Positions 1 to 64,000 of a stretch of DNA of 64,000 nt are shown here, piece by piece. The number at the start of each line of letters is the position of its first letter. Positions within the stretch are counted from its first letter, which is position 1. Made by a program: the position numbers and the translations under genes. Under the pieces are notes generated by a model, which was not told the DNA's origin, made no database searches, and saw nothing but the letters and a program-made list of their open reading frames with translations. Where the stretch lies: assembly GCF_011742875.1 (NCBI RefSeq), contig NZ_JAAQTL010000001.1, positions 372,001 through 436,000 on the forward strand, in the 5' to 3' direction. The stretch is from Luteibacter yeojuensis. Lineage in GTDB: Bacteria > Pseudomonadota > Gammaproteobacteria > Xanthomonadales > Rhodanobacteraceae.

Positions 1-1122
1 TTGCACGGGACGCGCGATGGCGCGCGGTGCGTGGCGCAGGCCGGCGGCAAGCGCGAAGACCAGGATCGACCCCGCGCACGCGGCGAGCAGCGACATGCCG
101 AGCGAAGTCGCGACCGGACCGTAGCCCTCGGGCATGCCGACATAGTTCGCCAGCGTCAGCGTGCGGTCGTAGGGCCACAGCTTCACGACGCTCACGTACG
201 CCACGGTCGCCACGACGGCCACGAGCGGCAGCAGGGCCAGCGCGCTCAGCGCGCCGAGGGCGGCATCGCGGGCCGGGTGTCTGGCCGGTTGCAGCATGCG
301 TCCGGGCATCGCGTCGCCGCTGTCCTGGCGGCGCCGGGCGATGCGACCGAGCCAGACCGAGAGGAGCGCGGGGGCGAGCAGCACGACCCCCAGCGTCGCA
401 CCCATGGCGAAATCGAGCTGGCCCACCACTTCGCTGTAGATCTCCATCGCGAGCACGCGATAGTTCCCGCCGACGACCACGGCGCTGCCGAAGTCCGTGA
501 GCGTCTCGGTGAAGACGAGGAAGGCGGCGGCAAGCAGCGCGAAGCGCAGGCGCAACAGCGTCACGTCGACGAATTGCCGCCAAGGGGTGGCACCCATCGA
601 CGCGGCGGCGTCGTAATGGCGCGCGGGCGTGCGGACCAGCGCCGCCGACACGATGATCGTCACCTGCGGCAGACCGTACAGCGTGTTCGCCACGAGGAGC
701 CCCCAGAAGCCGTAGATATCGGTCGGCAGGCCGGTGAGCCGGTGGACGAGGCCGTTGCGGCCGAGCAGGCAGACGAGGCCGAGGCCCAGCACGAGCGACG
801 GCGCGAGCATCGGCAGGAGGAGGGTGCCGCGGATCAACGCCTTGCCCGGCAGACGGGAGCGATGCAGCGCCATCGCGAGGGCAATGCCGAGCGGCACACA
901 GCACAGCGTCGTGGCGACACCGATGGCGAGGCTGTGCAAGGCCGCGCGCGGAAGGCCGGGATCGTCGAACAGGCGCAGGTAGTTCGCCAAGGTGAGGGCG
1001 CCGTGCGCGTCAGTGACGCTGCGCCAGAGCACCGTGGCGAGCGGCTGCACGAAGAACAGCAGCAGGGCGAGCACAGGCAGGGCCACGAGCGACACTCCCG
1101 CGCTGCGACCCGCGGAGTTCAT
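1..1122 (-). CDS. ABC transporter permease, 2-aminoethylphosphonate/Fe3+ type (3' end outside window)
   Basis: Inner-membrane permease of an importer. I translated the minus strand from the ATG at 1122 and the frame stays open for 374 codons to the window edge, so the C-terminus is missing. The start overlaps the stop of the ATPase gene by 4 bp (ATGA), indicating translational coupling. The protein begins with a hydrophobic segment after a short Ser/Arg-containing N-terminus and has several more membrane segments. An EAA-type coupling loop is visible (AASMGATPWRQFVDVTLLR), the site that contacts the ATPase. A second hydrophobic half starts after a basic linker, as in the fused two-domain permeases of the Fe3+/2-aminoethylphosphonate families (usually about 550 residues). 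The substrate cannot be told from the permease alone; phosphonate is inferred from the family as a whole. Confidence 0.85.
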   Translation of the reverse strand, partial: MNSAGRSAGVSLVALPVLALLLFFVQPLATVLWRSVTDAHGALTLANYLRLFDDPGLPRAALHSLAIGVATTLCCVPLGIALAMALHRSRLPGKALIRGTLLLPMLAPSLVLGLGLVCLLGRNGLVHRLTGLPTDIYGFWGLLVANTLYGLPQVTIIVSAALVRTPARHYDAAASMGATPWRQFVDVTLLRLRFALLAAAFLVFTETLTDFGSAVVVGGNYRVLAMEIYSEVVGQLDFAMGATLGVVLLAPALLSVWLGRIARRRQDSGDAMPGRMLQPARHPARDAALGALSALALLPLVAVVATVAYVSVVKLWPYDRTLTLANYVGMPEGYGPVATSLGMSLLAACAGSILVFALAAGLRHAPRAIARPVQ

Positions 1123-2120
1123 GCGCACACCCACGCGCCGCGCATCGCGTCGACGGACACCGGCTCGCCGCGTGCGAGCACGCTGTTCCCCGGCACTTCG
1201 GCAAGCAGGCGGCGGCCGCGCCATGCCAGGGTCACGCGGGCGAGGTTGCCGAGGAAAACGGTGTCCTCGACCACGGCTTCGCCGCGCGCATCGCTTCGGA
1301 TCGCCACGTCCTCCGGGCGGAGGCAGAGTTCATACGTCGTTTCCCCGCCGGGCGGCCGGCGCTCGAGGAACCCCGGCATGGTTTCGCGCACGAAGGACGT
1401 CGGCAACAGGTTGGCGCGACCCACGAACTCGGCGACGAAGCGCGAGCGCGGACGCTCGTAGAGATCGCGCGGCGTGCCGGCCTGCTCGATGCGCCCGTGG
1501 TTCATGCAGACGATGGTGTCGGCCATCGCCAGCGCTTCTTCCTGGTCGTGCGTGACCATGATGGTCGGAATGCCCAGTGCGCGCTGGAGCAGGCGGATCT
1601 CGCTGCGAAGCTGCCCACGAATGGCGGGATCGAGCGCGGAAAGCGGCTCGTCGAGCAGGAGCATCGCAGGCTCGGTGGCCAGGGCACGGGCCAGCGCCAC
1701 GCGTTGCTGCTGGCCGCCGGAGAGCTCGTCCGGGAACCGCGACCCCAGTCCGCCGAGGCCGACGCGTTCCAGCAGCTCGCTGCAGCGCGCGGCGATCTTC
1801 GCCGGCGAATCGCGGCGCAGGCGCATCGGATAGCCCACGTTCGCGGCGGCGGTCATGTCCGGAAAGAGCGAATAGGCCTGGAACACGAGTCCCATGCGCC
1901 TTTCCCGCGCGGGCAGGGCGGTGATGTCGCGGCCGCCGAGGGCGATGCGTCCGGCATCGGGCGCCGTCAGTCCGGCGACGATGCGCAACAGCGTGGTCTT
2001 GCCGCAGCCACTCGGGCCGAGCAGGCAGACGAACTCGTTCTCGCGCGCGCCGAAGGACACCTGGTCGAGCACCTTGTGCCCGTCCCATGCCTTCGCGATG
2101 TCGTCGATCCGCAGATGCAT
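1119..2120 (-). CDS. ABC transporter ATP-binding protein, 2-aminoethylphosphonate/Fe3+ type
   Basis: Cytoplasmic ATPase (333 residues) that energises the adjacent permease. Walker A is GPSGCGKTT near residue 35, the signature motif is LSGGQQQR near 135, Walker B is MLLLDEP near 155, and the switch histidine lies in MVTHDQEEA. The C-terminal ~100 residues form a TOBE-like domain (LCLRPEDVAI), as in PotA/FbpC/PhnT-type ATPases. It lies 27 bp downstream of the binding-protein gene and overlaps the permease start by 4 bp, so the three form an operon. The domain order excludes an exporter. Phosphonate versus ferric-iron specificity is not decided by this subunit. Confidence 0.9.
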   Translation of the reverse strand: MHLRIDDIAKAWDGHKVLDQVSFGARENEFVCLLGPSGCGKTTLLRIVAGLTAPDAGRIALGGRDITALPARERRMGLVFQAYSLFPDMTAAANVGYPMRLRRDSPAKIAARCSELLERVGLGGLGSRFPDELSGGQQQRVALARALATEPAMLLLDEPLSALDPAIRGQLRSEIRLLQRALGIPTIMVTHDQEEALAMADTIVCMNHGRIEQAGTPRDLYERPRSRFVAEFVGRANLLPTSFVRETMPGFLERRPPGGETTYELCLRPEDVAIRSDARGEAVVEDTVFLGNLARVTLAWRGRRLLAEVPGNSVLARGEPVSVDAMRGAWVCA

Positions 2121-2147
2121 ACCCCAAAACTCCCCCTGGCCGCCGCG

Positions 2148-3149
2148 CTAGCGCGTCAGCCGCTTGTACCTGGCGATGAGCGCCGCGCGTTCGCGCGCGG
2201 CCGTGGCGAAGTCGCGCGCGGGCAGCGTCGCGACGAGGTCGGCGGGCAGCCCTTCCCGTTGCTGTTCCTCGCTCGGCACGCTGCCGGGCGCGGCGACGAT
2301 TTCCTTGTAGCCGCGGTACAGCGCCGCCGCCGCGGGCGACGCGGTCCAGTCCAGGAACCGTTGGGCGTCCCCGGCGTGCGGGGACCCCTTCATCAGCGCC
2401 GACGCCTCGAGTTCGTAACCCTTCGGGCCTTCCGGTATCACCATCGTCACCGGGTAGCCTTGCCGGATCGACTGCATGGCCGAGAAGGCGAAGGAAATGC
2501 CGATGGGAAATTCGCCGATGCGCGCGAGCTTGCACGGCGCCGATCCGGACAGCGTCATCTGTCCGACATTGCGCGCGATGCCGAGGACCGTGTCCATGCC
2601 TGCCTTGTCGCGTCCCGCCTCGGAAAGCGACGAGATCAGCATGTAGCCGGTGCCGGACGACGAGGGGTCGGGCATCGCGATCTGGCCGCGGTACGCCGGC
2701 GAGGTCAGGTCTTGCCAGTGTCGCGGCATCGGCAGGCCTTGCCCGGCCAGCGCCTCCCGATTCACGCACAGCGCGGCGAGGAACCCGGTCGGGGCGAACC
2801 AGCGCCCGTCGGCGTCGCGGAACGCCGCGGGCATGCGATCGATGTTCGTCCCGTGCACGGGCGCGAGCAGGCCGGCAATGCGCGGGTCGAGCATGTCGGT
2901 CACCGCCATGCCCCAGATCGCGTCGTTGCGCGGTTGCGCCGACTCGGCGAGCAGGCGGGCGGCGAGGTCGCCGCTGGAGAGACGGAGCACGCGGATGTCG
3001 ATGCCTGGGAGGGCCTTCTTCGCCGCGTCCAGGTACGTCGCGATCTCGTCGCTCTCCAGCGCCGAATACACCGTGACGGTGCCTGCATGGGCCAGGCCGC
3101 CGATGGCCAGCAGCAGGGTCGCGCTTGCAATGTGTCGATAGGGACGCAT
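2148..3149 (-). CDS. Periplasmic substrate-binding protein of the phosphonate/Fe3+-type ABC importer
   Basis: Extracytoplasmic solute-binding protein of 333 residues, first gene of the importer operon. I chose the ATG at 3149 rather than upstream in-frame starts because it gives a clean signal peptide: basic start MRPYRH, hydrophobic core, and likely cleavage after LAHA near residue 22. The mature protein begins TVTVYSALE, typical of the group that binds Fe3+, 2-aminoethylphosphonate or similar anions. It shows the family's GTGYML and GFLAALCVN stretches. I do not see the paired tyrosines that bind iron in FbpA, which favours an organic or phosphonate ligand; this is inference. The upstream 150 bp is shared with the divergent HisN-like gene and probably carries both promoters. 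Confidence 0.8.
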   Translation of the reverse strand: MRPYRHIASATLLLAIGGLAHAGTVTVYSALESDEIATYLDAAKKALPGIDIRVLRLSSGDLAARLLAESAQPRNDAIWGMAVTDMLDPRIAGLLAPVHGTNIDRMPAAFRDADGRWFAPTGFLAALCVNREALAGQGLPMPRHWQDLTSPAYRGQIAMPDPSSSGTGYMLISSLSEAGRDKAGMDTVLGIARNVGQMTLSGSAPCKLARIGEFPIGISFAFSAMQSIRQGYPVTMVIPEGPKGYELEASALMKGSPHAGDAQRFLDWTASPAAAALYRGYKEIVAAPGSVPSEEQQREGLPADLVATLPARDFATAARERAALIARYKRLTR

Positions 3150-3301
3150 GGCCGTCTCTGGGGTCACACCCCGTGTGGCGTTTTGGGTATATTTGCAAAC
3201 CTGTGGCTTGTACGTCCACCGGAATATTTTCGTTCTTGTCATCATCACGAAACGTGCGGCCGCTACACGGCGCACGCTTCGACGAACCAGGAGTGCCGTT
3301 G

Positions 3302-4093
3302 ATGGAATCGTTGTCCGCCGCCGAGCGGAAGCAGTTCGAAGCCTTCGCCACCGGTATCGCCGACAATGCGCGCGCCTTGTCGCTGCCGCGCTTCCGGCGC
3401 CCGGTGGACGTCACGCTCAAGGGCGACATGAGTCCGGTGACGGCCGTGGACCGCGGCGTGGAATCGATGCTGCGCGAACGCATCGAGATGGCATGGCCCA
3501 TGCATGGCCTGCTTGGCGAGGAATACGGCGCGACACGCGTGGACGCGGAATTCGTGTGGTCGATCGATCCCATCGACGGCACGCGCAGCTTCATTTCCGG
3601 CTGGCCCCTGTGGGGCACGTTGATCGCGCTGCTGCATCGCGGACGCCCTGTGCTGGGCGTGCTCGACATGCCCGCGCTCGACGAGCGCTGGATCGGCCAC
3701 AAGGGCGCCGGCACGACGATGAACGGTGCGCCTTGCCGTACCAGCGCATGCGATCGCCTCGCCGCGGCGACGATCTATACCACTACGCCCGACATGTTCA
3801 CGCCGGACGAGTGGGCGCGTTTCGACCGTACCAGCCGCGAGGCCTACGCACGCCGTTTCGGTGGCGACTGTTATGGTTACGGCATGCTCGCCTCGGGTCA
3901 CATCGATGCCGTCATCGAGGCCAACCTCATGCCGTACGACTATCTCGCCATCGCGCCGGTCGTGGAGGCCGCGGGCGGCGTCATGACCGACTGGGAAGGG
4001 CGGCCCCTCGGCCTCGAAAGCGGCGCGCGCGTCGTCGCGGCCGCGACGCCCGCACTGCACGCGGCGTTGATCGAATCGCTCGCCAGGAGCTGA
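3302..4093 (+). CDS. Inositol-monophosphatase superfamily phosphatase, HisN-like
   Basis: Mg2+-dependent phosphatase of 263 residues. The start at 3302 follows an AGGAG site and removes a spurious upstream extension. The metal and catalytic motifs are intact: GEEYG, then DPIDGTRSFISGWPLWGT, then DYLAIAPVVEAAGG with the late metal-binding Asp. The TRSFISG variant of the DPIDGT motif is characteristic of the HisN-type histidinol phosphatases within the superfamily; inositol phosphatases usually read DPLDGTTNF. A role in histidine biosynthesis is therefore plausible, but the neighbours (phosphonate importer, phospholipase C) suggest organophosphate scavenging as an alternative. It is followed 7 bp later by the phospholipase gene, so the two are probably cotranscribed. 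Confidence 0.8.
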   Translation: MESLSAAERKQFEAFATGIADNARALSLPRFRRPVDVTLKGDMSPVTAVDRGVESMLRERIEMAWPMHGLLGEEYGATRVDAEFVWSIDPIDGTRSFISGWPLWGTLIALLHRGRPVLGVLDMPALDERWIGHKGAGTTMNGAPCRTSACDRLAAATIYTTTPDMFTPDEWARFDRTSREAYARRFGGDCYGYGMLASGHIDAVIEANLMPYDYLAIAPVVEAAGGVMTDWEGRPLGLESGARVVAAATPALHAALIESLARS

Positions 4094-4100
4094 AACCCGC

Positions 4101-6236
4101 ATGTTCTCCCGTGACCGCCGCCGTTTCCTGCATGCCGCCGGCGCCACCGTCGCCGCTTCGCTCGTCGCGCAAGGCTTTCCGGCGGCGATCGCGTCGGCGC
4201 TGGCGACACCGCCGGATCGCCGCACCGGCACGATTGCCGATGTCGGGCACGTGGTGGTGCTCATGCAGGAGAACCGCTCGTTCGACCACTATTTCGGCAG
4301 CCTTCGCGGCGTACGCGGCTTTGCCGATCCGCGCGTCCTCGAGCTTGGCAACGGCGACCCGGTATGGCGCCAGCCCGTGAGCGCGGCGCGTACGAAGTTC
4401 TGGAAGTCCCGCGGCGTCGGCGACGACGTCGCCTGGGTGTATCCGTTCCACCTGGACACGCATGCGTCCGGCGACCACCACGAAGGTACCGATCACGGCT
4501 GGAGCAGCGGCCACGGCGCATGGAACCTTGGCCGCAACGATCGCTGGATCGAGCAGAAGCAGGACGTGCTCACCATGGCCTACCTGCGCCGCGACGATGC
4601 CGCGTTCCATTACGCGCTGGCCGATGCGTTCACCGTCTGCGACGCGTACCACGCCTCCGCGCTGGCGGACACGGCGATCAACCGCATCTACCTGTGGAGC
4701 GGCACGTCCGACCCGTCCGGCAGGCTCGGCACGAAGGACAATGGCCCCGGCAGCGAGGAACGGCCCGAGACCAACGGCTATACGTGGACGACCTATCCCG
4801 AGCGCCTGGAGAAGGCCGGCATCAGCTGGCGCGTGTACCAGGGTGGCACCGGCGAGCCAGGGTCGCCCACCGATAACTACACGGACAACTCGCTCGAATT
4901 CTTCGCGACATACCAGGTGAAGGAAGGCGCCGATCCGGCCGGCCCGCTCGTGCGCAACGGCGTGTCCACGCACACGCTGCGCGACCTGCGCAGGGATGTC
5001 CTTCACGACAGGCTGCCGCAGGTCACGTGGATCGTCGCTCCCTACAAATACAGCGAGCATCCCAAGGCGTCGCCCGCCGATGGTGCCTTCTACATCCGCG
5101 AAGTCATCGAAGCCCTCACGGCGAATCCAAAGGTATGGAGCCGCACCGTCCTGTTCCTCAACTACGACGAGAACGACGGTTTCTTCGACCACGTGGTGCC
5201 TCCGGCGCCGCCGCTGACCAGCGGAGAGGACGGCGAGGGCATGGTTTCGCAAGATCTCGCCCCCAGCCTGCCCGATGAGATCGTCGACCTCGATCGGCAC
5301 CCGCGCATCATGGCACCGGTCGTACCCGACAGCGATCCCGGCGGGCTTCAGCCGATAGGGCTGGGCAACCGCGTGCCCATGATCGTGATTTCGCCGTGGA
5401 CGCGCGGCGGCTGGGTCTGCTCGGAAACCTTCGACCACACCTCGGTGCTGCGCTTCCTCGAAAAGCGTTTCGGCGTCGAAGAGCCGAACATCAGCGCATG
5501 GCGCCGCTCCGTGTGTGGCGACCTCACCAGCGCATTCGATTTCTCCGGCAAGACGGACATCGCGATGCCGAAACCCGGCGTGCCCCCCGGTTCGAAGGGC
5601 AAGACGCCCATCCTCGTCCCGCGCGAGCAGGCGATGCCCCGGCAGGAGCCGGGCACCCGACCGGCTCGCCCGTTGGGCTACGCATGGTCGATCCGGCACC
5701 GGCTTGCCAACGGCGCCAGTCACATCGCCTTCGACAATTCAGGCAAGCTCGGCGTCGCCTTCCTCGTCTACGACGGCCTCCACCGCGAAACGCCGCCGCG
5801 CCGCTACGCGGTATCGGCTGGCGATCGCATTGAGGATCGCTGGCGGCTGGCCGAGGCGGGCGACGGGTACGACCGTCGCATCCACGGACCCCATGGCTAT
5901 TTCTGCGCTTTGCGCGGTTTTGCCGACGATCCGGTCGAGGCGGAGGTGCAGGGTATCCCGTCCCAACGTCGAATCAGGCTCGTGTTGAACAACCGCGGGC
6001 CGAAAGACATAACGTGCCGCATAGCGAATGCCTATGGCGACGAACCGGTGCGGCACATCGACATCCCCGCGCATGGCGGCGAAGAAGTCCTAGTCGACCT
6101 CGCCGGGAGCGCAGGGTGGTACGACGTTACCGTGACCACGCCGGACGCTCCCCGTTACCTGCGCCGCTTCGCTGGCCACCACGAGGACGGCAAGCCGTCG
6201 ACGAGCGATCCCGGCGTCTCCCCTCGGTCGTCGTAG
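4101..6236 (+). CDS. plcN: Phosphocholine-specific phospholipase C, Tat-exported
   Basis: Secreted phospholipase C of 711 residues that hydrolyses phosphatidylcholine to diacylglycerol and phosphocholine. The N-terminus is a twin-arginine signal: RDRRRFLHAAGA followed by an Ala-rich hydrophobic stretch. The metal-dependent catalytic domain opens with VVLMQENRSFDHYFG, the hallmark of the PlcN/PlcH/acid phosphatase family, and contains NYDENDGFFDHV. Two C-terminal beta-rich repeats (DUF756-like), from about residue 510 on, are usual for the non-haemolytic enzymes, and the length agrees. No accessory plcR is present. Next to an organophosphate importer, a role in phosphate or choline acquisition is likely. 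Confidence 0.92.
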   Translation: MFSRDRRRFLHAAGATVAASLVAQGFPAAIASALATPPDRRTGTIADVGHVVVLMQENRSFDHYFGSLRGVRGFADPRVLELGNGDPVWRQPVSAARTKFWKSRGVGDDVAWVYPFHLDTHASGDHHEGTDHGWSSGHGAWNLGRNDRWIEQKQDVLTMAYLRRDDAAFHYALADAFTVCDAYHASALADTAINRIYLWSGTSDPSGRLGTKDNGPGSEERPETNGYTWTTYPERLEKAGISWRVYQGGTGEPGSPTDNYTDNSLEFFATYQVKEGADPAGPLVRNGVSTHTLRDLRRDVLHDRLPQVTWIVAPYKYSEHPKASPADGAFYIREVIEALTANPKVWSRTVLFLNYDENDGFFDHVVPPAPPLTSGEDGEGMVSQDLAPSLPDEIVDLDRHPRIMAPVVPDSDPGGLQPIGLGNRVPMIVISPWTRGGWVCSETFDHTSVLRFLEKRFGVEEPNISAWRRSVCGDLTSAFDFSGKTDIAMPKPGVPPGSKGKTPILVPREQAMPRQEPGTRPARPLGYAWSIRHRLANGASHIAFDNSGKLGVAFLVYDGLHRETPPRRYAVSAGDRIEDRWRLAEAGDGYDRRIHGPHGYFCALRGFADDPVEAEVQGIPSQRRIRLVLNNRGPKDITCRIANAYGDEPVRHIDIPAHGGEEVLVDLAGSAGWYDVTVTTPDAPRYLRRFAGHHEDGKPSTSDPGVSPRSS

Positions 6237-6336
6237 GGCGTGGTCGCGGCTTTCGCCGGGACGAAGGGAGGGGCGCTGGGTCCGGGTTCGCCCGGACGGC
6301 TATACTCGGGGGCCAGCCCCATCGACATCCCCCTCC

Positions 6337-7257
6337 GTGACCAGCGAACTGTCCTCCATCATCGATTTCATCCGCTATGGCGCGAGCCGCTTCTCGGCCG
6401 CCGGCCTCACGTTCGGGCATAGCCACGACAATCCGATCGACGAGGCCACCCACCTGGTCCTGGCCGCGTTGCACCTGCCGCCGGACCTGCCGCCCGCCTA
6501 CGGCGCCGGCAAACTCGTGGCTGCCGAGCGGGAGGCCGTGCTCGCGCTGATCGAGAGGCGCATCTTCGAGCGCGTGCCCGTGGCCTACCTCGTGGGCGAA
6601 ACCTGGTTTGCCGGGCTCAAGTTCAAGAGCGACCGTCGGGCGCTCGTGCCGCGGTCGCCCATCGCCGAACTCATCGAGAGCCGCTTCACCCCCTGGCTGG
6701 ACGACCGCCGGGTGGAGCGTGCCCTCGACCTGTGCACCGGGTCAGGGTGCATCGGCATCGCCATGGCCGAATACAACCCGGACTGGCAGGTCGACCTCGT
6801 CGACGTCAGCGACGACGCGCTGTCGCTGGCGAACGAGAACATCGCGTACCAGCATGTGGAAGACCGCGTGCGGGCGCTCAAGTCCGACCTCTTCGAGGGG
6901 GTGCGAGGCGAGGTCTACGACCTCATCGTCTCCAATCCGCCTTACGTCACCAACGACGAATACGCGGCCATGCCGGCCGAATACAGCCACGAACCCGTCC
7001 TCGGCCTGACATCCGGGGATGATGGACTGGATATCACGTTGCGCATCCTCGACGAGGCGGCCGACCATCTCAGCGAGGACGGCCTGCTCATCGTCGAAGT
7101 GGGCGACAGCGAGCACGCCCTGGTGGACCTGCTGCCGCGCGTGCCGTTCGTCTGGCTGGAGTTCAAGGTGGGCCCGATGGGCATCTTCGCGCTGGAGCGG
7201 CGCGACCTCGTCGAGCACGCCGCGGACATCTCGGCCGTACGCGCCGCCAGAACCTGA
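6337..7257 (+). CDS. prmB: 50S ribosomal protein L3 glutamine N5-methyltransferase
   Basis: S-adenosylmethionine-dependent methyltransferase (306 residues) that methylates the side-chain amide of a glutamine in ribosomal protein L3. The catalytic NPPY motif is at residues 200-203 ([12 protein letters not shown]), and the SAM-binding glycine motif is [12 protein letters not shown]. The N-terminal helical domain contains the PrmB-like stretch [15 protein letters not shown] and distinguishes it from PrmC (release factors), which normally neighbours prfA. The start is GTG; no earlier start gives a better N-terminus. aroC follows 13 bp downstream, the usual arrangement in gammaproteobacteria. Confidence 0.93.
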
Positions 7258-7270
7258 CCCCGGGAATACC

Positions 7271-8374
7271 GTGTCCTCCAATACGTTCGGCAAGCTCCTC
7301 TCCGTCACCACCTTCGGCGAAAGCCACGGCCCGGCGATCGGGTGCGTGGTGGACGGCTGCCCACCTGGCCTGCCGCTCGAGGCCGGCGAATTCCGAGCCG
7401 ATCTCGAGCGCCGCGCCACCGGACGTTCGCGGCATACCTCGCAGCGCCGCGAGGCGGACGAGGTCGAGATCCTGTCGGGCGTATACGAGGGCGTGACCAC
7501 GGGTACGCCGATCGCCCTGCTGATCCGCAACACCGATGCGCGCTCGAAGGATTACGGCAACATCCTCGATACCTTCCGCCCCGGACACGCCGACTACACC
7601 TATTGGCAGAAATACGGTGTCCGCGACCCACGCGGCGGCGGCCGCTCCTCCGCCCGCGAAACCACGATGCGTGTCGCGGCCGGCGTGATCGCGAAGAAAT
7701 GGCTCACCCGGCGCCATGGCGTGACCGTGAGCGGCCACGTTGCCCAGATCGGCGAGATCGTGCCGCGGGGCTTCGACGCCGACGCGATCGAAGCGAATCC
7801 GTTCTTCTGGCCGGACGCCGGTCAGGTGCCCGAACTCGAGTCCTATATGGACGCGTTGCGCAAGTCGGGCGACTCGGTCGGTGCGAAGGTCACCGTCGTG
7901 GCGAACGGCGTCCCGGCCGGCTGGGGCGAACCCATCTACGGCAAGCTCGACGGCGAACTGGCCGCGGCCATGATGTCGATCAACGCCGTGAAGGGGGTCG
8001 AGATCGGCGACGGTTTCGCCGCGGTGGCGCAACGCGGCACGCAGCATCGCGACGAGATGACCGCCTCGGGTTTCCTTTCCAACCACGCGGGCGGCATCCT
8101 CGGCGGCATCGCCTCGGGCCAGCCGGTGGTGGTGTCGATGGCCTTCAAGCCCACCTCGAGCATCCTCGTCCCCGGGCGCAGTATCGACCGGGCAGGGGAA
8201 CCCACCGAGGTGGTGACGAAGGGCCGCCACGATCCCTGCGTGGGCATCCGCGCCGTGCCCATCGCCGAGGCCATGCTGGCCCTCGTGCTGATGGACCAGG
8301 CCTTGCGCCATCGCGCCCAGTGCGGCGACGTGGGCGACGTGTCGCCGCGCATCCCGGGCAGGTTCGAAGGGTGA
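7271..8374 (+). CDS. aroC: Chorismate synthase
   Basis: Last step of the shikimate pathway: converts 5-enolpyruvylshikimate-3-phosphate to chorismate using reduced FMN. I placed the start at the GTG at 7271, giving [19 protein letters not shown], the universal N-terminus of the family; a longer reading frame upstream only overlaps prmB. The signatures [27 protein letters not shown] and the C-terminal [17 protein letters not shown] (which carries the family's conserved RHDPC) are complete. Length 367 residues matches AroC. The chorismate supplied feeds the trp genes encoded 7 kb downstream. Confidence 0.97.
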
Positions 8375-8378
8375 GGCG

Positions 8379-9398
8379 ATGAGCAAGCCGAAGGTCTGGA
8401 TTTCCCGTCCGTTCTTCCCGGACATCGTCGACCGCCTGCGTCCTTATTTCGAGGTGTGCGCCGAGACCGAGGACCGGAAGCATTCCGCGGACGAACTCGC
8501 CGTCTGCCTCGCGGATGCCGACGCGGCGATCATCGGCCTCGTCGAGCGCATCGACGCCGCCACGATCGCCGGCGCGCCACGCCTGCGCTTCGTCGCCAAC
8601 CTGGGCGTGGGACACAACAACCTCGACCTGGATGCGCTGAGCGCGGCCGGCATCGGCGCGTCCAACACCCCCGACGTGCTCAACGAGACCGTCGCCGACT
8701 ACGCCTGGGCGCTGATGCTCGCCGCCGCGCGCCGTGTCGGCGCAGCGGAGCGCTGGCTCCGCGCGGGCCATTGGCAAGGTTTCCGCTTCGAAGGCTGGCT
8801 GGGCGCCGATGTGCACGGCAAGACCATCGGCATTCTGGGCATGGGCCGCATTGGCCAGGCCATCGCCCGACGGGCATCCGGATTCCGCTCGAAGGTGCTC
8901 TACCACAACCGCTCGCGGCTGGATCCGCGGATCGAGCACGACTGCGGCGCCACCTATGTGGACAAGGCGACGCTGCTTGCCGAGTCGGACCACCTGATCC
9001 TGGTGCTGCCGTTCACCGCGCAGAACCGCCACGCCATCGGCGCCGCCGAACTGGCGGCGATGAAGCCGACCGCCACGCTGGTGAACATCGCCCGGGGCGG
9101 CATCGTGGACGAGGCGGCGCTGGCCCGCGCCCTGGCCGACGGCGTCATCGCCGCGGCTGCGCTCGACGTGTTCGAAGGCGAGCCGGCGATTCATCCGGAT
9201 CTCCTGAAACTCGAAAATATCGTGCTGAGTCCGCACATCGCCAGCGCAAGTCGCGACACACGTCGCGATATGGCGGCGCTGGCTGTGGACAATGTGCTGG
9301 CGGCGTTCGGGCATGGTCCTCACGCCGGCCGGCCACCCACGATCCTCAACCCGGGTGTGCTGGCCGACGCCAGCCGACCTGTTTTTCCCAACGCCTGA
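8379..9398 (+). CDS. D-isomer-specific 2-hydroxyacid dehydrogenase (glyoxylate/hydroxypyruvate reductase-like)
   Basis: NAD(P)-dependent oxidoreductase of 339 residues. The Rossmann motif GMGRIGQAIARR is in the centre, followed by the catalytic arginine in NIARGGIVDE, the glutamate of the DVFEGEP region, and the histidine in SPHIASAS. The substrate-binding motif NLGVGHNNLDL is of the GHxNxD type seen in glyoxylate/hydroxypyruvate reductases. Located 4 bp after aroC and 11 bp before asd, in a position conserved in Xanthomonadales; a link to serine/vitamin B6 metabolism (PdxB-like role) has not been shown by anything in the sequence. Exact substrate uncertain. Confidence 0.9.
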   Translation: MSKPKVWISRPFFPDIVDRLRPYFEVCAETEDRKHSADELAVCLADADAAIIGLVERIDAATIAGAPRLRFVANLGVGHNNLDLDALSAAGIGASNTPDVLNETVADYAWALMLAAARRVGAAERWLRAGHWQGFRFEGWLGADVHGKTIGILGMGRIGQAIARRASGFRSKVLYHNRSRLDPRIEHDCGATYVDKATLLAESDHLILVLPFTAQNRHAIGAAELAAMKPTATLVNIARGGIVDEAALARALADGVIAAAALDVFEGEPAIHPDLLKLENIVLSPHIASASRDTRRDMAALAVDNVLAAFGHGPHAGRPPTILNPGVLADASRPVFPNA

Positions 9399-9409
9399 CG
9401 AAGCGAAGC

Positions 9410-10438
9410 ATGAGCAAGAAGACGAGTTACAAGGTAGCCATGGTGGGGGCGACCGGCGCGGTCGGCGAAACCCTGCTGTCGATCCTCGCCGAACGGGATT
9501 TCCCCGTGAGCGAACTGGTGCCCCTGGCGAGCGAGCGTTCGGCGGGCGGTACGGTCGACTTCAATGGAAAACCTTACGTCGTCCAGGATCTCGCGACATA
9601 CGACTTCGACGGCGTGGACATCGCCTTCTTCTCGGCCGGTGGCTCGGTGAGCCGCGAGCACGCGCCGCGAGCGGCGGCCGCGGGTGCCGTGGTGATCGAC
9701 AACACGTCCGAGTTCCGCTACCAGGACGACATCCCCCTGGTGGTGTCCGAAGTGAATCCGCACGCCATCGCCGAATACACGGTACGCGGCATCATCGCCA
9801 ACCCGAACTGCTCCACGATGCAGATGCTCGTGGCCCTGGCCCCGATCCACCGCGAGGTGGGGATCGAGCGGATCAACGTCGCCACCTACCAGTCGGTATC
9901 GGGCGCGGGACGCAGCGGCATGGAGGAGCTGGGCAGGCAGACGGCGCAGATGCTGAATTTCCAGGAAGTCGAGACGGCCAAGTTCCCGAAGCAGATCGCC
10001 TTCAACGTGATCCCGCACATCGACGAATTCCAGGCCAACGGCTACACCAAGGAAGAGATGAAGATGGTCTGGGAGACCCGGAAGATCCTCGAGGATCCCT
10101 CCATCCAGGTGAACCCGACCGCCGTTCGCGTGCCGGTGTTCTACGGCCACGCCGAGGCCGTGCACATCGAGACGCGCGACAAGATCACCGCCGAGCGCGC
10201 CCGCGAACTCCTCGAGGAGGCGCCGGGCGTGGTCGTGCAGGACGAGCGCAAGGCGGGCGGCTATCCCACGCCGGTGGGCGACGCCGCGGGCAAGGATCCG
10301 GTATTCGTCGGCCGCATCCGCGAGGACATCTCGCACGAGCGGGGCCTGGACCTGTGGATCGTCGCGGACAATATCCGCAAGGGTGCGGCGCTGAACGCCG
10401 TGCAGATCGCCGAGATCCTGATCGAGGACTACCTGTAA
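9410..10438 (+). CDS. asd: Aspartate-semialdehyde dehydrogenase
   Basis: Reduces L-4-aspartyl phosphate to aspartate semialdehyde, the branch point to lysine/diaminopimelate, methionine and threonine. The start at 9410 gives MSKKTSYKVAMVGATGAVG with the NADP-binding GATGAVG motif at the N-terminus. The catalytic cysteine is Cys134 in NPNCSTMQM, and the later histidine motif region (VPVFYGHAEAVHIE) is present. 342 residues, matching the usual length. Its stop codon TAA overlaps by one base the ATG of the next small gene, suggesting cotranslation. Confidence 0.96.
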   Translation: MSKKTSYKVAMVGATGAVGETLLSILAERDFPVSELVPLASERSAGGTVDFNGKPYVVQDLATYDFDGVDIAFFSAGGSVSREHAPRAAAAGAVVIDNTSEFRYQDDIPLVVSEVNPHAIAEYTVRGIIANPNCSTMQMLVALAPIHREVGIERINVATYQSVSGAGRSGMEELGRQTAQMLNFQEVETAKFPKQIAFNVIPHIDEFQANGYTKEEMKMVWETRKILEDPSIQVNPTAVRVPVFYGHAEAVHIETRDKITAERARELLEEAPGVVVQDERKAGGYPTPVGDAAGKDPVFVGRIREDISHERGLDLWIVADNIRKGAALNAVQIAEILIEDYL

Positions 10439-10728
10439 TGCTTCCGCGCGCCGTCGTCGCCTGCCTGCTCGTCCTTTCGGCGCCTCTGGCACTGGGGAGC
10501 GAACGTCCGCAGGCGGCGCCGGTGCGGGCGGCCTCCGCGGCCGCGGACCGGGCCAGGCTGGACGCCCTGCGCGGCCAGGAAACTCACGAGGACGCCCAGG
10601 TGAAGCAGCTGAAGAAGCGCGTGGACACGCTCGAATCCGATTCGCAGGCCGCGAGCCGCGATATCGAGGAGCGCGATCGCCGGATCGCCGAGCTGCGCCG
10701 GCAGCTGGAGGCCAGCCAGGGCAAGTAG
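10438..10728 (+). CDS. Small periplasmic coiled-coil protein of unknown function
   Basis: 96 residues, unrecognised. The N-terminus is a likely Sec signal (MLPRAVVACLLVLSAPLALG, cleavage after LALG-S). The rest is polar and helical: from about residue 50 it shows a heptad-like pattern (VKQLKKRVDTLESDSQAA, then IEERDRRIAELRRQL) expected of a coiled coil. The ATG overlaps the asd stop codon (TAATG). Codon use and GC content match the neighbours. The next gene, fimV, also encodes a coiled-coil stretch, so these could act together at the cell envelope, but nothing in the sequence shows this. Confidence 0.65.
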   Translation: MLPRAVVACLLVLSAPLALGSERPQAAPVRAASAAADRARLDALRGQETHEDAQVKQLKKRVDTLESDSQAASRDIEERDRRIAELRRQLEASQGK

Positions 10729-10815
10729 GGCGTCCAAGGGGCGGCCGATGTATGGGGAGCGTGTACGGGCCTCGCGAACGACTCAACGTTGTCGCGTAAC
10801 TATCCGTACCCGCTA

Positions 10816-10845
10816 TTGTTAGTTGTTGCTGGGGTGCACTAAAGT
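10816..10845 (+). promoter_or_regulatory. Candidate sigma70 promoter for fimV
   Basis: TTGTTA at 10816-10821 and TAAAGT at 10840-10845 are separated by 18 bp, in the AT-richer part of the 186-bp gap between the small coiled-coil gene and fimV. Both hexamers are partial matches. This is the only reasonable pair I found; a start here would leave a leader of about 60 nt. Confidence 0.3.
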
Positions 10846-10914
10846 GGCGCCTTCGCGGCCGAACGCCCGAGAGAGGCGAGCCGTCGGCATGGGTTTAGTT
10901 CGGGGGAAGCAGTG

Positions 10915-13287
10915 ATGAACCGTACGTTGAAGCTTTCGATCATGCTGGCGCTGGCCACCTGGGGTAGCCAGGCCCTGGCCCAGAACCTGGGTCCGGTCCA
11001 GTTACGGTCCACGATGGACCAGCCGCTGGTGGCGGAGATTCCGCTCACCGGCGTGTCGGGGAACCTCGATAACGTCCACGTGGCCCTCGCCTCGGAGGAG
11101 GCCTTCTCGCGTGCCGGCCTCAACCGCGCCGGCCTGCCGGTGCCGTTGAGTTTCGCCGTGGCGAAGAACGCCGCCGGCCAGCCGGTGATCCGTGTGACCA
11201 GTTCCGCCCCGGTCCGCGACACCTACCTCGACTTCCTCGTCGAAGTCGCGTCGGGCGGCAACAAGGTCGTCCGCGAAGTGACCATGCTGCTCGATCCGCC
11301 GGGTACGCCGCTGAACGCCGCTGCCGCCGCATCGAATCCGGCGCCCCGTCCCTCCCGCACGTCCGATGTGCCCGCGCGGGTTCCGTCCGAGGCCGCGTCG
11401 AAGTCGTCGCGCCGCGAGGCCACGCCGCGCCCCGCATCGACGGCGGCCGGCGGTACCTACGGTCCGGTCCAGCGCGGACAGACGCTGTCCTCGATCGCTC
11501 GCGATCACGCGGGCGGCGCGGACATGAATCAGATGCTCGTGGCGCTGCAGAAGGCCAATCCCGACGCTTTCTACCGCGACAACATGAACGCGCTGAAGAC
11601 CGGCGCGATCCTGCGCATTCCTTCGGCCGACGAAGTCCAGGCGCAGTCCACGGCCGAGGCCCTGGCCGAAGTCCGCCGGCAGAACGAAAGCTGGCGGGCG
11701 GGCACCGCGCGTTCGCCCTCGGTCGTCGCCGATGCCGCGTCCACCCGTGCCGGCCAGGGCGAAGCGAAGCCCGCGAAGTCCGCCAAGGACCGCCTCGCGA
11801 TCGTGCCGGCGAAGGAAGGCGGCGATGCCGCATCCACGCGCGCCGGCAGCAAGGGCGGTACGGGCGACGCGCAGGTCGCCGGCCTCCGCCAGGAACTGGC
11901 CAACTCGCAGGAAAGCGTCGCCTCCCTGAAGCAGCAGGGTGCCGAGCTCAAGTCGCGCATCGGCGAACTCGAGGAGATCAACTCGAAGAACCAGCGCCTG
12001 CTGAGCCTCAAGGATTCGGAAATCGCCGAGCTCCAGCGCAAGCTGGCCGAAGCGCAGAAGGGCGGCGGCACGTCCGCGGCTGGCACCCCGGCGGCGGCCT
12101 CCGCCCCGGTCGCTGCGGCGCCGGCAAAGGCGGCCACCTCGGCGCCGGCCGCGACGCCCACACCGGCAGCGGCCGCAACGGTGGCGATCACGCCGCTGAA
12201 GGAACCCGCGGCGGCAGCGGCGCCGCCCGCCGCCACGCCGGCGGCCAAGCCTCCCGTGCGGAAGCCTGTCGTGGCGCCGGCGCCGGTGGTCGAGGAAACC
12301 CCGTGGTTCATGCAGCCCTGGGCGTGGGGCGGCGGTGCCGTCGTTGTCCTTCTGCTTCTTGTGGCGGCCGTGTTCGGCCGGAAGAAGCCGAAGGCCGCGT
12401 CCGCCGTGGCGGGCGGTTCGCTGGCCGACCGTTTCGGTGAGGAGCCGAACTTCGAGCTCGGCCACCACGGCGACATGATGGACCAGGACCAGCGCGAGAT
12501 CCTCGATGCCCTGGCCGAACATCCGGACGACATCGGCCTCCACCTGGAGCTGGTGAGCCTCTATTACGGCCGTCGCGACGTCGAGCACTTCGAAGCCGCC
12601 GCCGAAGCCATGTTCGCCCACGTCGCCGACCCGGACCAGCCGGAGTGGCGCGAGGTGCTGATGATGGGCGAGGACCTCGCCCCGACCCATCCGCTGTTCG
12701 GCGGCACACCGGTGGACGAGATCGAGGATCCGTACGACGACGCCTATGGCGCCGCGCAGCCGCATGCCGAGGCTCCGGCACTGGAAGAGTTCGACCTGGG
12801 CAACTACGTCACCAGCCCCGACGAAGAGATGCGCCCGCAGACGCCGGCGCCCCAGAAGCACAGCGAATACCACTTCAACTTCGACCTGACGCCGGTACAG
12901 CGCGCCGAAGCGGACCGCCGTCCGCATGCCCCGGACGTGTTCGACGCCGATGCGCCCGAATCGCCCTACTCGGAAGTGGCCGAAAGCGTGGCGGTGAGCG
13001 AAGATCGTTCTACCTGGTCGTTCGACGAGGAGCACGACGCGGCGACCACCTCCCCGACCGAACTGCCGCGTTTCGACGAGCCGTCCTTCCCGGACGAAGA
13101 GCCGATCCCGGATCACAATCCCGAAAGCTTCAGCGACGACCCGGTCGACACCAAGCTCGACCTGGCCCGCGCCTACCTCGACATGGGCGACGCCGAAGGT
13201 GCGCGCCTCATGCTCGACGAGGTGATGGCCGAGGGCTCGCAGATGCAGAAAGACACGGCAAGGCGGATCCTCGACGATATCGCCTGA
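10915..13287 (+). CDS. fimV: FimV-family peptidoglycan-binding polar hub protein
   Basis: Large inner-membrane protein (790 residues from the ATG at 10915; a GTG lies one codon upstream) that organises type IV pili and polar complexes. Order: signal peptide ending near ALA-QNLGPVQL, N-terminal FimV domain (RSTMDQPLVAEIPL), a LysM peptidoglycan-binding domain at about 180-235 (GPVQRGQTLSSIARDH), a coiled coil near 320-385, a long Ala/Pro-rich linker, one membrane helix at about 465-482 (WAWGGGAVVVLLLLVAAVFG), then an acidic cytoplasmic region ending in the conserved FimV C-terminal TPR-like motif (DLARAYLDMGDAEGARLMLDEV). The position upstream of truA is the standard one in gammaproteobacteria. 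A GGGGGAAG-like ribosome site precedes it. Confidence 0.93.
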   Translation: MNRTLKLSIMLALATWGSQALAQNLGPVQLRSTMDQPLVAEIPLTGVSGNLDNVHVALASEEAFSRAGLNRAGLPVPLSFAVAKNAAGQPVIRVTSSAPVRDTYLDFLVEVASGGNKVVREVTMLLDPPGTPLNAAAAASNPAPRPSRTSDVPARVPSEAASKSSRREATPRPASTAAGGTYGPVQRGQTLSSIARDHAGGADMNQMLVALQKANPDAFYRDNMNALKTGAILRIPSADEVQAQSTAEALAEVRRQNESWRAGTARSPSVVADAASTRAGQGEAKPAKSAKDRLAIVPAKEGGDAASTRAGSKGGTGDAQVAGLRQELANSQESVASLKQQGAELKSRIGELEEINSKNQRLLSLKDSEIAELQRKLAEAQKGGGTSAAGTPAAASAPVAAAPAKAATSAPAATPTPAAAATVAITPLKEPAAAAAPPAATPAAKPPVRKPVVAPAPVVEETPWFMQPWAWGGGAVVVLLLLVAAVFGRKKPKAASAVAGGSLADRFGEEPNFELGHHGDMMDQDQREILDALAEHPDDIGLHLELVSLYYGRRDVEHFEAAAEAMFAHVADPDQPEWREVLMMGEDLAPTHPLFGGTPVDEIEDPYDDAYGAAQPHAEAPALEEFDLGNYVTSPDEEMRPQTPAPQKHSEYHFNFDLTPVQRAEADRRPHAPDVFDADAPESPYSEVAESVAVSEDRSTWSFDEEHDAATTSPTELPRFDEPSFPDEEPIPDHNPESFSDDPVDTKLDLARAYLDMGDAEGARLMLDEVMAEGSQMQKDTARRILDDIA

Positions 13288-13322
13288 GCCCGTAACGCTT
13301 CCCAAGGCGCAAGGAGTACGAG

Positions 13323-14033
13323 ATGTCCCAGCGATTGTTCGCGGAGTTCTTCGGTACGTTCTGGCTCGTTCTTGGCGGTTGCGGTAGTGCGGTCCTTGCC
13401 GCGGCCTTCCCGGGCCTCGGCATTGGTTTCGTCGGCGTTTCACTCGCCTTCGGCCTCACGGTGCTGACGATGGCGTATGCCGTCGGCAACATCTCGGGGG
13501 CGCATTTCAACCCGGCGGTGACCATCGGCTGTTACACGGGCGGACGCATGCCGGGCAGGGAAGTGCTGCCCTACATCGTCAGCCAGGTGGTCGGCGCGAT
13601 CGTGGCCGGGGGCGTGCTTTACCTCATCGCGAGCGGCAAACCCGGTTTCGACGTCACGGCGGGTTTCGCCAGCAACGGTTACGGCGAGCACTCGCCCGGC
13701 GGCTATTCGCTCGTCGCGGCGGTGGTCGCCGAGTTCGTGCTGACGATGTTCTTCCTGCTGGTGATCCTCGGCGTGACGCACAAGCGCGCGCCGGTCGGAT
13801 TCGCGCCGCTGGCCATCGGCCTGGCCCTGACGCTGATCCACCTCATCAGCATCCCGGTGACCAACACCTCGGTGAACCCGGCGCGCAGCACCGGCGTGGC
13901 CGTGTTCCAGGGTGGCTGGGCGCTGGCCCAGCTGTGGGTGTTCTGGGTGGTACCGCTGCTTGGCGGTGCCGTCGGCGGCTGGGTCCACCGGGCGCTGCTC
14001 GAGAACGACCCACCCGCCCACGGCGTCCGATAG
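13323..14033 (+). CDS. aqpZ: Aquaporin Z-type water channel
   Basis: Inner-membrane water channel of 236 residues with six hydrophobic segments. Both pore signatures are intact: GAHFNPAVT near residue 62 and [10 protein letters not shown] near 187. The N-terminus ([25 protein letters not shown]) matches AqpZ rather than the longer, Asp-containing glycerol facilitator GlpF. It sits between fimV and truA, two genes that are normally adjacent, so it looks like an insertion into a conserved block. An inverted repeat follows its stop codon. Composition is like the neighbours, so recent transfer is not evident. Confidence 0.95.
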
Positions 14034-14049
14034 GCGGATCGCCGGGGCT

Positions 14050-14083
14050 TTGTGGGAAGCGCGCGCCAGCGTGCTTCCCACAA
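14050..14083. repeat. Inverted repeat between aqpZ and truA (REP-like or terminator)
   Basis: Arms TTGTGGGAAGC (14050-14060) and GCTTCCCACAA (14073-14083) are perfect complements around a 12-nt centre. The outer TGTGGGA/TCCCACA ends resemble the REP elements found elsewhere in this window, but the inner part differs. There is no T-tract, so termination is possible but unproven. Confidence 0.6.
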
Positions 14084-14122
14084 GTGGTAACCTTTCCGTT
14101 TCACCGCCCCACGAACCGCCCC

Positions 14123-14890
14123 ATGCGCATCGCCCTTGGCGTCGAATACGACGGCACCGACTTCTTCGGCTGGCAGCGGCTCAGCCACGCGAAGACCGTG
14201 CAGGGCGCGCTGGAAGACGCCCTGAGCTATGTCGCGCACGCACCGGTCGAGGTGACCGCCGCCGGCCGCACCGACGCCGGTGTGCATGGGCGTTGCCAGG
14301 TGGTGCATTTCGATACCGACGTGGTCCGCGATATGCGCGGCTGGATACTCGGGGCCTGCTCCAACCTCCCGCACAGCGTGGCGGTCACCTGGGCGCAACC
14401 CGTGGCGGACGACTTCCACGCGCGGTTCTCGGCGCGGGCGCGACGCTACCGTTATCGCATCCTGCCGCGCTTCGTGCGTCCGGCGCTGGACGCGCGCTTC
14501 GTCGCCTGGGAGCGCCGTCAGCTCGACGCGGACGCCATGCACGCGGCGGCGCAGGCCATCGTCGGCGAGCACGATTTCTCGGCGTTTCGCGCGGTGTCCT
14601 GCCAGGCGGCGCACGCGCGGCGCAACGTGCGGTCCATCCGCGTGTTCCGCGACGACATCCACGTGGTGGTGGAGATTGAAGCGAACGCCTTCCTCCACCA
14701 TATGGTCCGCAACATCGTCGGCTCGCTGCTTCCGATCGGGCGCGGCGAGCGTCCCGTGGCCTGGATGGCCGAACTCCTCCAGGGTCGCGACCGCGAGGTG
14801 GCGGGCGCCACGGCGCCCGCGGAGGGCCTGACCTTCCTCGGGCCGTTGTACGAAGCTCATTGGGGACTGCCGGAAGAGGTGACCCTGTGA
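14123..14890 (+). CDS. truA: tRNA pseudouridine synthase A (positions 38-40)
   Basis: Converts uridines 38, 39 and 40 of the tRNA anticodon stem-loop to pseudouridine. The start at 14123 gives [19 protein letters not shown], the family N-terminus; longer frames upstream run into aqpZ. The catalytic aspartate is Asp51 in [11 protein letters not shown], and the [11 protein letters not shown] motif that closes the active site is at the C-terminal side. 255 residues, typical. Its stop overlaps the GTG of trpF by 4 bp (GTGA), so expression of modification enzyme and tryptophan genes is coupled, as in Pseudomonas and Xanthomonas. Confidence 0.96.
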
Positions 14891-15510
14891 CCCGGATCAA
14901 GTGCTGCGGGCTTACCCGCATCGAAGACGTGCAGCTCGCGGCGCGGCTGGGTGCCGATGCGGTGGGCTTCGTGATGACACGCAAGAGCCGGCGCTTCGTC
15001 GATCCGGCCGCCGCCGCGCGTCTGCGCGACGCGGTGCCGCCCTTCATGACGACGGTGGCGCTGGTGATGGACGAGGATCCGGGCTTCATCGAGGAAGTGC
15101 TGCGCGTGCTGCGTCCGGACATGCTGCAGTTCCATGGCGCGGAAAGCGACGCCGAGTGCGCGGCGTACGGCGTGCGTTACCTCAAGGCCATCGCGATGGG
15201 CGAGGGCGCCGGCGCACTGGCCCGCCTGCGCGACTATCCGCGGGCGACGGGCCTGCTGCTCGACGGCCATGGCCTGGGCGAGCAGGGCGGCAGCGGCCGG
15301 CGCTTCGACTGGTCGCTGATGCCGACGGATCTTGCGCAACCCTTGCTGCTCGCGGGCGGGCTCACCGCCGACAACGTCGGGGAGGCCATCCGGATCGCCC
15401 GGCCCTGGGCGGTGGACGTCTCCAGCGGCATCGAATCGTCGCCGGGGATCAAGGATAGGGATAAGATGGAACGCTTCATTTCCGCCGTGCGCGCCGTCCC
15501 CAGCGTGTGA
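14887..15510 (+). CDS. trpF: Phosphoribosylanthranilate isomerase
   Basis: Third step of the tryptophan branch: Amadori rearrangement of N-(5-phosphoribosyl)anthranilate to the carboxyphenylamino deoxyribulose phosphate. The GTG at 14887 overlaps the truA stop and gives [15 protein letters not shown] with the catalytic cysteine; the motif LQFHG and the C-terminal phosphate-binding [15 protein letters not shown] and VDVSSGIE complete the TIM barrel. 207 residues, a stand-alone TrpF rather than the TrpC-TrpF fusion of enterobacteria. trpB follows at once. Confidence 0.95.
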
Positions 15511-15533
15511 CGGCTCAAGCTGACGAGAAGGCA

Positions 15534-16745
15534 ATGACCGAGATCGCGGATTTCCACGCCTGGCCCGACGCGCACGGGCGCTTCGGCGAGTACGGCGGTA
15601 TCTATGTCGCCGAGACGCTCATGGAACCGCTGGCGGAACTCACCGCCGCGTACGAGAAACTTCGCAGGGATCCGGCGTTCATCGCCGAGCTGGACCGCGA
15701 CCTGAAGTACTACGTGGGCCGGCCCAGTCCGGTCTACCACGCCGAGCGCCTGTCGAAGCACATCGGCGGTGCCCGCATCGTGCTGAAGCGGGAAGACCTC
15801 AACCACACCGGCGCGCACAAGATCAACAACACCGTGGGCCAGGCGCTGGTCGCCCGGCACATGGGCAAGACACGCATCATCGCCGAGACCGGCGCGGGCC
15901 AGCATGGTGTCGCCAGCGCCACCGTGGCCGCGCGCCTGGGCCTGAAGTGCGTGGTCTACATGGGCGCGGTGGACATCGAGCGGCAGAAGATCAACGTCTA
16001 CCGCATGCGCCTCCTCGGTGCCGACGTGGTACCCGTGACCTCGGGGTCGAAGACCCTGAAGGACGCGCTCAACGACGCCATGCGCGACTGGGTCACCAAC
16101 GTCGCCGACACGTTCTACATCATCGGTACCGTTGCCGGCCCGCATCCGTATCCGCAGATGGTGCGCGACTTCAACGCCATCGTCGGCCGCGAGGCGCGCG
16201 AGCAGGTCCTCGAGCAGTTCGGTCGCCTGCCGGACGTGATCACCGCCGCCGTGGGCGGCGGCTCGAACGCCATCGGCATGTTCCACGCCTTCCTCAACGA
16301 CCGCGGCGTGCGTCTCGTGGGCGCCGAGGCGGCGGGCGAGGGCATCGCCACCGGCCGCCACGCGGCCTCGCTCGCCGCCGGCAAGCCGGGCGTGCTGCAC
16401 GGCAACCGCACCTACGTGCTGTCGGATGCGAACGGCCAGATCGTCGAGACGCATTCGGTGTCGGCCGGTCTCGATTACCCGGGCGTGGGTCCGGAGCATG
16501 CGTTCCTGAAGGACGCCGGTCGCGCCGAGTATGTCGGCATCACCGACGACGAAGCGCTGGAAGCCTTCCACCTGCTGGCGCGCACCGAGGGCATCCTTGC
16601 CGCGCTGGAATCGAGCCACGCCATCGCCCAGGCGATCAAGCTGGCCCGCGAACTGCCGAAGGACGGACTGGTCCTCGCCAATCTTTCCGGGCGTGGCGAC
16701 AAGGACGTGCACACGATTGCCGCGCGTGAAGGAATCGAACTCTGA
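15534..16745 (+). CDS. trpB: Tryptophan synthase beta subunit
   Basis: Pyridoxal-phosphate enzyme joining indole and serine to tryptophan. The PLP lysine is Lys96 in [10 protein letters not shown]; the phosphate-binding GGGSNAIG loop is intact. The ATG at 15534 (403 residues, preceded by AGAAGG) gives a usual N-terminus with [11 protein letters not shown]; a GTG at 15507 overlapping the trpF stop would add nine residues, and either is possible. The trpA ATG overlaps the last base of the stop codon (TGATG). Ordinary TrpB1-type length and motifs. Confidence 0.96.
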
Positions 16746-17569
16746 TGAGCCGCATCGACCGCCGCTTCGCGGCGCTGAAGTCCGCCGGCCGCACCGGCCT
16801 GGTTCCGTTCGTCACCGCCGGCGACCCGTCGCCGGACGGCATGGTGGACCTGCTCCACGGCCTCGTCGCCGCGGGTGCGGACCTGATCGAACTCGGCGTG
16901 CCGTTTTCCGATCCGATGGCCGACGGGCCCGTGATCCAGCACGCCAGCGAGCGGGCCATCGCCAAGGGCGTGGGCCTCGCCAACGTCCTGGCCTGGGTCG
17001 CCGCCTTTCGTGAGACGGACGCGGAAACACCCATCGTCCTCATGGGTTACCTCAACCCGGTCGAGATGTACGGTTATGCGGCGTTCGCCGAAGATGCCGT
17101 CGAAGCGGGTGTGGATGGCGTCCTGATGGTGGATTGTCCGCTGGAGGAAGCGCACGTCCTGGAGCCGCTGCGCCAGGCCGGCCTCCAGCAGATCCTGCTC
17201 GCTTCGCCGACCACCGCCGAGGCCCGTCTGGCAGGGCTTTGCGAGGCCGCGGCGGGCTTCCTGTACTATGTATCGTTCGCCGGCATCACCGGCGCGGCCC
17301 AGCTGAGCACCGGCGACATCGCCGGGCGCGTCGCCGACATCCGCGCGCGGTCGAAGGCGCCGGTCGCCGTCGGCTTCGGCGTACGCGACGCCGCGAGTGC
17401 CAGCGCGATCGGCGAATTCGCCGACGCCGTGGTCATCGGCAGCGCCCTGGTCGACCGCCTTTCCGGTGCGGTCTCGGCCGAGGATGCCGTCGGCAGGGCA
17501 CGGGATTTCCTTGCGCCGATCCGCGCAGCGCTCGACGCGCGCTGCATCGGCGTTGGGAGTGGGACGTAA
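16745..17569 (+). CDS. trpA: Tryptophan synthase alpha subunit
   Basis: Cleaves indole-3-glycerol phosphate to indole and glyceraldehyde phosphate and channels indole to TrpB. The catalytic glutamate is in LIELGVPFSDPMADGP near residue 49, with the aspartate a few residues on (DPMADGP). GFGVRDAASA and VIGSALVD are the phosphate-binding loops of the barrel. 274 residues. The TGATG junction with trpB indicates translational coupling that keeps the subunits in balance. accD follows after 18 bp. Confidence 0.96.
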   Translation: MSRIDRRFAALKSAGRTGLVPFVTAGDPSPDGMVDLLHGLVAAGADLIELGVPFSDPMADGPVIQHASERAIAKGVGLANVLAWVAAFRETDAETPIVLMGYLNPVEMYGYAAFAEDAVEAGVDGVLMVDCPLEEAHVLEPLRQAGLQQILLASPTTAEARLAGLCEAAAGFLYYVSFAGITGAAQLSTGDIAGRVADIRARSKAPVAVGFGVRDAASASAIGEFADAVVIGSALVDRLSGAVSAEDAVGRARDFLAPIRAALDARCIGVGSGT

Positions 17570-17587
17570 GACTTTCGGAGAGACACG

Positions 17588-18460
17588 ATGAACTGGCTGC
17601 AGAAGATCATGACGCCGAAGACCCGCGCACCCGCCGCGGCCGGCGGCAAGGGCAAGGTGCCCGAGGGCGTGTGGGAGAAGTGCGCCGGTTGCGGCACCGT
17701 GCTTTACAAGCCCGAACTCGAGAAGTCGCTGATGGTGTGCCCGAAGTGCGGCCACCATCACGCCATTTCCGCGCGCGCGCGTCTCGGCGCCTTCTTCGAC
17801 GAAGGCAGCACGACCGAGCTGTGGCCGAAGATGGAGGCGGTGGACGCGCTGAAGTTCAAGGACCAGAAGAAATACAAGGACCGCGTCGTCGCGGCGCAGA
17901 AGAACACGGGCGAGAAGGACGCGCTGATCGCGATGTCCGGCCGCCTGCTGGAGCGTCCGGTGGTTGCCGTGGCCTTCGAGTTCGCCTTCATGGGCGGTTC
18001 GATGGGCTCGGTGGTGGGCGAGAAGTTCGCCCGTGCGGCCGAGAAGGCGCTGGCCGAGAAAAGCGCGCTGGTCTGCTTCTCCGCCACCGGTGGCGCACGC
18101 ATGCAGGAAGGCCTGTTCTCGCTGATGCAGATGGCGAAGACGTCGGCCGCGCTGGCGCGCATGCGCGACGCCGGCGTACCTTACATTTCCGTGCTCACGC
18201 ACCCCACCACGGGTGGCGTGTCGGCGAGCCTTGGCATGCTGGGCGACATCAATGTCGCGGAGCCGAAGGCCTTGATCGGCTTCGCCGGCCCGCGCGTCAT
18301 CGAGCAGACGGTACGCGAAACGCTGCCGGAAGGCTTCCAGCGTTCGGAATTCCTCGTCGACCATGGCGCGGTGGACGTCATCGTCGACCGCCGCGAGATG
18401 CGCGACAAGCTGGGCGCGATGCTCGGCCTGCTCGAAAAGGCCCCCCGCGCGGCAGCGTAA
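17588..18460 (+). CDS. accD: Acetyl-CoA carboxylase carboxyltransferase beta subunit
   Basis: Beta subunit of the carboxyltransferase that makes malonyl-CoA for fatty-acid synthesis, partner of AccA (not in this window). A zinc ribbon of four cysteines is visible at residues 32, 35, 51 and 54 (CAGCGT...CPKCGHH), followed by the crotonase-fold core with [11 protein letters not shown] and [16 protein letters not shown], which form the CoA-binding oxyanion regions. 290 residues. Last gene of the trp/acc block; the following 139 bp hold a GC-rich repeat. Confidence 0.96.
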
Positions 18461-18494
18461 CGCCACCGCGCCTCCGCCCCGGCGCACGCCGGGG

Positions 18495-18566
18495 CCGGCC
18501 ATCCTGGCCGGCGCCCGTGCGGGGTCTTTTCCGCCCGCCCTCGACTCCAGACATCGCGGCGAGGGG
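18495..18566. repeat. Diverged partial copy of the 464-bp inverted repeat
   Basis: By eye this 72-bp stretch aligns with 46415-46490 (left arm of the large inverted repeat): I count five substitutions and one 4-bp gap, with the last 29 bases (ending ATCGCGGCGAGGGG) identical. It lies between the convergent accD and PAP2 genes. It shows that the large repeat is built from smaller dispersed units and is not unique to 46-48 kb. Confidence 0.75.
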
Positions 18567-18599
18567 TCAGCCGGCCGATCCGCGGGCTGAGTTCATGGG

Positions 18600-19142
18600 T
18601 CAGAGCAGCGCACGCTCCATCCACAACGACAGGGTGCCGAGGCCGCCGCCGATGGCGGTGGCGGCGAGCACGTCGCTGGGGTAATGCAGGCCGAGGATCA
18701 CGCGCGAGGCGCCGACGAGCGCGGCGAAGCCGATCAGGAACGGTGCCAGCATCGGGTAGTGCGACACGGCCACCACGGTGAACGACACCGCCTGCAAGGT
18801 ATGGCCGGACGGGAAGCTGAACTCGTCCAGCGGTGGCACGTGGGCGATCACGCCGGGGCAGGTGCGGAACGGTCGCGGGCGGCGCGTCCAGCGCTTCAGC
18901 ACGCGGTAGAGCATGAGTGCGGTAAGTCCGGTGATCGCCATCTGCACGGCGACGGATACGCCGCGCCAGCCGCCGACGACGGCGATGACCGTCATCAGCG
19001 AATACCAGAAGACGCCGTCGCCGAGCCGGCTGATGGCGCCGAAAAAGACGCCGATGGCGCGCCGCGCGCCCCAGCGGTTGGCGGCGACGCACATGCGGCG
19101 GTCGAGGCTCGCCCTACGCGGCGACGGCGGTGCTGCGCTCAT
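18600..19142 (-). CDS. PAP2-family membrane phosphatase
   Basis: Integral membrane phosphatase of 180 residues, of the type that acts on phosphatidic acid, undecaprenyl diphosphate or similar lipid phosphates. The three PAP2 motifs are present: KRWTRRPRPF, PSGHTLQA and SRVILGLHYPSDV, with catalytic histidines in the second and third. Four to five hydrophobic segments are seen. A GAGGAG site lies 7 nt before the ATG at 19142, which I chose over an ATG two codons upstream. It overlaps the upstream glycosyltransferase gene by 29 bp, so the two are cotranscribed and may act on the same lipid. Confidence 0.88.
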   Translation of the reverse strand: MSAAPPSPRRASLDRRMCVAANRWGARRAIGVFFGAISRLGDGVFWYSLMTVIAVVGGWRGVSVAVQMAITGLTALMLYRVLKRWTRRPRPFRTCPGVIAHVPPLDEFSFPSGHTLQAVSFTVVAVSHYPMLAPFLIGFAALVGASRVILGLHYPSDVLAATAIGGGLGTLSLWMERALL

Positions 19143-20274
19143 GGACATGCTCCTCGGCGAGTGATTGCATGATCGATTCGAATTCGGAGACGACGGAATC
19201 GGGCGAGAGGCCCGCCACGGAAGCGCGTGCCGCGGTACCCATGGCCGCGCGTACCGCGCGGTCGGCGCCGAGCGCGGCGGCGCGCTCAACGAGGCCGCCC
19301 TCGTTGCCCGGTGTCACGCGAATGCCGTTCTGCCCGTTGCGGATGAATTCGCGGGCGGCGGCTTCCGCGTAGGCGACCACGGGAACACCTGAGGCCATGG
19401 CTTCGAGCACCACGTTGCCGAAGGTTTCGGTGAGGCTGGGGAAGACGAACAGATCGGCGCTCGCGTAGTGGGCGGCGAGATCGTCGCCGCGGCGCGTGCC
19501 GGCGAAGACGACATCGGGATGCGCGGCCTCGAGCCCCGCCCGGCCGGGGCCGTCGCCGACGATCACGCAGCGCGCGTCGGGCACGCGGCGGGCCAGCGCG
19601 CGGTAGGCGTCGATCGTCACGTCCAGGTTCTTCTCGGGCGCGACGCGGCCCACGCAGATCACCACCGGCGTGTCCGGACCCGCGCCCCAGGAGGCGCGCA
19701 GGCCTTCGTCGCGGCGCTCGGGATGGAAGCGCAGCGTGTCCACCGCGCGACGGAGCACGCGCACGTCGTGCACGCCCATGTCGTTGAGCTCGGTGGCGAG
19801 CTGGGCGGTGGGCACGAGGGTCGTCTGCGCGCGCTTGTGGAAGCGCCCGAGGTAATGCCGGACGAGTGGCGTGAGCGCGCCGAAGCCGTAATGGCCTACG
19901 TAGAAATCGAAGCGGGTGTGGAAGCCCGTGGCGACCGGGATGCCCAGGCGGCGTGCCGCGCTGACGGCGCTCCAGCCCAGGGGGCCTTCCGTGGCCACAT
20001 AGACGGCATCCGGCCTTTCGGCGCGCCAGCGGCGCTCGATGCGGAGGCGGGAGGGAAGGCCAAAGCGGAGTTCCGCGTAACGCGGTACCGCGGCGCCTTC
20101 GACGGCCAGCACGTCCATGCCGGCGTCCGCGAGTGGCGGGGTCGACGGGTGGATCGGCCGGATGAGGTCGACCGTATGGCCGCGGCGGACCATGCCGCGG
20201 GCTAGCGACTGGACGGTGAGGGCGACGCCGTTCACGTCCGGTGCGTAGGTCTCGGTGACGATGCCGACTCGCAT
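19114..20274 (-). CDS. GT4-family glycosyltransferase (MgtA-like)
   Basis: Retaining glycosyltransferase of 386 residues with GT-B fold. The N-terminus MRVGIVTETYAPDVNGVA is the acceptor-domain signature of the MgtA/SQD2/PimB-like group (mannosyl- or sulfoquinovosyl-lipid synthesis). The C-terminal nucleotide-sugar site shows CVGRVAPEKNLDV, VGDGPGR and FPSLTETFGNVVLEAMASG, with the EX7E glutamates. With the overlapping PAP2 gene it likely builds a membrane glycolipid; donor sugar and acceptor are not determined by the sequence. Confidence 0.87.
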   Translation of the reverse strand: MRVGIVTETYAPDVNGVALTVQSLARGMVRRGHTVDLIRPIHPSTPPLADAGMDVLAVEGAAVPRYAELRFGLPSRLRIERRWRAERPDAVYVATEGPLGWSAVSAARRLGIPVATGFHTRFDFYVGHYGFGALTPLVRHYLGRFHKRAQTTLVPTAQLATELNDMGVHDVRVLRRAVDTLRFHPERRDEGLRASWGAGPDTPVVICVGRVAPEKNLDVTIDAYRALARRVPDARCVIVGDGPGRAGLEAAHPDVVFAGTRRGDDLAAHYASADLFVFPSLTETFGNVVLEAMASGVPVVAYAEAAAREFIRNGQNGIRVTPGNEGGLVERAAALGADRAVRAAMGTAARASVAGLSPDSVVSEFESIMQSLAEEHVHERSTAVAA

Positions 20275-20365
20275 GGCGGTGCCCCTCTGGCCTGGCTTGA
20301 CGCATGGTCGCGCGGGGGCGTGTCGCGGCGGTTATGGTCCTATGACCGCGGCATGACAGCCGACC

Positions 20366-20447
20366 TGTGGGAGCCGCTTCAGCGGCGATCCCGCGGCAGA
20401 GGGCCACCTTGCGGCAAGCTCCCATCGCCGCTGAAGCGGCTCCCACA
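20366..20447. repeat. REP pair (inverted), CTTCAGCGG subtype
   Basis: Two 24-nt arms (20366-20389 and 20424-20447) are perfect reverse complements; each begins TGTGGGAGCCGC and contains the small palindrome CCGCTTCAGCGG. Such head-to-head REP pairs (REPINs) are dispersed by RAYT transposases. It lies between the divergent glycosyltransferase and gltX genes. Confidence 0.85.
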
Positions 20448-20480
20448 TAAAGCCGGTAAAATGGCTGGCTTGTCCGTTCG

Positions 20481-21896
20481 ATGAATCCCACGATGACCGT
20501 TCGCACCCGCTTCGCCCCCAGTCCCACCGGTTACCTGCACATCGGCGGCGCCCGCACGGCGCTCTACTGCTGGCTGGAGGCCCGTCGCCTCGGCGGTACC
20601 TTCGTGCTGCGCATCGAGGACACCGACCGCGAACGTTCCACCCAGGAGGCCGTGCAGGCCATCCTGGATGGCATGGCCTGGCTGGGCCTGGCCCACGACG
20701 AGGGTCCGTACTACCAGACCCTGCGCATGGATCGTTATCGCGAGGTGGCCGACCAGCTGCTGCGCGAGGGCAAGGCGTATTACGCCTACGAGACGAAGGA
20801 AGAGATCGAGGCCATGCGCGACGCGGCGATGGCCGCGGGTGTGAAGCCGCGCTACAACGGCTACTACCGCGACCGCAACGAGCCGTACCGCGACGATCCC
20901 AACCGCGTCATCCGCTTCAGGAACCCGACCTCGGGTTCGGTGGTGTTCGACGACAAGGTGAAGGGGCGCATCGAGTGGTCGAACGAGGAACTCGACGACC
21001 TCGTCATTTTCCGTTCCGACGGTTTCCCTACCTATAACTTCGCCGTGGTGGTCGACGATATCGACATGGGCATCACCGAAGTGATCCGTGGCGACGACCA
21101 CGTGAACAACACGCCGCGCCAGATCAACATCTATAAGGCGCTGGGCGCGCCCGTGCCGGCATTCGCGCACCTGCCGATGATCCTCGGTCCGGACGGCCAG
21201 AAGCTCTCGAAGCGCCATGGCGCGGTGAGCGTCATCCAGTATCGCGAAGAGGGCTTCCTGCCGCACGCGCTGCTCAACTACCTCGTGCGCCTCGGCTGGT
21301 CGCATGGCGACCAGGAAATCTTCTCGCGGGAGGAGATGACGGCGTTGTTCGACATCACCGATGTCAACAAGGCGGCCGCGCGTTTCGACCTGACCAAGCT
21401 GGCGTGGCTGAACCAGCATTACCTGAAGACGGACGATCCGGCGATGCTCGGTCCCGAGCTGGCCTGGCACCTCGGCAGGATCGGCATCGACGCGACGAAG
21501 GGCCCCAACCCCGCCGACGTCGTCGTGGCCCTGCGCGACCGCGTGCACACGTTCAAGGAAATGGCCGAGCGCGCGAAGATCTGGTACGGGCCCATCGTCG
21601 AGTGGGACGGCAAGGCCGTCGAGAAGCACCTGCGCAACGACACCGCGCCGAAGGCCCTCGAGGCTGCGAAGGTGGAGCTTGCCGCTCTGCCGGAATGGAC
21701 GCCCGAAGCGGTGCATGCTGCCGTGGAGCGTGTTGCCGCCTCGTTGGAACTGGGCCTGGGCAAGGTCGCCGCGCCGTTGCGCGTGGCGATGACGGGCACC
21801 CAGGTGTCGCCGTCGATCGAGCACACCATCTATCTCGCCGGCCGCGAAGCGGCTCTCGGCCGCATCGACGAAGCGCTGGGTCGTGCCGCCGGATAA
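20481..21896 (+). CDS. gltX: Glutamyl-tRNA synthetase
   Basis: Class I aminoacyl-tRNA synthetase charging tRNA-Glu. The HIGH-like motif is in [16 protein letters not shown] near the N-terminus, and the KMSKS-equivalent is KLSKR starting at Lys241. The Rossmann domain and the C-terminal helical anticodon-binding domain are complete; 471 residues, usual length. An ATG at 20493 ([11 protein letters not shown]) is an equally good start. No clear ribosome-binding site precedes either start. Confidence 0.95.
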
Positions 21897-21924
21897 CGGC
21901 TCCCTCTTTGGAAGGTAGGAGATC

Positions 21925-22245
21925 GTGGACGAGCTGCTTGCGAAGGCGATGCAGGGTATCGATCCCGCCGAACCGGGCGCCTTCCTGCGCATCGTCATGA
22001 ATCTCATGGCGCTCGTGCCCTGGGGGCAGATGCTCGTCTGGCAGGTCGTCTTCGTGGCGGTCGGTGCGCTGTTGGGCTGGTGGCGCGGACGGTTGAAGGC
22101 CGGTATCGTCGCTTCGCTCGTCCTGGGGCCGCTGGGCTGGTTCGTGCCGTTCTTGCCGCGGCGGACACCGCCGCCCCTGCCGCCCGTCCAAACCTCCGCC
22201 GGACAGGGCCTTCCGCCGCCCTTGCCCGGGTCGAAAAAGCGCTGA
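21925..22245 (+). CDS. Small membrane protein of unknown function
   Basis: 106 residues from a GTG start with an AGGAG site just upstream. Two hydrophobic segments lie at about 30-55 and 58-78 (WGQMLVWQVVFVAVGALLGW and GIVASLVLGPLGWFVPFL) separated by a short basic turn (RGRLK), then a Pro-rich tail (RRTPPPLPPVQ). No domain recognised. 28 bp after gltX and 40 bp before zur, so possibly part of their transcript. Confidence 0.65.
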   Translation: MDELLAKAMQGIDPAEPGAFLRIVMNLMALVPWGQMLVWQVVFVAVGALLGWWRGRLKAGIVASLVLGPLGWFVPFLPRRTPPPLPPVQTSAGQGLPPPLPGSKKR

Positions 22246-22285
22246 ACTGTCCTCATGTTAGGATGACGGGTACGAGGATATCGAT

Positions 22286-22762
22286 GTGACCACCGCCGCT
22301 CACCGCCACCATCATCAGCATCACGACGACGCCCACGGCTTCGTCGCGGCCGTTGAGCAGGCGTCTTCCGAGCGCGGCCTGCGCCTCACGCCACTGCGTC
22401 GCGAAGTGCTCGAGCTGGTTGCCGGGGCCGGCAAGCCGGTGAAGGCGTACGACCTGCTCGACCGCCTGCGCGAAAAGCACGGCAACGCGGCGCCGCCCAC
22501 GGTCTATCGCGCGCTCGATTTCCTGCTCGAGAACGGCTTCATCCACAAGCTGGAATCGATCAACGCGTACGTGTCCTGCCACCATCCCGAGGAAGCGCAC
22601 CAGGTGCCTTTCCTCATCTGCGATACCTGCCATTGCGCGCAGGAAGTATGCGACGAACGCGTCGCCGAATTGATCGAGGCGCAGGCGAAAGCCTTCGGCT
22701 TCCGTCCGCAGGCGCAGACCCTCGAAGTGCACGGCACCTGCAAGAACTGCCGCGAGGCCTGA
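22286..22762 (+). CDS. zur: Fur-family zinc uptake regulator
   Basis: Metal-responsive repressor of 158 residues. The N-terminal winged helix has the Fur-family signature RLTPLRREVLELV and PPTVYRALDFLLENG. Structural zinc cysteines are visible as CDTCHC and CKNC, and the sensory region has CHHPEEAHQV. A His-rich N-terminal extension (AHRHHHQHHDDAH) precedes the DNA-binding domain, a feature common in Zur. Assignment as Zur rather than Fur is supported by the nearby ZnuD-type receptor, CDF exporter and a Zur box at 24901. Starts at GTG 22286 after GAGGATATCGAT. Confidence 0.9.
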   Translation: MTTAAHRHHHQHHDDAHGFVAAVEQASSERGLRLTPLRREVLELVAGAGKPVKAYDLLDRLREKHGNAAPPTVYRALDFLLENGFIHKLESINAYVSCHHPEEAHQVPFLICDTCHCAQEVCDERVAELIEAQAKAFGFRPQAQTLEVHGTCKNCREA

Positions 22763-22772
22763 AAGCATCTTT

Positions 22773-22850
22773 TGTAGGAGCCGCTATAGCGGCGAGAAAA
22801 CCTCGCGACGGCGCCGCAAGATTGCCCTCGCCGCTATAGCGGCTCCTACA
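22773..22850. repeat. REP pair (inverted), CTATAGCGG subtype
   Basis: Arms 22773-22796 and 22827-22850 are perfect 24-nt complements, each starting TGTAGGAGCCGC with the core palindrome CCGCTATAGCGG. Same architecture as the pair at 20366 but with TGTAGG for TGTGGG and CTATAGC for CTTCAGC. It lies between the convergent ends of zur and the TonB receptor gene, where it could also terminate transcripts from both sides. Confidence 0.85.
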
Positions 22851-22858
22851 CCGTTTGC

Positions 22859-24874
22859 TTAGAAGTAGGCGCGAAGTCCTACCGAAACATTCCGCCCCGG
22901 CAACGGCGCCGCGTCCTTGAACAGGGACGTGGCCGGCCGTGCCGTCTGGTTGGTGAGGTTGTTGCCGTCCACGAAGGCTTCCCACTGGCTGCGGTCGTCG
23001 TTGACGAATGTCCAGGCGAAGTGCGCATTGACGAGCGTGTAGCCGGCCGTATCCGTTTCGAACGCCGCGACCTTGTCCTGCTTCATGTAACGCACGGCGC
23101 CCAGGCTGGCGCGAAGGCTGTCGGCCTTCCAGCTCAGGGTGGAACCGATGCGCCCGGCGGGAATGCGCGGCACGTTGCCGCCGCCGTCGGACAGCGTGGC
23201 GCGCACGGTGTCGCCGAACACGCGCAGGTCCCAGTTGCCCGAGGTGCCCTTCGCGAGGTGGAAAGTCGCTTCCGCCTCGGCGCCGCGGAAAGCGGCGTCG
23301 TTCTGCGACCAGATACGCACCGGCAGGTCGTCCCTGATCTCGCCCGTGTCGGCGAGATAGATGAAGTTCTTGTACTTGTTGTAATACACGGCCACCTTGC
23401 CCTCGACGATGTCGCCGTGGAAGTGCAGGCCGAGTTCCGCCTGGTTCGATTTTTCCTTCTGCAGGTCGCTGCTGCCTATTTCGAAGGTGTTCGATGCGTC
23501 GTGCGGACCGTTGGCGAAGAGTTCTTCCTCCGACGGCGCGCGTTCGGCGTGATCGAGATTGAGGGACAGGTGCCACTGTTCGGCGAAGCGCCACGCGATA
23601 CCCGCCGAGAAGCTGTTGGGTGCGAAGTCGCGCTTCGGTCCGTTGTCGGGATCCACGCTCTGCGTGTCGTGGCGCGCACCAAGCTCGAGCTTCACCGGTC
23701 CGAAATCGCGCTGCTCGGTGAGGAATACGCCCACGCCGTCGGTGGCCGTGGCCGGTACGAAGGTTTCGTCCCCGACGGCGGAGAACTGGCGATGCTGGGT
23801 CTGTACGCCGAACGCGCCGTTCCATCCGGCGATCGGCTCGTGGGTGACGATGAGGCGGCCCTGGTTGCTCGTGGTCGCGAACGTGGTACCCGGCACGTCG
23901 CCGTCGAATTCGACATGCTGGTAGGCACCGTGACCGAGGCTGAACTCGATCTTGTCGATGCCGTCGAACGGCTTCACCAGTCCGCCCTTCAGCGTGTAGT
24001 TGGTCTGCGCCATCTTGATGTGGACGGGATCCTCGCCGTCTGCCGGGTCGCCCGGTTCGGCGGGGCTGCCGTAGAGGTCGAGGAAGCGCGACACCGACAT
24101 GCCGAGGTAACCCCAGGTGCCGAGCAGCGACGCGCCGACCGATCCCGAGCTCGTCTTCACGGCGCTGTTCGCGAGCGTGCCGCCGGGGATGTCGTAATCC
24201 TCGTTGTCGCGGTGCATGCCGTCCACGTGGATGGCGAATCTGTCGTTGCCCGCATCGAGCCGGAGCAGGCCGGTCCTGCCGTCGGAAACGGAATCGTGGC
24301 GGACCTCCGCGCGGCCCGTGAAACCGTTGTCCGGCGCCTTCTCGGGCACGCGCCCGTCGACGACGTTGACCACGCCGCCGATGGCACCCGAGCCATAGAG
24401 CAGGGTGGCCGGGCCCTTGAGCACCTCGATCTGGTCGGCGAGGAAGGGCTCCAGCGTGACCGCGTGGTCCTGGCTCACGTTCGACACGTCCTGCGAGGAG
24501 AGTCCGTTCTCGAGCACCGCCACGCGGGGACCGTCGAGGCCGCGGATCACCGGGCGGCCCACCGCGGTACCGAGCGCCGAGGTCTGCACGCCGGGAATGG
24601 AGGAGACGGTTTCGCCGAGCGAAACGCCCTTCGCGTCGTCCAGGGCCGAACCGGCCAGGACCGCCACGGGCGCCACGATCTGGTCGGCGTTCTGGCCGAG
24701 GGGGACCGCGTTCACCACGATGGCATCGAGCTTCTCCGCGCCTTTGCGGCTCTTGCCCTGGGCATGCTTCGTGCCTGTCGCCGGGCTGCTTTCCTGGGCA
24801 AGGTCGTCGGCACTGGCGGGCTGGGCGGCGCCGAAGGTGGCGGCCAGGGCCAGGGCGATGAGGGTTCTGCGCAT
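22859..24874 (-). CDS. znuD: TonB-dependent outer-membrane receptor, ZnuD-type (zinc)
   Basis: Outer-membrane gated channel of 671 residues. Start chosen at 24874, giving a signal peptide MRRTLIALALAATFGAAQPASA; an upstream ATG at 24904 would lie inside the Zur box. A TonB box-like stretch (KLDAIVVNAV) precedes the plug (LGETVSSIPGVQTSALG, IRGLDGPRVAVLENG, VEVLKGPATLLYGSGAIGG type signature). The barrel ends in the C-terminal aromatic (VSVGLRAYF). His-rich loops typical of some ZnuD proteins are not obvious, but HRDNEDYDIPG and the GVVNVVDGRVPE motif fit the ZnuD subfamily. The Zur box 27 bp upstream of the start supports zinc as cargo. Confidence 0.87.
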   Translation of the reverse strand: MRRTLIALALAATFGAAQPASADDLAQESSPATGTKHAQGKSRKGAEKLDAIVVNAVPLGQNADQIVAPVAVLAGSALDDAKGVSLGETVSSIPGVQTSALGTAVGRPVIRGLDGPRVAVLENGLSSQDVSNVSQDHAVTLEPFLADQIEVLKGPATLLYGSGAIGGVVNVVDGRVPEKAPDNGFTGRAEVRHDSVSDGRTGLLRLDAGNDRFAIHVDGMHRDNEDYDIPGGTLANSAVKTSSGSVGASLLGTWGYLGMSVSRFLDLYGSPAEPGDPADGEDPVHIKMAQTNYTLKGGLVKPFDGIDKIEFSLGHGAYQHVEFDGDVPGTTFATTSNQGRLIVTHEPIAGWNGAFGVQTQHRQFSAVGDETFVPATATDGVGVFLTEQRDFGPVKLELGARHDTQSVDPDNGPKRDFAPNSFSAGIAWRFAEQWHLSLNLDHAERAPSEEELFANGPHDASNTFEIGSSDLQKEKSNQAELGLHFHGDIVEGKVAVYYNKYKNFIYLADTGEIRDDLPVRIWSQNDAAFRGAEAEATFHLAKGTSGNWDLRVFGDTVRATLSDGGGNVPRIPAGRIGSTLSWKADSLRASLGAVRYMKQDKVAAFETDTAGYTLVNAHFAWTFVNDDRSQWEAFVDGNNLTNQTARPATSLFKDAAPLPGRNVSVGLRAYF

Positions 24875-24900
24875 CGGGGTGGAACTCCATGTTGGGTTTT

Positions 24901-24923
24901 GCAATGTTATAAAGTATCATTGC
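24901..24923. promoter_or_regulatory. Zur box between znuD and the MerC-like gene
   Basis: 23-bp imperfect palindrome with arms GCAATG and CATTGC. Against the gammaproteobacterial Zur consensus as I remember it (GAAATGTTATA-N-TATAACATTTC) I count 17 matches in 22 defined positions. It is AT-rich within GC-rich DNA, 26 bp from the receptor start and 29 bp from the MerC-like start, so one bound Zur dimer pair could repress both divergent genes. Confidence 0.85.
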
Positions 24924-24952
24924 TTGCCTCCACCCGTGCAAATAGTCACGCT

Positions 24953-25408
24953 ATGGCCCCCATGACCGATCCCGTCCCCGATCCGGAAACGCCTCGCCGC
25001 TGGTGGCATGTCGCCGATCGGCTCGGTGCGACCGCCTCGTTCCTCTGCGCCATCCATTGCGCGGCGCTGCCGTTCGTCATCGCGCTGCTGCCCCTGGTCG
25101 GGCTGTCGTTCCTTGCCGACCATCGCTTCGAGGCGGGGTTCGTCGCCTTCGCTTCCGTGCTGGCAAGCGTGGTCCTCGTCTCGGGCTACCGCCGTCACCG
25201 CCGGCGCCTGCCGTTGCTGTTCGCCGTTCCCGGGCTGACGTTGCTGATGCTCGGCGTCACCTTCCTGCACACGCATTCGCTGCTCGTGCACAGCGTGCTG
25301 GTGACCTGCGGCGGTCTGCTCGTCGCCGCGGCGCACTTCGTCAACCTGCGTGTCGACCGCAGCGGGCATGCCGGCCATATCCACGGGCCTTCCTGCGTCC
25401 ATCCGTGA
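24953..25408 (+). CDS. MerC-like four-helix membrane protein
   Basis: 151 residues with four hydrophobic helices. The first carries the MerC-type metal motif in SFLCAIHCAALPF (Cys-X3-Cys), and the C-terminus is His/Cys-rich (GHAGHIHGPSCVHP). MerC proteins move Hg2+ inward, but homologues beside zinc genes probably handle zinc or another divalent metal; the Zur box immediately upstream supports this. No other mer genes are in the window. A second ATG at 24962 would remove three residues. Confidence 0.8.
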   Translation: MAPMTDPVPDPETPRRWWHVADRLGATASFLCAIHCAALPFVIALLPLVGLSFLADHRFEAGFVAFASVLASVVLVSGYRRHRRRLPLLFAVPGLTLLMLGVTFLHTHSLLVHSVLVTCGGLLVAAAHFVNLRVDRSGHAGHIHGPSCVHP

Positions 25409-25445
25409 TTGTGTAACCGCGACGCGATTCCCTAGCCTTCGTTCC

Positions 25446-26405
25446 ATGGCACACGACCACGCCCATTCGCACGCCCGCCCGCATCGCCACGACCACGGCC
25501 ACGTGGCCGGAAGCAGCGAAAAGAAGCTGCTGTTCGCGTTCGTCCTGACCTTGCTCATGCTCGTGCTCGAGGCGGCGGGCGGCCTGGTGTCGGGTTCGCT
25601 GGCGCTGCTTGCCGACGCCGGCCACATGCTGGTCGACGCGCTGGCGCTCTTGCTGGCGTTCCTGGGTGCCCGCTTCGCGGCACGCCCGGCCGACGCCCGA
25701 CGTACGTATGGCTATGGGCGCATCGAGGTGCTCGCGGGTTTCGTGAACGCGCTGACCCAGTTCGCGCTCGTCGGCTTTATCCTGTACGAAGCGGTGCAGC
25801 GCCTGTTTTCGCCGGAACCCATCCTCTCGGGCGTGATGCTGGTCGTGGCGGTGCTGGGCCTTGTCGCCAACCTGGTGGTGCTGCGTACGCTGCACGGCCA
25901 CGATCCCGACGACGTCAACGTCGCGGGGGCGAGCCTGCACGTGCTTGGCGACCTGCTCGGTTCGGTGGGCGCGGTGCTGGCCGCGCTGGCGGTGCGCTGG
26001 CTGGACTGGAACTGGGCGGATCCGGTGCTTTCGATCCTGGTGTCGCTGCTGATCCTGCGCAGTGCCTGGTCGCTGGTAAGGCGCTCGGGCCACATCCTCC
26101 TCGAAGGCACGCCCGAAGGTGTCGACCTGGCCGTCGTGCAGCGCGAACTGCACGCCGCCGATGCCGGTATCGTGGACATCCACCACGTGCACGTCTGGCA
26201 GGTGACGGCCGGCTCACGCATGGCCACCCTGCATGCGGAACTGGCCCCCGGCGCCGAACAGGCCGACCAGGCCCGTGTGCTGGCCGCGATCAAGCGGATG
26301 CTGAGCGACCGATGGCGCGTCGAGCATGCCACCGTCCAGTTCGATCCGGGCCCCTGTCCCGATGAGGGAGAGGGCTGCGCAAAGGGCGGCCGGCACGTAC
26401 ACTGA
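25446..26405 (+). CDS. Cation diffusion facilitator zinc exporter
   Basis: Inner-membrane Zn2+(Cd2+/Co2+)/H+ antiporter of 319 residues. The His-rich N-terminus (HDHAHSHARPHRHDHGH) is followed by six membrane helices; the zinc site is in SLALLADAGHMLVDALAL (helix 2) and ASLHVLGDLLGS (helix 5), the HD-HD arrangement of zinc-selective CDFs. The C-terminal cytoplasmic domain has DIHHVHVWQV. Close to ZitB/CzcD. It follows the MerC-like gene by 37 bp. Being an exporter, it would be expected to respond to zinc excess and not to share the Zur repression of the uptake genes. Confidence 0.9.
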   Translation: MAHDHAHSHARPHRHDHGHVAGSSEKKLLFAFVLTLLMLVLEAAGGLVSGSLALLADAGHMLVDALALLLAFLGARFAARPADARRTYGYGRIEVLAGFVNALTQFALVGFILYEAVQRLFSPEPILSGVMLVVAVLGLVANLVVLRTLHGHDPDDVNVAGASLHVLGDLLGSVGAVLAALAVRWLDWNWADPVLSILVSLLILRSAWSLVRRSGHILLEGTPEGVDLAVVQRELHAADAGIVDIHHVHVWQVTAGSRMATLHAELAPGAEQADQARVLAAIKRMLSDRWRVEHATVQFDPGPCPDEGEGCAKGGRHVH

Positions 26406-26486
26406 ACGGCTCCACTTGCGCTTTGCGCGGCCGCTGATACGATGGCCGGCCGTTCCTATCCATCATTACGAATCAAGGAGTTTCCC

Positions 26487-26648
26487 ATGGGCAAGGGCGA
26501 CCGCCGCACCCGTCGCGGCAAGATCAACCGTTCCAGCTATGGCAATGCCCGTCCGCACATCGACGTCGTCACCGGCGCCGCTGTCGCGAAGCCGGCCGCT
26601 GCCAAGCCGGCCGCCGCCAAGAAGGCCGCACCGCGTAAGAAGGCCTGA
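26487..26648 (+). CDS. 30S ribosomal protein THX (bTHX/S31)
   Basis: 53-residue basic ribosomal protein that lies in the head of the small subunit. The start at 26487, after an AAGGAG site, gives MGKGDRRTRRGKINRSSYGN, the conserved THX core; a longer frame upstream is spurious. A lysine/alanine/proline tail (AKPAAAKPAAAKKAAPRKK) follows the core. It stands alone, with its own terminator 20 bp downstream. Confidence 0.9.
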   Translation: MGKGDRRTRRGKINRSSYGNARPHIDVVTGAAVAKPAAAKPAAAKKAAPRKKA

Positions 26649-26668
26649 GTCTTCCATCGCGTGAGACG

Positions 26669-26696
26669 AAAAGCCCCGCTTCGAGCGGGGCTTTTC
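26669..26696 (+). terminator. Rho-independent terminator of the THX gene
   Basis: AAAAGCCCCGCT and AGCGGGGCTTTT form a perfect 12-bp stem around the small loop TCG(A), followed by TTTTC. Almost symmetrical A/T flanks mean it could work in both directions. Confidence 0.92.
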
Positions 26697-26814
26697 TTGG
26701 TTCATCGCGGAAGTCCGGGGACGCATGCCGCATGCATCGGTGCATTCGCCAAGGCGAATGCATGTAGCCAGCGGCTGGCGCCGCCGCTGCTCGGGCGGTA
26801 GGGCCAGAGCCTTC

Positions 26815-26940
26815 GGTGTCCACCCTCGCTGCTCAGACAGGTCCTCCGCGTTCGTATCGGTGGGGCCGCTTGCGCGGCCCGTTTACCTATCTGGCCTTCG
26901 GCCGCTCACTTGTGCGGAACTCGCCTCGAGGGTGGACACC
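26815..26940 (+). repeat. 126-bp repeat, copy A, with terminal inverted repeats
   Basis: The unit begins GGTGTCCACCCTCG and ends CGAGGGTGGACACC, so its termini are 14-bp perfect inverted repeats. Its interior includes GCTCAGACAGGTCCTCCGCG and GCGGCCGCTCACTTGTGCGG-like stretches shared with copy B. Size and terminal repeats are like a miniature inverted-repeat element. No target-site duplication is obvious. Confidence 0.8.
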
Positions 26941-27176
26941 GAAGACTCCCCCGATACATGAGGTGCGTGTCCGGAGAGCAGCACCGCACAAGCCGGCAGC
27001 CGCTGCTCATGCGACAGCATCGCATCGCCTCGGTCCGGTAGCGCCGGTCAGGCCTTTCGTGACGCCGGGCCACCCCTTGTCGGGCATCTTTCGCCTGAAG
27101 CCGTGCGCGTGCAGGCCACCGTCTCGAACGCCCGCCGCTCTCCCGTCACGCGCACGCGCCGCCCGGGAGGGTCCTT

Positions 27177-27300
27177 GGTGTCCGCCCTCGAGGCGAGTTC
27201 CGCACAAGTGAGCGGCCGCAGGCCAATAAGCACATGGGCCGCGTCAGCGGCCTTCCTTTACGAACGCGGAGGACCTGTCTGAGCAGCGAGGGTGGGCACC
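27177..27300 (-). repeat. 126-bp repeat, copy B, inverted relative to copy A
   Basis: Reverse-complementing this segment gives a sequence near-identical to copy A for the first ~45 and last ~45 bases; differences cluster in the middle (around 27225-27260). Its own ends are GGTGTCCGCCCTCG and CGAGGGTGGGCACC, imperfect inverted repeats. Copy B lies 236 bp from copy A, so a transcript through both would form a long hairpin. Confidence 0.8.
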
Positions 27301-27474
27301 AAGGGCCCATGCCAAGCGCTAAGGTGCATAGCGCTTTGGCGACTCGATGCTCGTGAACGCCGGGACGAGCTCGGGGAAACCACAACCGTCGAGCCGAAAC
27401 ATCTGTTGCCCCCGGTAATCCGTGAAGAACCTTTTTCTTTGGGCCGGCCATCCGCACACGGTGCCGGTGCGGGG

Positions 27475-28248
27475 TCAGAGTTCGAGGCGCTCCGCGAATT
27501 CGAAGCGGCTGTCGGCCGGCGCTGCGACGACGTTTTGCTGGACCATGCCCGGGAAGATGTTCGTGCCGACGCCGGCGTGGTTCTCGCCGTTGAAGAGATA
27601 GGGTACGTGCGACCACGCGCGGTAGCCCTGCGCCTTGATCGCCTCGACTTCCGCCTGGGCGGCATCCATGCCGGACAGGCGCGCGTAGATCAGCGGCCGG
27701 TGCGCGCGGATCGTGTCGCCCGCACCTGCCAGGATGTCGACGAGCGCGTAAGGCTGGTTGACCTTGAGCAGGTGCAGCGCATCCAGTTTCAGGCTGTCGA
27801 CGGTGGCGACACGCACTTTTTCGTCGGTGCCGGGACGGTGTCCCGGAAGCAGCGAGCCGAGCGACGAGGTGCCCTTGCCGCGGCCGAGCCAGACGGGATG
27901 GGTGAACACGTTCGCGAGCCCGTTGATCGCCACGTTCGCGCAGGCCTGCTGGAATGGTATGCGGCGCGGCTCGGCCACATGCACCTCGCCCTGCGGGCCC
28001 ACCGCCTGCGCCATCCACAGCGCATGGGCCGCGAAATCGGCGCCGAATTCGAGCACGGTCTGCCCTTCCTCGATCAATCCGCTCAACAGGAGGGTCTCAT
28101 GTTCGGCCCATTCGCCGTAGAGCTCCAGGGAGCGCGCCACCGCGTTGTCCGCGGCGACGGCGGCGGCGATGCCGTAACGGGTGGGCCAGAAGGGCTGGGC
28201 GGTATCGCGGGAAGGTTTCATGCGTGGGGACTCGCGTTCGTGGTTCAT
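27475..28248 (-). CDS. FkbM-like SAM-dependent methyltransferase
   Basis: 257 residues. The N-terminal half has the class I methyltransferase pattern QTVLEFGADFAAHALWMAQ and GEVHVAEP, with the second half resembling FkbM family proteins (VRVATVDSLKL, LLKVNQPYALVDILAGA). In typical FkbM proteins the glycine loop is VDVGANxG; here it reads LEFGADFA, so SAM binding is probable but not certain. The ATG at 28248 overlaps the stop of the upstream gene (ATGA); a second ATG at 28221 is an alternative. Substrate unknown. Confidence 0.65.
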   Translation of the reverse strand: MNHERESPRMKPSRDTAQPFWPTRYGIAAAVAADNAVARSLELYGEWAEHETLLLSGLIEEGQTVLEFGADFAAHALWMAQAVGPQGEVHVAEPRRIPFQQACANVAINGLANVFTHPVWLGRGKGTSSLGSLLPGHRPGTDEKVRVATVDSLKLDALHLLKVNQPYALVDILAGAGDTIRAHRPLIYARLSGMDAAQAEVEAIKAQGYRAWSHVPYLFNGENHAGVGTNIFPGMVQQNVVAAPADSRFEFAERLEL

Positions 28249-29645
28249 AGGGTGGAGCGGGCGATGGCGAGGCGGCGCAGCGATTTCATGAGCCGTTCGT
28301 CGTGTTCTTCCGTGCCGGTCCAGTGCCGGCAGGCGTTGCGCCAGAGCGCGAGGACCCGATCGTCGGCGTCGCCGTCGCGCCAGATGGATTCGCACAGGGC
28401 CGCCGCTTTCGCAGGGGCGCCGTCGCGCAGGTGCGCTTCCGCGAGGGCGACGCGCGCCGCGGGCGCGAGTGGGCCGCTGGCTTCCAGGCTGCGCCCGAGC
28501 GAGGCGGCGACCCCGTCTTGTCCGGCGTGGTCGGAGAGCGTTTCGTAGACCAGCTGGATGTCGAGCCGGCAGGCGAGGGCATCGATACGGCATGCGGCGT
28601 CCTGTTCGGCGAGGAACGCATGCATGAGGGCGTGCGCGCACGCGTCGGCCGCCTCGTCCGGTGGCAGCAACCGTGCCCGTTGCAGCGCGGTCCGTGCGAC
28701 GAGCAGGGCGGTTTCCGCGTCCGCGGCCCGCGCATGCGCCGCGTCGAAGAGCGCCTGTGCGCGATCGAGTTCGGGCAGGGCGATCGACGCCTTGACCAGC
28801 TGCGCACGGCGCAGGCAGATCTCGCCCTTGCGCCGTAGCGCGCGTGCGTCCGCACCGGGTCCGGAAGCGCCGAGGCGTTCGCAAAGCCGCTCCGCTTCCG
28901 CGAGCCGCGTGGCGGCGGCGTCGCCACGCACCCATGTGGCCCACGCCAGTTGCGCATCGATGCGGGCGTCGACGACGGCGGGTGCATCCGCGTCGGGATG
29001 CCCGGCGACCTCGGACAGCAGGTCGCGCATGGCGAAGAGGCGCGAGGGGCCGGAAAGTTTTTCCACCTCCGCGAGGCGGCTCCGCAGCGATTGCGCAAGG
29101 GCGGGCACCCGCGCGTTCATGGCCGGTACCAGGAGGTCCACGGGTTCCGGTTTCATGGGCACGCCCATCGTTTCGAACGACGAACTGCGGTAGATCCATG
29201 TGGGCTGCACGGGCGCGGGCGGCTGGGCGTCGGCCGGCGGTTCGGCGAAGCAGACCGCGATGGAGGGCGGTTCGCAAACCGGCATGGCACGGCGTTTCCT
29301 CCGCCGCCAGGCGAACATGACGAGCGCGGGCATCGCGAGGCCGCCGGCCACGCCGATCGCCAGCGTCGCAAGGAGCGAATGCGACGCATCGTTGTCGGGA
29401 GGCGTTTCCCCGGCCGGTGGCATCGCGGGAGCGGCGGACGGCGCGGTCGGCATCCTCGCCGGTTTGTCCGCTTCCATGGCGTCGAGCATGCGCGACACGT
29501 CGCGCATCTGCCGCGCGCGCTTGGCGCGTTCTTCCTGCTGTTGTTCGCGTCCGCCGCAGGCGGCCAGCGCGCAGGCCAGCATCGTGCTGGCGACAAGGCG
29601 CGCGATGACGCGTCCCTGCGCGAGGGACGGCGATGAAACCTTCAA
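28245..29645 (-). CDS. Unrecognised envelope protein: lipobox, membrane helix, helical repeats
   Basis: 466 residues, function unknown. The TTG start at 29645 is preceded by GAGGAA at a good distance. The N-terminus looks like a lipoprotein signal (RLVASTMLACALAAC-GG, Cys at 30). A hydrophobic helix at about 90-112 ends in a strongly basic RRRKRR stop-transfer. From about residue 170 the protein is Ala/Leu-rich and helical with TPR-like periodicity (AEAERLCERLGASG, ALFDAAHARAADAETALL, VALAEAHLRDGAPAKAAAL). A lipobox plus an internal membrane helix is unusual; it may simply be a two-helix hairpin protein. Coupled to the methyltransferase gene by an ATGA overlap. Confidence 0.6.
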   Translation of the reverse strand: MKVSSPSLAQGRVIARLVASTMLACALAACGGREQQQEERAKRARQMRDVSRMLDAMEADKPARMPTAPSAAPAMPPAGETPPDNDASHSLLATLAIGVAGGLAMPALVMFAWRRRKRRAMPVCEPPSIAVCFAEPPADAQPPAPVQPTWIYRSSSFETMGVPMKPEPVDLLVPAMNARVPALAQSLRSRLAEVEKLSGPSRLFAMRDLLSEVAGHPDADAPAVVDARIDAQLAWATWVRGDAAATRLAEAERLCERLGASGPGADARALRRKGEICLRRAQLVKASIALPELDRAQALFDAAHARAADAETALLVARTALQRARLLPPDEAADACAHALMHAFLAEQDAACRIDALACRLDIQLVYETLSDHAGQDGVAASLGRSLEASGPLAPAARVALAEAHLRDGAPAKAAALCESIWRDGDADDRVLALWRNACRHWTGTEEHDERLMKSLRRLAIARSTL

Positions 29646-29740
29646 CGAAATTCCTCAGCGTTTGCGACAGGCAAAGCGCCGACGATGGTACGGGGCCTAT
29701 TCCGTAAGATCGATGGAAGTTTTCGGAAAGTTGCGGCGGA

Positions 29741-30985
29741 TTACGCCGACAGCACGACGCGCTCTCCGCCGAGCCAACTCTCCCTGAGCAGGTTGCCACC
29801 GATCCAGTAGCAGAGTTCGGGGAGGTGCCGCAGGTTCCACACGGCGAGGTCGGCGCGCTTGCCCGCCGCGAGAGTGCCGCGATCGTCCTCGAGGCCGAGC
29901 GCGCGCGCGGCGTTCACCGTGGCGCCGCGCAGGGCCTCCTCCGGCGTGAGGCGGAACAGGGTGCATGCCATGCCCATGGCCATGCGCAGCGACAGCAGCG
30001 GCGACGTGCCGGGATTGAGGTCCGTCGCGACGGCCATGTCGACACCGTGCCGGCGGAAGGCTTCGATCGGCGGCGGGCGCGTATCGCGCAGCGCGTAGTA
30101 GGCACCGGGCAGCAGTACCGCCACCGTGCCCGCCTCGGCCATGGCACGCACGCCCTCGTCGCTGGTCCACTCCAGGTGGTCGGCGGAGAGGCCACCGTAA
30201 CCGGCGACCAGCGCCGTGCCGCCGAGGTCGGACAGCTGTTCCGCGTGCAGCTTCACCGGAAGGCCCAGCGAAGTCGCCTTGTCGAACAGCCGCCGCGTTT
30301 CTTCCGCGGTGAAGCCGATGCCTTCGCAGAAGGCGTCCACGGCGTCGACCAGTTCTTCCTCCGCCAGGGACGGCAGCATGATGTCGCACACCAGCGCCAC
30401 GTACTCGTCGCGCCGGCCGGCGTATTCCGGCGGCAGCGCGTGCAGACCGAGGAAGCTCGTGCGCACCGCCACGCCGAGTTCTTCGCCGATGCGCCGGGCG
30501 ACACGCAGCATGCGCCGTTCGGTATCGGGTTCCAGGCCATAGCCGGACTTGATCTCCAGCGTGGTGACGCCGTCGGCGAGCAGGGCCTTCGCGCGCGGCA
30601 GCGATTGGCGCAGCAGTTCGTCCTCGCTCGCGGCGCGCGTGGCGCGCACGCTGGAGACGATACCGCCGCCGGCGCGCGCGATCTCCTCGTAGCTGGCGCC
30701 TTCGAGCCGCTGCTCGAACTCCTGTGCCCGCTCGCCGCCGAAGACGAGATGCGTGTGGCAGTCGATGAGTCCCGGCGTCACCCAGGCGCCCGGGAGCGAT
30801 TCGACATGGCGCGCCAGCGCATGCGGCTCGCCGGCGAGTTCGGCCATCGGCCCGGCGAACGCGATGCGTCCGTCGCGCCAGCCGATGGCGCCGTGTTCGA
30901 CGGCGCCGTAGGGTTTGCCGTTGTCCAGCAAGGTGGCGAGGCCGACGTCGAGCAGCAGGTGGTCCCAGCGTGGATCGGTGCTCAT
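29741..30985 (-). CDS. hutI: Imidazolonepropionase
   Basis: Third step of histidine degradation: hydrolyses 4-imidazolone-5-propanoate to N-formimino-L-glutamate. 414 residues from ATG 30985. Amidohydrolase motifs: metal-binding [21 protein letters not shown], and the [13 protein letters not shown] aspartate; [14 protein letters not shown] is diagnostic of HutI. Start overlaps the ClC stop by 4 bp, so it is the third gene of the GNAT-nitrilase/ClC/hutI unit. hutF lies on the other strand 3 kb away; hutU, hutH and hutG are not in the window. Confidence 0.95.
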
Positions 30986-32361
30986 GCGCTTCCTTCGGGG
31001 GCGGGCGTGTTTCGCTTCGCGCACTCCTCTTCGTACTGCTTCACCAGCTGGTCGGCGAGTGCCTTGTATACCGGCACGCGGCAGACCAGCGCCGACATGG
31101 CGCGGGCGAGGAGACAGGCGGCCATGATCGGCAGCGCCATCTGCCTGTTGGCCGTGAGCTCGAGCGAAATCACGGCGGCGGTGAGCGGCGACTGGGTGAC
31201 GCCGGCAAGGTACGCGGCCATGCCGAGCAGGACCACGGCGGAGCTGTCCGCGCCCGGGAGGAGGTTGGCGATGTTGCCGCCGAGGCCCGCGCCGACGGCG
31301 AGTGCCGGCGAGAAGATGCCTCCGGGGATGCCCGCCCAGGACGAGGCGATGTTGCCGAGGAACTTCAGCACGCCGAAGAAGGGTCCGGTGTTGCCGTGTC
31401 CCTGCAGGATGTCGCGCGCCTGGCCATAGCCGGTGCCGTAGAGGCCGTTGGCGCTCAGGAGGCTCAGCAGCACCAGCGCGAGGCCACAGAGGGCGGCGAA
31501 GAGGATCGGATTGCGGCCGCGCAGGCGTCCGACCAGGCCGCGGAAGCCCTTGGCCGACGGAAGGATCAGGCGCGCGAACAGCCCGCCGGCGAGTCCGCCG
31601 ATGACGCCGGTGAGCAACACCGCGATCCAGGCCCTGCCCAGCGGCAGGGCGGCGGCGATCTCGCCGAAGTAGGCGTAGTTGCCCACGACGCCCAGGGAGA
31701 CGACGCCGGCCATGATCACCGCCGTGAGCAGGGTTCCGCTCATGCGGTGCTCGAAGGTGCCGGACATTTCCTCGATGGCGAACACCACGCCGGCCAGCGG
31801 CGTGTTGAACGCGGCGGCGAGGCCCGCCGCCGAACCGGCGAGGATGAAGCGGCCGGCCGCCGCCGGCTCGTCGAAGCCGAAGCGCCGTCCCAGCGAATAG
31901 AGCAGGCCGGCACCGACATGCACGGTGGGTCCTTCACGGCCCACGGAGGCACCGCCGAGCAGCGCGCCGAGGGTGAGCGCCATCTTGCCCACCGAGATTT
32001 TCAGCGACATCAGGCGATTGCGGAACGTTTCGTCTTCCAGTTCCAGGGCCGCGATCGCCTGCGGAATGCCGGAACCCCGTGTGGCTTTCATGGCGCCCTG
32101 GGTGAGCCAGCAAAGAAGGGCGAACGTGGCGGGCGTTAACAGCAGCGGCACCCACCATGCACGGGAGGCGACGCCGGTGAACAGTTCGAAGGCGAAGTCC
32201 GCGGCTTTGGCGAAAAAGACGGCTGCCAGGCCGACCATCACCGCACCCGTCCAGAACAGCAGGCGTCGTCGCCATTGGGTGGGCGACAGCCAGGCGTGGC
32301 CGCGAAGGCGTTCGAGGGGCGAGGCGGTCGGTACCGGCTCCGTTTCCGGGGCGTCGCTCAT
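30982..32361 (-). CDS. ClC-family chloride/proton antiporter
   Basis: Inner-membrane antiporter of 459 residues. The anion filter motifs are GSGIP (Ser), GREGPTVH with the external gating glutamate, and [17 protein letters not shown]. The internal proton glutamate is present in [16 protein letters not shown], so it should exchange Cl- for H+ rather than act as a channel. A tyrosine in [12 protein letters not shown] is a candidate for the central Tyr. No C-terminal CBS domains. Overlaps both neighbours by 4 bp; why a ClC protein is cotranscribed with an amidase-like enzyme and hutI is not clear. Confidence 0.93.
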
Positions 32362-33929
32362 TTCGCCTCCTTGCCGCGCGACCAGCGCACTTCGTAGAGG
32401 TCGTACCGGCGGTCCTTCAGGTTCTGCACGGCGCCCGAATTGCGGGCACGGGCGAGGTTCTCCAGGCGGAGGTCGGCGAACAGCACGGTTTCGATGTTCG
32501 GCGTCGAATCCGCGGCGATGCCGTCGCGGGCGAAGGGAAAGTCGCTGGGCGTGAGGATGCAGCTCTGCCCGTACTGGATATCGAAATGATTCACGCCGGG
32601 CAGGTTCCCGACATTACCGGATAGGACGACATAGCATTGGTTCTCGATGGCTCGGGCCTGGGAGCAGTAGCGCACGCGAAGGTAACCCTCGCGCACGTCG
32701 GTGCAGAAGGGGACGAAGAGTATCAGCGCGCCCTGGTCGGTGAGGTGGCGGGCCACCTCGGGGAATTCGGAGTCGTAGCAGATCATCACGCCGATCGGGC
32801 CGCAGTCGGTCTGGATCGTCGCGGCGGCATCGCCGCCGGTGATGTTCCATATGTTGCGCTCGCTCGGCGTGGGATGCAGCTTCTCGCGCTCGTGGATCGA
32901 ACCGTCGCGCAGGCACACGTAGCAGACATTGTGGATGTCGCCGTTGGGCTGCCGCGTGGGGTGCGATCCGCCGATGATGTTGATGTTGTAATGCACGGCG
33001 AGACGGTGGAACAGGGCCTTGACTTCGTCGGTGTATTCGGAGAGTCGGCGGATGGAGTCGACCGGCGACAGCTCCGCGTTTTCGATGGACAGCAGCTGCA
33101 ACGTGAGGAGTTCGGGGAAAGCGACGAAATCGGCGTCGTAGTCCGCGGCGATGTCCACGAAGTATTCTACCTGGGTGGCAAACTCGGCGAACGAACCGAT
33201 CCGGCGCTGCTGGTATTGCACCGAGGCGACGCGCACGTTGTCGGGCAGACGGTGGCTTTGCGACACGCGCGGCACGTCGGGCTGGTCGAGGCGATGCGGG
33301 TTGCGCCAGACGAGGTGTGCGGCGTAGCCGAGGGATTCGTGATCGGACGGCACGTAGCCGCGCAGCAGGCCGACCACCTCGAAGCCATTGCGCAACTGGA
33401 AGCTGAGCGTGGGATCGCGGCGCCGGCCGTCCACGACCGCCTGCACGTAGGCCTCGGCGCTGCCGTAGCGGCCGATGGCGCGGGCGAGGCCGGGCACGCG
33501 GCCCCCGAAGACGATGCCGCGCAACTTGAGGTCGGTGCACAGCCGCTTGCGCGCCATGTACAGGCGCTGCCCGATGCGCATGCCCCGGTAATCGGGGTGG
33601 ACCACCGCTTCCATGCCGTAAAGCCAGTCGCCCTCCGGGTCATGGCGCGAGGCGAAACCGCCAGCGGTGATCTGCATCCAGGTATGCGGAGCGAGGGCTG
33701 CCGCCTCGCTTATCCGGAAGGTGGCGCAAAATCCCACGATCCGGCCTTCGTATTCGACGACGAACTGTCCTTGCGGAAAGTGCGTCTGCTGGCTGTGCAG
33801 CATCTCCGCGGAATGACCCCATTCGGCCGTGTACACGCGGGCGGTCAGGGCCACGAGCTCGGCAACGTCGCCGGGACGCGCCAGGCGAAGCAGCAACTTG
33901 GGTGGCTGTGAGGCCTTGCTCTCGGTCAT
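32358..33929 (-). CDS. Fusion of GNAT acetyltransferase and nitrilase-family amidohydrolase
   Basis: 523 residues. Residues ~1-225 form a GNAT domain (VVHPDYRGMRIGQRLYMARK is the acetyl-CoA loop; Q/RxxGxG/A matched as RGMRIG). Residues ~230-523 are a carbon-nitrogen hydrolase with the full triad: Glu273 in FPELLTL, Lys350 in EKLHPTPSE and Cys384 in ICYDSEFPE. The same two-domain architecture is known as a conserved but poorly characterised protein in many Proteobacteria. Substrate unknown; an acyl-transfer followed by amide hydrolysis is inference. First gene of the unit with ClC and hutI (4-bp overlap). Confidence 0.9.
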   Translation of the reverse strand: MTESKASQPPKLLLRLARPGDVAELVALTARVYTAEWGHSAEMLHSQQTHFPQGQFVVEYEGRIVGFCATFRISEAAALAPHTWMQITAGGFASRHDPEGDWLYGMEAVVHPDYRGMRIGQRLYMARKRLCTDLKLRGIVFGGRVPGLARAIGRYGSAEAYVQAVVDGRRRDPTLSFQLRNGFEVVGLLRGYVPSDHESLGYAAHLVWRNPHRLDQPDVPRVSQSHRLPDNVRVASVQYQQRRIGSFAEFATQVEYFVDIAADYDADFVAFPELLTLQLLSIENAELSPVDSIRRLSEYTDEVKALFHRLAVHYNINIIGGSHPTRQPNGDIHNVCYVCLRDGSIHEREKLHPTPSERNIWNITGGDAAATIQTDCGPIGVMICYDSEFPEVARHLTDQGALILFVPFCTDVREGYLRVRYCSQARAIENQCYVVLSGNVGNLPGVNHFDIQYGQSCILTPSDFPFARDGIAADSTPNIETVLFADLRLENLARARNSGAVQNLKDRRYDLYEVRWSRGKEAK

Positions 33930-33955
33930 GCCTTCATTATGCGCCCAAGTCGGCG

Positions 33956-34018
33956 GGTGCCCGCCTTCGCAGGCACGACGTGGGGTTCGTCACCCCTGCG
34001 CCGGCAGGGGTCCAGCGC
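33956..34018. repeat. Two dispersed palindromic units, head to head
   Basis: GGGTGCCCGCCTTCGCAGGC (followed by ACGACG) and CGTCACCCCTGCGCCGGCAG (followed by GGGTCCAGCG) match, in opposite orientations, the pattern CGTC-palindrome-CCAGCG seen at 46066-46094 (CGTCGTTCCTGCGAAAGCAG...CCCAGCG). Such short hairpin units are common between genes in many Proteobacteria. They lie in the divergent promoter gap of the GNAT-nitrilase and hutF genes. Confidence 0.65.
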
Positions 34019-34063
34019 CTTGATGGCGGAGTACCATGGCGCACCCCTTTCTAGGACGTCCCC

Positions 34064-35419
34064 ATGTCGAATGCCGCAGTCAACGCCGATTTCCTCTGGC
34101 AACGAGGCGCGTGGCGTGCCGACGAGACGGGGCTCGGCGTCGCCGGCACGCGCTTCGCCGCGGCGCAGGGTGTGACCGAGCGGATCGGCCGCTTCGTGTT
34201 GCCCGGCATGCCCAACCTGCATTCGCATGCGTTCCAGCGCGCGATGGCCGGGCTGGCGGAACGCCGCGGACCGGGCGAGGACAGCTTCTGGACCTGGCGC
34301 GAGACCATGTATGCCTTCGCGGAGGCGATCGATCCGGACGACCTCAAGGCGATCGCCACCCAGCTCTACGTCGAGATGGTGAAGGCGGGCTACACCCAGG
34401 TCTGCGAATTCCACTACCTGCACCATGGCCCGCGCGGCGTGCGCTATGCCGATCCGGCCGCGATGTCGCTGGCACTCATGGAGGCGGCTAGGGAGGCGGG
34501 CATCGGGCTGACGCTGTTGCCCGTGTTGTACATGAGCGGTGGCTTCGACGGGCGACCGCTGTCGGAGCGGCAGCAGCGTTTCCGCCACGACGTGGGAAGT
34601 TTCGTGAGCCTGCTGGAGCGCCTGGCGCCCCTGCAGGACGACATGTTCACCCTGGGCATCGCGCTGCATTCGCTCCGCGCCGTGCCGGAAGAGGCGATGC
34701 GCGCCTTGCTGGCGACCGGCGTCGCGAAAGGACTGCCGATCCACATCCATATCGCCGAGCAGATCGGCGAGGTGCAGGACTGCGTGGCCCTGCGCGGCGC
34801 CCGCCCCGTCGAATGGTTGCTTGACCACGCCGAGGTCGATGCACGCTGGACGCTCGTCCACGCCACGCACCTCACGGCGCAGGAGACCGATCGCGTCGCG
34901 AAGAGCGGCGCGGTGGCCGGTCTTTGCCCCACGACGGAGGCCAACCTCGGCGACGGCCTCTTCCCGCTGGCCGCTTTCATCGACGCGGGCGGCACGTTCG
35001 GCATCGGCTCGGACTCGCACATTTCCGTCTCGCCGGTGGAGGAACTGCGCTGGCTGGAGTACGGCCAGCGCCTCGTGTCGCGGCACCGCAACGTCGCCGC
35101 GCGCATGGCGGAAGAAAGCGTCGGCACGGCGTTGTGGCAGCGCGCCCTCGACGGCGGCATCCGCGCCGCGGGCAGCGACATCGGCCATCTCGCCGAGGGC
35201 TCGCGGGCCGACCTGCTCGTGCTCGACGACCGCTCGCCGCTGCTCGCCGCGCGCGGCGAGGCGGACGTGATCGACAGCTTCCTGTTCGCGGGTAACACGC
35301 CACTGGTGCGCGACGTGATGGTGGGTGGCCAGTGGCGCGTGCGCGACTTCGCACATGCGGCCGAAGGGGCCGCGGCGCGGGCTTATCGCGCCGTGGTCGA
35401 AAAGCTGGCCGCGGCCTGA
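34064..35419 (+). CDS. hutF: Formimidoylglutamate deiminase
   Basis: Amidohydrolase of 451 residues that deaminates N-formimino-L-glutamate to N-formyl-L-glutamate and ammonia, the product then being used by HutG. Zinc ligands: LPGMPNLHSHAFQRAM, IHIHIAEQ, LVHATHLT, and the aspartate in GIGSDSHISVSPVEELRWLEY, a motif diagnostic of HutF. Starts after AGGACG. Acts directly after HutI, encoded on the other strand; this implies the five-step histidine pathway that passes through formylglutamate, as in Pseudomonas. Confidence 0.94.
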   Translation: MSNAAVNADFLWQRGAWRADETGLGVAGTRFAAAQGVTERIGRFVLPGMPNLHSHAFQRAMAGLAERRGPGEDSFWTWRETMYAFAEAIDPDDLKAIATQLYVEMVKAGYTQVCEFHYLHHGPRGVRYADPAAMSLALMEAAREAGIGLTLLPVLYMSGGFDGRPLSERQQRFRHDVGSFVSLLERLAPLQDDMFTLGIALHSLRAVPEEAMRALLATGVAKGLPIHIHIAEQIGEVQDCVALRGARPVEWLLDHAEVDARWTLVHATHLTAQETDRVAKSGAVAGLCPTTEANLGDGLFPLAAFIDAGGTFGIGSDSHISVSPVEELRWLEYGQRLVSRHRNVAARMAEESVGTALWQRALDGGIRAAGSDIGHLAEGSRADLLVLDDRSPLLAARGEADVIDSFLFAGNTPLVRDVMVGGQWRVRDFAHAAEGAAARAYRAVVEKLAAA

Positions 35420-35421
35420 CC

Positions 35422-35492
35422 TGTGGGAGCCGCTTCAGCGGCGCCGCACGTTTGCCCGCTGCCGCGGGATCGCCGCTGAAGCGGCTGCCACA
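35422..35492. repeat. REP pair (inverted), CTTCAGCGG subtype
   Basis: Arms 35422-35445 and 35469-35492 have the same TGTGGGAGCCGCTTCAGCGG unit as 20366-20447, with a G-for-C change in the second arm (GGCTGCCACA). It begins 2 bp after the hutF stop and ends 4 bp before the putative promoter of the asnB leader. Confidence 0.85.
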
Positions 35493-35495
35493 AGC

Positions 35496-35524
35496 TTGCG
35501 TCGGCGTCCGGATCGTGTTCTAGT
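35496..35524 (+). promoter_or_regulatory. Candidate promoter of the asnB leader
   Basis: TTGCGT at 35496-35501 and TCTAGT at 35519-35524, 17 bp apart. Matches are weak (3/6 and 4/6). If correct, transcription would begin near 35531, next to the leader ATG at 35532, so the leader mRNA would have almost no 5' untranslated region. Confidence 0.25.
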
Positions 35525-35531
35525 CGAGGCC

Positions 35532-35600
35532 ATGATTCGCATCGCCGCCAATAACGCCAATACCAATAATGCCCGGTACCTCGGGAGGGTCGGCGTGTAG
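35532..35600 (+). CDS. Asn-rich leader peptide of asnB (putative attenuator)
   Basis: 22-residue reading frame: MIRI, then AANNANTNNA (Asn codons at 35550, 35553, 35559, 35565 and 35568), then RYLGRVGV and TAG. Five Asn in eight residues (7-13), four of them AAT in a genome whose neighbouring genes strongly prefer AAC, is far from chance composition. A GAGG lies 2 nt before the ATG, too close to be an ideal ribosome site. The frame ends 31 bp before a perfect terminator stem, and asnB starts 29 bp after that stem. This is the arrangement of amino-acid leader peptides (trpL, hisL, leuL), here with the codon matching the product of the downstream asparagine synthetase. No expression evidence is available from sequence. 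Confidence 0.82.
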   Translation: MIRIAANNANTNNARYLGRVGV

Positions 35601-35646
35601 GCGGTTGCAAGCGAAACCACCGGCATACACGAAAGGCCCGCCCTCC
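35584..35646 (+). promoter_or_regulatory. Predicted antiterminator pairing of the asnB attenuator
   Basis: GGAGGG (35584-35589) pairs with CCCTCC (35641-35646), and after a bulged T, CGG (35591-35593) pairs with CCG (35638-35640): nine base pairs. The 3' partner is the first arm and loop of the terminator, so the two structures exclude each other. The 5' partner overlaps the last leader codons and would be covered by a ribosome at the stop codon. An upstream alternative, CCCG 35572-35575 with CGGG 35582-35585, or CGCCG 35543-35547 with CGGCG 35591-35595, gives the protecting 1:2 hairpin. Confidence 0.6.
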
Positions 35647-35664
35647 AGGCGGGCCTTTTTCTTT
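35632..35664 (+). terminator. Intrinsic terminator upstream of asnB (attenuator)
   Basis: Perfect 11-bp stem AAAGGCCCGCC (35632-35642) / GGCGGGCCTTT (35648-35658) with loop CTCCA and the tract TTTTTCTTT. It lies between the leader peptide stop and the asnB ATG (35694), so it can only affect asnB or the small leader transcript. Confidence 0.92.
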
Positions 35665-35693
35665 GGGTGCATTTTGATCAGGAGAATGAAGGC

Positions 35694-37364
35694 ATGTGCT
35701 CGATCCTGGGGATATTCGGACTGACCGCCGGCGACGACCTCGGCGCCCTGCGCGCACGGGCGATGGAGCTTTCGCAGCGGCAGCGTCATCGCGGCCCGGA
35801 CTGGAGCGGCGTGTACGTGGACCAGGGTGCGATCCTCGTCCACGAACGCCTCGCCATCGTCGACCCGGCCAGCGGCGCACAGCCCCTGCGCTCGGTGGAC
35901 GGCGAGCTGGCGCTGGCGGTTAACGGGGAGATCTACAACCATCGCGAACTGCGCGCCGCCAGCCACTACGCCTTCACCACCGCCTCCGACTGCGAGGTCG
36001 TCAACGCCCTCTACCGCGAGCACGGCACCGACTTCCTCCCCCGGCTCAACGGCATCTTCGCCTTCGCCCTCTGGGATGCGCGACGTCGGCGTTACCTTGT
36101 CGCCCGCGATCCCCTCGGCGTCTGCCCGTTGTACTGGGGGCACGACAGGGAAGGGCGCCTCTACGTCGCTTCGGAAATGAAATCGCTTGTAGGCGTATGC
36201 GCGGACGTCGCACCGTTCCCGCCGGGACACGTCTACGACAGCGAGCGCGGCGAAGCCGTGCCCTACCGCGTGCCCATCTGGCGCGACTACGATGCGACGC
36301 GGGGGGAACCGATGGAGCCCGCGACGCTCCGCGCGGCCTTCGAAGCCGCCGTGCACAGGCAGATGATGACGGACGTGCCGTACGGCGTGCTGCTCTCCGG
36401 CGGCCTGGATTCCTCCCTCGTCGCGGCGGTGGCCGCCGGTTTCGCGCGGCGCCGGGTCGAGGACGACGACAGCGCGGAGGCCTGGTGGCCGCGACTGCAT
36501 TCCTTCGCCATCGGCCTCGAAGGGTCGCCGGACCTGAAGGCCGCGGAGATCGCGGCGGCGGCGCTGGGTACGGTGCACCACGGGTTCCGCTACACGCTGG
36601 AGGAGGGACTCGACGCCTTGCCCGAGGTGATCCGGCACATCGAGACCTACGACGTCACGACCATCCGGGCCTCCACGCCGATGTTCCTGCTCGCGCGACG
36701 GATCAAGGCGATGGGCGTGAAGATGGTGCTGTCGGGCGAGGGTTCGGACGAGGTCTTCGGCGGCTACCTCTATTTCCACAAGGCGCCGTCCGCCCGCGCC
36801 TTCCACGAGGAAACCGTCCGCAAGCTGGACGCCTTGCACTATTACGACTGCCTGCGCGCGAACAAGTCCATGTCGGCCTGGGGCGTGGAGGCGCGCGTGC
36901 CGTTCCTCGACCTCGATTTCCTCGACACGGCCATGGGCTTCGATGCCGAGGCGAAGATGGTGGCCCGCAAGGGCATCGAGAAAGGCATCCTCCGCGAGGC
37001 TTTCGAAGGCGCGCTTCCCGCGGAGATCCTCTGGCGGCAGAAGGAGCAGTTCAGCGACGGCGTCGGTTACGGCTGGATCGACGGCCTGAAGGACCACGCG
37101 GCGAGGCAGGTATCCGACCGCGAGTTCGCCGCCGCGGCCTCGCGCTTCCCGCATAACACCCCGGCCACGAAGGAGGCGTATTTCTACCGCTCCCTGTTCG
37201 AGAAGCACTTCCCGGGCGAGGCCTGCGCGGCCACGGTCCCGGGGGGCAAGTCGATCGCCTGCTCGTCGCCCGCGGCCCTTGCCTGGGACCCGGCCTTCGC
37301 GGCGGCGGCCGATCCGTCGGGGCGGGCGGTGCGCGGCGTCCACCGGGAGGCCCTGGAAAGCTGA
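35694..37364 (+). CDS. asnB: Glutamine-hydrolysing asparagine synthetase B
   Basis: Makes asparagine from aspartate, ATP and glutamine. 556 residues, like E. coli AsnB. The start at 35694 places the glutaminase nucleophile as Cys2 (MCSILGIFG), preceded by AGGAG at 9 nt. The N-terminal glutaminase has RHRGPDWSG, HERLAIVDP, LAVNGEIYNH and SDCEVVNALY. The C-terminal synthetase has the PPi loop LLSGGLDSSL, the substrate region LSGEGSDEVFGGY, and EARVPFLDLDFLD. Preceded by an Asn-rich leader peptide and terminator, so probably controlled by transcription attenuation. Not in an operon with hutF (REP pair between). Confidence 0.97.
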   Translation: MCSILGIFGLTAGDDLGALRARAMELSQRQRHRGPDWSGVYVDQGAILVHERLAIVDPASGAQPLRSVDGELALAVNGEIYNHRELRAASHYAFTTASDCEVVNALYREHGTDFLPRLNGIFAFALWDARRRRYLVARDPLGVCPLYWGHDREGRLYVASEMKSLVGVCADVAPFPPGHVYDSERGEAVPYRVPIWRDYDATRGEPMEPATLRAAFEAAVHRQMMTDVPYGVLLSGGLDSSLVAAVAAGFARRRVEDDDSAEAWWPRLHSFAIGLEGSPDLKAAEIAAAALGTVHHGFRYTLEEGLDALPEVIRHIETYDVTTIRASTPMFLLARRIKAMGVKMVLSGEGSDEVFGGYLYFHKAPSARAFHEETVRKLDALHYYDCLRANKSMSAWGVEARVPFLDLDFLDTAMGFDAEAKMVARKGIEKGILREAFEGALPAEILWRQKEQFSDGVGYGWIDGLKDHAARQVSDREFAAAASRFPHNTPATKEAYFYRSLFEKHFPGEACAATVPGGKSIACSSPAALAWDPAFAAAADPSGRAVRGVHREALES

Positions 37365-37467
37365 GCCTTCCCGCACAAAGCTGTCCGGTGCGGCGTCGCA
37401 GCACTTTTGCTAAGATTCAACGTTTAGCCGGCGTGCTCCAGCGCCGCCATGCCAGGCCAGCCAAATC

Positions 37468-38593
37468 ATGATCGAGACCAATCCGATCCTTGCGCAGATC
37501 GCGGACCTCAAGGGCCGCGTCGAGTCGCTTAGGGGGTATCTTTGACTACGCCGTCAAGAAAGAACGCCTAGAAGAAGTCAATCGCGAGCTCGAGAGCCCC
37601 ACCGTCTGGGACGATCCGAAGCGCGCGCAGGAGCTTGGCCGCGAACGCGCCCAGCTCGACACCATCGTCACCGGCATCGACGAGATGACCGCCGCGCTCG
37701 ACGATGCGAAGGAACTGCTCGACATGGCCGCCGCCGATGGCGACGAGGCCACCGTGCAGTCCATCGTGGAGGACCTGAACAAGGTCGACGCCCGCGTGAG
37801 CAAGCTCGAATTCCAGCGCATGTTCTCCGGCAAGCTCGACGCCGCGCCGGCGTTCGTCGACATCCAGGCCGGCGCCGGCGGCACCGAGGCGCAGGACTGG
37901 GCGGAGATGCTCTTGCGCATGTACCTGCGCTGGGCCGAATCGCGCGGCTGGAAGGCCGAGCTGATGGAAGTCTCCGGCGGCGAAGTCGCGGGCATCAAGT
38001 CCGCCACGTTCCGCGTCGAGGGCGACTACGCCTACGGCTGGCTGAAGACCGAAATCGGCGTGCACCGCCTGGTGCGCAAGAGCCCGTTCGACTCCGACAA
38101 CCGCCGGCATACCAGCTTCACCTCGGTGTTCGTGTCCCCGGAAGTGGACGACGACATCGAGATCGATATCAACCCCGCCGACCTCAAGACCGACGTCTAC
38201 CGCTCCTCCGGCGCGGGTGGCCAGCACGTGAACAAGACCGAGTCGGCCGTGCGTATCACGCACATCCCGACGAACACGGTCGTGGCGTGCCAGACCGAGC
38301 GCAGCCAGCACGCCAACCGCGATCGCGCCATGAAGATGCTGAAGGCGAAGCTGTACGAGCTGGAGGTGCAGAAGCGCAACGCCGAAAAGGACGCGCTGGA
38401 AGCGTCCAAATCCGATATCGGCTGGGGCAGCCAGATCCGCAACTACGTGCTCGACCAGTCGCGCATCAAGGATCTCCGCACCGGCATCGAACGTTCCGAC
38501 ACGCAGAAAGTGCTCGACGGCGATCTCGACGAGTTCGTCGAAGCCAGCCTGAAGGCGGGCCTCGAGGCCGGTTCCAAGCGCGTCGATGCCTGA
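37468..38593 (+). CDS. prfB: Peptide chain release factor 2, with programmed +1 frameshift
   Basis: Terminates translation at UGA and UAA. The reading frame begins at ATG 37468 ([18 protein letters not shown]), reaches an in-frame TGA at 37543, and continues in the +1 frame from 37544 ([12 protein letters not shown]) to 38593: coding join 37468-37542 and 37544-38593, 374 residues. The catalytic GGQ is in [15 protein letters not shown], and the UGA-recognition tripeptide SPF is in [11 protein letters not shown]. lysS follows 57 bp downstream, the common bacterial order. Confidence 0.96.
37531..37545 (+). other. RF2 autoregulatory frameshift site
   Basis: AGGGGG (37531-37536) is the internal Shine-Dalgarno-like stimulator, TAT the 3-nt spacer, CTT the slippery codon, and TGA (37543-37545) followed by C the poorly terminated stop. 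This is the canonical AGGGGG-TAT-CTT-TGA-C arrangement. When RF2 is scarce the ribosome shifts to CTT-GAC and makes RF2. Confidence 0.97.
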
Positions 38594-38601
38594 TCTACCT
38601 C

Positions 38602-38630
38602 CGGGGCGCATCGCCGCCCCGTTTCTCTAC
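38602..38630 (+). terminator. Weak hairpin between prfB and lysS
   Basis: CGGGGCG (38602-38608) and CGCCCCG (38615-38621) form a 7-bp GC stem followed by TTTCTCT. Too short a T-run for a strong terminator; may give partial read-through into lysS. Confidence 0.4.
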
Positions 38631-38650
38631 CAGAAGCCGCCACCCACACC

Positions 38651-40183
38651 ATGACCGAAAACGCCAACGCCACAGCCTCCGCTACCGCAGCCGACGAGAA
38701 CCGCCTCATCGCCGAGCGTCGCGAGAAACTGAAAGCGCTGCGCGCGCAGGGCATCGCCTATCCGAACGACTTCAAGGTCGACAGTTTCGCGGGCGACCTG
38801 CAGGAGGAGTTCGCGGACAAGGATACCTGGACCGCCGAGGCCATCGACGCCGCGCCGCGCCGCGTGGCGGTCGCCGGCCGCATCATCCTGATGCGCGGGC
38901 AGGGCAAGGTCAGCTTCGTGCAGATGCAGGACGGCACCGGCCGCATCCAGCTCTTCGTGCACCAGGGCACCTTGGGCGAGGAGGGCTATGAGGCCTTCAA
39001 GCGCTGGGACCTCGGCGACATCGTCGGTGCGACCGGCGTCGTCATGCGCACCAAGACGGGCGAGCTTTCGATCAGGGTGGACTCGCTCCGTCTTCTGACG
39101 AAGTCGCTGCGTGGCCTGCCGGACAAGCACCATGGCCTCGCCGACGTGGAACAGCGTTACCGCCAGCGCTACGTCGACCTCATCGTCACCGAGGAATCGC
39201 GGCGCACCTTCGCGCTGCGTTCGAAGATCATCAGCCACGTGCGCCGGTGGCTCGAGGACGAGCCGCGCCGCTTCATGGAAGTGGAAACGCCGATGATGCA
39301 CGTGATTCCGGGCGGCGCCACCGCACGGCCGTTCACCACGCACCATAACGCGCTCGACATACCGCTGTTCCTGCGCGTGGCGCCGGAGCTCTACCTCAAG
39401 CGCCTCGTCGTCGGCGGTTTCGACCGCGTCTACGAGATCAACCGCAATTTCCGCAACGAGGGCGTGTCCACGCGGCACAACCCCGAGTTCACGATGCTCG
39501 AGCTGTACCAGGCCTATGCCACTTACCACGAGGTCATGGACCTCACCGAGGGCATGATCCGTTCGGCCGCTGCCGACGTCGTGGGCCATACGCGGATCGA
39601 GTGGGATGGCGCCACCGTGGACCTGGGCCCGGCGTTCCGCCGCTGGCGCATGGAAGACGCGGTGCTCGAACTCAATCCCGAGATCAAGCCGGGCGAACTG
39701 CGCGACCGCGCGGCGATGGCCGGGCATGCGAAGCGGCTCGGTATCCAGGTGAAGCCGTCGTACGGCTGGGGCAAGCTGCTGCTGGAGATCTTCGAGGCCA
39801 CCGTCGAACACACGCTGGTCCAGCCGACCTTCATCACCGATCACCCGGTGGAGGTTTCGCCGCTCGCGCGCGAAAGCGACACCGACAAGGGCATCACCGA
39901 CCGCTTCGAGCTGTTCATCAACGGCAAGGAGATCGCCAACGGCTTCTCGGAGCTCAACGACTCCGAAGACCAGGCGGCGCGTTTCCAGGCCCAGGTGGAC
40001 GCGAAGGACGCCGGCGACGATGAGGCGATGCACTACGACGCCGACTACATCCGTGCGCTGGAAGTCGGCCTGCCGCCGACCGGCGGCCTCGGCGTCGGCA
40101 TCGACCGCCTCGTCATGCTGCTCACCGGCGCGTCGTCGATCCGCGACGTGCTGCTGTTCCCGACCATGCGCCCCGAGGCCTGA
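38651..40183 (+). CDS. lysS: Lysyl-tRNA synthetase, class II
   Basis: Charges tRNA-Lys. 510 residues. N-terminal OB-fold anticodon domain ([20 protein letters not shown]) with an unusually Ala/Thr-rich leader ([12 protein letters not shown]). Class II motif 2 is in [18 protein letters not shown], motif 3 in [15 protein letters not shown]. Starts at ATG 38651. Follows prfB as in E. coli. Confidence 0.96.
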
Positions 40184-40209
40184 GCCTCGCCATTCCGGAG
40201 TCGTCTTTC

Positions 40210-40509
40210 ATGTGGTATGCCATTGTTGCCCTCGATCATCCGAACTCGCTCGAAAAACGCATGGCTGCTCGTCCCGCCCACCTCGCGCGCCTGAAGGCGC
40301 TGCTTGAAGAGGGGCGACTGAAGCTTGCCGGCCCGTTTCCGGCCATCGACTCGGAAGATCCGGGCGAGGCCGGTTTCGACGGCAGCATGATCGTCGCCGA
40401 GTTCCCGGAACTCGCGGCCGCGCAGGCCTGGGCCGATGCGGATCCTTATGTCGAGGCGGGCGTCTACCGCGAGGTCGCCGTCCGTCCGTTCCGCGTGGTC
40501 CTGCCGTGA
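40210..40509 (+). CDS. YciI family protein
   Basis: 99 residues, ferredoxin-like alpha/beta fold, the YCII family (related to muconolactone isomerase and EthD folds). Typical stretches: [39 protein letters not shown] and [13 protein letters not shown], with the family His/Asp pair in RPAHL and ADADPY. Function not established. It overlaps the BolA-like gene by 4 bp (GTGA). Confidence 0.85.
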
Positions 40510-40769
40510 CCGTCGAGAAGATCGAGCGCATCCGCCGTCTGCTGACGGCGGCCCTGGCCCCGGTCGAGCTGGACGTGATCGACGAGGGCCACAAGCACGC
40601 AGGCCACACGGGCGAGGGCAAGGGGCATTTCTTCGCCCGCATCGTCAGCCGCGCCTTCGCCGGGAAGAACCCGATCCAGCGACACCGCATGGTATACGAC
40701 GCCCTGGCGGAGATGATGCCGGACGGCATCCATGCCCTGTCGATCGAGGCTAAAGCTCCCGGCGAATAG
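40506..40769 (+). CDS. BolA family protein
   Basis: 87 residues from GTG 40506. BolA-like fold with the conserved histidine loop [18 protein letters not shown] and the second segment [19 protein letters not shown]. BolA proteins pair with monothiol glutaredoxins to hold or sense Fe-S clusters; the histidine in RHRMVY is the usual cluster ligand. No glutaredoxin is adjacent. Coupled to the YciI gene. Confidence 0.9.
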
Positions 40770-40902
40770 AAACAACAGGTTAGCGCTTTAACTTCATCCG
40801 TATTCGCGTATTGCGCGCGCAGCCCCCCTTTGGCAAAGTGACTGGTCAGCCAGGGGGAGACTCTCGAACGGAGCCCGCGGCCGCGTCCCAACGGAAACCA
40901 TA

Positions 40903-43900
40903 ATGCGTCTGACCACCATCAAGCTGGCGGGATTCAAGTCCTTCGTCGATCCCACCACGCTGCACCTGCCCACCAACATGACCGGTGTCGTCGGCCCCAA
41001 CGGCTGCGGCAAGTCGAACATCATCGACGCCATTCGCTGGGTCATGGGCGAGTCGGCGGCCAGCCGCCTGCGTGGCGACTCCCTCACCGACGTCATCTTC
41101 TCCGGTTCCAGTGCGCGCAAGCCCGTGGGCCAGGCCGCGGTGGAGCTGATCTTCGACAACAGCGACGCCACGATCCAGGGCGAATACGCCAGCTTCGCCG
41201 AGATCTCGGTGAAACGCGTGGTGAGCCGCGACGGCCAGTCCGCCTATTTCCTCAACGGCGCGCGCTGCCGCCGCCGCGACATCACCGACCTGTTCCTCGG
41301 CACGGGCCTCGGCCCGCGTTCCTACTCGATCATCGAGCAGGGCATGATCAGCCAGATCATCGAGGCCGCGCCGGAGGAACTGCGCACGCACCTGGAGGAG
41401 GCCGCCGGCATCTCCAAGTACAAGGAGCGGCGCAAGGAAACCGAGAGCCGCATCAAGTCCACGCGCGAGAACCTCGACCGCGTGCGGGACGTGCGCGACG
41501 AGGTCGAGAAGCAGCTCGACCACCTGAACCGCCAGGCCCGCGCGGCCGAGCGCTGGAAAGCCTTCAAGGAAGAGCACACCCGCCGCGAGGCGGAGTTGCG
41601 CGCACTGGAATACCGCACCCTGCATCGCCAGCACGAAGGCGAAGGCTCGGGCCTGCGCGAGGCCGAACTGGAAATCGAGAAGCACCTCGCCTCGCAGCGC
41701 CAGGTGGAGGCGCAGCTCGAAAGCGTGCGCGAACGCCATCATGGGGCCAGCGAGCACCTCAACCAGGTGCAGGCCGAGGTCTACAAGGTCGGTGCCGAGA
41801 TCGCCCGCGTCGAGCAGCAGGTCCGTCACAACCGCGACCTGAGCGAGCGCCTGACGCGTTCGCGCGCCGACGCCGAGCGCGAACACGAGGAACTGCAGGG
41901 GCACATCGCCGCCGACCGCGAGCAGATCGAAACCCTGCGCATGGCGCTGGCCGAAGGCGAGCCGAAACTCGAAGCCCTGCAGCAGATCCAGGACGAGACC
42001 GGCGAGGCGCAGCGCGCCACCGAGGCGCGCCTGGCCGACTGGCAGCAGCGCTGGGACGCGCACACGCGCGGCGCTTCGGAATCGAGCCGCGCCGCGGAAG
42101 TGGAACGCACGAAGCTGGCCTACCTCGATCGCCAGTCGGTCGACCTGTCGCGGCGCCGCGAGACGCTGGAAGCCGAACAGCGCGCCACCGACGTGGCCGC
42201 GCTGGATGCCGCAGCCGAGCAGCTCGACACCGAACACGAGACGCAGCGCGAGCGCGTGGAGCAGCTCGGTGGCGTGCTCGATCAGCACAAGTCCGCCTAT
42301 GAGGGTGCGCTCGAGGAAGAACGCCAGGTCCAGTCCGCGCTTAACGACGCCCGCCAGCAGCTGCAGACCGCGCGTGGTCGCCAGGCCTCGCTCGAAGCGT
42401 TGCAGACCGCCGCCCTCGGGCAGGAAGAATCCGCCGCCAGCGGCTGGCTCGCCCGCCTGGGGCTCGACCGTTCCCGCCGCCTGGGCGAATCGCTCCAGGT
42501 CGACGCCGGCTTTGAATCCGCGGTGGAAACCGTGCTCGCCGGCGTGCTCGACGGCGTGCTGGTCGATGCGCCCGAAGCGCTCACGGCCGAATTCGAGTCG
42601 CTGGGCCAGGCCGACGTGGCGCTGTTCGCCGGTGCGCAGGGCGGCCCCGGCATGGCCGGTACCTTGGCCGCGCACGTGCGCGGCCCTGTCGCCGCCGTGA
42701 ACCTGCTCGGCAACGTCTTCATTGCCGAATCGGTGGACGAGGCCGCCGCGCGTCTCGGCTCGCTCGCCGCGCACCAGTCGGTCATCACTCGCGACGGCGC
42801 CTGGATGGGCCCGGGCTGGGTCCGCGTGCGCCGCGCGCAGGGCAACCAGGTGGGTGTGCTCGCCCGCGAGCGCGATCTGCGCCAGCTGGCCGAGCAGGTC
42901 GAAACGCTCGAGGCCACCATCGAGGAACGCACCGAACAACTGGAAGGCCTGCGCACGCGCAAGTTCGAAACCGAACGCCAGCGCGACGACGCGCAGCGCG
43001 ACCTCTACGCCGCGCACCGCCGTCTCTCGGAACTCGCCGGCCAGCTGCAGAGTCATCGCGGCAAGATGGAAACGGCGCGGGCGCGCGCCGAAAAGGTGGG
43101 CGGCGAAATCGCCACGATCGTCGACCAGCTCGACGAACTCGAAGGCCAGACCCGCGAAGCCCGCGCGCGCCTCGACGAGGCCGTGGGTCACATGGGCGAT
43201 CGCGAGGACGAGCGCCGCGGACTGGAGAACGAGCGCCGCGAACTGCTCGAAGCGCGCGAGGAAGCGCGCATCAACGCCCGCGAGGCGGCCGACCAGGCGC
43301 ACCAGCTCGCCTTGGGCATGGAGTCCAAGCGTGCGGCGCTGACGTCGCTCGAGCAGGCGCTCGCGCGACTCGACACCCAACTGCGCCAGGTGGTGGCGAG
43401 GCGCGACGAGATCGACCAGCAGCTTGCCGCCGGTTCCGACCCGATCGCCGAACTGGAAGCCGAACGCCAGACCTACCTCGACCAGCGCCTGCTGGTCGAC
43501 CGGCAGCTGGTGGAGGCGCGCCGCGCCCTCGAGGACTGCGACGCCGAATTCCGCAAGCTCGAACAGGACCGCCAGCGCGTCGAGCACATGCTCAACCAGG
43601 TACGCGAGAGCGTGTCCGAGAAGCGCCTCGCCGCACAGGCGCTGCAACTGCGCGCCGAGCAGTTGGCCCAGGCCATCCTTGCCTCGGGTCTCGAACTGGA
43701 GGCGTTGCTGGCCGAGCTGGCGGAGGACGCCGAGCCGGAACGTTGGCAGCAGCAGCTGGTGGACCTGTCGCAGAAGATCGCACGGCTGGAGCCGGTGAAC
43801 CTCGCCGCCATCCAGGAACACGCCGAGCAGTCGCAGCGCAAGGAATACCTCGACGCGCAGCTGACCGACCTCGGCGGCGCGCTCGAAACACTGGAGGGCG

Positions 43901-44403
43901 CGATCAAGAAGATCGACCGCGAGACCCGTCAGCGCTTCAAGGAAACCTTCGACCGCGTGAACGCCGGCGTGCAGGAGCTGTTCCCGCGCCTGTTCGGCGG
44001 AGGTCACGCCTACCTGGAACTCACCGGTGAAGACCTGCTCGATACCGGCGTGGCCATCATGGCCCGTCCTCCCGGCAAGCGCGTGTCCAACATCACCTTG
44101 CTGTCGGGCGGTGAGAAAGCGCTCACGGCGGTCTCGCTGGTGTTCGCCATCTTCGGCCTCAACCCGGCGCCGTTCTGCCTGCTCGACGAGGTGGACGCAC
44201 CGCTGGACGAAGCCAACGTAGGCCGCTTCTCCGCCATGGTCCGCGAGATGAGCGAGAAGGTGCAGTTCATCTTCGTGAGCCACAACAAGGCCACGATGGA
44301 GGCCGCACACCAGCTTTGCGGCGTTACCATGCGCGAGCCGGGCGTCTCGCGCCTCGTCCAGGTGGATCTGGCCGAGGCATCCAAGCTCGCCGGCGTCGCT
44401 TGA
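40903..44403 (+). CDS. smc: Chromosome segregation ATPase SMC
   Basis: 1166 residues, the SMC subunit of the SMC-ScpAB condensin. Walker A GPNGCGKSN at about 32-40, N-terminal coiled coil (about 170-500), hinge domain (about 510-650, GWLARLGLDRSR... to VGVLARERDL), returning coiled coil, then signature LSGGEKAL and Walker B CLLDEVDAPLDEAN in the last 100 residues. The Pro-Asn Glu-rich coils give unusually high Ala/Arg/Glu content. No gene on the opposite strand is supported despite a long antisense frame. Followed by zipA after 22 bp. Confidence 0.96.
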   Translation: MRLTTIKLAGFKSFVDPTTLHLPTNMTGVVGPNGCGKSNIIDAIRWVMGESAASRLRGDSLTDVIFSGSSARKPVGQAAVELIFDNSDATIQGEYASFAEISVKRVVSRDGQSAYFLNGARCRRRDITDLFLGTGLGPRSYSIIEQGMISQIIEAAPEELRTHLEEAAGISKYKERRKETESRIKSTRENLDRVRDVRDEVEKQLDHLNRQARAAERWKAFKEEHTRREAELRALEYRTLHRQHEGEGSGLREAELEIEKHLASQRQVEAQLESVRERHHGASEHLNQVQAEVYKVGAEIARVEQQVRHNRDLSERLTRSRADAEREHEELQGHIAADREQIETLRMALAEGEPKLEALQQIQDETGEAQRATEARLADWQQRWDAHTRGASESSRAAEVERTKLAYLDRQSVDLSRRRETLEAEQRATDVAALDAAAEQLDTEHETQRERVEQLGGVLDQHKSAYEGALEEERQVQSALNDARQQLQTARGRQASLEALQTAALGQEESAASGWLARLGLDRSRRLGESLQVDAGFESAVETVLAGVLDGVLVDAPEALTAEFESLGQADVALFAGAQGGPGMAGTLAAHVRGPVAAVNLLGNVFIAESVDEAAARLGSLAAHQSVITRDGAWMGPGWVRVRRAQGNQVGVLARERDLRQLAEQVETLEATIEERTEQLEGLRTRKFETERQRDDAQRDLYAAHRRLSELAGQLQSHRGKMETARARAEKVGGEIATIVDQLDELEGQTREARARLDEAVGHMGDREDERRGLENERRELLEAREEARINAREAADQAHQLALGMESKRAALTSLEQALARLDTQLRQVVARRDEIDQQLAAGSDPIAELEAERQTYLDQRLLVDRQLVEARRALEDCDAEFRKLEQDRQRVEHMLNQVRESVSEKRLAAQALQLRAEQLAQAILASGLELEALLAELAEDAEPERWQQQLVDLSQKIARLEPVNLAAIQEHAEQSQRKEYLDAQLTDLGGALETLEGAIKKIDRETRQRFKETFDRVNAGVQELFPRLFGGGHAYLELTGEDLLDTGVAIMARPPGKRVSNITLLSGGEKALTAVSLVFAIFGLNPAPFCLLDEVDAPLDEANVGRFSAMVREMSEKVQFIFVSHNKATMEAAHQLCGVTMREPGVSRLVQVDLAEASKLAGVA

Positions 44404-44425
44404 AGCATTATTCGAGGAATCGACC

Positions 44426-45421
44426 ATGAACCCCGCCATCGGCCTCGCCTGGAATCCCGCGGTAGGCATCCCGATGCTCTTCGTCGGCATCGTCGTGCTC
44501 GTGCTGCTCTGGCTGTTCGGCCAGCCGCGCAAGGAGCAGGGCCGACGCAAGCCCGTGCAGGAATCGCCGGAGCGCGCGCGCGAGCGCCGCGAGCCGGTGT
44601 TCGGCGACGAGGCGCAGCCCGGGGAAGACGCGATGGCATCGTTCCCCGCGCGCGACGACGAAGACGCCAACGATCCGCTGTTCAACCCGAAGCCCGCGCA
44701 GGGCGAACTCGACGTCGACCTTCGGGCGGAGCTCGAGCGCCTCGGCGCCTCGCTCGCGGGCGAACGCACCGCCTCCCCGGCACCGGCGATGCCGGAAGAG
44801 CCCGCGCCGCGTCCGGCCCGCGTGGACCCGCGCCTGGACCTGCCGTTCGAGGTCGATGAGCCCATGGCCGCCGCGCCGGCACCGGCACCCGCTCCAACGC
44901 CCGCCCCGCCACCGCCGCCGCCGCCGCGGACGCCGCCGCCGCGATCCGACCTGGGCCGCCGCCCGTCGAACGCGCCGGTCGAGCGGATCGTCAGCCTATA
45001 TGTCGTGGCGCGCGAAGGTAGCCGCTTCAACGGTTCCGATCTGGTCGTCGCGGCGGAGAAGGCCGGCCTCGAATTCGGCGACATGGGCATCTACCACCGC
45101 CTGGTGGACGGTCACCCGGAACAGGGGCCGATCTTCAGCGTGGCCAACCTCGTGAAGCCGGGTAACTTCGACATGGCGCGCATCGCTTCGCTGCAGACGC
45201 CGGGTCTCTCGTTTTTCATGGCGTTGCCGGGTCCGGTCCCGGCCCTGGATGCATGGGACGCGATGCTCCCCACGGCGCAGCGCCTCGCCGAGCTCCTCGA
45301 CGGTCTCGTACTCGACGAGGAGCGCAACGCGCTCGGCCGCCAGCGCATCGCGCACATCCGCGACGAACTGCGGGGCTGGGATCGCGGGCACGAGGGCGAA
45401 GAAATCAAGTTCGGGCAATAG
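44426..45421 (+). CDS. zipA: Cell division protein ZipA
   Basis: FtsZ-anchoring protein of 331 residues. One N-terminal membrane helix (about 14-33, VGIPMLFVGIVVLVLLWLFG), a charged and Pro/Ala-rich linker (PAPAPTPAPPPPPPPR), and the C-terminal ZipA/FtsZ-binding domain from about 190 (VERIVSLYVVAREGSRFNG ... FSVANLVKPGNFD ... PGLSFFMALPGP). In Xanthomonadales the next gene is usually ligA; here it is a PaiB-type gene. Confidence 0.94.
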   Translation: MNPAIGLAWNPAVGIPMLFVGIVVLVLLWLFGQPRKEQGRRKPVQESPERARERREPVFGDEAQPGEDAMASFPARDDEDANDPLFNPKPAQGELDVDLRAELERLGASLAGERTASPAPAMPEEPAPRPARVDPRLDLPFEVDEPMAAAPAPAPAPTPAPPPPPPPRTPPPRSDLGRRPSNAPVERIVSLYVVAREGSRFNGSDLVVAAEKAGLEFGDMGIYHRLVDGHPEQGPIFSVANLVKPGNFDMARIASLQTPGLSFFMALPGPVPALDAWDAMLPTAQRLAELLDGLVLDEERNALGRQRIAHIRDELRGWDRGHEGEEIKFGQ

Positions 45422-45425
45422 ATCC

Positions 45426-46055
45426 GTGTACACGCCGAAGGACTTCGTCGAAGCGCGCCTGCCGGTATTGCACGACGCCATGCGTTCGAATCCTTTCGGC
45501 ACGCTGGTCACGGCGGGCGAGGGCGGCATCGAAGCCACGCACGTGCCGTTCGTGCTGGCGCGGGACGAAGGCCCGATGGGCACGCTGTATGCGCACGTGG
45601 CCCGTGGCAACGACCACATCGTGCGCCATCCGGGTGAAGTCCTGGCGATCTTCACCGGGCCGCACGCGTACATCTCACCGAACGGTTATCCAGGCAAGGC
45701 GACGCATCACCGCGAGGTGCCCACCTGGAATTACATCGCCGTGCACGCTTACGGCATGCCGGAAACGTTCACCGATGCCCCACGATTACTGGATCTGTTG
45801 ACCCGCCTGACCATCCAGTCGGAGCACGACGGCGATCAGGCGCAGCCGTGGAAATTGAGTGACGCACCGGCCGATTACGTGACCCCGATGCTGCGAGGCA
45901 TCGTGGGCATCCGCATCCCCCTCGCACGCATCGAGGGCAAATGGAAACTCGGCCAGAACCGGCCGGCCGAGGATCGCGAAGGTTCCGCACAGCTGCTGAA
46001 CCAGCGTGCCGGCGACAACGAACAAGCCATCGCGGAAGCGATGCGCTCGATCTAA
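45426..46055 (+). CDS. PaiB-family FMN-binding protein
   Basis: 209 residues from GTG 45426, 4 bp after zipA. The PaiB/FMN-binding split-barrel family signature is clear: AIFTGPHAYISPNGYP, then VPTWNYIAVHAYG, and C-terminal GIVGIRIPLARIEGKWKLGQNR. Members are annotated as protease synthase/sporulation negative regulators in Bacillus, but in Proteobacteria the role is unknown. The gene ends 10 bp before the left arm of the large inverted repeat. Confidence 0.88.
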   Translation: MYTPKDFVEARLPVLHDAMRSNPFGTLVTAGEGGIEATHVPFVLARDEGPMGTLYAHVARGNDHIVRHPGEVLAIFTGPHAYISPNGYPGKATHHREVPTWNYIAVHAYGMPETFTDAPRLLDLLTRLTIQSEHDGDQAQPWKLSDAPADYVTPMLRGIVGIRIPLARIEGKWKLGQNRPAEDREGSAQLLNQRAGDNEQAIAEAMRSI

Positions 46056-46065
46056 TACCCCCTCA

Positions 46066-46529
46066 CGTCGTTCCTGCGAAAGCAGGAACCCAGCGTCTTA
46101 TCGCTCCTGCGCTTCGTATCGTTACCTACGTGATCGGATAACTCGCTAATCGCGAGTTCATGCCTGATGCGGCTTCGCCGCCGCATCTATGTTGCTCGTT
46201 TGCTTCGTAGGATGGGCTCGCCTTGCGGCCTCGCGCTCGGCGCCTGCGCCGCGACGAAGTGGCCAGCCGCCGTCCCCCTCGCCGCGAAGGCTTACGTCGT
46301 TCCTTGGGAAAGGAGGAGCCGCTGCGCGGCTCAATGTCTTATGGCTGACGCCCCGGCGGACCCGGGCGGTCGGGCGGGAGTCTTCGACTCGGCATCCTGC
46401 CTCGACGAAGACCGCCGGCCGTCCAGGCCGGCGCCCCTTCGGGGTCTTGTCCGCCCGACCGCCCTCGACTCCAGACATCGCGGCGAGGGGGACGGCGGCT
46501 GGCCTTGATGTGGTGAGGTGTCGTGTTGG
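46066..46529. repeat. 464-bp inverted repeat, left arm
   Basis: Reading this segment and the reverse complement of 47359-47822 side by side, the first ~440 bases look identical and the final ~25 differ at a few positions, with equal total length (464). The arm includes sub-units: the CGTCGTTCCTGCGAAAGCAG palindrome at 46066, GCGGCTTCGCCGCCGC at about 46169-46184, an SGGRAxxx-type GC-rich stretch, and the ATCGCGGCGAGGGG end unit also found at 18552-18566. Reading frames in it are not credible genes. Confidence 0.9.
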
Positions 46530-46628
46530 AAAAGCGGAACCGATGGTGCGCTGTCGCTTTCTTGTGGAACGAGTCGCTGGGCACCCGCTTTCGCGGGTGC
46601 TACGGTGAGGGGGAGGAACCGTGCTTTG

Positions 46629-46652
46629 TGTGGGAGCCGCTTCAGCGGCGAT
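46629..46652 (+). repeat. Single REP element
   Basis: TGTGGGAGCCGCTTCAGCGG plus CGAT, identical to the first arm at 20366-20389. No inverted partner within 150 bp, so a solitary or half-lost REPIN. Confidence 0.8.
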
Positions 46653-46934
46653 GGGTGCTCGCGAAAACACGCCCGATTGCGAATGATCGTAAACCCGATA
46701 TCAGTCGACCACGCTCATCGCCCGAGCGCGCATCCAAGCTGTTGCCACGCTTCAGTAGCGCCTACAGACAACAGGGAATTCGTTTGCTACCTTCGGGCCG
46801 TTGCCTGCGCTGTCGACACGAAAACGCTACGCAGACAACCATCGCTAGATGTGGTGAGAAGCGCGAACCGAAGGTGCTGCAAACACCCTCGGTTCGCTGA
46901 CCAAAACCAACTAGGCTCAAATGGAGGATTGATT

Positions 46935-47003
46935 TTGGCTACCCCCGATCATACGGCACGCCCGCGCCCACCGAACCTTCCGGGCGGCACCTTCCACCTG
47001 TAA
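46935..47003 (+). pseudogene. Possible truncated start of an IS200/REP-type (Y1) transposase
   Basis: A GGAGG site (46923-46927) lies 7 nt before TTG 46935, which opens a 22-residue frame (L/M ATPDHTARPRPPN then LPGGTFHL) ending at TAA 47001. The RPRPPN-LPGGTFHL stretch resembles the first residues of Y1 transposases (ARPxRIxxPGxxYHVT). An inverted repeat CTTTCTGCC/GGCAGAAG follows at 47006-47027. If this reading is right, it is a 5' remnant; it could equally be a leader peptide or chance. Confidence 0.35.
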
Positions 47004-47124
47004 GGCTTTCTGCCAGTCAGGCAGAAGCGGTTGTAGAACCGCGGTGCTTGCCGTGCTCGTGAGATATTTCTTACCGCCGTAACCGGCGCGCTCCCTTGCG
47101 CCGGTGGAAAGCGGCCGGCACCGC

Positions 47125-47286
47125 TCATTCGTCAATCACGCCACCCGGTTCCCCAAGGTACCGGTGAAGCCTCGCGTTCCCTATGGTCCGCGGCGCGTCG
47201 AAGTCTGGCGCGCCGCGTTTGGCCGAGGCGCCGGCGTAAGCAAGGAGCAAAGCGATGATCTGCTCTTCGGAAAATCGCTTCTTCAC
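47125..47286 (-). mobile_element. IS3-family (IS407-like) orfA fragment
   Basis: From GTG 47286 the minus strand reads KKRFSEEQIIALL, the conserved start of OrfA in IS3-family elements, followed by 40 residues that do not match the usual helix-turn-helix continuation before TGA at 47125. Just upstream, CCCCCCAGTTTTGAGTAGCA (minus strand, about 47332-47351) looks like an IS3 terminal end. So the left end and first 14 codons of an IS survive; the rest is lost. Confidence 0.6.
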
Positions 47287-47358
47287 GTCCAATCTCCGTC
47301 AGTTGGGGGATTGGACTCCAACTCGCCGTGCTACTCAAAACTGGGGGGCGTCGCTCTC

Positions 47359-47822
47359 CCAACACCACACCGCACCGTATCAAGGCCAGCCGCCGTCCCC
47401 CTCGCCGCGATGTCTGGAGTCGAGGGCGGTCGGGCGGACAAGACCCCGAAGGGGCGCCGGCCTGGACGGCCGGCGGTCTTCGTCGAGGCAGGATGCCGAG
47501 TCGAAGACTCCCGCCCGACCGCCCGGGTCCGCCGGGGCGTCAGCCATAAGACATTGAGCCGCGCAGCGGCTCCTCCTTTCCCAAGGAACGACGTAAGCCT
47601 TCGCGGCGAGGGGGACGGCGGCTGGCCACTTCGTCGCGGCGCAGGCGCCGAGCGCGAGGCCGCAAGGCGAGCCCATCCTACGAAGCAAACGAGCAACATA
47701 GATGCGGCGGCGAAGCCGCATCAGGCATGAACTCGCGATTAGCGAGTTATCCGATCACGTAGGTAACGATACGAAGCGCAGGAGCGATAAGACGCTGGGT
47801 TCCTGCTTTCGCAGGAACGACG
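47359..47822. repeat. 464-bp inverted repeat, right arm
   Basis: Reverse complement of the left arm (46066-46529), equal in length, with differences concentrated at the inner end. The outer palindrome CTGCTTTCGCAGGAACGACG ends at 47822, 166 bp before the glgE start. Arm identity suggests a recent duplication or ongoing gene conversion. Confidence 0.9.
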
Positions 47823-47988
47823 GGTTTGGGGGGCTACGTACAAGAATGGTGGCTGGTGCCATGGCACATTCACGCTTCCGCAACACCAGGATGCGTCACT
47901 GTCGGAGCCTTCGCGTGCCCGGGTCATTGGCACGATGCATACATACGGCCCGGCATGCTTGTGTCCATTCCCCAGGATCGCGAGTCAC

Positions 47989-50900
47989 ATGCAGGCCAGC
48001 CAGAGTGCGCCCTTTCGTATCTATTACCTGCATCCGCTGCTCGCGGGGCCGCTGACCGCGTGGAATGCGTGGATCGAACATGCGGCCGGGCTTGGCTTCC
48101 GCCAGCTGCTCGTGGCGCCGCCGTTCGAAACCTCGCCGTGCGGCGACGTGTTCGTCACGCGCGATTTCGATCGCATGAACCCCGCGCTCGGCGACGGTGA
48201 CGCGACGACGCGGCTGGCGCAGATCGCAAAAGCCTGCCGGGCGCACGATATCGAGTTGTGGCTCGATCTTGCGCTCGACGAACTCTCCTCGGATTCGCCA
48301 GTGCGGGCGGAGCATCCCGAATGGTTTCGCGCGGTGGCGGCGCAACACGACACCCCGGATCCACGCTGGACGCCAAGCGAGAGCGACAGCGCCCGTTGGC
48401 GCTTGAACGATCCGGACGTGGTCGAGGCGGCCAGCGACTGGTGGACGGCACGTTTACGGCAATGGATGGCGGCCGGCGTTTCCGGATTCCGCCTCGTTCA
48501 TCCGCAGCGCCTTCGCGCCGGCGTGTGGAAGGCGGTGATCGATGCCGCCCGTGAGGAGGGATCGCGCGTGGCGTTCCTGGCCTGGACGCCGGGACTGACG
48601 CCCGACGAAGTGCACGCCCTTGAAGGCGCGGGTTTCGATGCGGTGGTGTCCTCGGCGAACTGGTGGGATTTCCGCGCGCCATGGTTCGCGCAGGAGGCGG
48701 AACGGCTCGCGGCCGTGGCGCCGGCGCTGGCTTGCACGGAGGAGCCGTTCGCCAGGCGCCTGGGCGACGAACTGGGCGAGGAGAACCAGCTCGATCACGC
48801 GTATCGCCGAGCCATCGCCTTCGGGGCGACGTCGCCTGCCGGCTGGATGATGCCCATGGGCTTCGAATACGCCGTGCACGACGCCCTCGACCCGCGGCGC
48901 GGCGGCGCGCTCACACCTTCCGCGCTCGCACAGGGTGGCGTGCTGGACCTTTCGGCGGCGGTGAAAGCGGCGAATGCATCCGTCAGCGAACGAATCGCGG
49001 CGCGGCCGGAGATCGTCCTTCGTCATGGCGTGGCGACGTTCCTCACCGTGGACGGTGCCGATGCGCGCACGGCGGAAAGTGCCGCGTTGACGCTGGTCAA
49101 CGCATCGCTGGACCGCGAGGTCGACGTGCCGGCCGCGGATGCGTTGATCGGCGCGGCGGCGCATTTTTCGCCGTGGACCGCGCCGGATGGGCGCAAGGTC
49201 TTCGACCAGGGCGAGGGCATCGCGCTCCAGCCCGGCGAAGTGCTGGTCCTGCGCGGCACGCAGGCCGCGCCGGTGAAACGCAAGCTGGGTGCCGGCGCGC
49301 AGAAGGAGTACCTCCAGGCGGCGACGCGCGGGCCGCGTGTCATGATCGAGGCCGTGCAGCCGACGGTCGACGGCGGGCGCTTCCCGGCGAAACGTATCGT
49401 CGGCCAGGCGGTCACGGTCACGGCGGATATCTTCATGGACGGCCACGATGTGCTGGCCGCACGCCTGCGTTACCGTGCGCTCGACGAGAAGACCTGGCGC
49501 GAAACGCCCATGCTGCTCGTCAACAACGATATACACACGGCCACCTTCACGCCCACGCGCATCGGTCGCCACGAGTTCCAGGTGGAGGCGTGGCGCGATC
49601 CCTTTGCCACGTATCGTCACGAGATCGAACTGAAGCATGCGGCGAAGGTACCTATCGCGCTGGAGCTGGAAGAGGGCAGGCTGCTGGTGGAGAAGCGTGC
49701 CGCCGCGGCTACGGGGTCGAAGGCGAAGGCACTGCGTAACCTCGCCACCGCGGTGGCGAAGAGCGAGGGCGACGAACGGCTGGAGCTGCTGCTCGCCGAC
49801 GCCACGCTGGACCTGATGACGGCGACCGATCCGCGCGAGCAGTCGAGTCTCACCGAGGCGTTTCCCCTGGAAGTGGATCGCCGCGAAGCCGGCTTCGCCA
49901 GCTGGTATGAACTCTTCCCGCGATCGATGACCGGATCGAAGGCGGAGCACGGCACATTCCGCAACACGATCGCGCGCCTGCCGGCGATTCGCGACATGGG
50001 CTTCGACGTCCTGTACTTCCCGCCGATCCATCCGATCGGCAAGGCCTTCCGGAAGGGGCCGAACAATACGCTGACGCCGGGGCCGGCCGATCCCGGCAGC
50101 CCCTACGCCATCGGTTCGGTCGAGGGTGGGCACACCGCCATCCATCCGCAGCTTGGCACGCTGGAGGATTTCCGCGCGTTGCGCGATGCCGCGCATGCGC
50201 ACCGGCTCGAACTCGCGCTGGACTTCGCCATCCAGTGCTCGCCCGATCATCCCTGGCTGAAGGAACACCCGGAATGGTTCGACTGGCGGCCCGACGGCAG
50301 CATCAAGTACGCCGAGAACCCTCCGAAGAAATACCAGGACATCGTCAACGTCGATTTCTATGCGGACGGGGCGGTGCCCTCGCTTTGGCAGGCGCTGTGC
50401 GACGTGGTGATGTTCTGGGCCGGCGAGGGCGTGCGCACGTTCCGTGTCGACAACCCCCATACCAAGCCGTTTCCGTTCTGGGAGTGGATGATCGCGCGGG
50501 TGCGGGCGACGTATCCGGACGCGTTGTTCCTCTCCGAAGCCTTCACCCGGCCGAAGCCGATGTATCGCCTCGCAAAGGTCGGCTTCAGCCAGTCGTATAC
50601 CTATTTCACCTGGCGTCATTCCAAGCAGGAATTCGTCGACTACCTGACCGAGTTGACCACCACGCCGCCGAAGGACTTCTTCCGTCCGAACTTCTTCGTC
50701 AACACGCCCGACATCAATCCGTATTTCCTCCAGACCTCCGGGCGACCGGGGTTCCTCATCCGTGCGGCGCTGGCGACGACGCTCTCGGGCCTGTGGGGCA
50801 TGTATTCCGGTTTCGAGATCTGCGAGTCCGCACCCATCCCTGGCAAGGAGGAGTACCTGGACTCGGAGAAGTACGAGATACGCATCCGCGACTTCGACGC

Positions 50901-51258
50901 CCCCGGCAACATCGTGGCGGAGATCGCCCAGCTCAATCGCCTGCGCCGCGCCCATCCCGCCCTGCAGACGCATCTCGGCGTCCGCTTCCTCCCGGCCAGC
51001 AACGACCAGGTGCTGTTCTTCGAGAAACGCACCGGCGACGACCTCGTGCTGGTGGCGATCAGCATGGACCCGCACAACCCGCAGGCAGCGGATATCGTCC
51101 TTCCGCTCAACGACTGGGGGCTTTCGGGCCATGCCGAGCTCGATGTCCACGACCTCCTGCACGACCAACCCTTGAGCTGGCGCGGCACCACGCAGCACGT
51201 ATGGCTTGGCCTCGGCCAGCCTTACGCGGTGTGGCAGGTGCGGCTACCCGGAGCCTGA
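47989..51258 (+). CDS. glgE: Alpha-1,4-glucan:maltose-1-phosphate maltosyltransferase with N-terminal amylase-like domain
   Basis: GlgE extends alpha-1,4-glucans with maltose from maltose 1-phosphate. 1089 residues, against about 660-700 in most bacteria. Residues ~450-1089 are GlgE proper: MIEAVQPTVDGGRFPAKR opening, nucleophile Asp821 in FRVDNPHTKPFPFWEW, acid/base Glu850 in LSEAFTRPKPM, and NTPDINPYF. Residues ~1-420 form an extra GH13-like domain (EHPEWFRAVAAQ, GVSGFRLVHPQ) in which the position of the nucleophile Asp is Val170, so it is probably inactive. ATG 47989 is my choice; ATG 47935 is possible. First gene of the glucan operon; treS starts 4 bp after its stop. Confidence 0.93.
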   Translation: MQASQSAPFRIYYLHPLLAGPLTAWNAWIEHAAGLGFRQLLVAPPFETSPCGDVFVTRDFDRMNPALGDGDATTRLAQIAKACRAHDIELWLDLALDELSSDSPVRAEHPEWFRAVAAQHDTPDPRWTPSESDSARWRLNDPDVVEAASDWWTARLRQWMAAGVSGFRLVHPQRLRAGVWKAVIDAAREEGSRVAFLAWTPGLTPDEVHALEGAGFDAVVSSANWWDFRAPWFAQEAERLAAVAPALACTEEPFARRLGDELGEENQLDHAYRRAIAFGATSPAGWMMPMGFEYAVHDALDPRRGGALTPSALAQGGVLDLSAAVKAANASVSERIAARPEIVLRHGVATFLTVDGADARTAESAALTLVNASLDREVDVPAADALIGAAAHFSPWTAPDGRKVFDQGEGIALQPGEVLVLRGTQAAPVKRKLGAGAQKEYLQAATRGPRVMIEAVQPTVDGGRFPAKRIVGQAVTVTADIFMDGHDVLAARLRYRALDEKTWRETPMLLVNNDIHTATFTPTRIGRHEFQVEAWRDPFATYRHEIELKHAAKVPIALELEEGRLLVEKRAAAATGSKAKALRNLATAVAKSEGDERLELLLADATLDLMTATDPREQSSLTEAFPLEVDRREAGFASWYELFPRSMTGSKAEHGTFRNTIARLPAIRDMGFDVLYFPPIHPIGKAFRKGPNNTLTPGPADPGSPYAIGSVEGGHTAIHPQLGTLEDFRALRDAAHAHRLELALDFAIQCSPDHPWLKEHPEWFDWRPDGSIKYAENPPKKYQDIVNVDFYADGAVPSLWQALCDVVMFWAGEGVRTFRVDNPHTKPFPFWEWMIARVRATYPDALFLSEAFTRPKPMYRLAKVGFSQSYTYFTWRHSKQEFVDYLTELTTTPPKDFFRPNFFVNTPDINPYFLQTSGRPGFLIRAALATTLSGLWGMYSGFEICESAPIPGKEEYLDSEKYEIRIRDFDAPGNIVAEIAQLNRLRRAHPALQTHLGVRFLPASNDQVLFFEKRTGDDLVLVAISMDPHNPQAADIVLPLNDWGLSGHAELDVHDLLHDQPLSWRGTTQHVWLGLGQPYAVWQVRLPGA

Positions 51259-51261
51259 TCC

Positions 51262-54569
<3,308 letters not shown>

Positions 54570-54573
<4 letters not shown>

Positions 54574-56756
54574 TCGATCCCCGAACCTACGGACTGTCCG
54601 ATGTCGCGGCCGTCGATGCGCTGGTCGAGGGCCGGCACGGCGATCCTTTCGCGCTGCTGGGACCACACGATGTCGCCGGGCGGCGCGTGGTGCGCACCCT
54701 GCAGCCCGGCGCGCGCGGTGTCGAACTGATCGATGCGCAGGGTCGGGTCGTCGGTGAATTGCAACGCGTGCATGACGGCGGTCTCTTCGCGGGATTCCTG
54801 GAAGTCGATGGCGGGTATCGCCTGCGGGTGCACTGGCCGGCCGCGACCCACGACACCCACGATGCCTACGCGTTCGGCACCCTGCTCGGCGACGACGACC
54901 TGCGCCTCCTCTCCGAGGGCACGCATATCGAGTTGTTCCGCTGCCTGGGCGCCCATCCGACCGTGCTGGACGGCGTCCATGGCGTGCGCTTCGCCGTGTG
55001 GGCACCCAATGCGAAGCGGGTGAGCGTCGTCGGCGACTTCGACAGCTGGGACGGTCGCCGTCATCCGATGCGCAGGCGCGTGCCGGCTGGCGTCTGGGAG
55101 CTGTTCGTTCCGGGTCTGCTGCCGGGAGCGCGCTACAAATACGAGGTGTGGGGGGCGGACGATTCGCTCACGCAGCGCGCCGATCCCGTGGCGCTCGCCG
55201 CCGAACTGCCGCCAGCGACGGCGTCGATCGTCGCCGACCCCGCGGCCTTCCACTGGACCGACGACGAATGGCTGCGCCGCCGCGGTGCCCTGCACCATGC
55301 CGGCTCCCCCTTGTCGATCTACGAACTGCACGCCGGCTCGTGGCTGCGTGGCAACGACGGCCGCGAACTGCACTGGGACGAACTCGGCGAGCGCCTGATT
55401 CCCTACGTGGCGGGGATGGGTTTCAGCCACATCGAGCTGCTGCCGATCTCGGAGCATCCGTTCGGCGGCTCCTGGGGCTACCAGCCGCTGGGCCAGTTCG
55501 CGCCGACGTCGCGCTTCGGTACACCCGACGCCTTTGCCCGCTTCGTCGATCGTTGCCATGAGGCTGGCATCGGCGTCATCGTGGACTGGGTGCCCGCGCA
55601 CTTCCCGACGGATATCCATGGTCTTGCGCATTTCGACGGCACGCCGCTTTACGAGCATGCCGATCCCCGCGAAGGCTTCCACCAGGACTGGAATACGCTG
55701 ATCTTCAACCTTGGCCGCAACGAGGTGTCGGCCTACCTGATAGCGAGCGCGCTGGCCTGGCTGGAACGTTTCCATGTCGACGGCCTGCGGGTGGACGCCG
55801 TGGCCTCGATGCTATACCGCGACTACTCGCGCAAGCACGGCGAATGGGTACCGAACGTCTACGGCGGTCGAGAGAACCTCGAGTCCATCGCCTTCCTGCG
55901 CCGCGTGAACCAGCTCGTGGCCGAACGGCACCCGGACTGCATGACCATCGCCGAGGAATCCACCGCGTGGCCGGGCGTGACCCAGCCGGTGGAGCAGGGC
56001 GGCCTGGGTTTCACCTTCAAGTGGAACATGGGCTGGATGCACGATTCGCTGGAATACATGTCGCGCGATCCCATCCATCGCCGCTGGCACCATGGCGAGA
56101 TGACCTTCAGCATGGTCTATGCCTATTCGGAAAAGTTCGTGTTGCCGCTCTCGCACGACGAGGTGGTGCACGGCAAGCGCTCGCTCCTGGGACGGATGCC
56201 CGGCGACGAGTGGCAGCGCTTCGCGAACCTGCGCGCCTATTACGGGTTCATGTGGGGCCATCCCGGCAAGAAGCTCCTGTTTACCGGCGGCGAGATCGCC
56301 CAGCCGCACGAGTGGAACCACGATGCGCAGATTGCCTGGGAACTGCTAGATCATCCACGGCACCTCGGCGTGCAGAAACTCGTGCGCGACCTCAACCGTG
56401 TCTATGCCTCCACCTCGGCGTTGCACGCCTGGGACGCCGATCCGCGCGGCTTCCGCTGGGTGATCGGTGACGATGCCGGCCAGAGCGTGTTCGCATGGCT
56501 GCGCTTCGCCGACGGCGGGCGCCCGGTGCTCGTCGTCAGCAACATGACGCCCGCCGTGCGGCACGGTTTCCGCATCGGCGTGCCCGAAGGCGGCCGCTGG
56601 TGCGAAGCGATCAACTCCGACGCCACCGAGTACGGCGGCTCGGGCGTTGGCAACGAGGGCGAGCGGCATGCGCAAGCGGTGCCCGCGCACGGGTTCGGGC
56701 AGTCGCTGGTATTGAGCCTGCCGCCACTGGCCACCCTCATTTTCGTCGCCGACTGA
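54570..56756 (+). CDS. glgB: 1,4-alpha-glucan branching enzyme
   Basis: Introduces alpha-1,6 branches. 728 residues: an N1 domain, a CBM48 ([20 protein letters not shown]), GH13_9 catalytic barrel with Asp409 in [14 protein letters not shown], Glu462 in [11 protein letters not shown], Asp530 in [11 protein letters not shown], and a C-terminal all-beta domain. GTG start 54570 follows GAGGAGG and overlaps treS. Together with GlgE it gives branched glucan without GlgA/GlgC. Confidence 0.96.
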
Positions 56757-56768
56757 CGAGGAACACGA

Positions 56769-58873
<2,105 letters not shown>

Positions 58874-58877
<4 letters not shown>

Positions 58878-60622
58878 ATCGGGGCCATGCCCACGCGATG
58901 CCCTACGGATTCAAGCCGCTGGGCGACGGCCGCACACGCTTCAGGCTATGGGCACCCGACCGCGACGCGATATCGATCGAATGCGACAACGGCCATTCGG
59001 CGCCGATGCGCGCGCTCGACGATGGCTGGTTCGAGTGCGTGTGCCCGGTGGATGTGGGCACGGGCTATCGCTTCCGTCTCGAAAACGGCCTGGCCGTGCC
59101 CGATCCGGCATCGCGCCGGCAGCGCGACGGAGACGTGCACGGTTACAGCGTCGTCACCGATCCCCTCGCGTACCGCTGGCAGCATGACGGGTGGAAAGGA
59201 CGCCCGTGGCGCGAGACGGTGATCTACGAACTCCACGTGGGCGCGCTCGGCGGCTTCCACGGCGTGGAGATGGTCCTGCCGCACCTGGCGTCGCTGGGCA
59301 TCACCGCGGTGGAACTCATGCCGGTCGCCGAATTCCCGGGCGAGCGCAACTGGGGGTACGACGGCGTGCTGCCCTTCGCGCCGGCCGCGGCCTATGGCTC
59401 GCCGGACGACCTGAAGTCGCTGGTCGACACCGCGCACGGTCTCGGCCTGATGGTTTTCCTCGACGTGGTCTACAACCACTTCGGCCCGGATGGAAACTAC
59501 CTCGGCGCGTACGCGTCGCCGTTCTTCGACGAAGCCACGCATACACCGTGGGGCGCGGCCCTCGGTGTGGCGACGCCCCAGGTGGGCGACTACTTCGTGC
59601 ATAACGCGCTGTACTGGCTGGACGAGTTCCGTTTCGACGGGTTGCGCCTCGATGCAGTGCATGCCATCGGCAATCCGGGCTGGCTCGCCGCGCTGGCGGG
59701 CCGGGTTCGTGCCGCGATCGGTCCCGAACGGCAGATACACCTCGTGCTGGAGAACGAAGCCAACCAGGCACACCTCCTCGGTCGCGACCGCTTCGACGCG
59801 CAGTGGAACGACGATTTCCACAACGCGTTGCACGTCTTGCTCACCGGCGAGCAGGAAGGCTACTACGCGCATTACCGCCCGCCGATGGAAAAGCTCCTGC
59901 GCAGCCTGCGCGAGGGCTTCGCCTTCCAGGGCGAGACGATGGGTGGCCGCCGCCGCGGCGAGTCGAGCGGCGACCTCCCGCCTGCGCGCTTCGTCAACTT
60001 CCTGCAAAACCATGACCAGGTGGGCAACCGCGCGTTCGGCGACCGGTTGAGCATCCTCGTGGATGCCGAAACGATGGAGGCGGCCCTGGCGCTTCTGCTG
60101 CTGGGCCCCTTTGTCCCGATGCTGTTCATGGGCGAGGAATGGGCGAGCCGCACGCCGTTCCTGTTCTTCACCGATTTTCCCGACGAAAGACTTCGCGCCG
60201 CGGTGCGCGAGGGCCGGCGCAGGGAGTTCGAAAGCTTTGCCGGTTTCGCGGGAGACATCCCGGACCCGAACGAGTACGAGACCTTCACCGCATCCATACC
60301 CGTGCGCCACGACGCGGCCGGCGAAAGGCGACGCGTCTTCGTGCGCGAGCTGATCGCGCTGCGGCACAAGCATGTGGCGCCGCACATCGAGGAAGCGCGC
60401 AGCCTCGGTGCCGGTGCGCTGGGGGAGCGGGCGTTCTTCGCTTCGTGGTCGCTCGGCGGCGCGTCGCTTACCCTCTACGTCAACCTCGGCGACGCGGACA
60501 TCGCCGTCGACCGGCCCCCGTCGCCGTCCGCGGCGTGGCTTCACGGCGATGCCGCCGACGTCGCTTCCCTTTCACGCGGCCTGCTTCCGGCTCGCCGTAC
60601 CCTTGCCTGCCTGGAGTCCTGA
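58874..60622 (+). CDS. treZ: Malto-oligosyltrehalose trehalohydrolase
   Basis: Releases trehalose from maltooligosyl-trehalose made by TreY. 582 residues from ATG 58874: small N-terminal CBM48-like domain (RFRLWAPDRDAISIEC), barrel with VYNHFGPDGNYLG, Asp260 in LRLDAVHAI, Glu293 in LENEANQ, and FLQNHDQVGNRAFGDRL. FMGEEWASRTPFLFFTDF is a TreZ signature. It lies between glgX and malQ, with treY last. Confidence 0.95.
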
Positions 60623-60625
60623 GCT

Positions 60626-62707
60626 GTGAACGCACCCCCCGACGATCGCCTCGCACTGCTGGCCGAAAAGGCCGGGATCGACGTGCACTGGCGCGATGCG
60701 CTCGATCGTCCGCAGACGACGCCCGCGGATACGTTGCGCGCGGTGTTGCGGGCACTCGGCCTGCCGGCCGACTACGCGGACGAGGTCGAGGACAGCCTGC
60801 GGCGGATCGACGAGGAAGGCAGGGGCACCCGTCTGGCACGGATGCTGACCGCGGACGCGGGAACGCGCATCGAGGTTCCGCCGTCGCCGCGCGCGCGCGC
60901 GTGGACGATCGAGGCGGCCGACGCCACACGGGTGAGCGAAGGCAGCCTGCCTTCCGGCGAGAAAGGCATCGACGTCCCATCGCTGCCGGGCTACTACACG
61001 CTCTCGCTGGACGATGAACGAACGACCCTGGCGGTGGCACCGCCGCGAACGTTCGGCGTGCGCGACGTCCACAGCAATTGCCGTCGCCCCTGGGGCATGG
61101 CGGTCCAGATATCCGGATTGCGCCGGCCCGGCGACGGCGGCATCGGCGACTTCACCGCGCTGGAGATCTGCGCGAAAGCAGCGGCCGAGAAGGGTGCCGA
61201 CGCGCTGGCGATCAGCCCCTTGCACGCGCTGTTCGCCGCGGCGCCGGAGCGCTACAGCCCTTATGCGCCGTCGAGCCGGCTCTTCCTCAACGGCCTGTAC
61301 ATCGATCCGGCCCGGAGCAACGGCGAGCACACCGTGCGCGCGGTGATCGACTCGCACAACCTGCGCCAGGAACTCGCCGAGCTGGAATGGCTGGACCTGA
61401 TCGACTGGCCGCGCGCCGCGCGGGCACGCATGACCATCCTGCGCTCCATCTTCGAGGGCGCCTCCGCCGACATCGCCCATTCGGAACGCTTCATGGCCTT
61501 CCGTCGCGAGCAGGGCGAACCGCTGGAGCGTCACGCCCGCTTCGAGGCGCTGCATGCGGATTTCACGGCACATGGTCGAGCAGGCGGATGGCAGGGCTGG
61601 CCGTCGGCATTCCATGATCCGTCCGGCGCCGCGGTGGCGGCCTTCGCGCGCGAGCACTCGCGCGAGGTGGCCTTCCACGCGTGGCTGCAATGGCTGGCGA
61701 AGCAGGGGCTCGAGGGTGCGCAGAAAGCCGCCCGCGATGCCGGCATGGCCATCGGCCTGGTCGCCGACCTCGCCGTCGGCGCCGACTCGGGCGGCAGCCA
61801 TGCCTGGGCGCACCAGGCCGAGATGCTGACCGGCCTTTCCGTGGGCGCACCGCCGGATGCGCTGAACCGTCTCGGCCAGGACTGGGGCCTCACGACGTTC
61901 TCGCCGCGCGGCCTGCGCGACACGGGTTTCCGTGGCTTCATCGGCATGCTGCGTGCCGCGCTCGCCCATGCGGGCGGCGTGCGCATCGACCACGTGCTCG
62001 GCTTGAAGCGCCTGTGGATGGTCCCGCACGGCGCCGGTGCCACCGAAGGCGCCTACGTGCGCTATCCACTCGTCGACATGCTCCGGCTGATCGCGCTCGA
62101 GTCGCATCTCGAACGCGCCATCGTCATCGGCGAGGACCTGGGCACGATACCTTCCGATTTCCGCGACACGATCGCGGAGAAAGGCGTGCTCGGCATCCGC
62201 GTGCTCTGGTTCGAGCGGGCCGTCGACGGTGGATTCGTCACGCCGGACGCATGGTCGGACAAGGCCATGGCGACGACGAGTACACACGACGTGCCGACGG
62301 TCGCCGGATGGTGGAGCGGACGCGACGTCGAATGGCGGAAGCGCACCGGCCTCGACGATCCGGCCGTGGACGAGGTGGCGCAGCGCGAGCGCGACCGCGT
62401 GCAGCTGTGGCATGCGCTCTTCGCCTCCGGATCGGCATGGAACGAGGATTCGCCGCCGGCGCCGGACGATATCTCGCCTGTCGTGTGGGCGGCGGCGCAC
62501 CATGTCAGCCTGACCCCCGCGCCGCTGGCGATCTTCCCGGTCGAGGACATCCTCGGCCTGCACGAGCAACCGAACCTTCCCGGCCCGACGGACGCGGTGC
62601 ATCCCAACTGGCGCCGGCGCATGCCGGACACCTCGTCGCGGCTGTTCGACGGGCCGATCGCCCATGCCGTCTGCGCCACCATCGACCAGACGCGGAACCG
62701 CGGATGA
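60626..62707 (+). CDS. malQ: 4-alpha-glucanotransferase (amylomaltase)
   Basis: GH77 enzyme rearranging alpha-1,4 chains. 693 residues: an N-terminal beta-sandwich extension, then PWGMAVQISGLRRPGDGGIGDF, SPYAPSSRLFLNGLYID, nucleophile Asp455 in RIDHVLGLKRLW, and Glu503 in IGEDLGTIPSDFRD. Longer than amylomaltase of Thermus (about 500) because of the N-terminal ~150-residue module, as in E. coli MalQ. GTG start 4 bp after treZ stop. Supplies maltodextrins of suitable length for TreY. Confidence 0.94.
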   Translation: MNAPPDDRLALLAEKAGIDVHWRDALDRPQTTPADTLRAVLRALGLPADYADEVEDSLRRIDEEGRGTRLARMLTADAGTRIEVPPSPRARAWTIEAADATRVSEGSLPSGEKGIDVPSLPGYYTLSLDDERTTLAVAPPRTFGVRDVHSNCRRPWGMAVQISGLRRPGDGGIGDFTALEICAKAAAEKGADALAISPLHALFAAAPERYSPYAPSSRLFLNGLYIDPARSNGEHTVRAVIDSHNLRQELAELEWLDLIDWPRAARARMTILRSIFEGASADIAHSERFMAFRREQGEPLERHARFEALHADFTAHGRAGGWQGWPSAFHDPSGAAVAAFAREHSREVAFHAWLQWLAKQGLEGAQKAARDAGMAIGLVADLAVGADSGGSHAWAHQAEMLTGLSVGAPPDALNRLGQDWGLTTFSPRGLRDTGFRGFIGMLRAALAHAGGVRIDHVLGLKRLWMVPHGAGATEGAYVRYPLVDMLRLIALESHLERAIVIGEDLGTIPSDFRDTIAEKGVLGIRVLWFERAVDGGFVTPDAWSDKAMATTSTHDVPTVAGWWSGRDVEWRKRTGLDDPAVDEVAQRERDRVQLWHALFASGSAWNEDSPPAPDDISPVVWAAAHHVSLTPAPLAIFPVEDILGLHEQPNLPGPTDAVHPNWRRRMPDTSSRLFDGPIAHAVCATIDQTRNRG

Positions 62708-64000
62708 GTCCACCGCGTGCCCTGGCGCGCCTGCAGTTCCATGCGGGCTTCACCCTCGACGATGCCGTCGACGTCGTCGGCTATTACCACCACCTCGGCG
62801 TCAGTCATCTGTATGCCTCCCCGATCCTGCGCGCCCGCGCGGGATCCACGCACGGCTACGACGTGGTCGACTGCCACGAGGTGAATCCCGAGATCGGCGG
62901 CGAGGACGCCTTGCGCCGCCTCGTTGCCGCGCTGCGCGCGCATGGCATGGGACTGGTGCTCGACATCGTGCCGAACCACATGGGCGTCGGCGTCGAGAAC
63001 GCATGGTGGATGGACGTGCTCCGGCATGGACGCGAGAGCCGTTACGCGGGTTACTTCGACATCGAATGGCAGGCACCGGATCCGCTGCTGCGGAACCGCC
63101 TGCTGTTGCCGATCCTCGGTGCGGGTTACGCGGCGACGCTGCGCGAGGGCCACCTTCGCCTCGCCCGGCGACGCGATCGGTGGATGCTGCGCGTCTACGA
63201 CGACCACCTGCCGATTTCTCCCGCATCCGAAGCCGCGCTCGGGGACGATGCCGCGACCGTGCACGATCCGTCGACGGACGCGGGAAGGGCGGCGCTGCAC
63301 GCGCTCGTCGAGCGGCAGCACTATCGCCTGTCGTTCTGGAAGCTCGCCAGCGACATGGTCAACTATCGCCGCTTCTTCGACATCAACGAACTCGCCGGCC
63401 TGCGCATCGAGCGCACCGCGGTGTTCGAGGACACCCACAGGACCATCTTCCGGCTGTATGCCGAGGGGCTGATCGACGGCGTGCGCTGCGACCATGTCGA
63501 CGGCCTCGCCGATCCCCGCCGGTACTGCCGCCAGCTGCGCCACCGCCTGGACCGGCTACGCGTGCAGCGCCCAGCGCAAGCGCCGCGCGACACGGCTTAC
63601 CTGGTGGTGGAGAAGATCCTCGCGACCGACGAGTCGTTGCGGCTCGACTGGCGCACCGACGGCACCACCGGCTACGAATTCATGGACCAGGTGTCGGCCG
63701 TGCTGCACGACGCCGCCGGCGAGGGCCCGCTGACGGAACTGTGGCGTAACCTCACGGGCGAGGGTGCGGATTTCGCGACGCAGGCGGTGCGCGCGCGCAG
63801 GCAGATCCTGGTCGACAGCTTCGAGTCGGAGCTCGACCGCACCGCGCGCGCCCTGTTCGCCGCCGCGCGCGCCGATGTCGTCACGCGCGACGTATCGCTC
63901 GCCGCCATCCGCCGTGTCCTCGTGGAATTGCTGGTGCACTTTCCCGTGTACCGCACGTACGCGGGCGGCGCGGGGCGCGATGCGTACGACGACGCCGTGT
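62704..64000 (+). CDS. treY: Malto-oligosyltrehalose synthase (3' end outside window)
   Basis: Converts the reducing-end glucose of maltodextrin into a trehalosyl end. The frame is open from ATG 62704 (overlapping the malQ stop, ATGA) to the window edge, 432 codons; the full protein is usually about 750-900. Visible motifs: RLQFHAGFTLDDAV, SPILRARAGSTHGYDVVD, DIVPNHMGVGVENAWW, Asp263 in VRCDHVDGLADPRRY, and Glu303 in LVVEKILATDE, all TreY-specific GH13_26 features. Confidence 0.95.
   Translation, partial: MSPPRALARLQFHAGFTLDDAVDVVGYYHHLGVSHLYASPILRARAGSTHGYDVVDCHEVNPEIGGEDALRRLVAALRAHGMGLVLDIVPNHMGVGVENAWWMDVLRHGRESRYAGYFDIEWQAPDPLLRNRLLLPILGAGYAATLREGHLRLARRRDRWMLRVYDDHLPISPASEAALGDDAATVHDPSTDAGRAALHALVERQHYRLSFWKLASDMVNYRRFFDINELAGLRIERTAVFEDTHRTIFRLYAEGLIDGVRCDHVDGLADPRRYCRQLRHRLDRLRVQRPAQAPRDTAYLVVEKILATDESLRLDWRTDGTTGYEFMDQVSAVLHDAAGEGPLTELWRNLTGEGADFATQAVRARRQILVDSFESELDRTARALFAAARADVVTRDVSLAAIRRVLVELLVHFPVYRTYAGGAGRDAYDDAV

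Follow-up and report, generated by a model that had tools for sequence, protein, structure and literature searches.

The asparagine synthase gene asnB lies on the forward strand of the window (the whole stretch of DNA analysed, 64,000 nucleotides) downstream of hutF. The interval between the two genes holds a promoter-like pair, a short Asn-rich frame and an intrinsic terminator. The features, all on the forward strand, are as follows.

Ending at 35419, forward strand: hutF, formimidoylglutamate deiminase gene, upstream of the leader region.
35496–35524, forward strand: promoter-like pair, −35 TTGCGT (35496–35501), 17-nt spacer, −10 TCTAGT (35519–35524), seen in the sequence and with the same geometry in relatives.
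35532–35600, forward strand: leader ORF MIRIAANNANTNNARYLGRVGV, 22 codons, ATG at 35532 and TAG at 35598–35600 (ORF list and relatives).
35550–35570, forward strand: regulatory codons AAT AAC GCC AAT ACC AAT AAT (sequence).
35572–35585, forward strand: 1:2 (protector or pause) hairpin, CCCGG (35572–35576) with TCGGG (35581–35585) (fold).
35583–35599, forward strand: segment 2, the 5′ strand of the antiterminator, with the leader stop codon at its end (alignment and fold).
35626–35643, forward strand: segment 3, which forms the 3′ strand of the antiterminator and overlaps the terminator's 5′ arm (pairing in 80 sequences).
35632–35664, forward strand: intrinsic terminator, arms 35632–35642 and 35648–35658, U tract to 35664 (sequence, fold and 80 sequences).
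35694–37364, forward strand: asnB, asparagine synthase B (glutamine-hydrolysing), 556 aa (NF006949, TIGR01536).

The asnB product scores 840 bits against NF006949 (cut-off 499) and 432 bits against TIGR01536 (cut-off 267.1). With this identity the match between leader codons and pathway product, proposed in an earlier sequence-only reading of this DNA, holds. The same reading had described a 22-residue leader rich in Asn codons upstream of asnB and a perfect 11-bp terminator between the two, and both are present. The leader ATG stands seven bases on from the −10 box. The terminator stem (AAAGGCCCGCC / GGCGGGCCTTT) closes a 5-nt loop and is followed by the U tract; the fold of 35601–35664 has a z-score of −3.23. 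The asnB ATG lies 29 nt past the terminator with AGGAG just upstream. Between hutF and the asnB promoter there is also an imperfect inverted repeat (35423–35495, GTGGGAGCCGCTTCAGCGGC ... GCCGCTGAAGCGGCTGCCACAAG) that resembles an interspersed repeat and, in most relatives, has no counterpart upstream of the leader. Downstream of asnB are prfB (release factor 2, 37468–38593), with its usual programmed frameshift site AGGGGGTATCTTTGACTAC near 37531–37549, and then lysS at 38651.

Codons 7, 8, 10, 12 and 13 of the leader encode Asn, five in seven residues, and four of the five are AAT. Asn makes up 2.16% of the 2499 codons of five window genes, and the chance of at least five Asn in eight codons is then 2.5e-7 per position. 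A strict detector (at least four Asn in nine codons, a stop and a terminator no more than 80 nt away) fires in the 64-kb window at this site alone (2 overlapping tiles of 508), and gave no hit in 127 reverse complements of upstream regions or 1270 shuffles. Such controls speak to composition and not to relatedness, so the comparison of relatives is the main argument. In the organism's own genome the Asn-run pattern has three other matches, of which two lie within long frames and the third in a frame of 65 codons; a reversed-pattern control has six.

Comparison across relatives had been named beforehand as the test of the sequence-only reading. It came out strongly in favour: three families of the order share the Asn codons and their frame, the position of the stop, the antiterminator, the terminator and the promoter. 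The search for AsnB in the organism's own family (f1) covered 147 genomes, and 96 rows among the matches listed were at least 76% identical to the window AsnB. We compared 81 loci at first, then 15 more plus one split gene, and all 97, with AsnB at least 74% identical, have an Asn-rich frame and a terminator before asnB. The criterion for this count, and for the 27 loci of the two sister families f2 and f3, was a best short frame with no fewer than three Asn among 12 residues, together with a terminator read from the sequence; at least three Asn in 12 residues were found in 124/124 clade loci across the three families. Seven leaders have just three (L070, L076, L079, L117, L279, L284 and L288), and the U tract is short (3–4 U) in many relatives. 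Repeat arrays, e.g. of GCCATGGATGGCCGGTA units, separate the terminator from asnB in several relatives (L066, L017, L022 and L030), giving a longer gap with the attenuator still intact; the array inserted in L066 shifts the leader 441 nt upstream. Sixteen own-family loci with a more distant AsnB (64–66%) were found, and none of the nine examined (AsnB 64–65%) has the leader.

A survey of the order sampled 160 genomes, and 97 of these, 22 from the own family and 75 from outside it, had an AsnB match at E up to 1e-150. Sixty of the 75 outside loci were examined, including all 25 of f2 and all three of f3. The leader is present in 24/25 loci of f2, the lone exception having a 65% AsnB, and in 3/3 of f3; the other 32 yielded one candidate, in genome G224 of f8. 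That candidate is also the only one among the 33 loci of the order with distant AsnB (60–71%; f2 contributes one). When f8 was examined more fully, 1/30 loci gave a candidate, two of the 30 having less than 350 nt upstream. This f8 locus, L244 (the same site as L128), carries the frame MFAIYNTINTTNNRLLRSAGSF (NTINTTNNR) and a terminator 75–144 nt upstream of asnB. Its promoter is TTGACA-N17-GATAGT and the ATG lies well behind it, so the start there is not leaderless.

Among the best 80 loci of named genomes, 28 have AsnB at 73% or above and 26 of these have the leader, its terminator here identified by computation. Carriers include Rhodanobacter, Dyella, Fulvimonas, Frateuria, Lysobacter and Luteimonas, as well as Stenotrophomonas, Pseudoxanthomonas, Arenimonas, Thermomonas and Xanthomonas. 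Some of these loci appear to repeat genomes of the family sets, so the counts are not additive. No leader was found in L167 (record title Rhodococcus, AsnB 77%) or L183 (a MAG, AsnB 76%). In the 52 more distant named loci the strict detector fired in L191 only; in L209, five of 12 residues are Asn, with no terminator seen. L191 is a 4.8-kb Rubrivirga MAG contig with the frame NLTNANRN and a strong terminator 97–166 nt upstream of asnB, a candidate for independent origin, transfer or misbinning. The strict detector caught 64 of the 81 first-examined leader loci, the 17 it missed being short in the U tract, long in the stem or poorer in Asn, and the tblastn step of its run placed 37 of the 60 short ‘order’ loci. 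An RNA model, R1, searched against 229 genomes of the class (four of which have AsnB at E up to 1e-150) scored high at the window's own site only (93.1 bits). The other matches listed (best 36.4 bits) were taken for G+C-rich terminators. The model is weak on sister families (26 bits for the f2 site in G164) because it is too tied to the own family.

The repeats behave as codons. The last 22 codons of 108 leaders (81 of f1, 24 of f2 and three of f3) contain 661 Asn codons, 331 AAC and 330 AAT, against six AAG and no AAA for Lys, while the other two frames contain two and 11 AAN codons. AAT, described in the sequence-only reading as rare-type for this GC-rich genome, is enriched: AAT to AAC is 330 : 331 in the leaders vs 10 : 44 in the five window genes. 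A frame-blind scan that took the first ATG or GTG behind the promoter found the Asn frame, open to the stop, in 97/98 loci; the promoter or start was not found in 10 of the 108. By the promoter rule the leader is 17 to 97 codons long (median 39) and the N-termini also vary; what stays constant is the run of Asn codons and the 3′ end that pairs. Searches of NCBIfam and Pfam with four leaders matched no family. On strong codon and frame evidence the leader is probably translated, and it has no Shine-Dalgarno sequence.

The way in which translation would begin is indicated by the promoter. The −35/−10 spacer is 17 nt in 86/106 loci, and the distance from the −10 hexamer to the leader ATG is 6–7 nt in 90/106 (93/98 in the frame-blind scan). 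The promoter score is 7.41 vs 2.33 for shuffled sequence, with starts picked for best score. RNA polymerase starts transcription at a usual spacing from the −10 box, and with a gap of 6–7 nt this puts the start no more than about two bases from the leader ATG. The leader mRNA is therefore probably leaderless, as judged from promoter position. The sequence-only reading had listed a poor ribosome site as a weak point and allowed for a leaderless start. The latter part stands, with no Shine-Dalgarno and leaderless geometry in most relatives. The former does not: the absence of the site is a conserved trait, and it is no weakness because the ATG sits about where transcription should begin.

Pairings were examined on an alignment, A1, of 80 rows (L003 left out). 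RNAalifold run on A1 itself proposes the terminator and a GYGTA/TACRC helix. The terminator is paired in 99.1% of cells, with 51 double-change cells vs 11.2 in shuffles. For the 2:3 antiterminator 97.6% of cells are paired with 16 double-change cells, and four pairs show double changes vs 0.3 in shuffles (0/500 shuffles), statistics which, like all shuffle statistics on A1, ignore kinship among the sequences. With the partner of segment 2 slid by +2 columns, the double-change cells rise in number (30 vs 16) but pairing falls far (55.6% vs 97.6%). The conserved register is 35583–35585 with 35641–35643, 35587–35591 with 35635–35639 and 35594–35599 with 35626–35631. A competing pairing of 35584–35593 with 35638–35646 had been proposed from the sequence; it exists (GGAGGG, 35584–35589, with CCCTCC, 35641–35646, 6 bp) but is not the register that has been kept, the conserved antiterminator being longer (35583–35599 with 35626–35643). 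The 1:2 hairpin is paired in 65.1% of cells in one register. Its covariation is 0.271 vs 0.136 in shuffles, while pairs with double changes are not above shuffles; the hairpin is weakly supported.

Pairing between segments 2 and 3 is stronger for cognate than for permuted partners, both in 81 loci (−27.19 vs −25.54, 0/5000 permutations) and in 108 (−25.15 vs −22.71, sd 0.28, 0/5000 as low). Yet of the exchanged partners in the 81 loci, on average 35% pair better than the cognate. Segment 2 of f1 or f2 pairs with segment 3 of f3 equally well as, or better than, its own partner, something of which G+C-rich arms are capable. Between families the two arms have been replaced jointly. GCCCGC is found in 81/81 f1 arms, and CCCGCATC in 18/24 f2 arms, opposite GATGCGGG or near-copies of it in the leader.

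Folding with a ribosome in place is consistent with a switch. With a stall at the last clustered Asn codon and the RNA folded as far as the terminator 5′ arm, at least six 2:3 pairs form in 79/81 loci (median 14). In the window, assuming a footprint of 11 nt, a ribosome stalled at codons 12–13 would lie over the 5′ strand of the 1:2 hairpin as well. When the ribosome is placed on the stop codon, the window RNA folds only the terminator; segment 2 ends in the stop, a geometry that agrees with the earlier proposal that a ribosome there would cover the 5′ partner of the antiterminator. In each of the five cases folded for the window, the lowest-energy structure is the complete terminator. Because it is more stable than its competitor once finished, the switch has to be a kinetic one that acts during transcription.

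Three other explanations bear on the same features. The terminator might merely end upstream transcription, or be a constitutive partial one, with the Asn-rich frame incidental. Terminators precede many bacterial genes, and the same-strand gene hutF finishes at 35419. We consider this improbable: the promoter sits between hutF and the terminator, the Asn run is in frame with the promoter-placed start in 97/98 loci with almost no Lys codons, and 97.6% of cells keep segment 2 paired to the terminator arm, a pairing for which a plain terminator has no use. Still less credible is a reading of the AAY repeats as an RNA or DNA binding motif (a protein or tRNA site, T-box-like) instead of codons. The repeats are indeed conserved and A-rich within a G+C-rich region. 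They recur, however, at intervals of three and in a single frame (two and 11 AAN in the others, 108 loci), their third positions are T or C freely and almost never a purine, and their number and spacing vary; in 13 relatives and in the window region alike, no Rfam family, T-box included, attains its gathering score.

An equally remote prospect is that the leader RNA or peptide works mainly in trans, as a small RNA or functional peptide, with control of asnB secondary. Precedent comes from Sinorhizobium meliloti, where passages of PMC7298713 report that RNA and peptide of the trp attenuator act in trans. The asnB leaders vary in length and N-terminus and conserve the run of Asn codons and the 3′ end that pairs, a pattern that argues against a mainly trans-acting product, as does the lack of any NCBIfam or Pfam match for the four leaders searched. 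A trans role may exist in addition to cis control.

The anatomy of the locus and its conservation instead argue for a ribosome-mediated, Asn-specific transcription attenuator of asnB, a reading to which we give a probability of roughly 0.9 from comparative sequence evidence. Relatives, coding frame and pairings all support the classical leader-peptide attenuation put forward in the sequence-only reading, which is very probably right. RNA polymerase would start at or beside the leader ATG, as the promoter position suggests, and a ribosome would begin on the leaderless RNA. When charged Asn-tRNA is plentiful, this ribosome should pass the Asn codons, reach the stop and cover segment 2. Segment 3 would then pair with segment 4 and, from the geometry, transcription would terminate about 130 nt in. 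When charged Asn-tRNA is scarce, the ribosome is expected to stall on the Asn codons and leave segment 2 free. Comparison and folding indicate that free segment 2 could pair with nascent segment 3, and polymerase would read into asnB. If the leader is not translated, the 1:2 hairpin should favour termination; this is the weakest step of the model.

The gene content of the genome fits such a sensor. It encodes AsnRS (620.4 bits, cut-off 342.6) and one AsnB-like protein at the search threshold used; asnA was not found, nor was gatB, which is present in 0/13 genomes of the genus. With AsnRS present and asnA and gatB absent, AsnB looks to be the only biosynthetic supplier of the Asn that charges its tRNA, and Asn from AsnB, or taken up, should set the charging of Asn-tRNA. 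In the order, gatB is absent from the AsnB-bearing genomes of f1, f2, f3, f6 and f8 that were searched. It is present in the single genomes searched of f4, f7 and f9, families with no genome among the AsnB matches of the 160-genome survey. The numbers are small and suggestive of two alternative routes to Asn-tRNA within one order.

A wider proposal is that Asn attenuation is an unrecognised leader-peptide class, leaderless, present in several families of one bacterial order, evolved more than once and tied to AsnB-only genomes (AsnRS, no asnA, no GatCAB). L244 of f8 and L191 from the Rubrivirga MAG are the candidate independent origins. We hold this proposal tentatively and think it somewhat more doubtful than probable. 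If attenuation at asnB is real, asparagine joins the list of amino acids whose supply is gauged by ribosome stalling on a leader, and the control of asnB would be accounted for in families with well-studied soil, plant-associated and clinical genera. It would also provide a natural, widely conserved system for attenuation beginning on leaderless RNA, and suggests a ready reporter of Asn-tRNA charging.

The well-known ribosome-mediated attenuators of amino-acid operons in Proteobacteria are those of trp, his, phe, thr, ilv and leu. The asnB leader resembles them in its product-codon ORF, terminator, mutually exclusive antiterminator and a stop that lets the ribosome cover segment 2; it differs in its Asn codons, in having a single glutamine-dependent synthetase as target and in being probably leaderless. 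T-box riboswitches stand before asparagine genes in Firmicutes. Like them, the asnB leader would sense tRNA charging and control termination before an asparagine gene; it differs in that a T-box makes direct contact with tRNA and can do without a leader ORF. Rfam leader families score below their gathering scores in the window region (Thr 22.4/55, Leu 17.6/50 and Trp 17.1/41 bits), no T-box is among the 16 Rfam matches up to E 5 in window positions 34800–36300, and 13 relatives gave no family at gathering score. The sequence-only reading named no established Asn attenuator upstream of a glutamine-dependent synthetase, and we recognised none in searches of the openly licensed literature; an earlier mention elsewhere or in supplements may exist. 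The main text of PMC2965389, a survey of premature terminators, contains neither ‘asparagin’ nor ‘asnB’; the same holds for PMC1183508 and PMC1262725, and PMC4117421 contains neither ‘asparagine’ nor ‘Asn’. A Xanthomonas asparagine synthase appears in a qRT-PCR table of PMC3771888. The trp attenuator RNA of S. meliloti (rnTrpL) is described in passages of PMC7298713 as leaderless, starting at the ATG of its leader ORF. The asnB leader is like rnTrpL/peTrpL, as those passages present it, in that its RNA is predicted to begin at the leader ATG, and unlike it in that the S. meliloti system has Trp codons, trpE as target and trans functions, of which none is known for the asnB leader. Provisionally, we regard the asnB leader as a new specificity, for Asn, of the classical attenuation mechanism.
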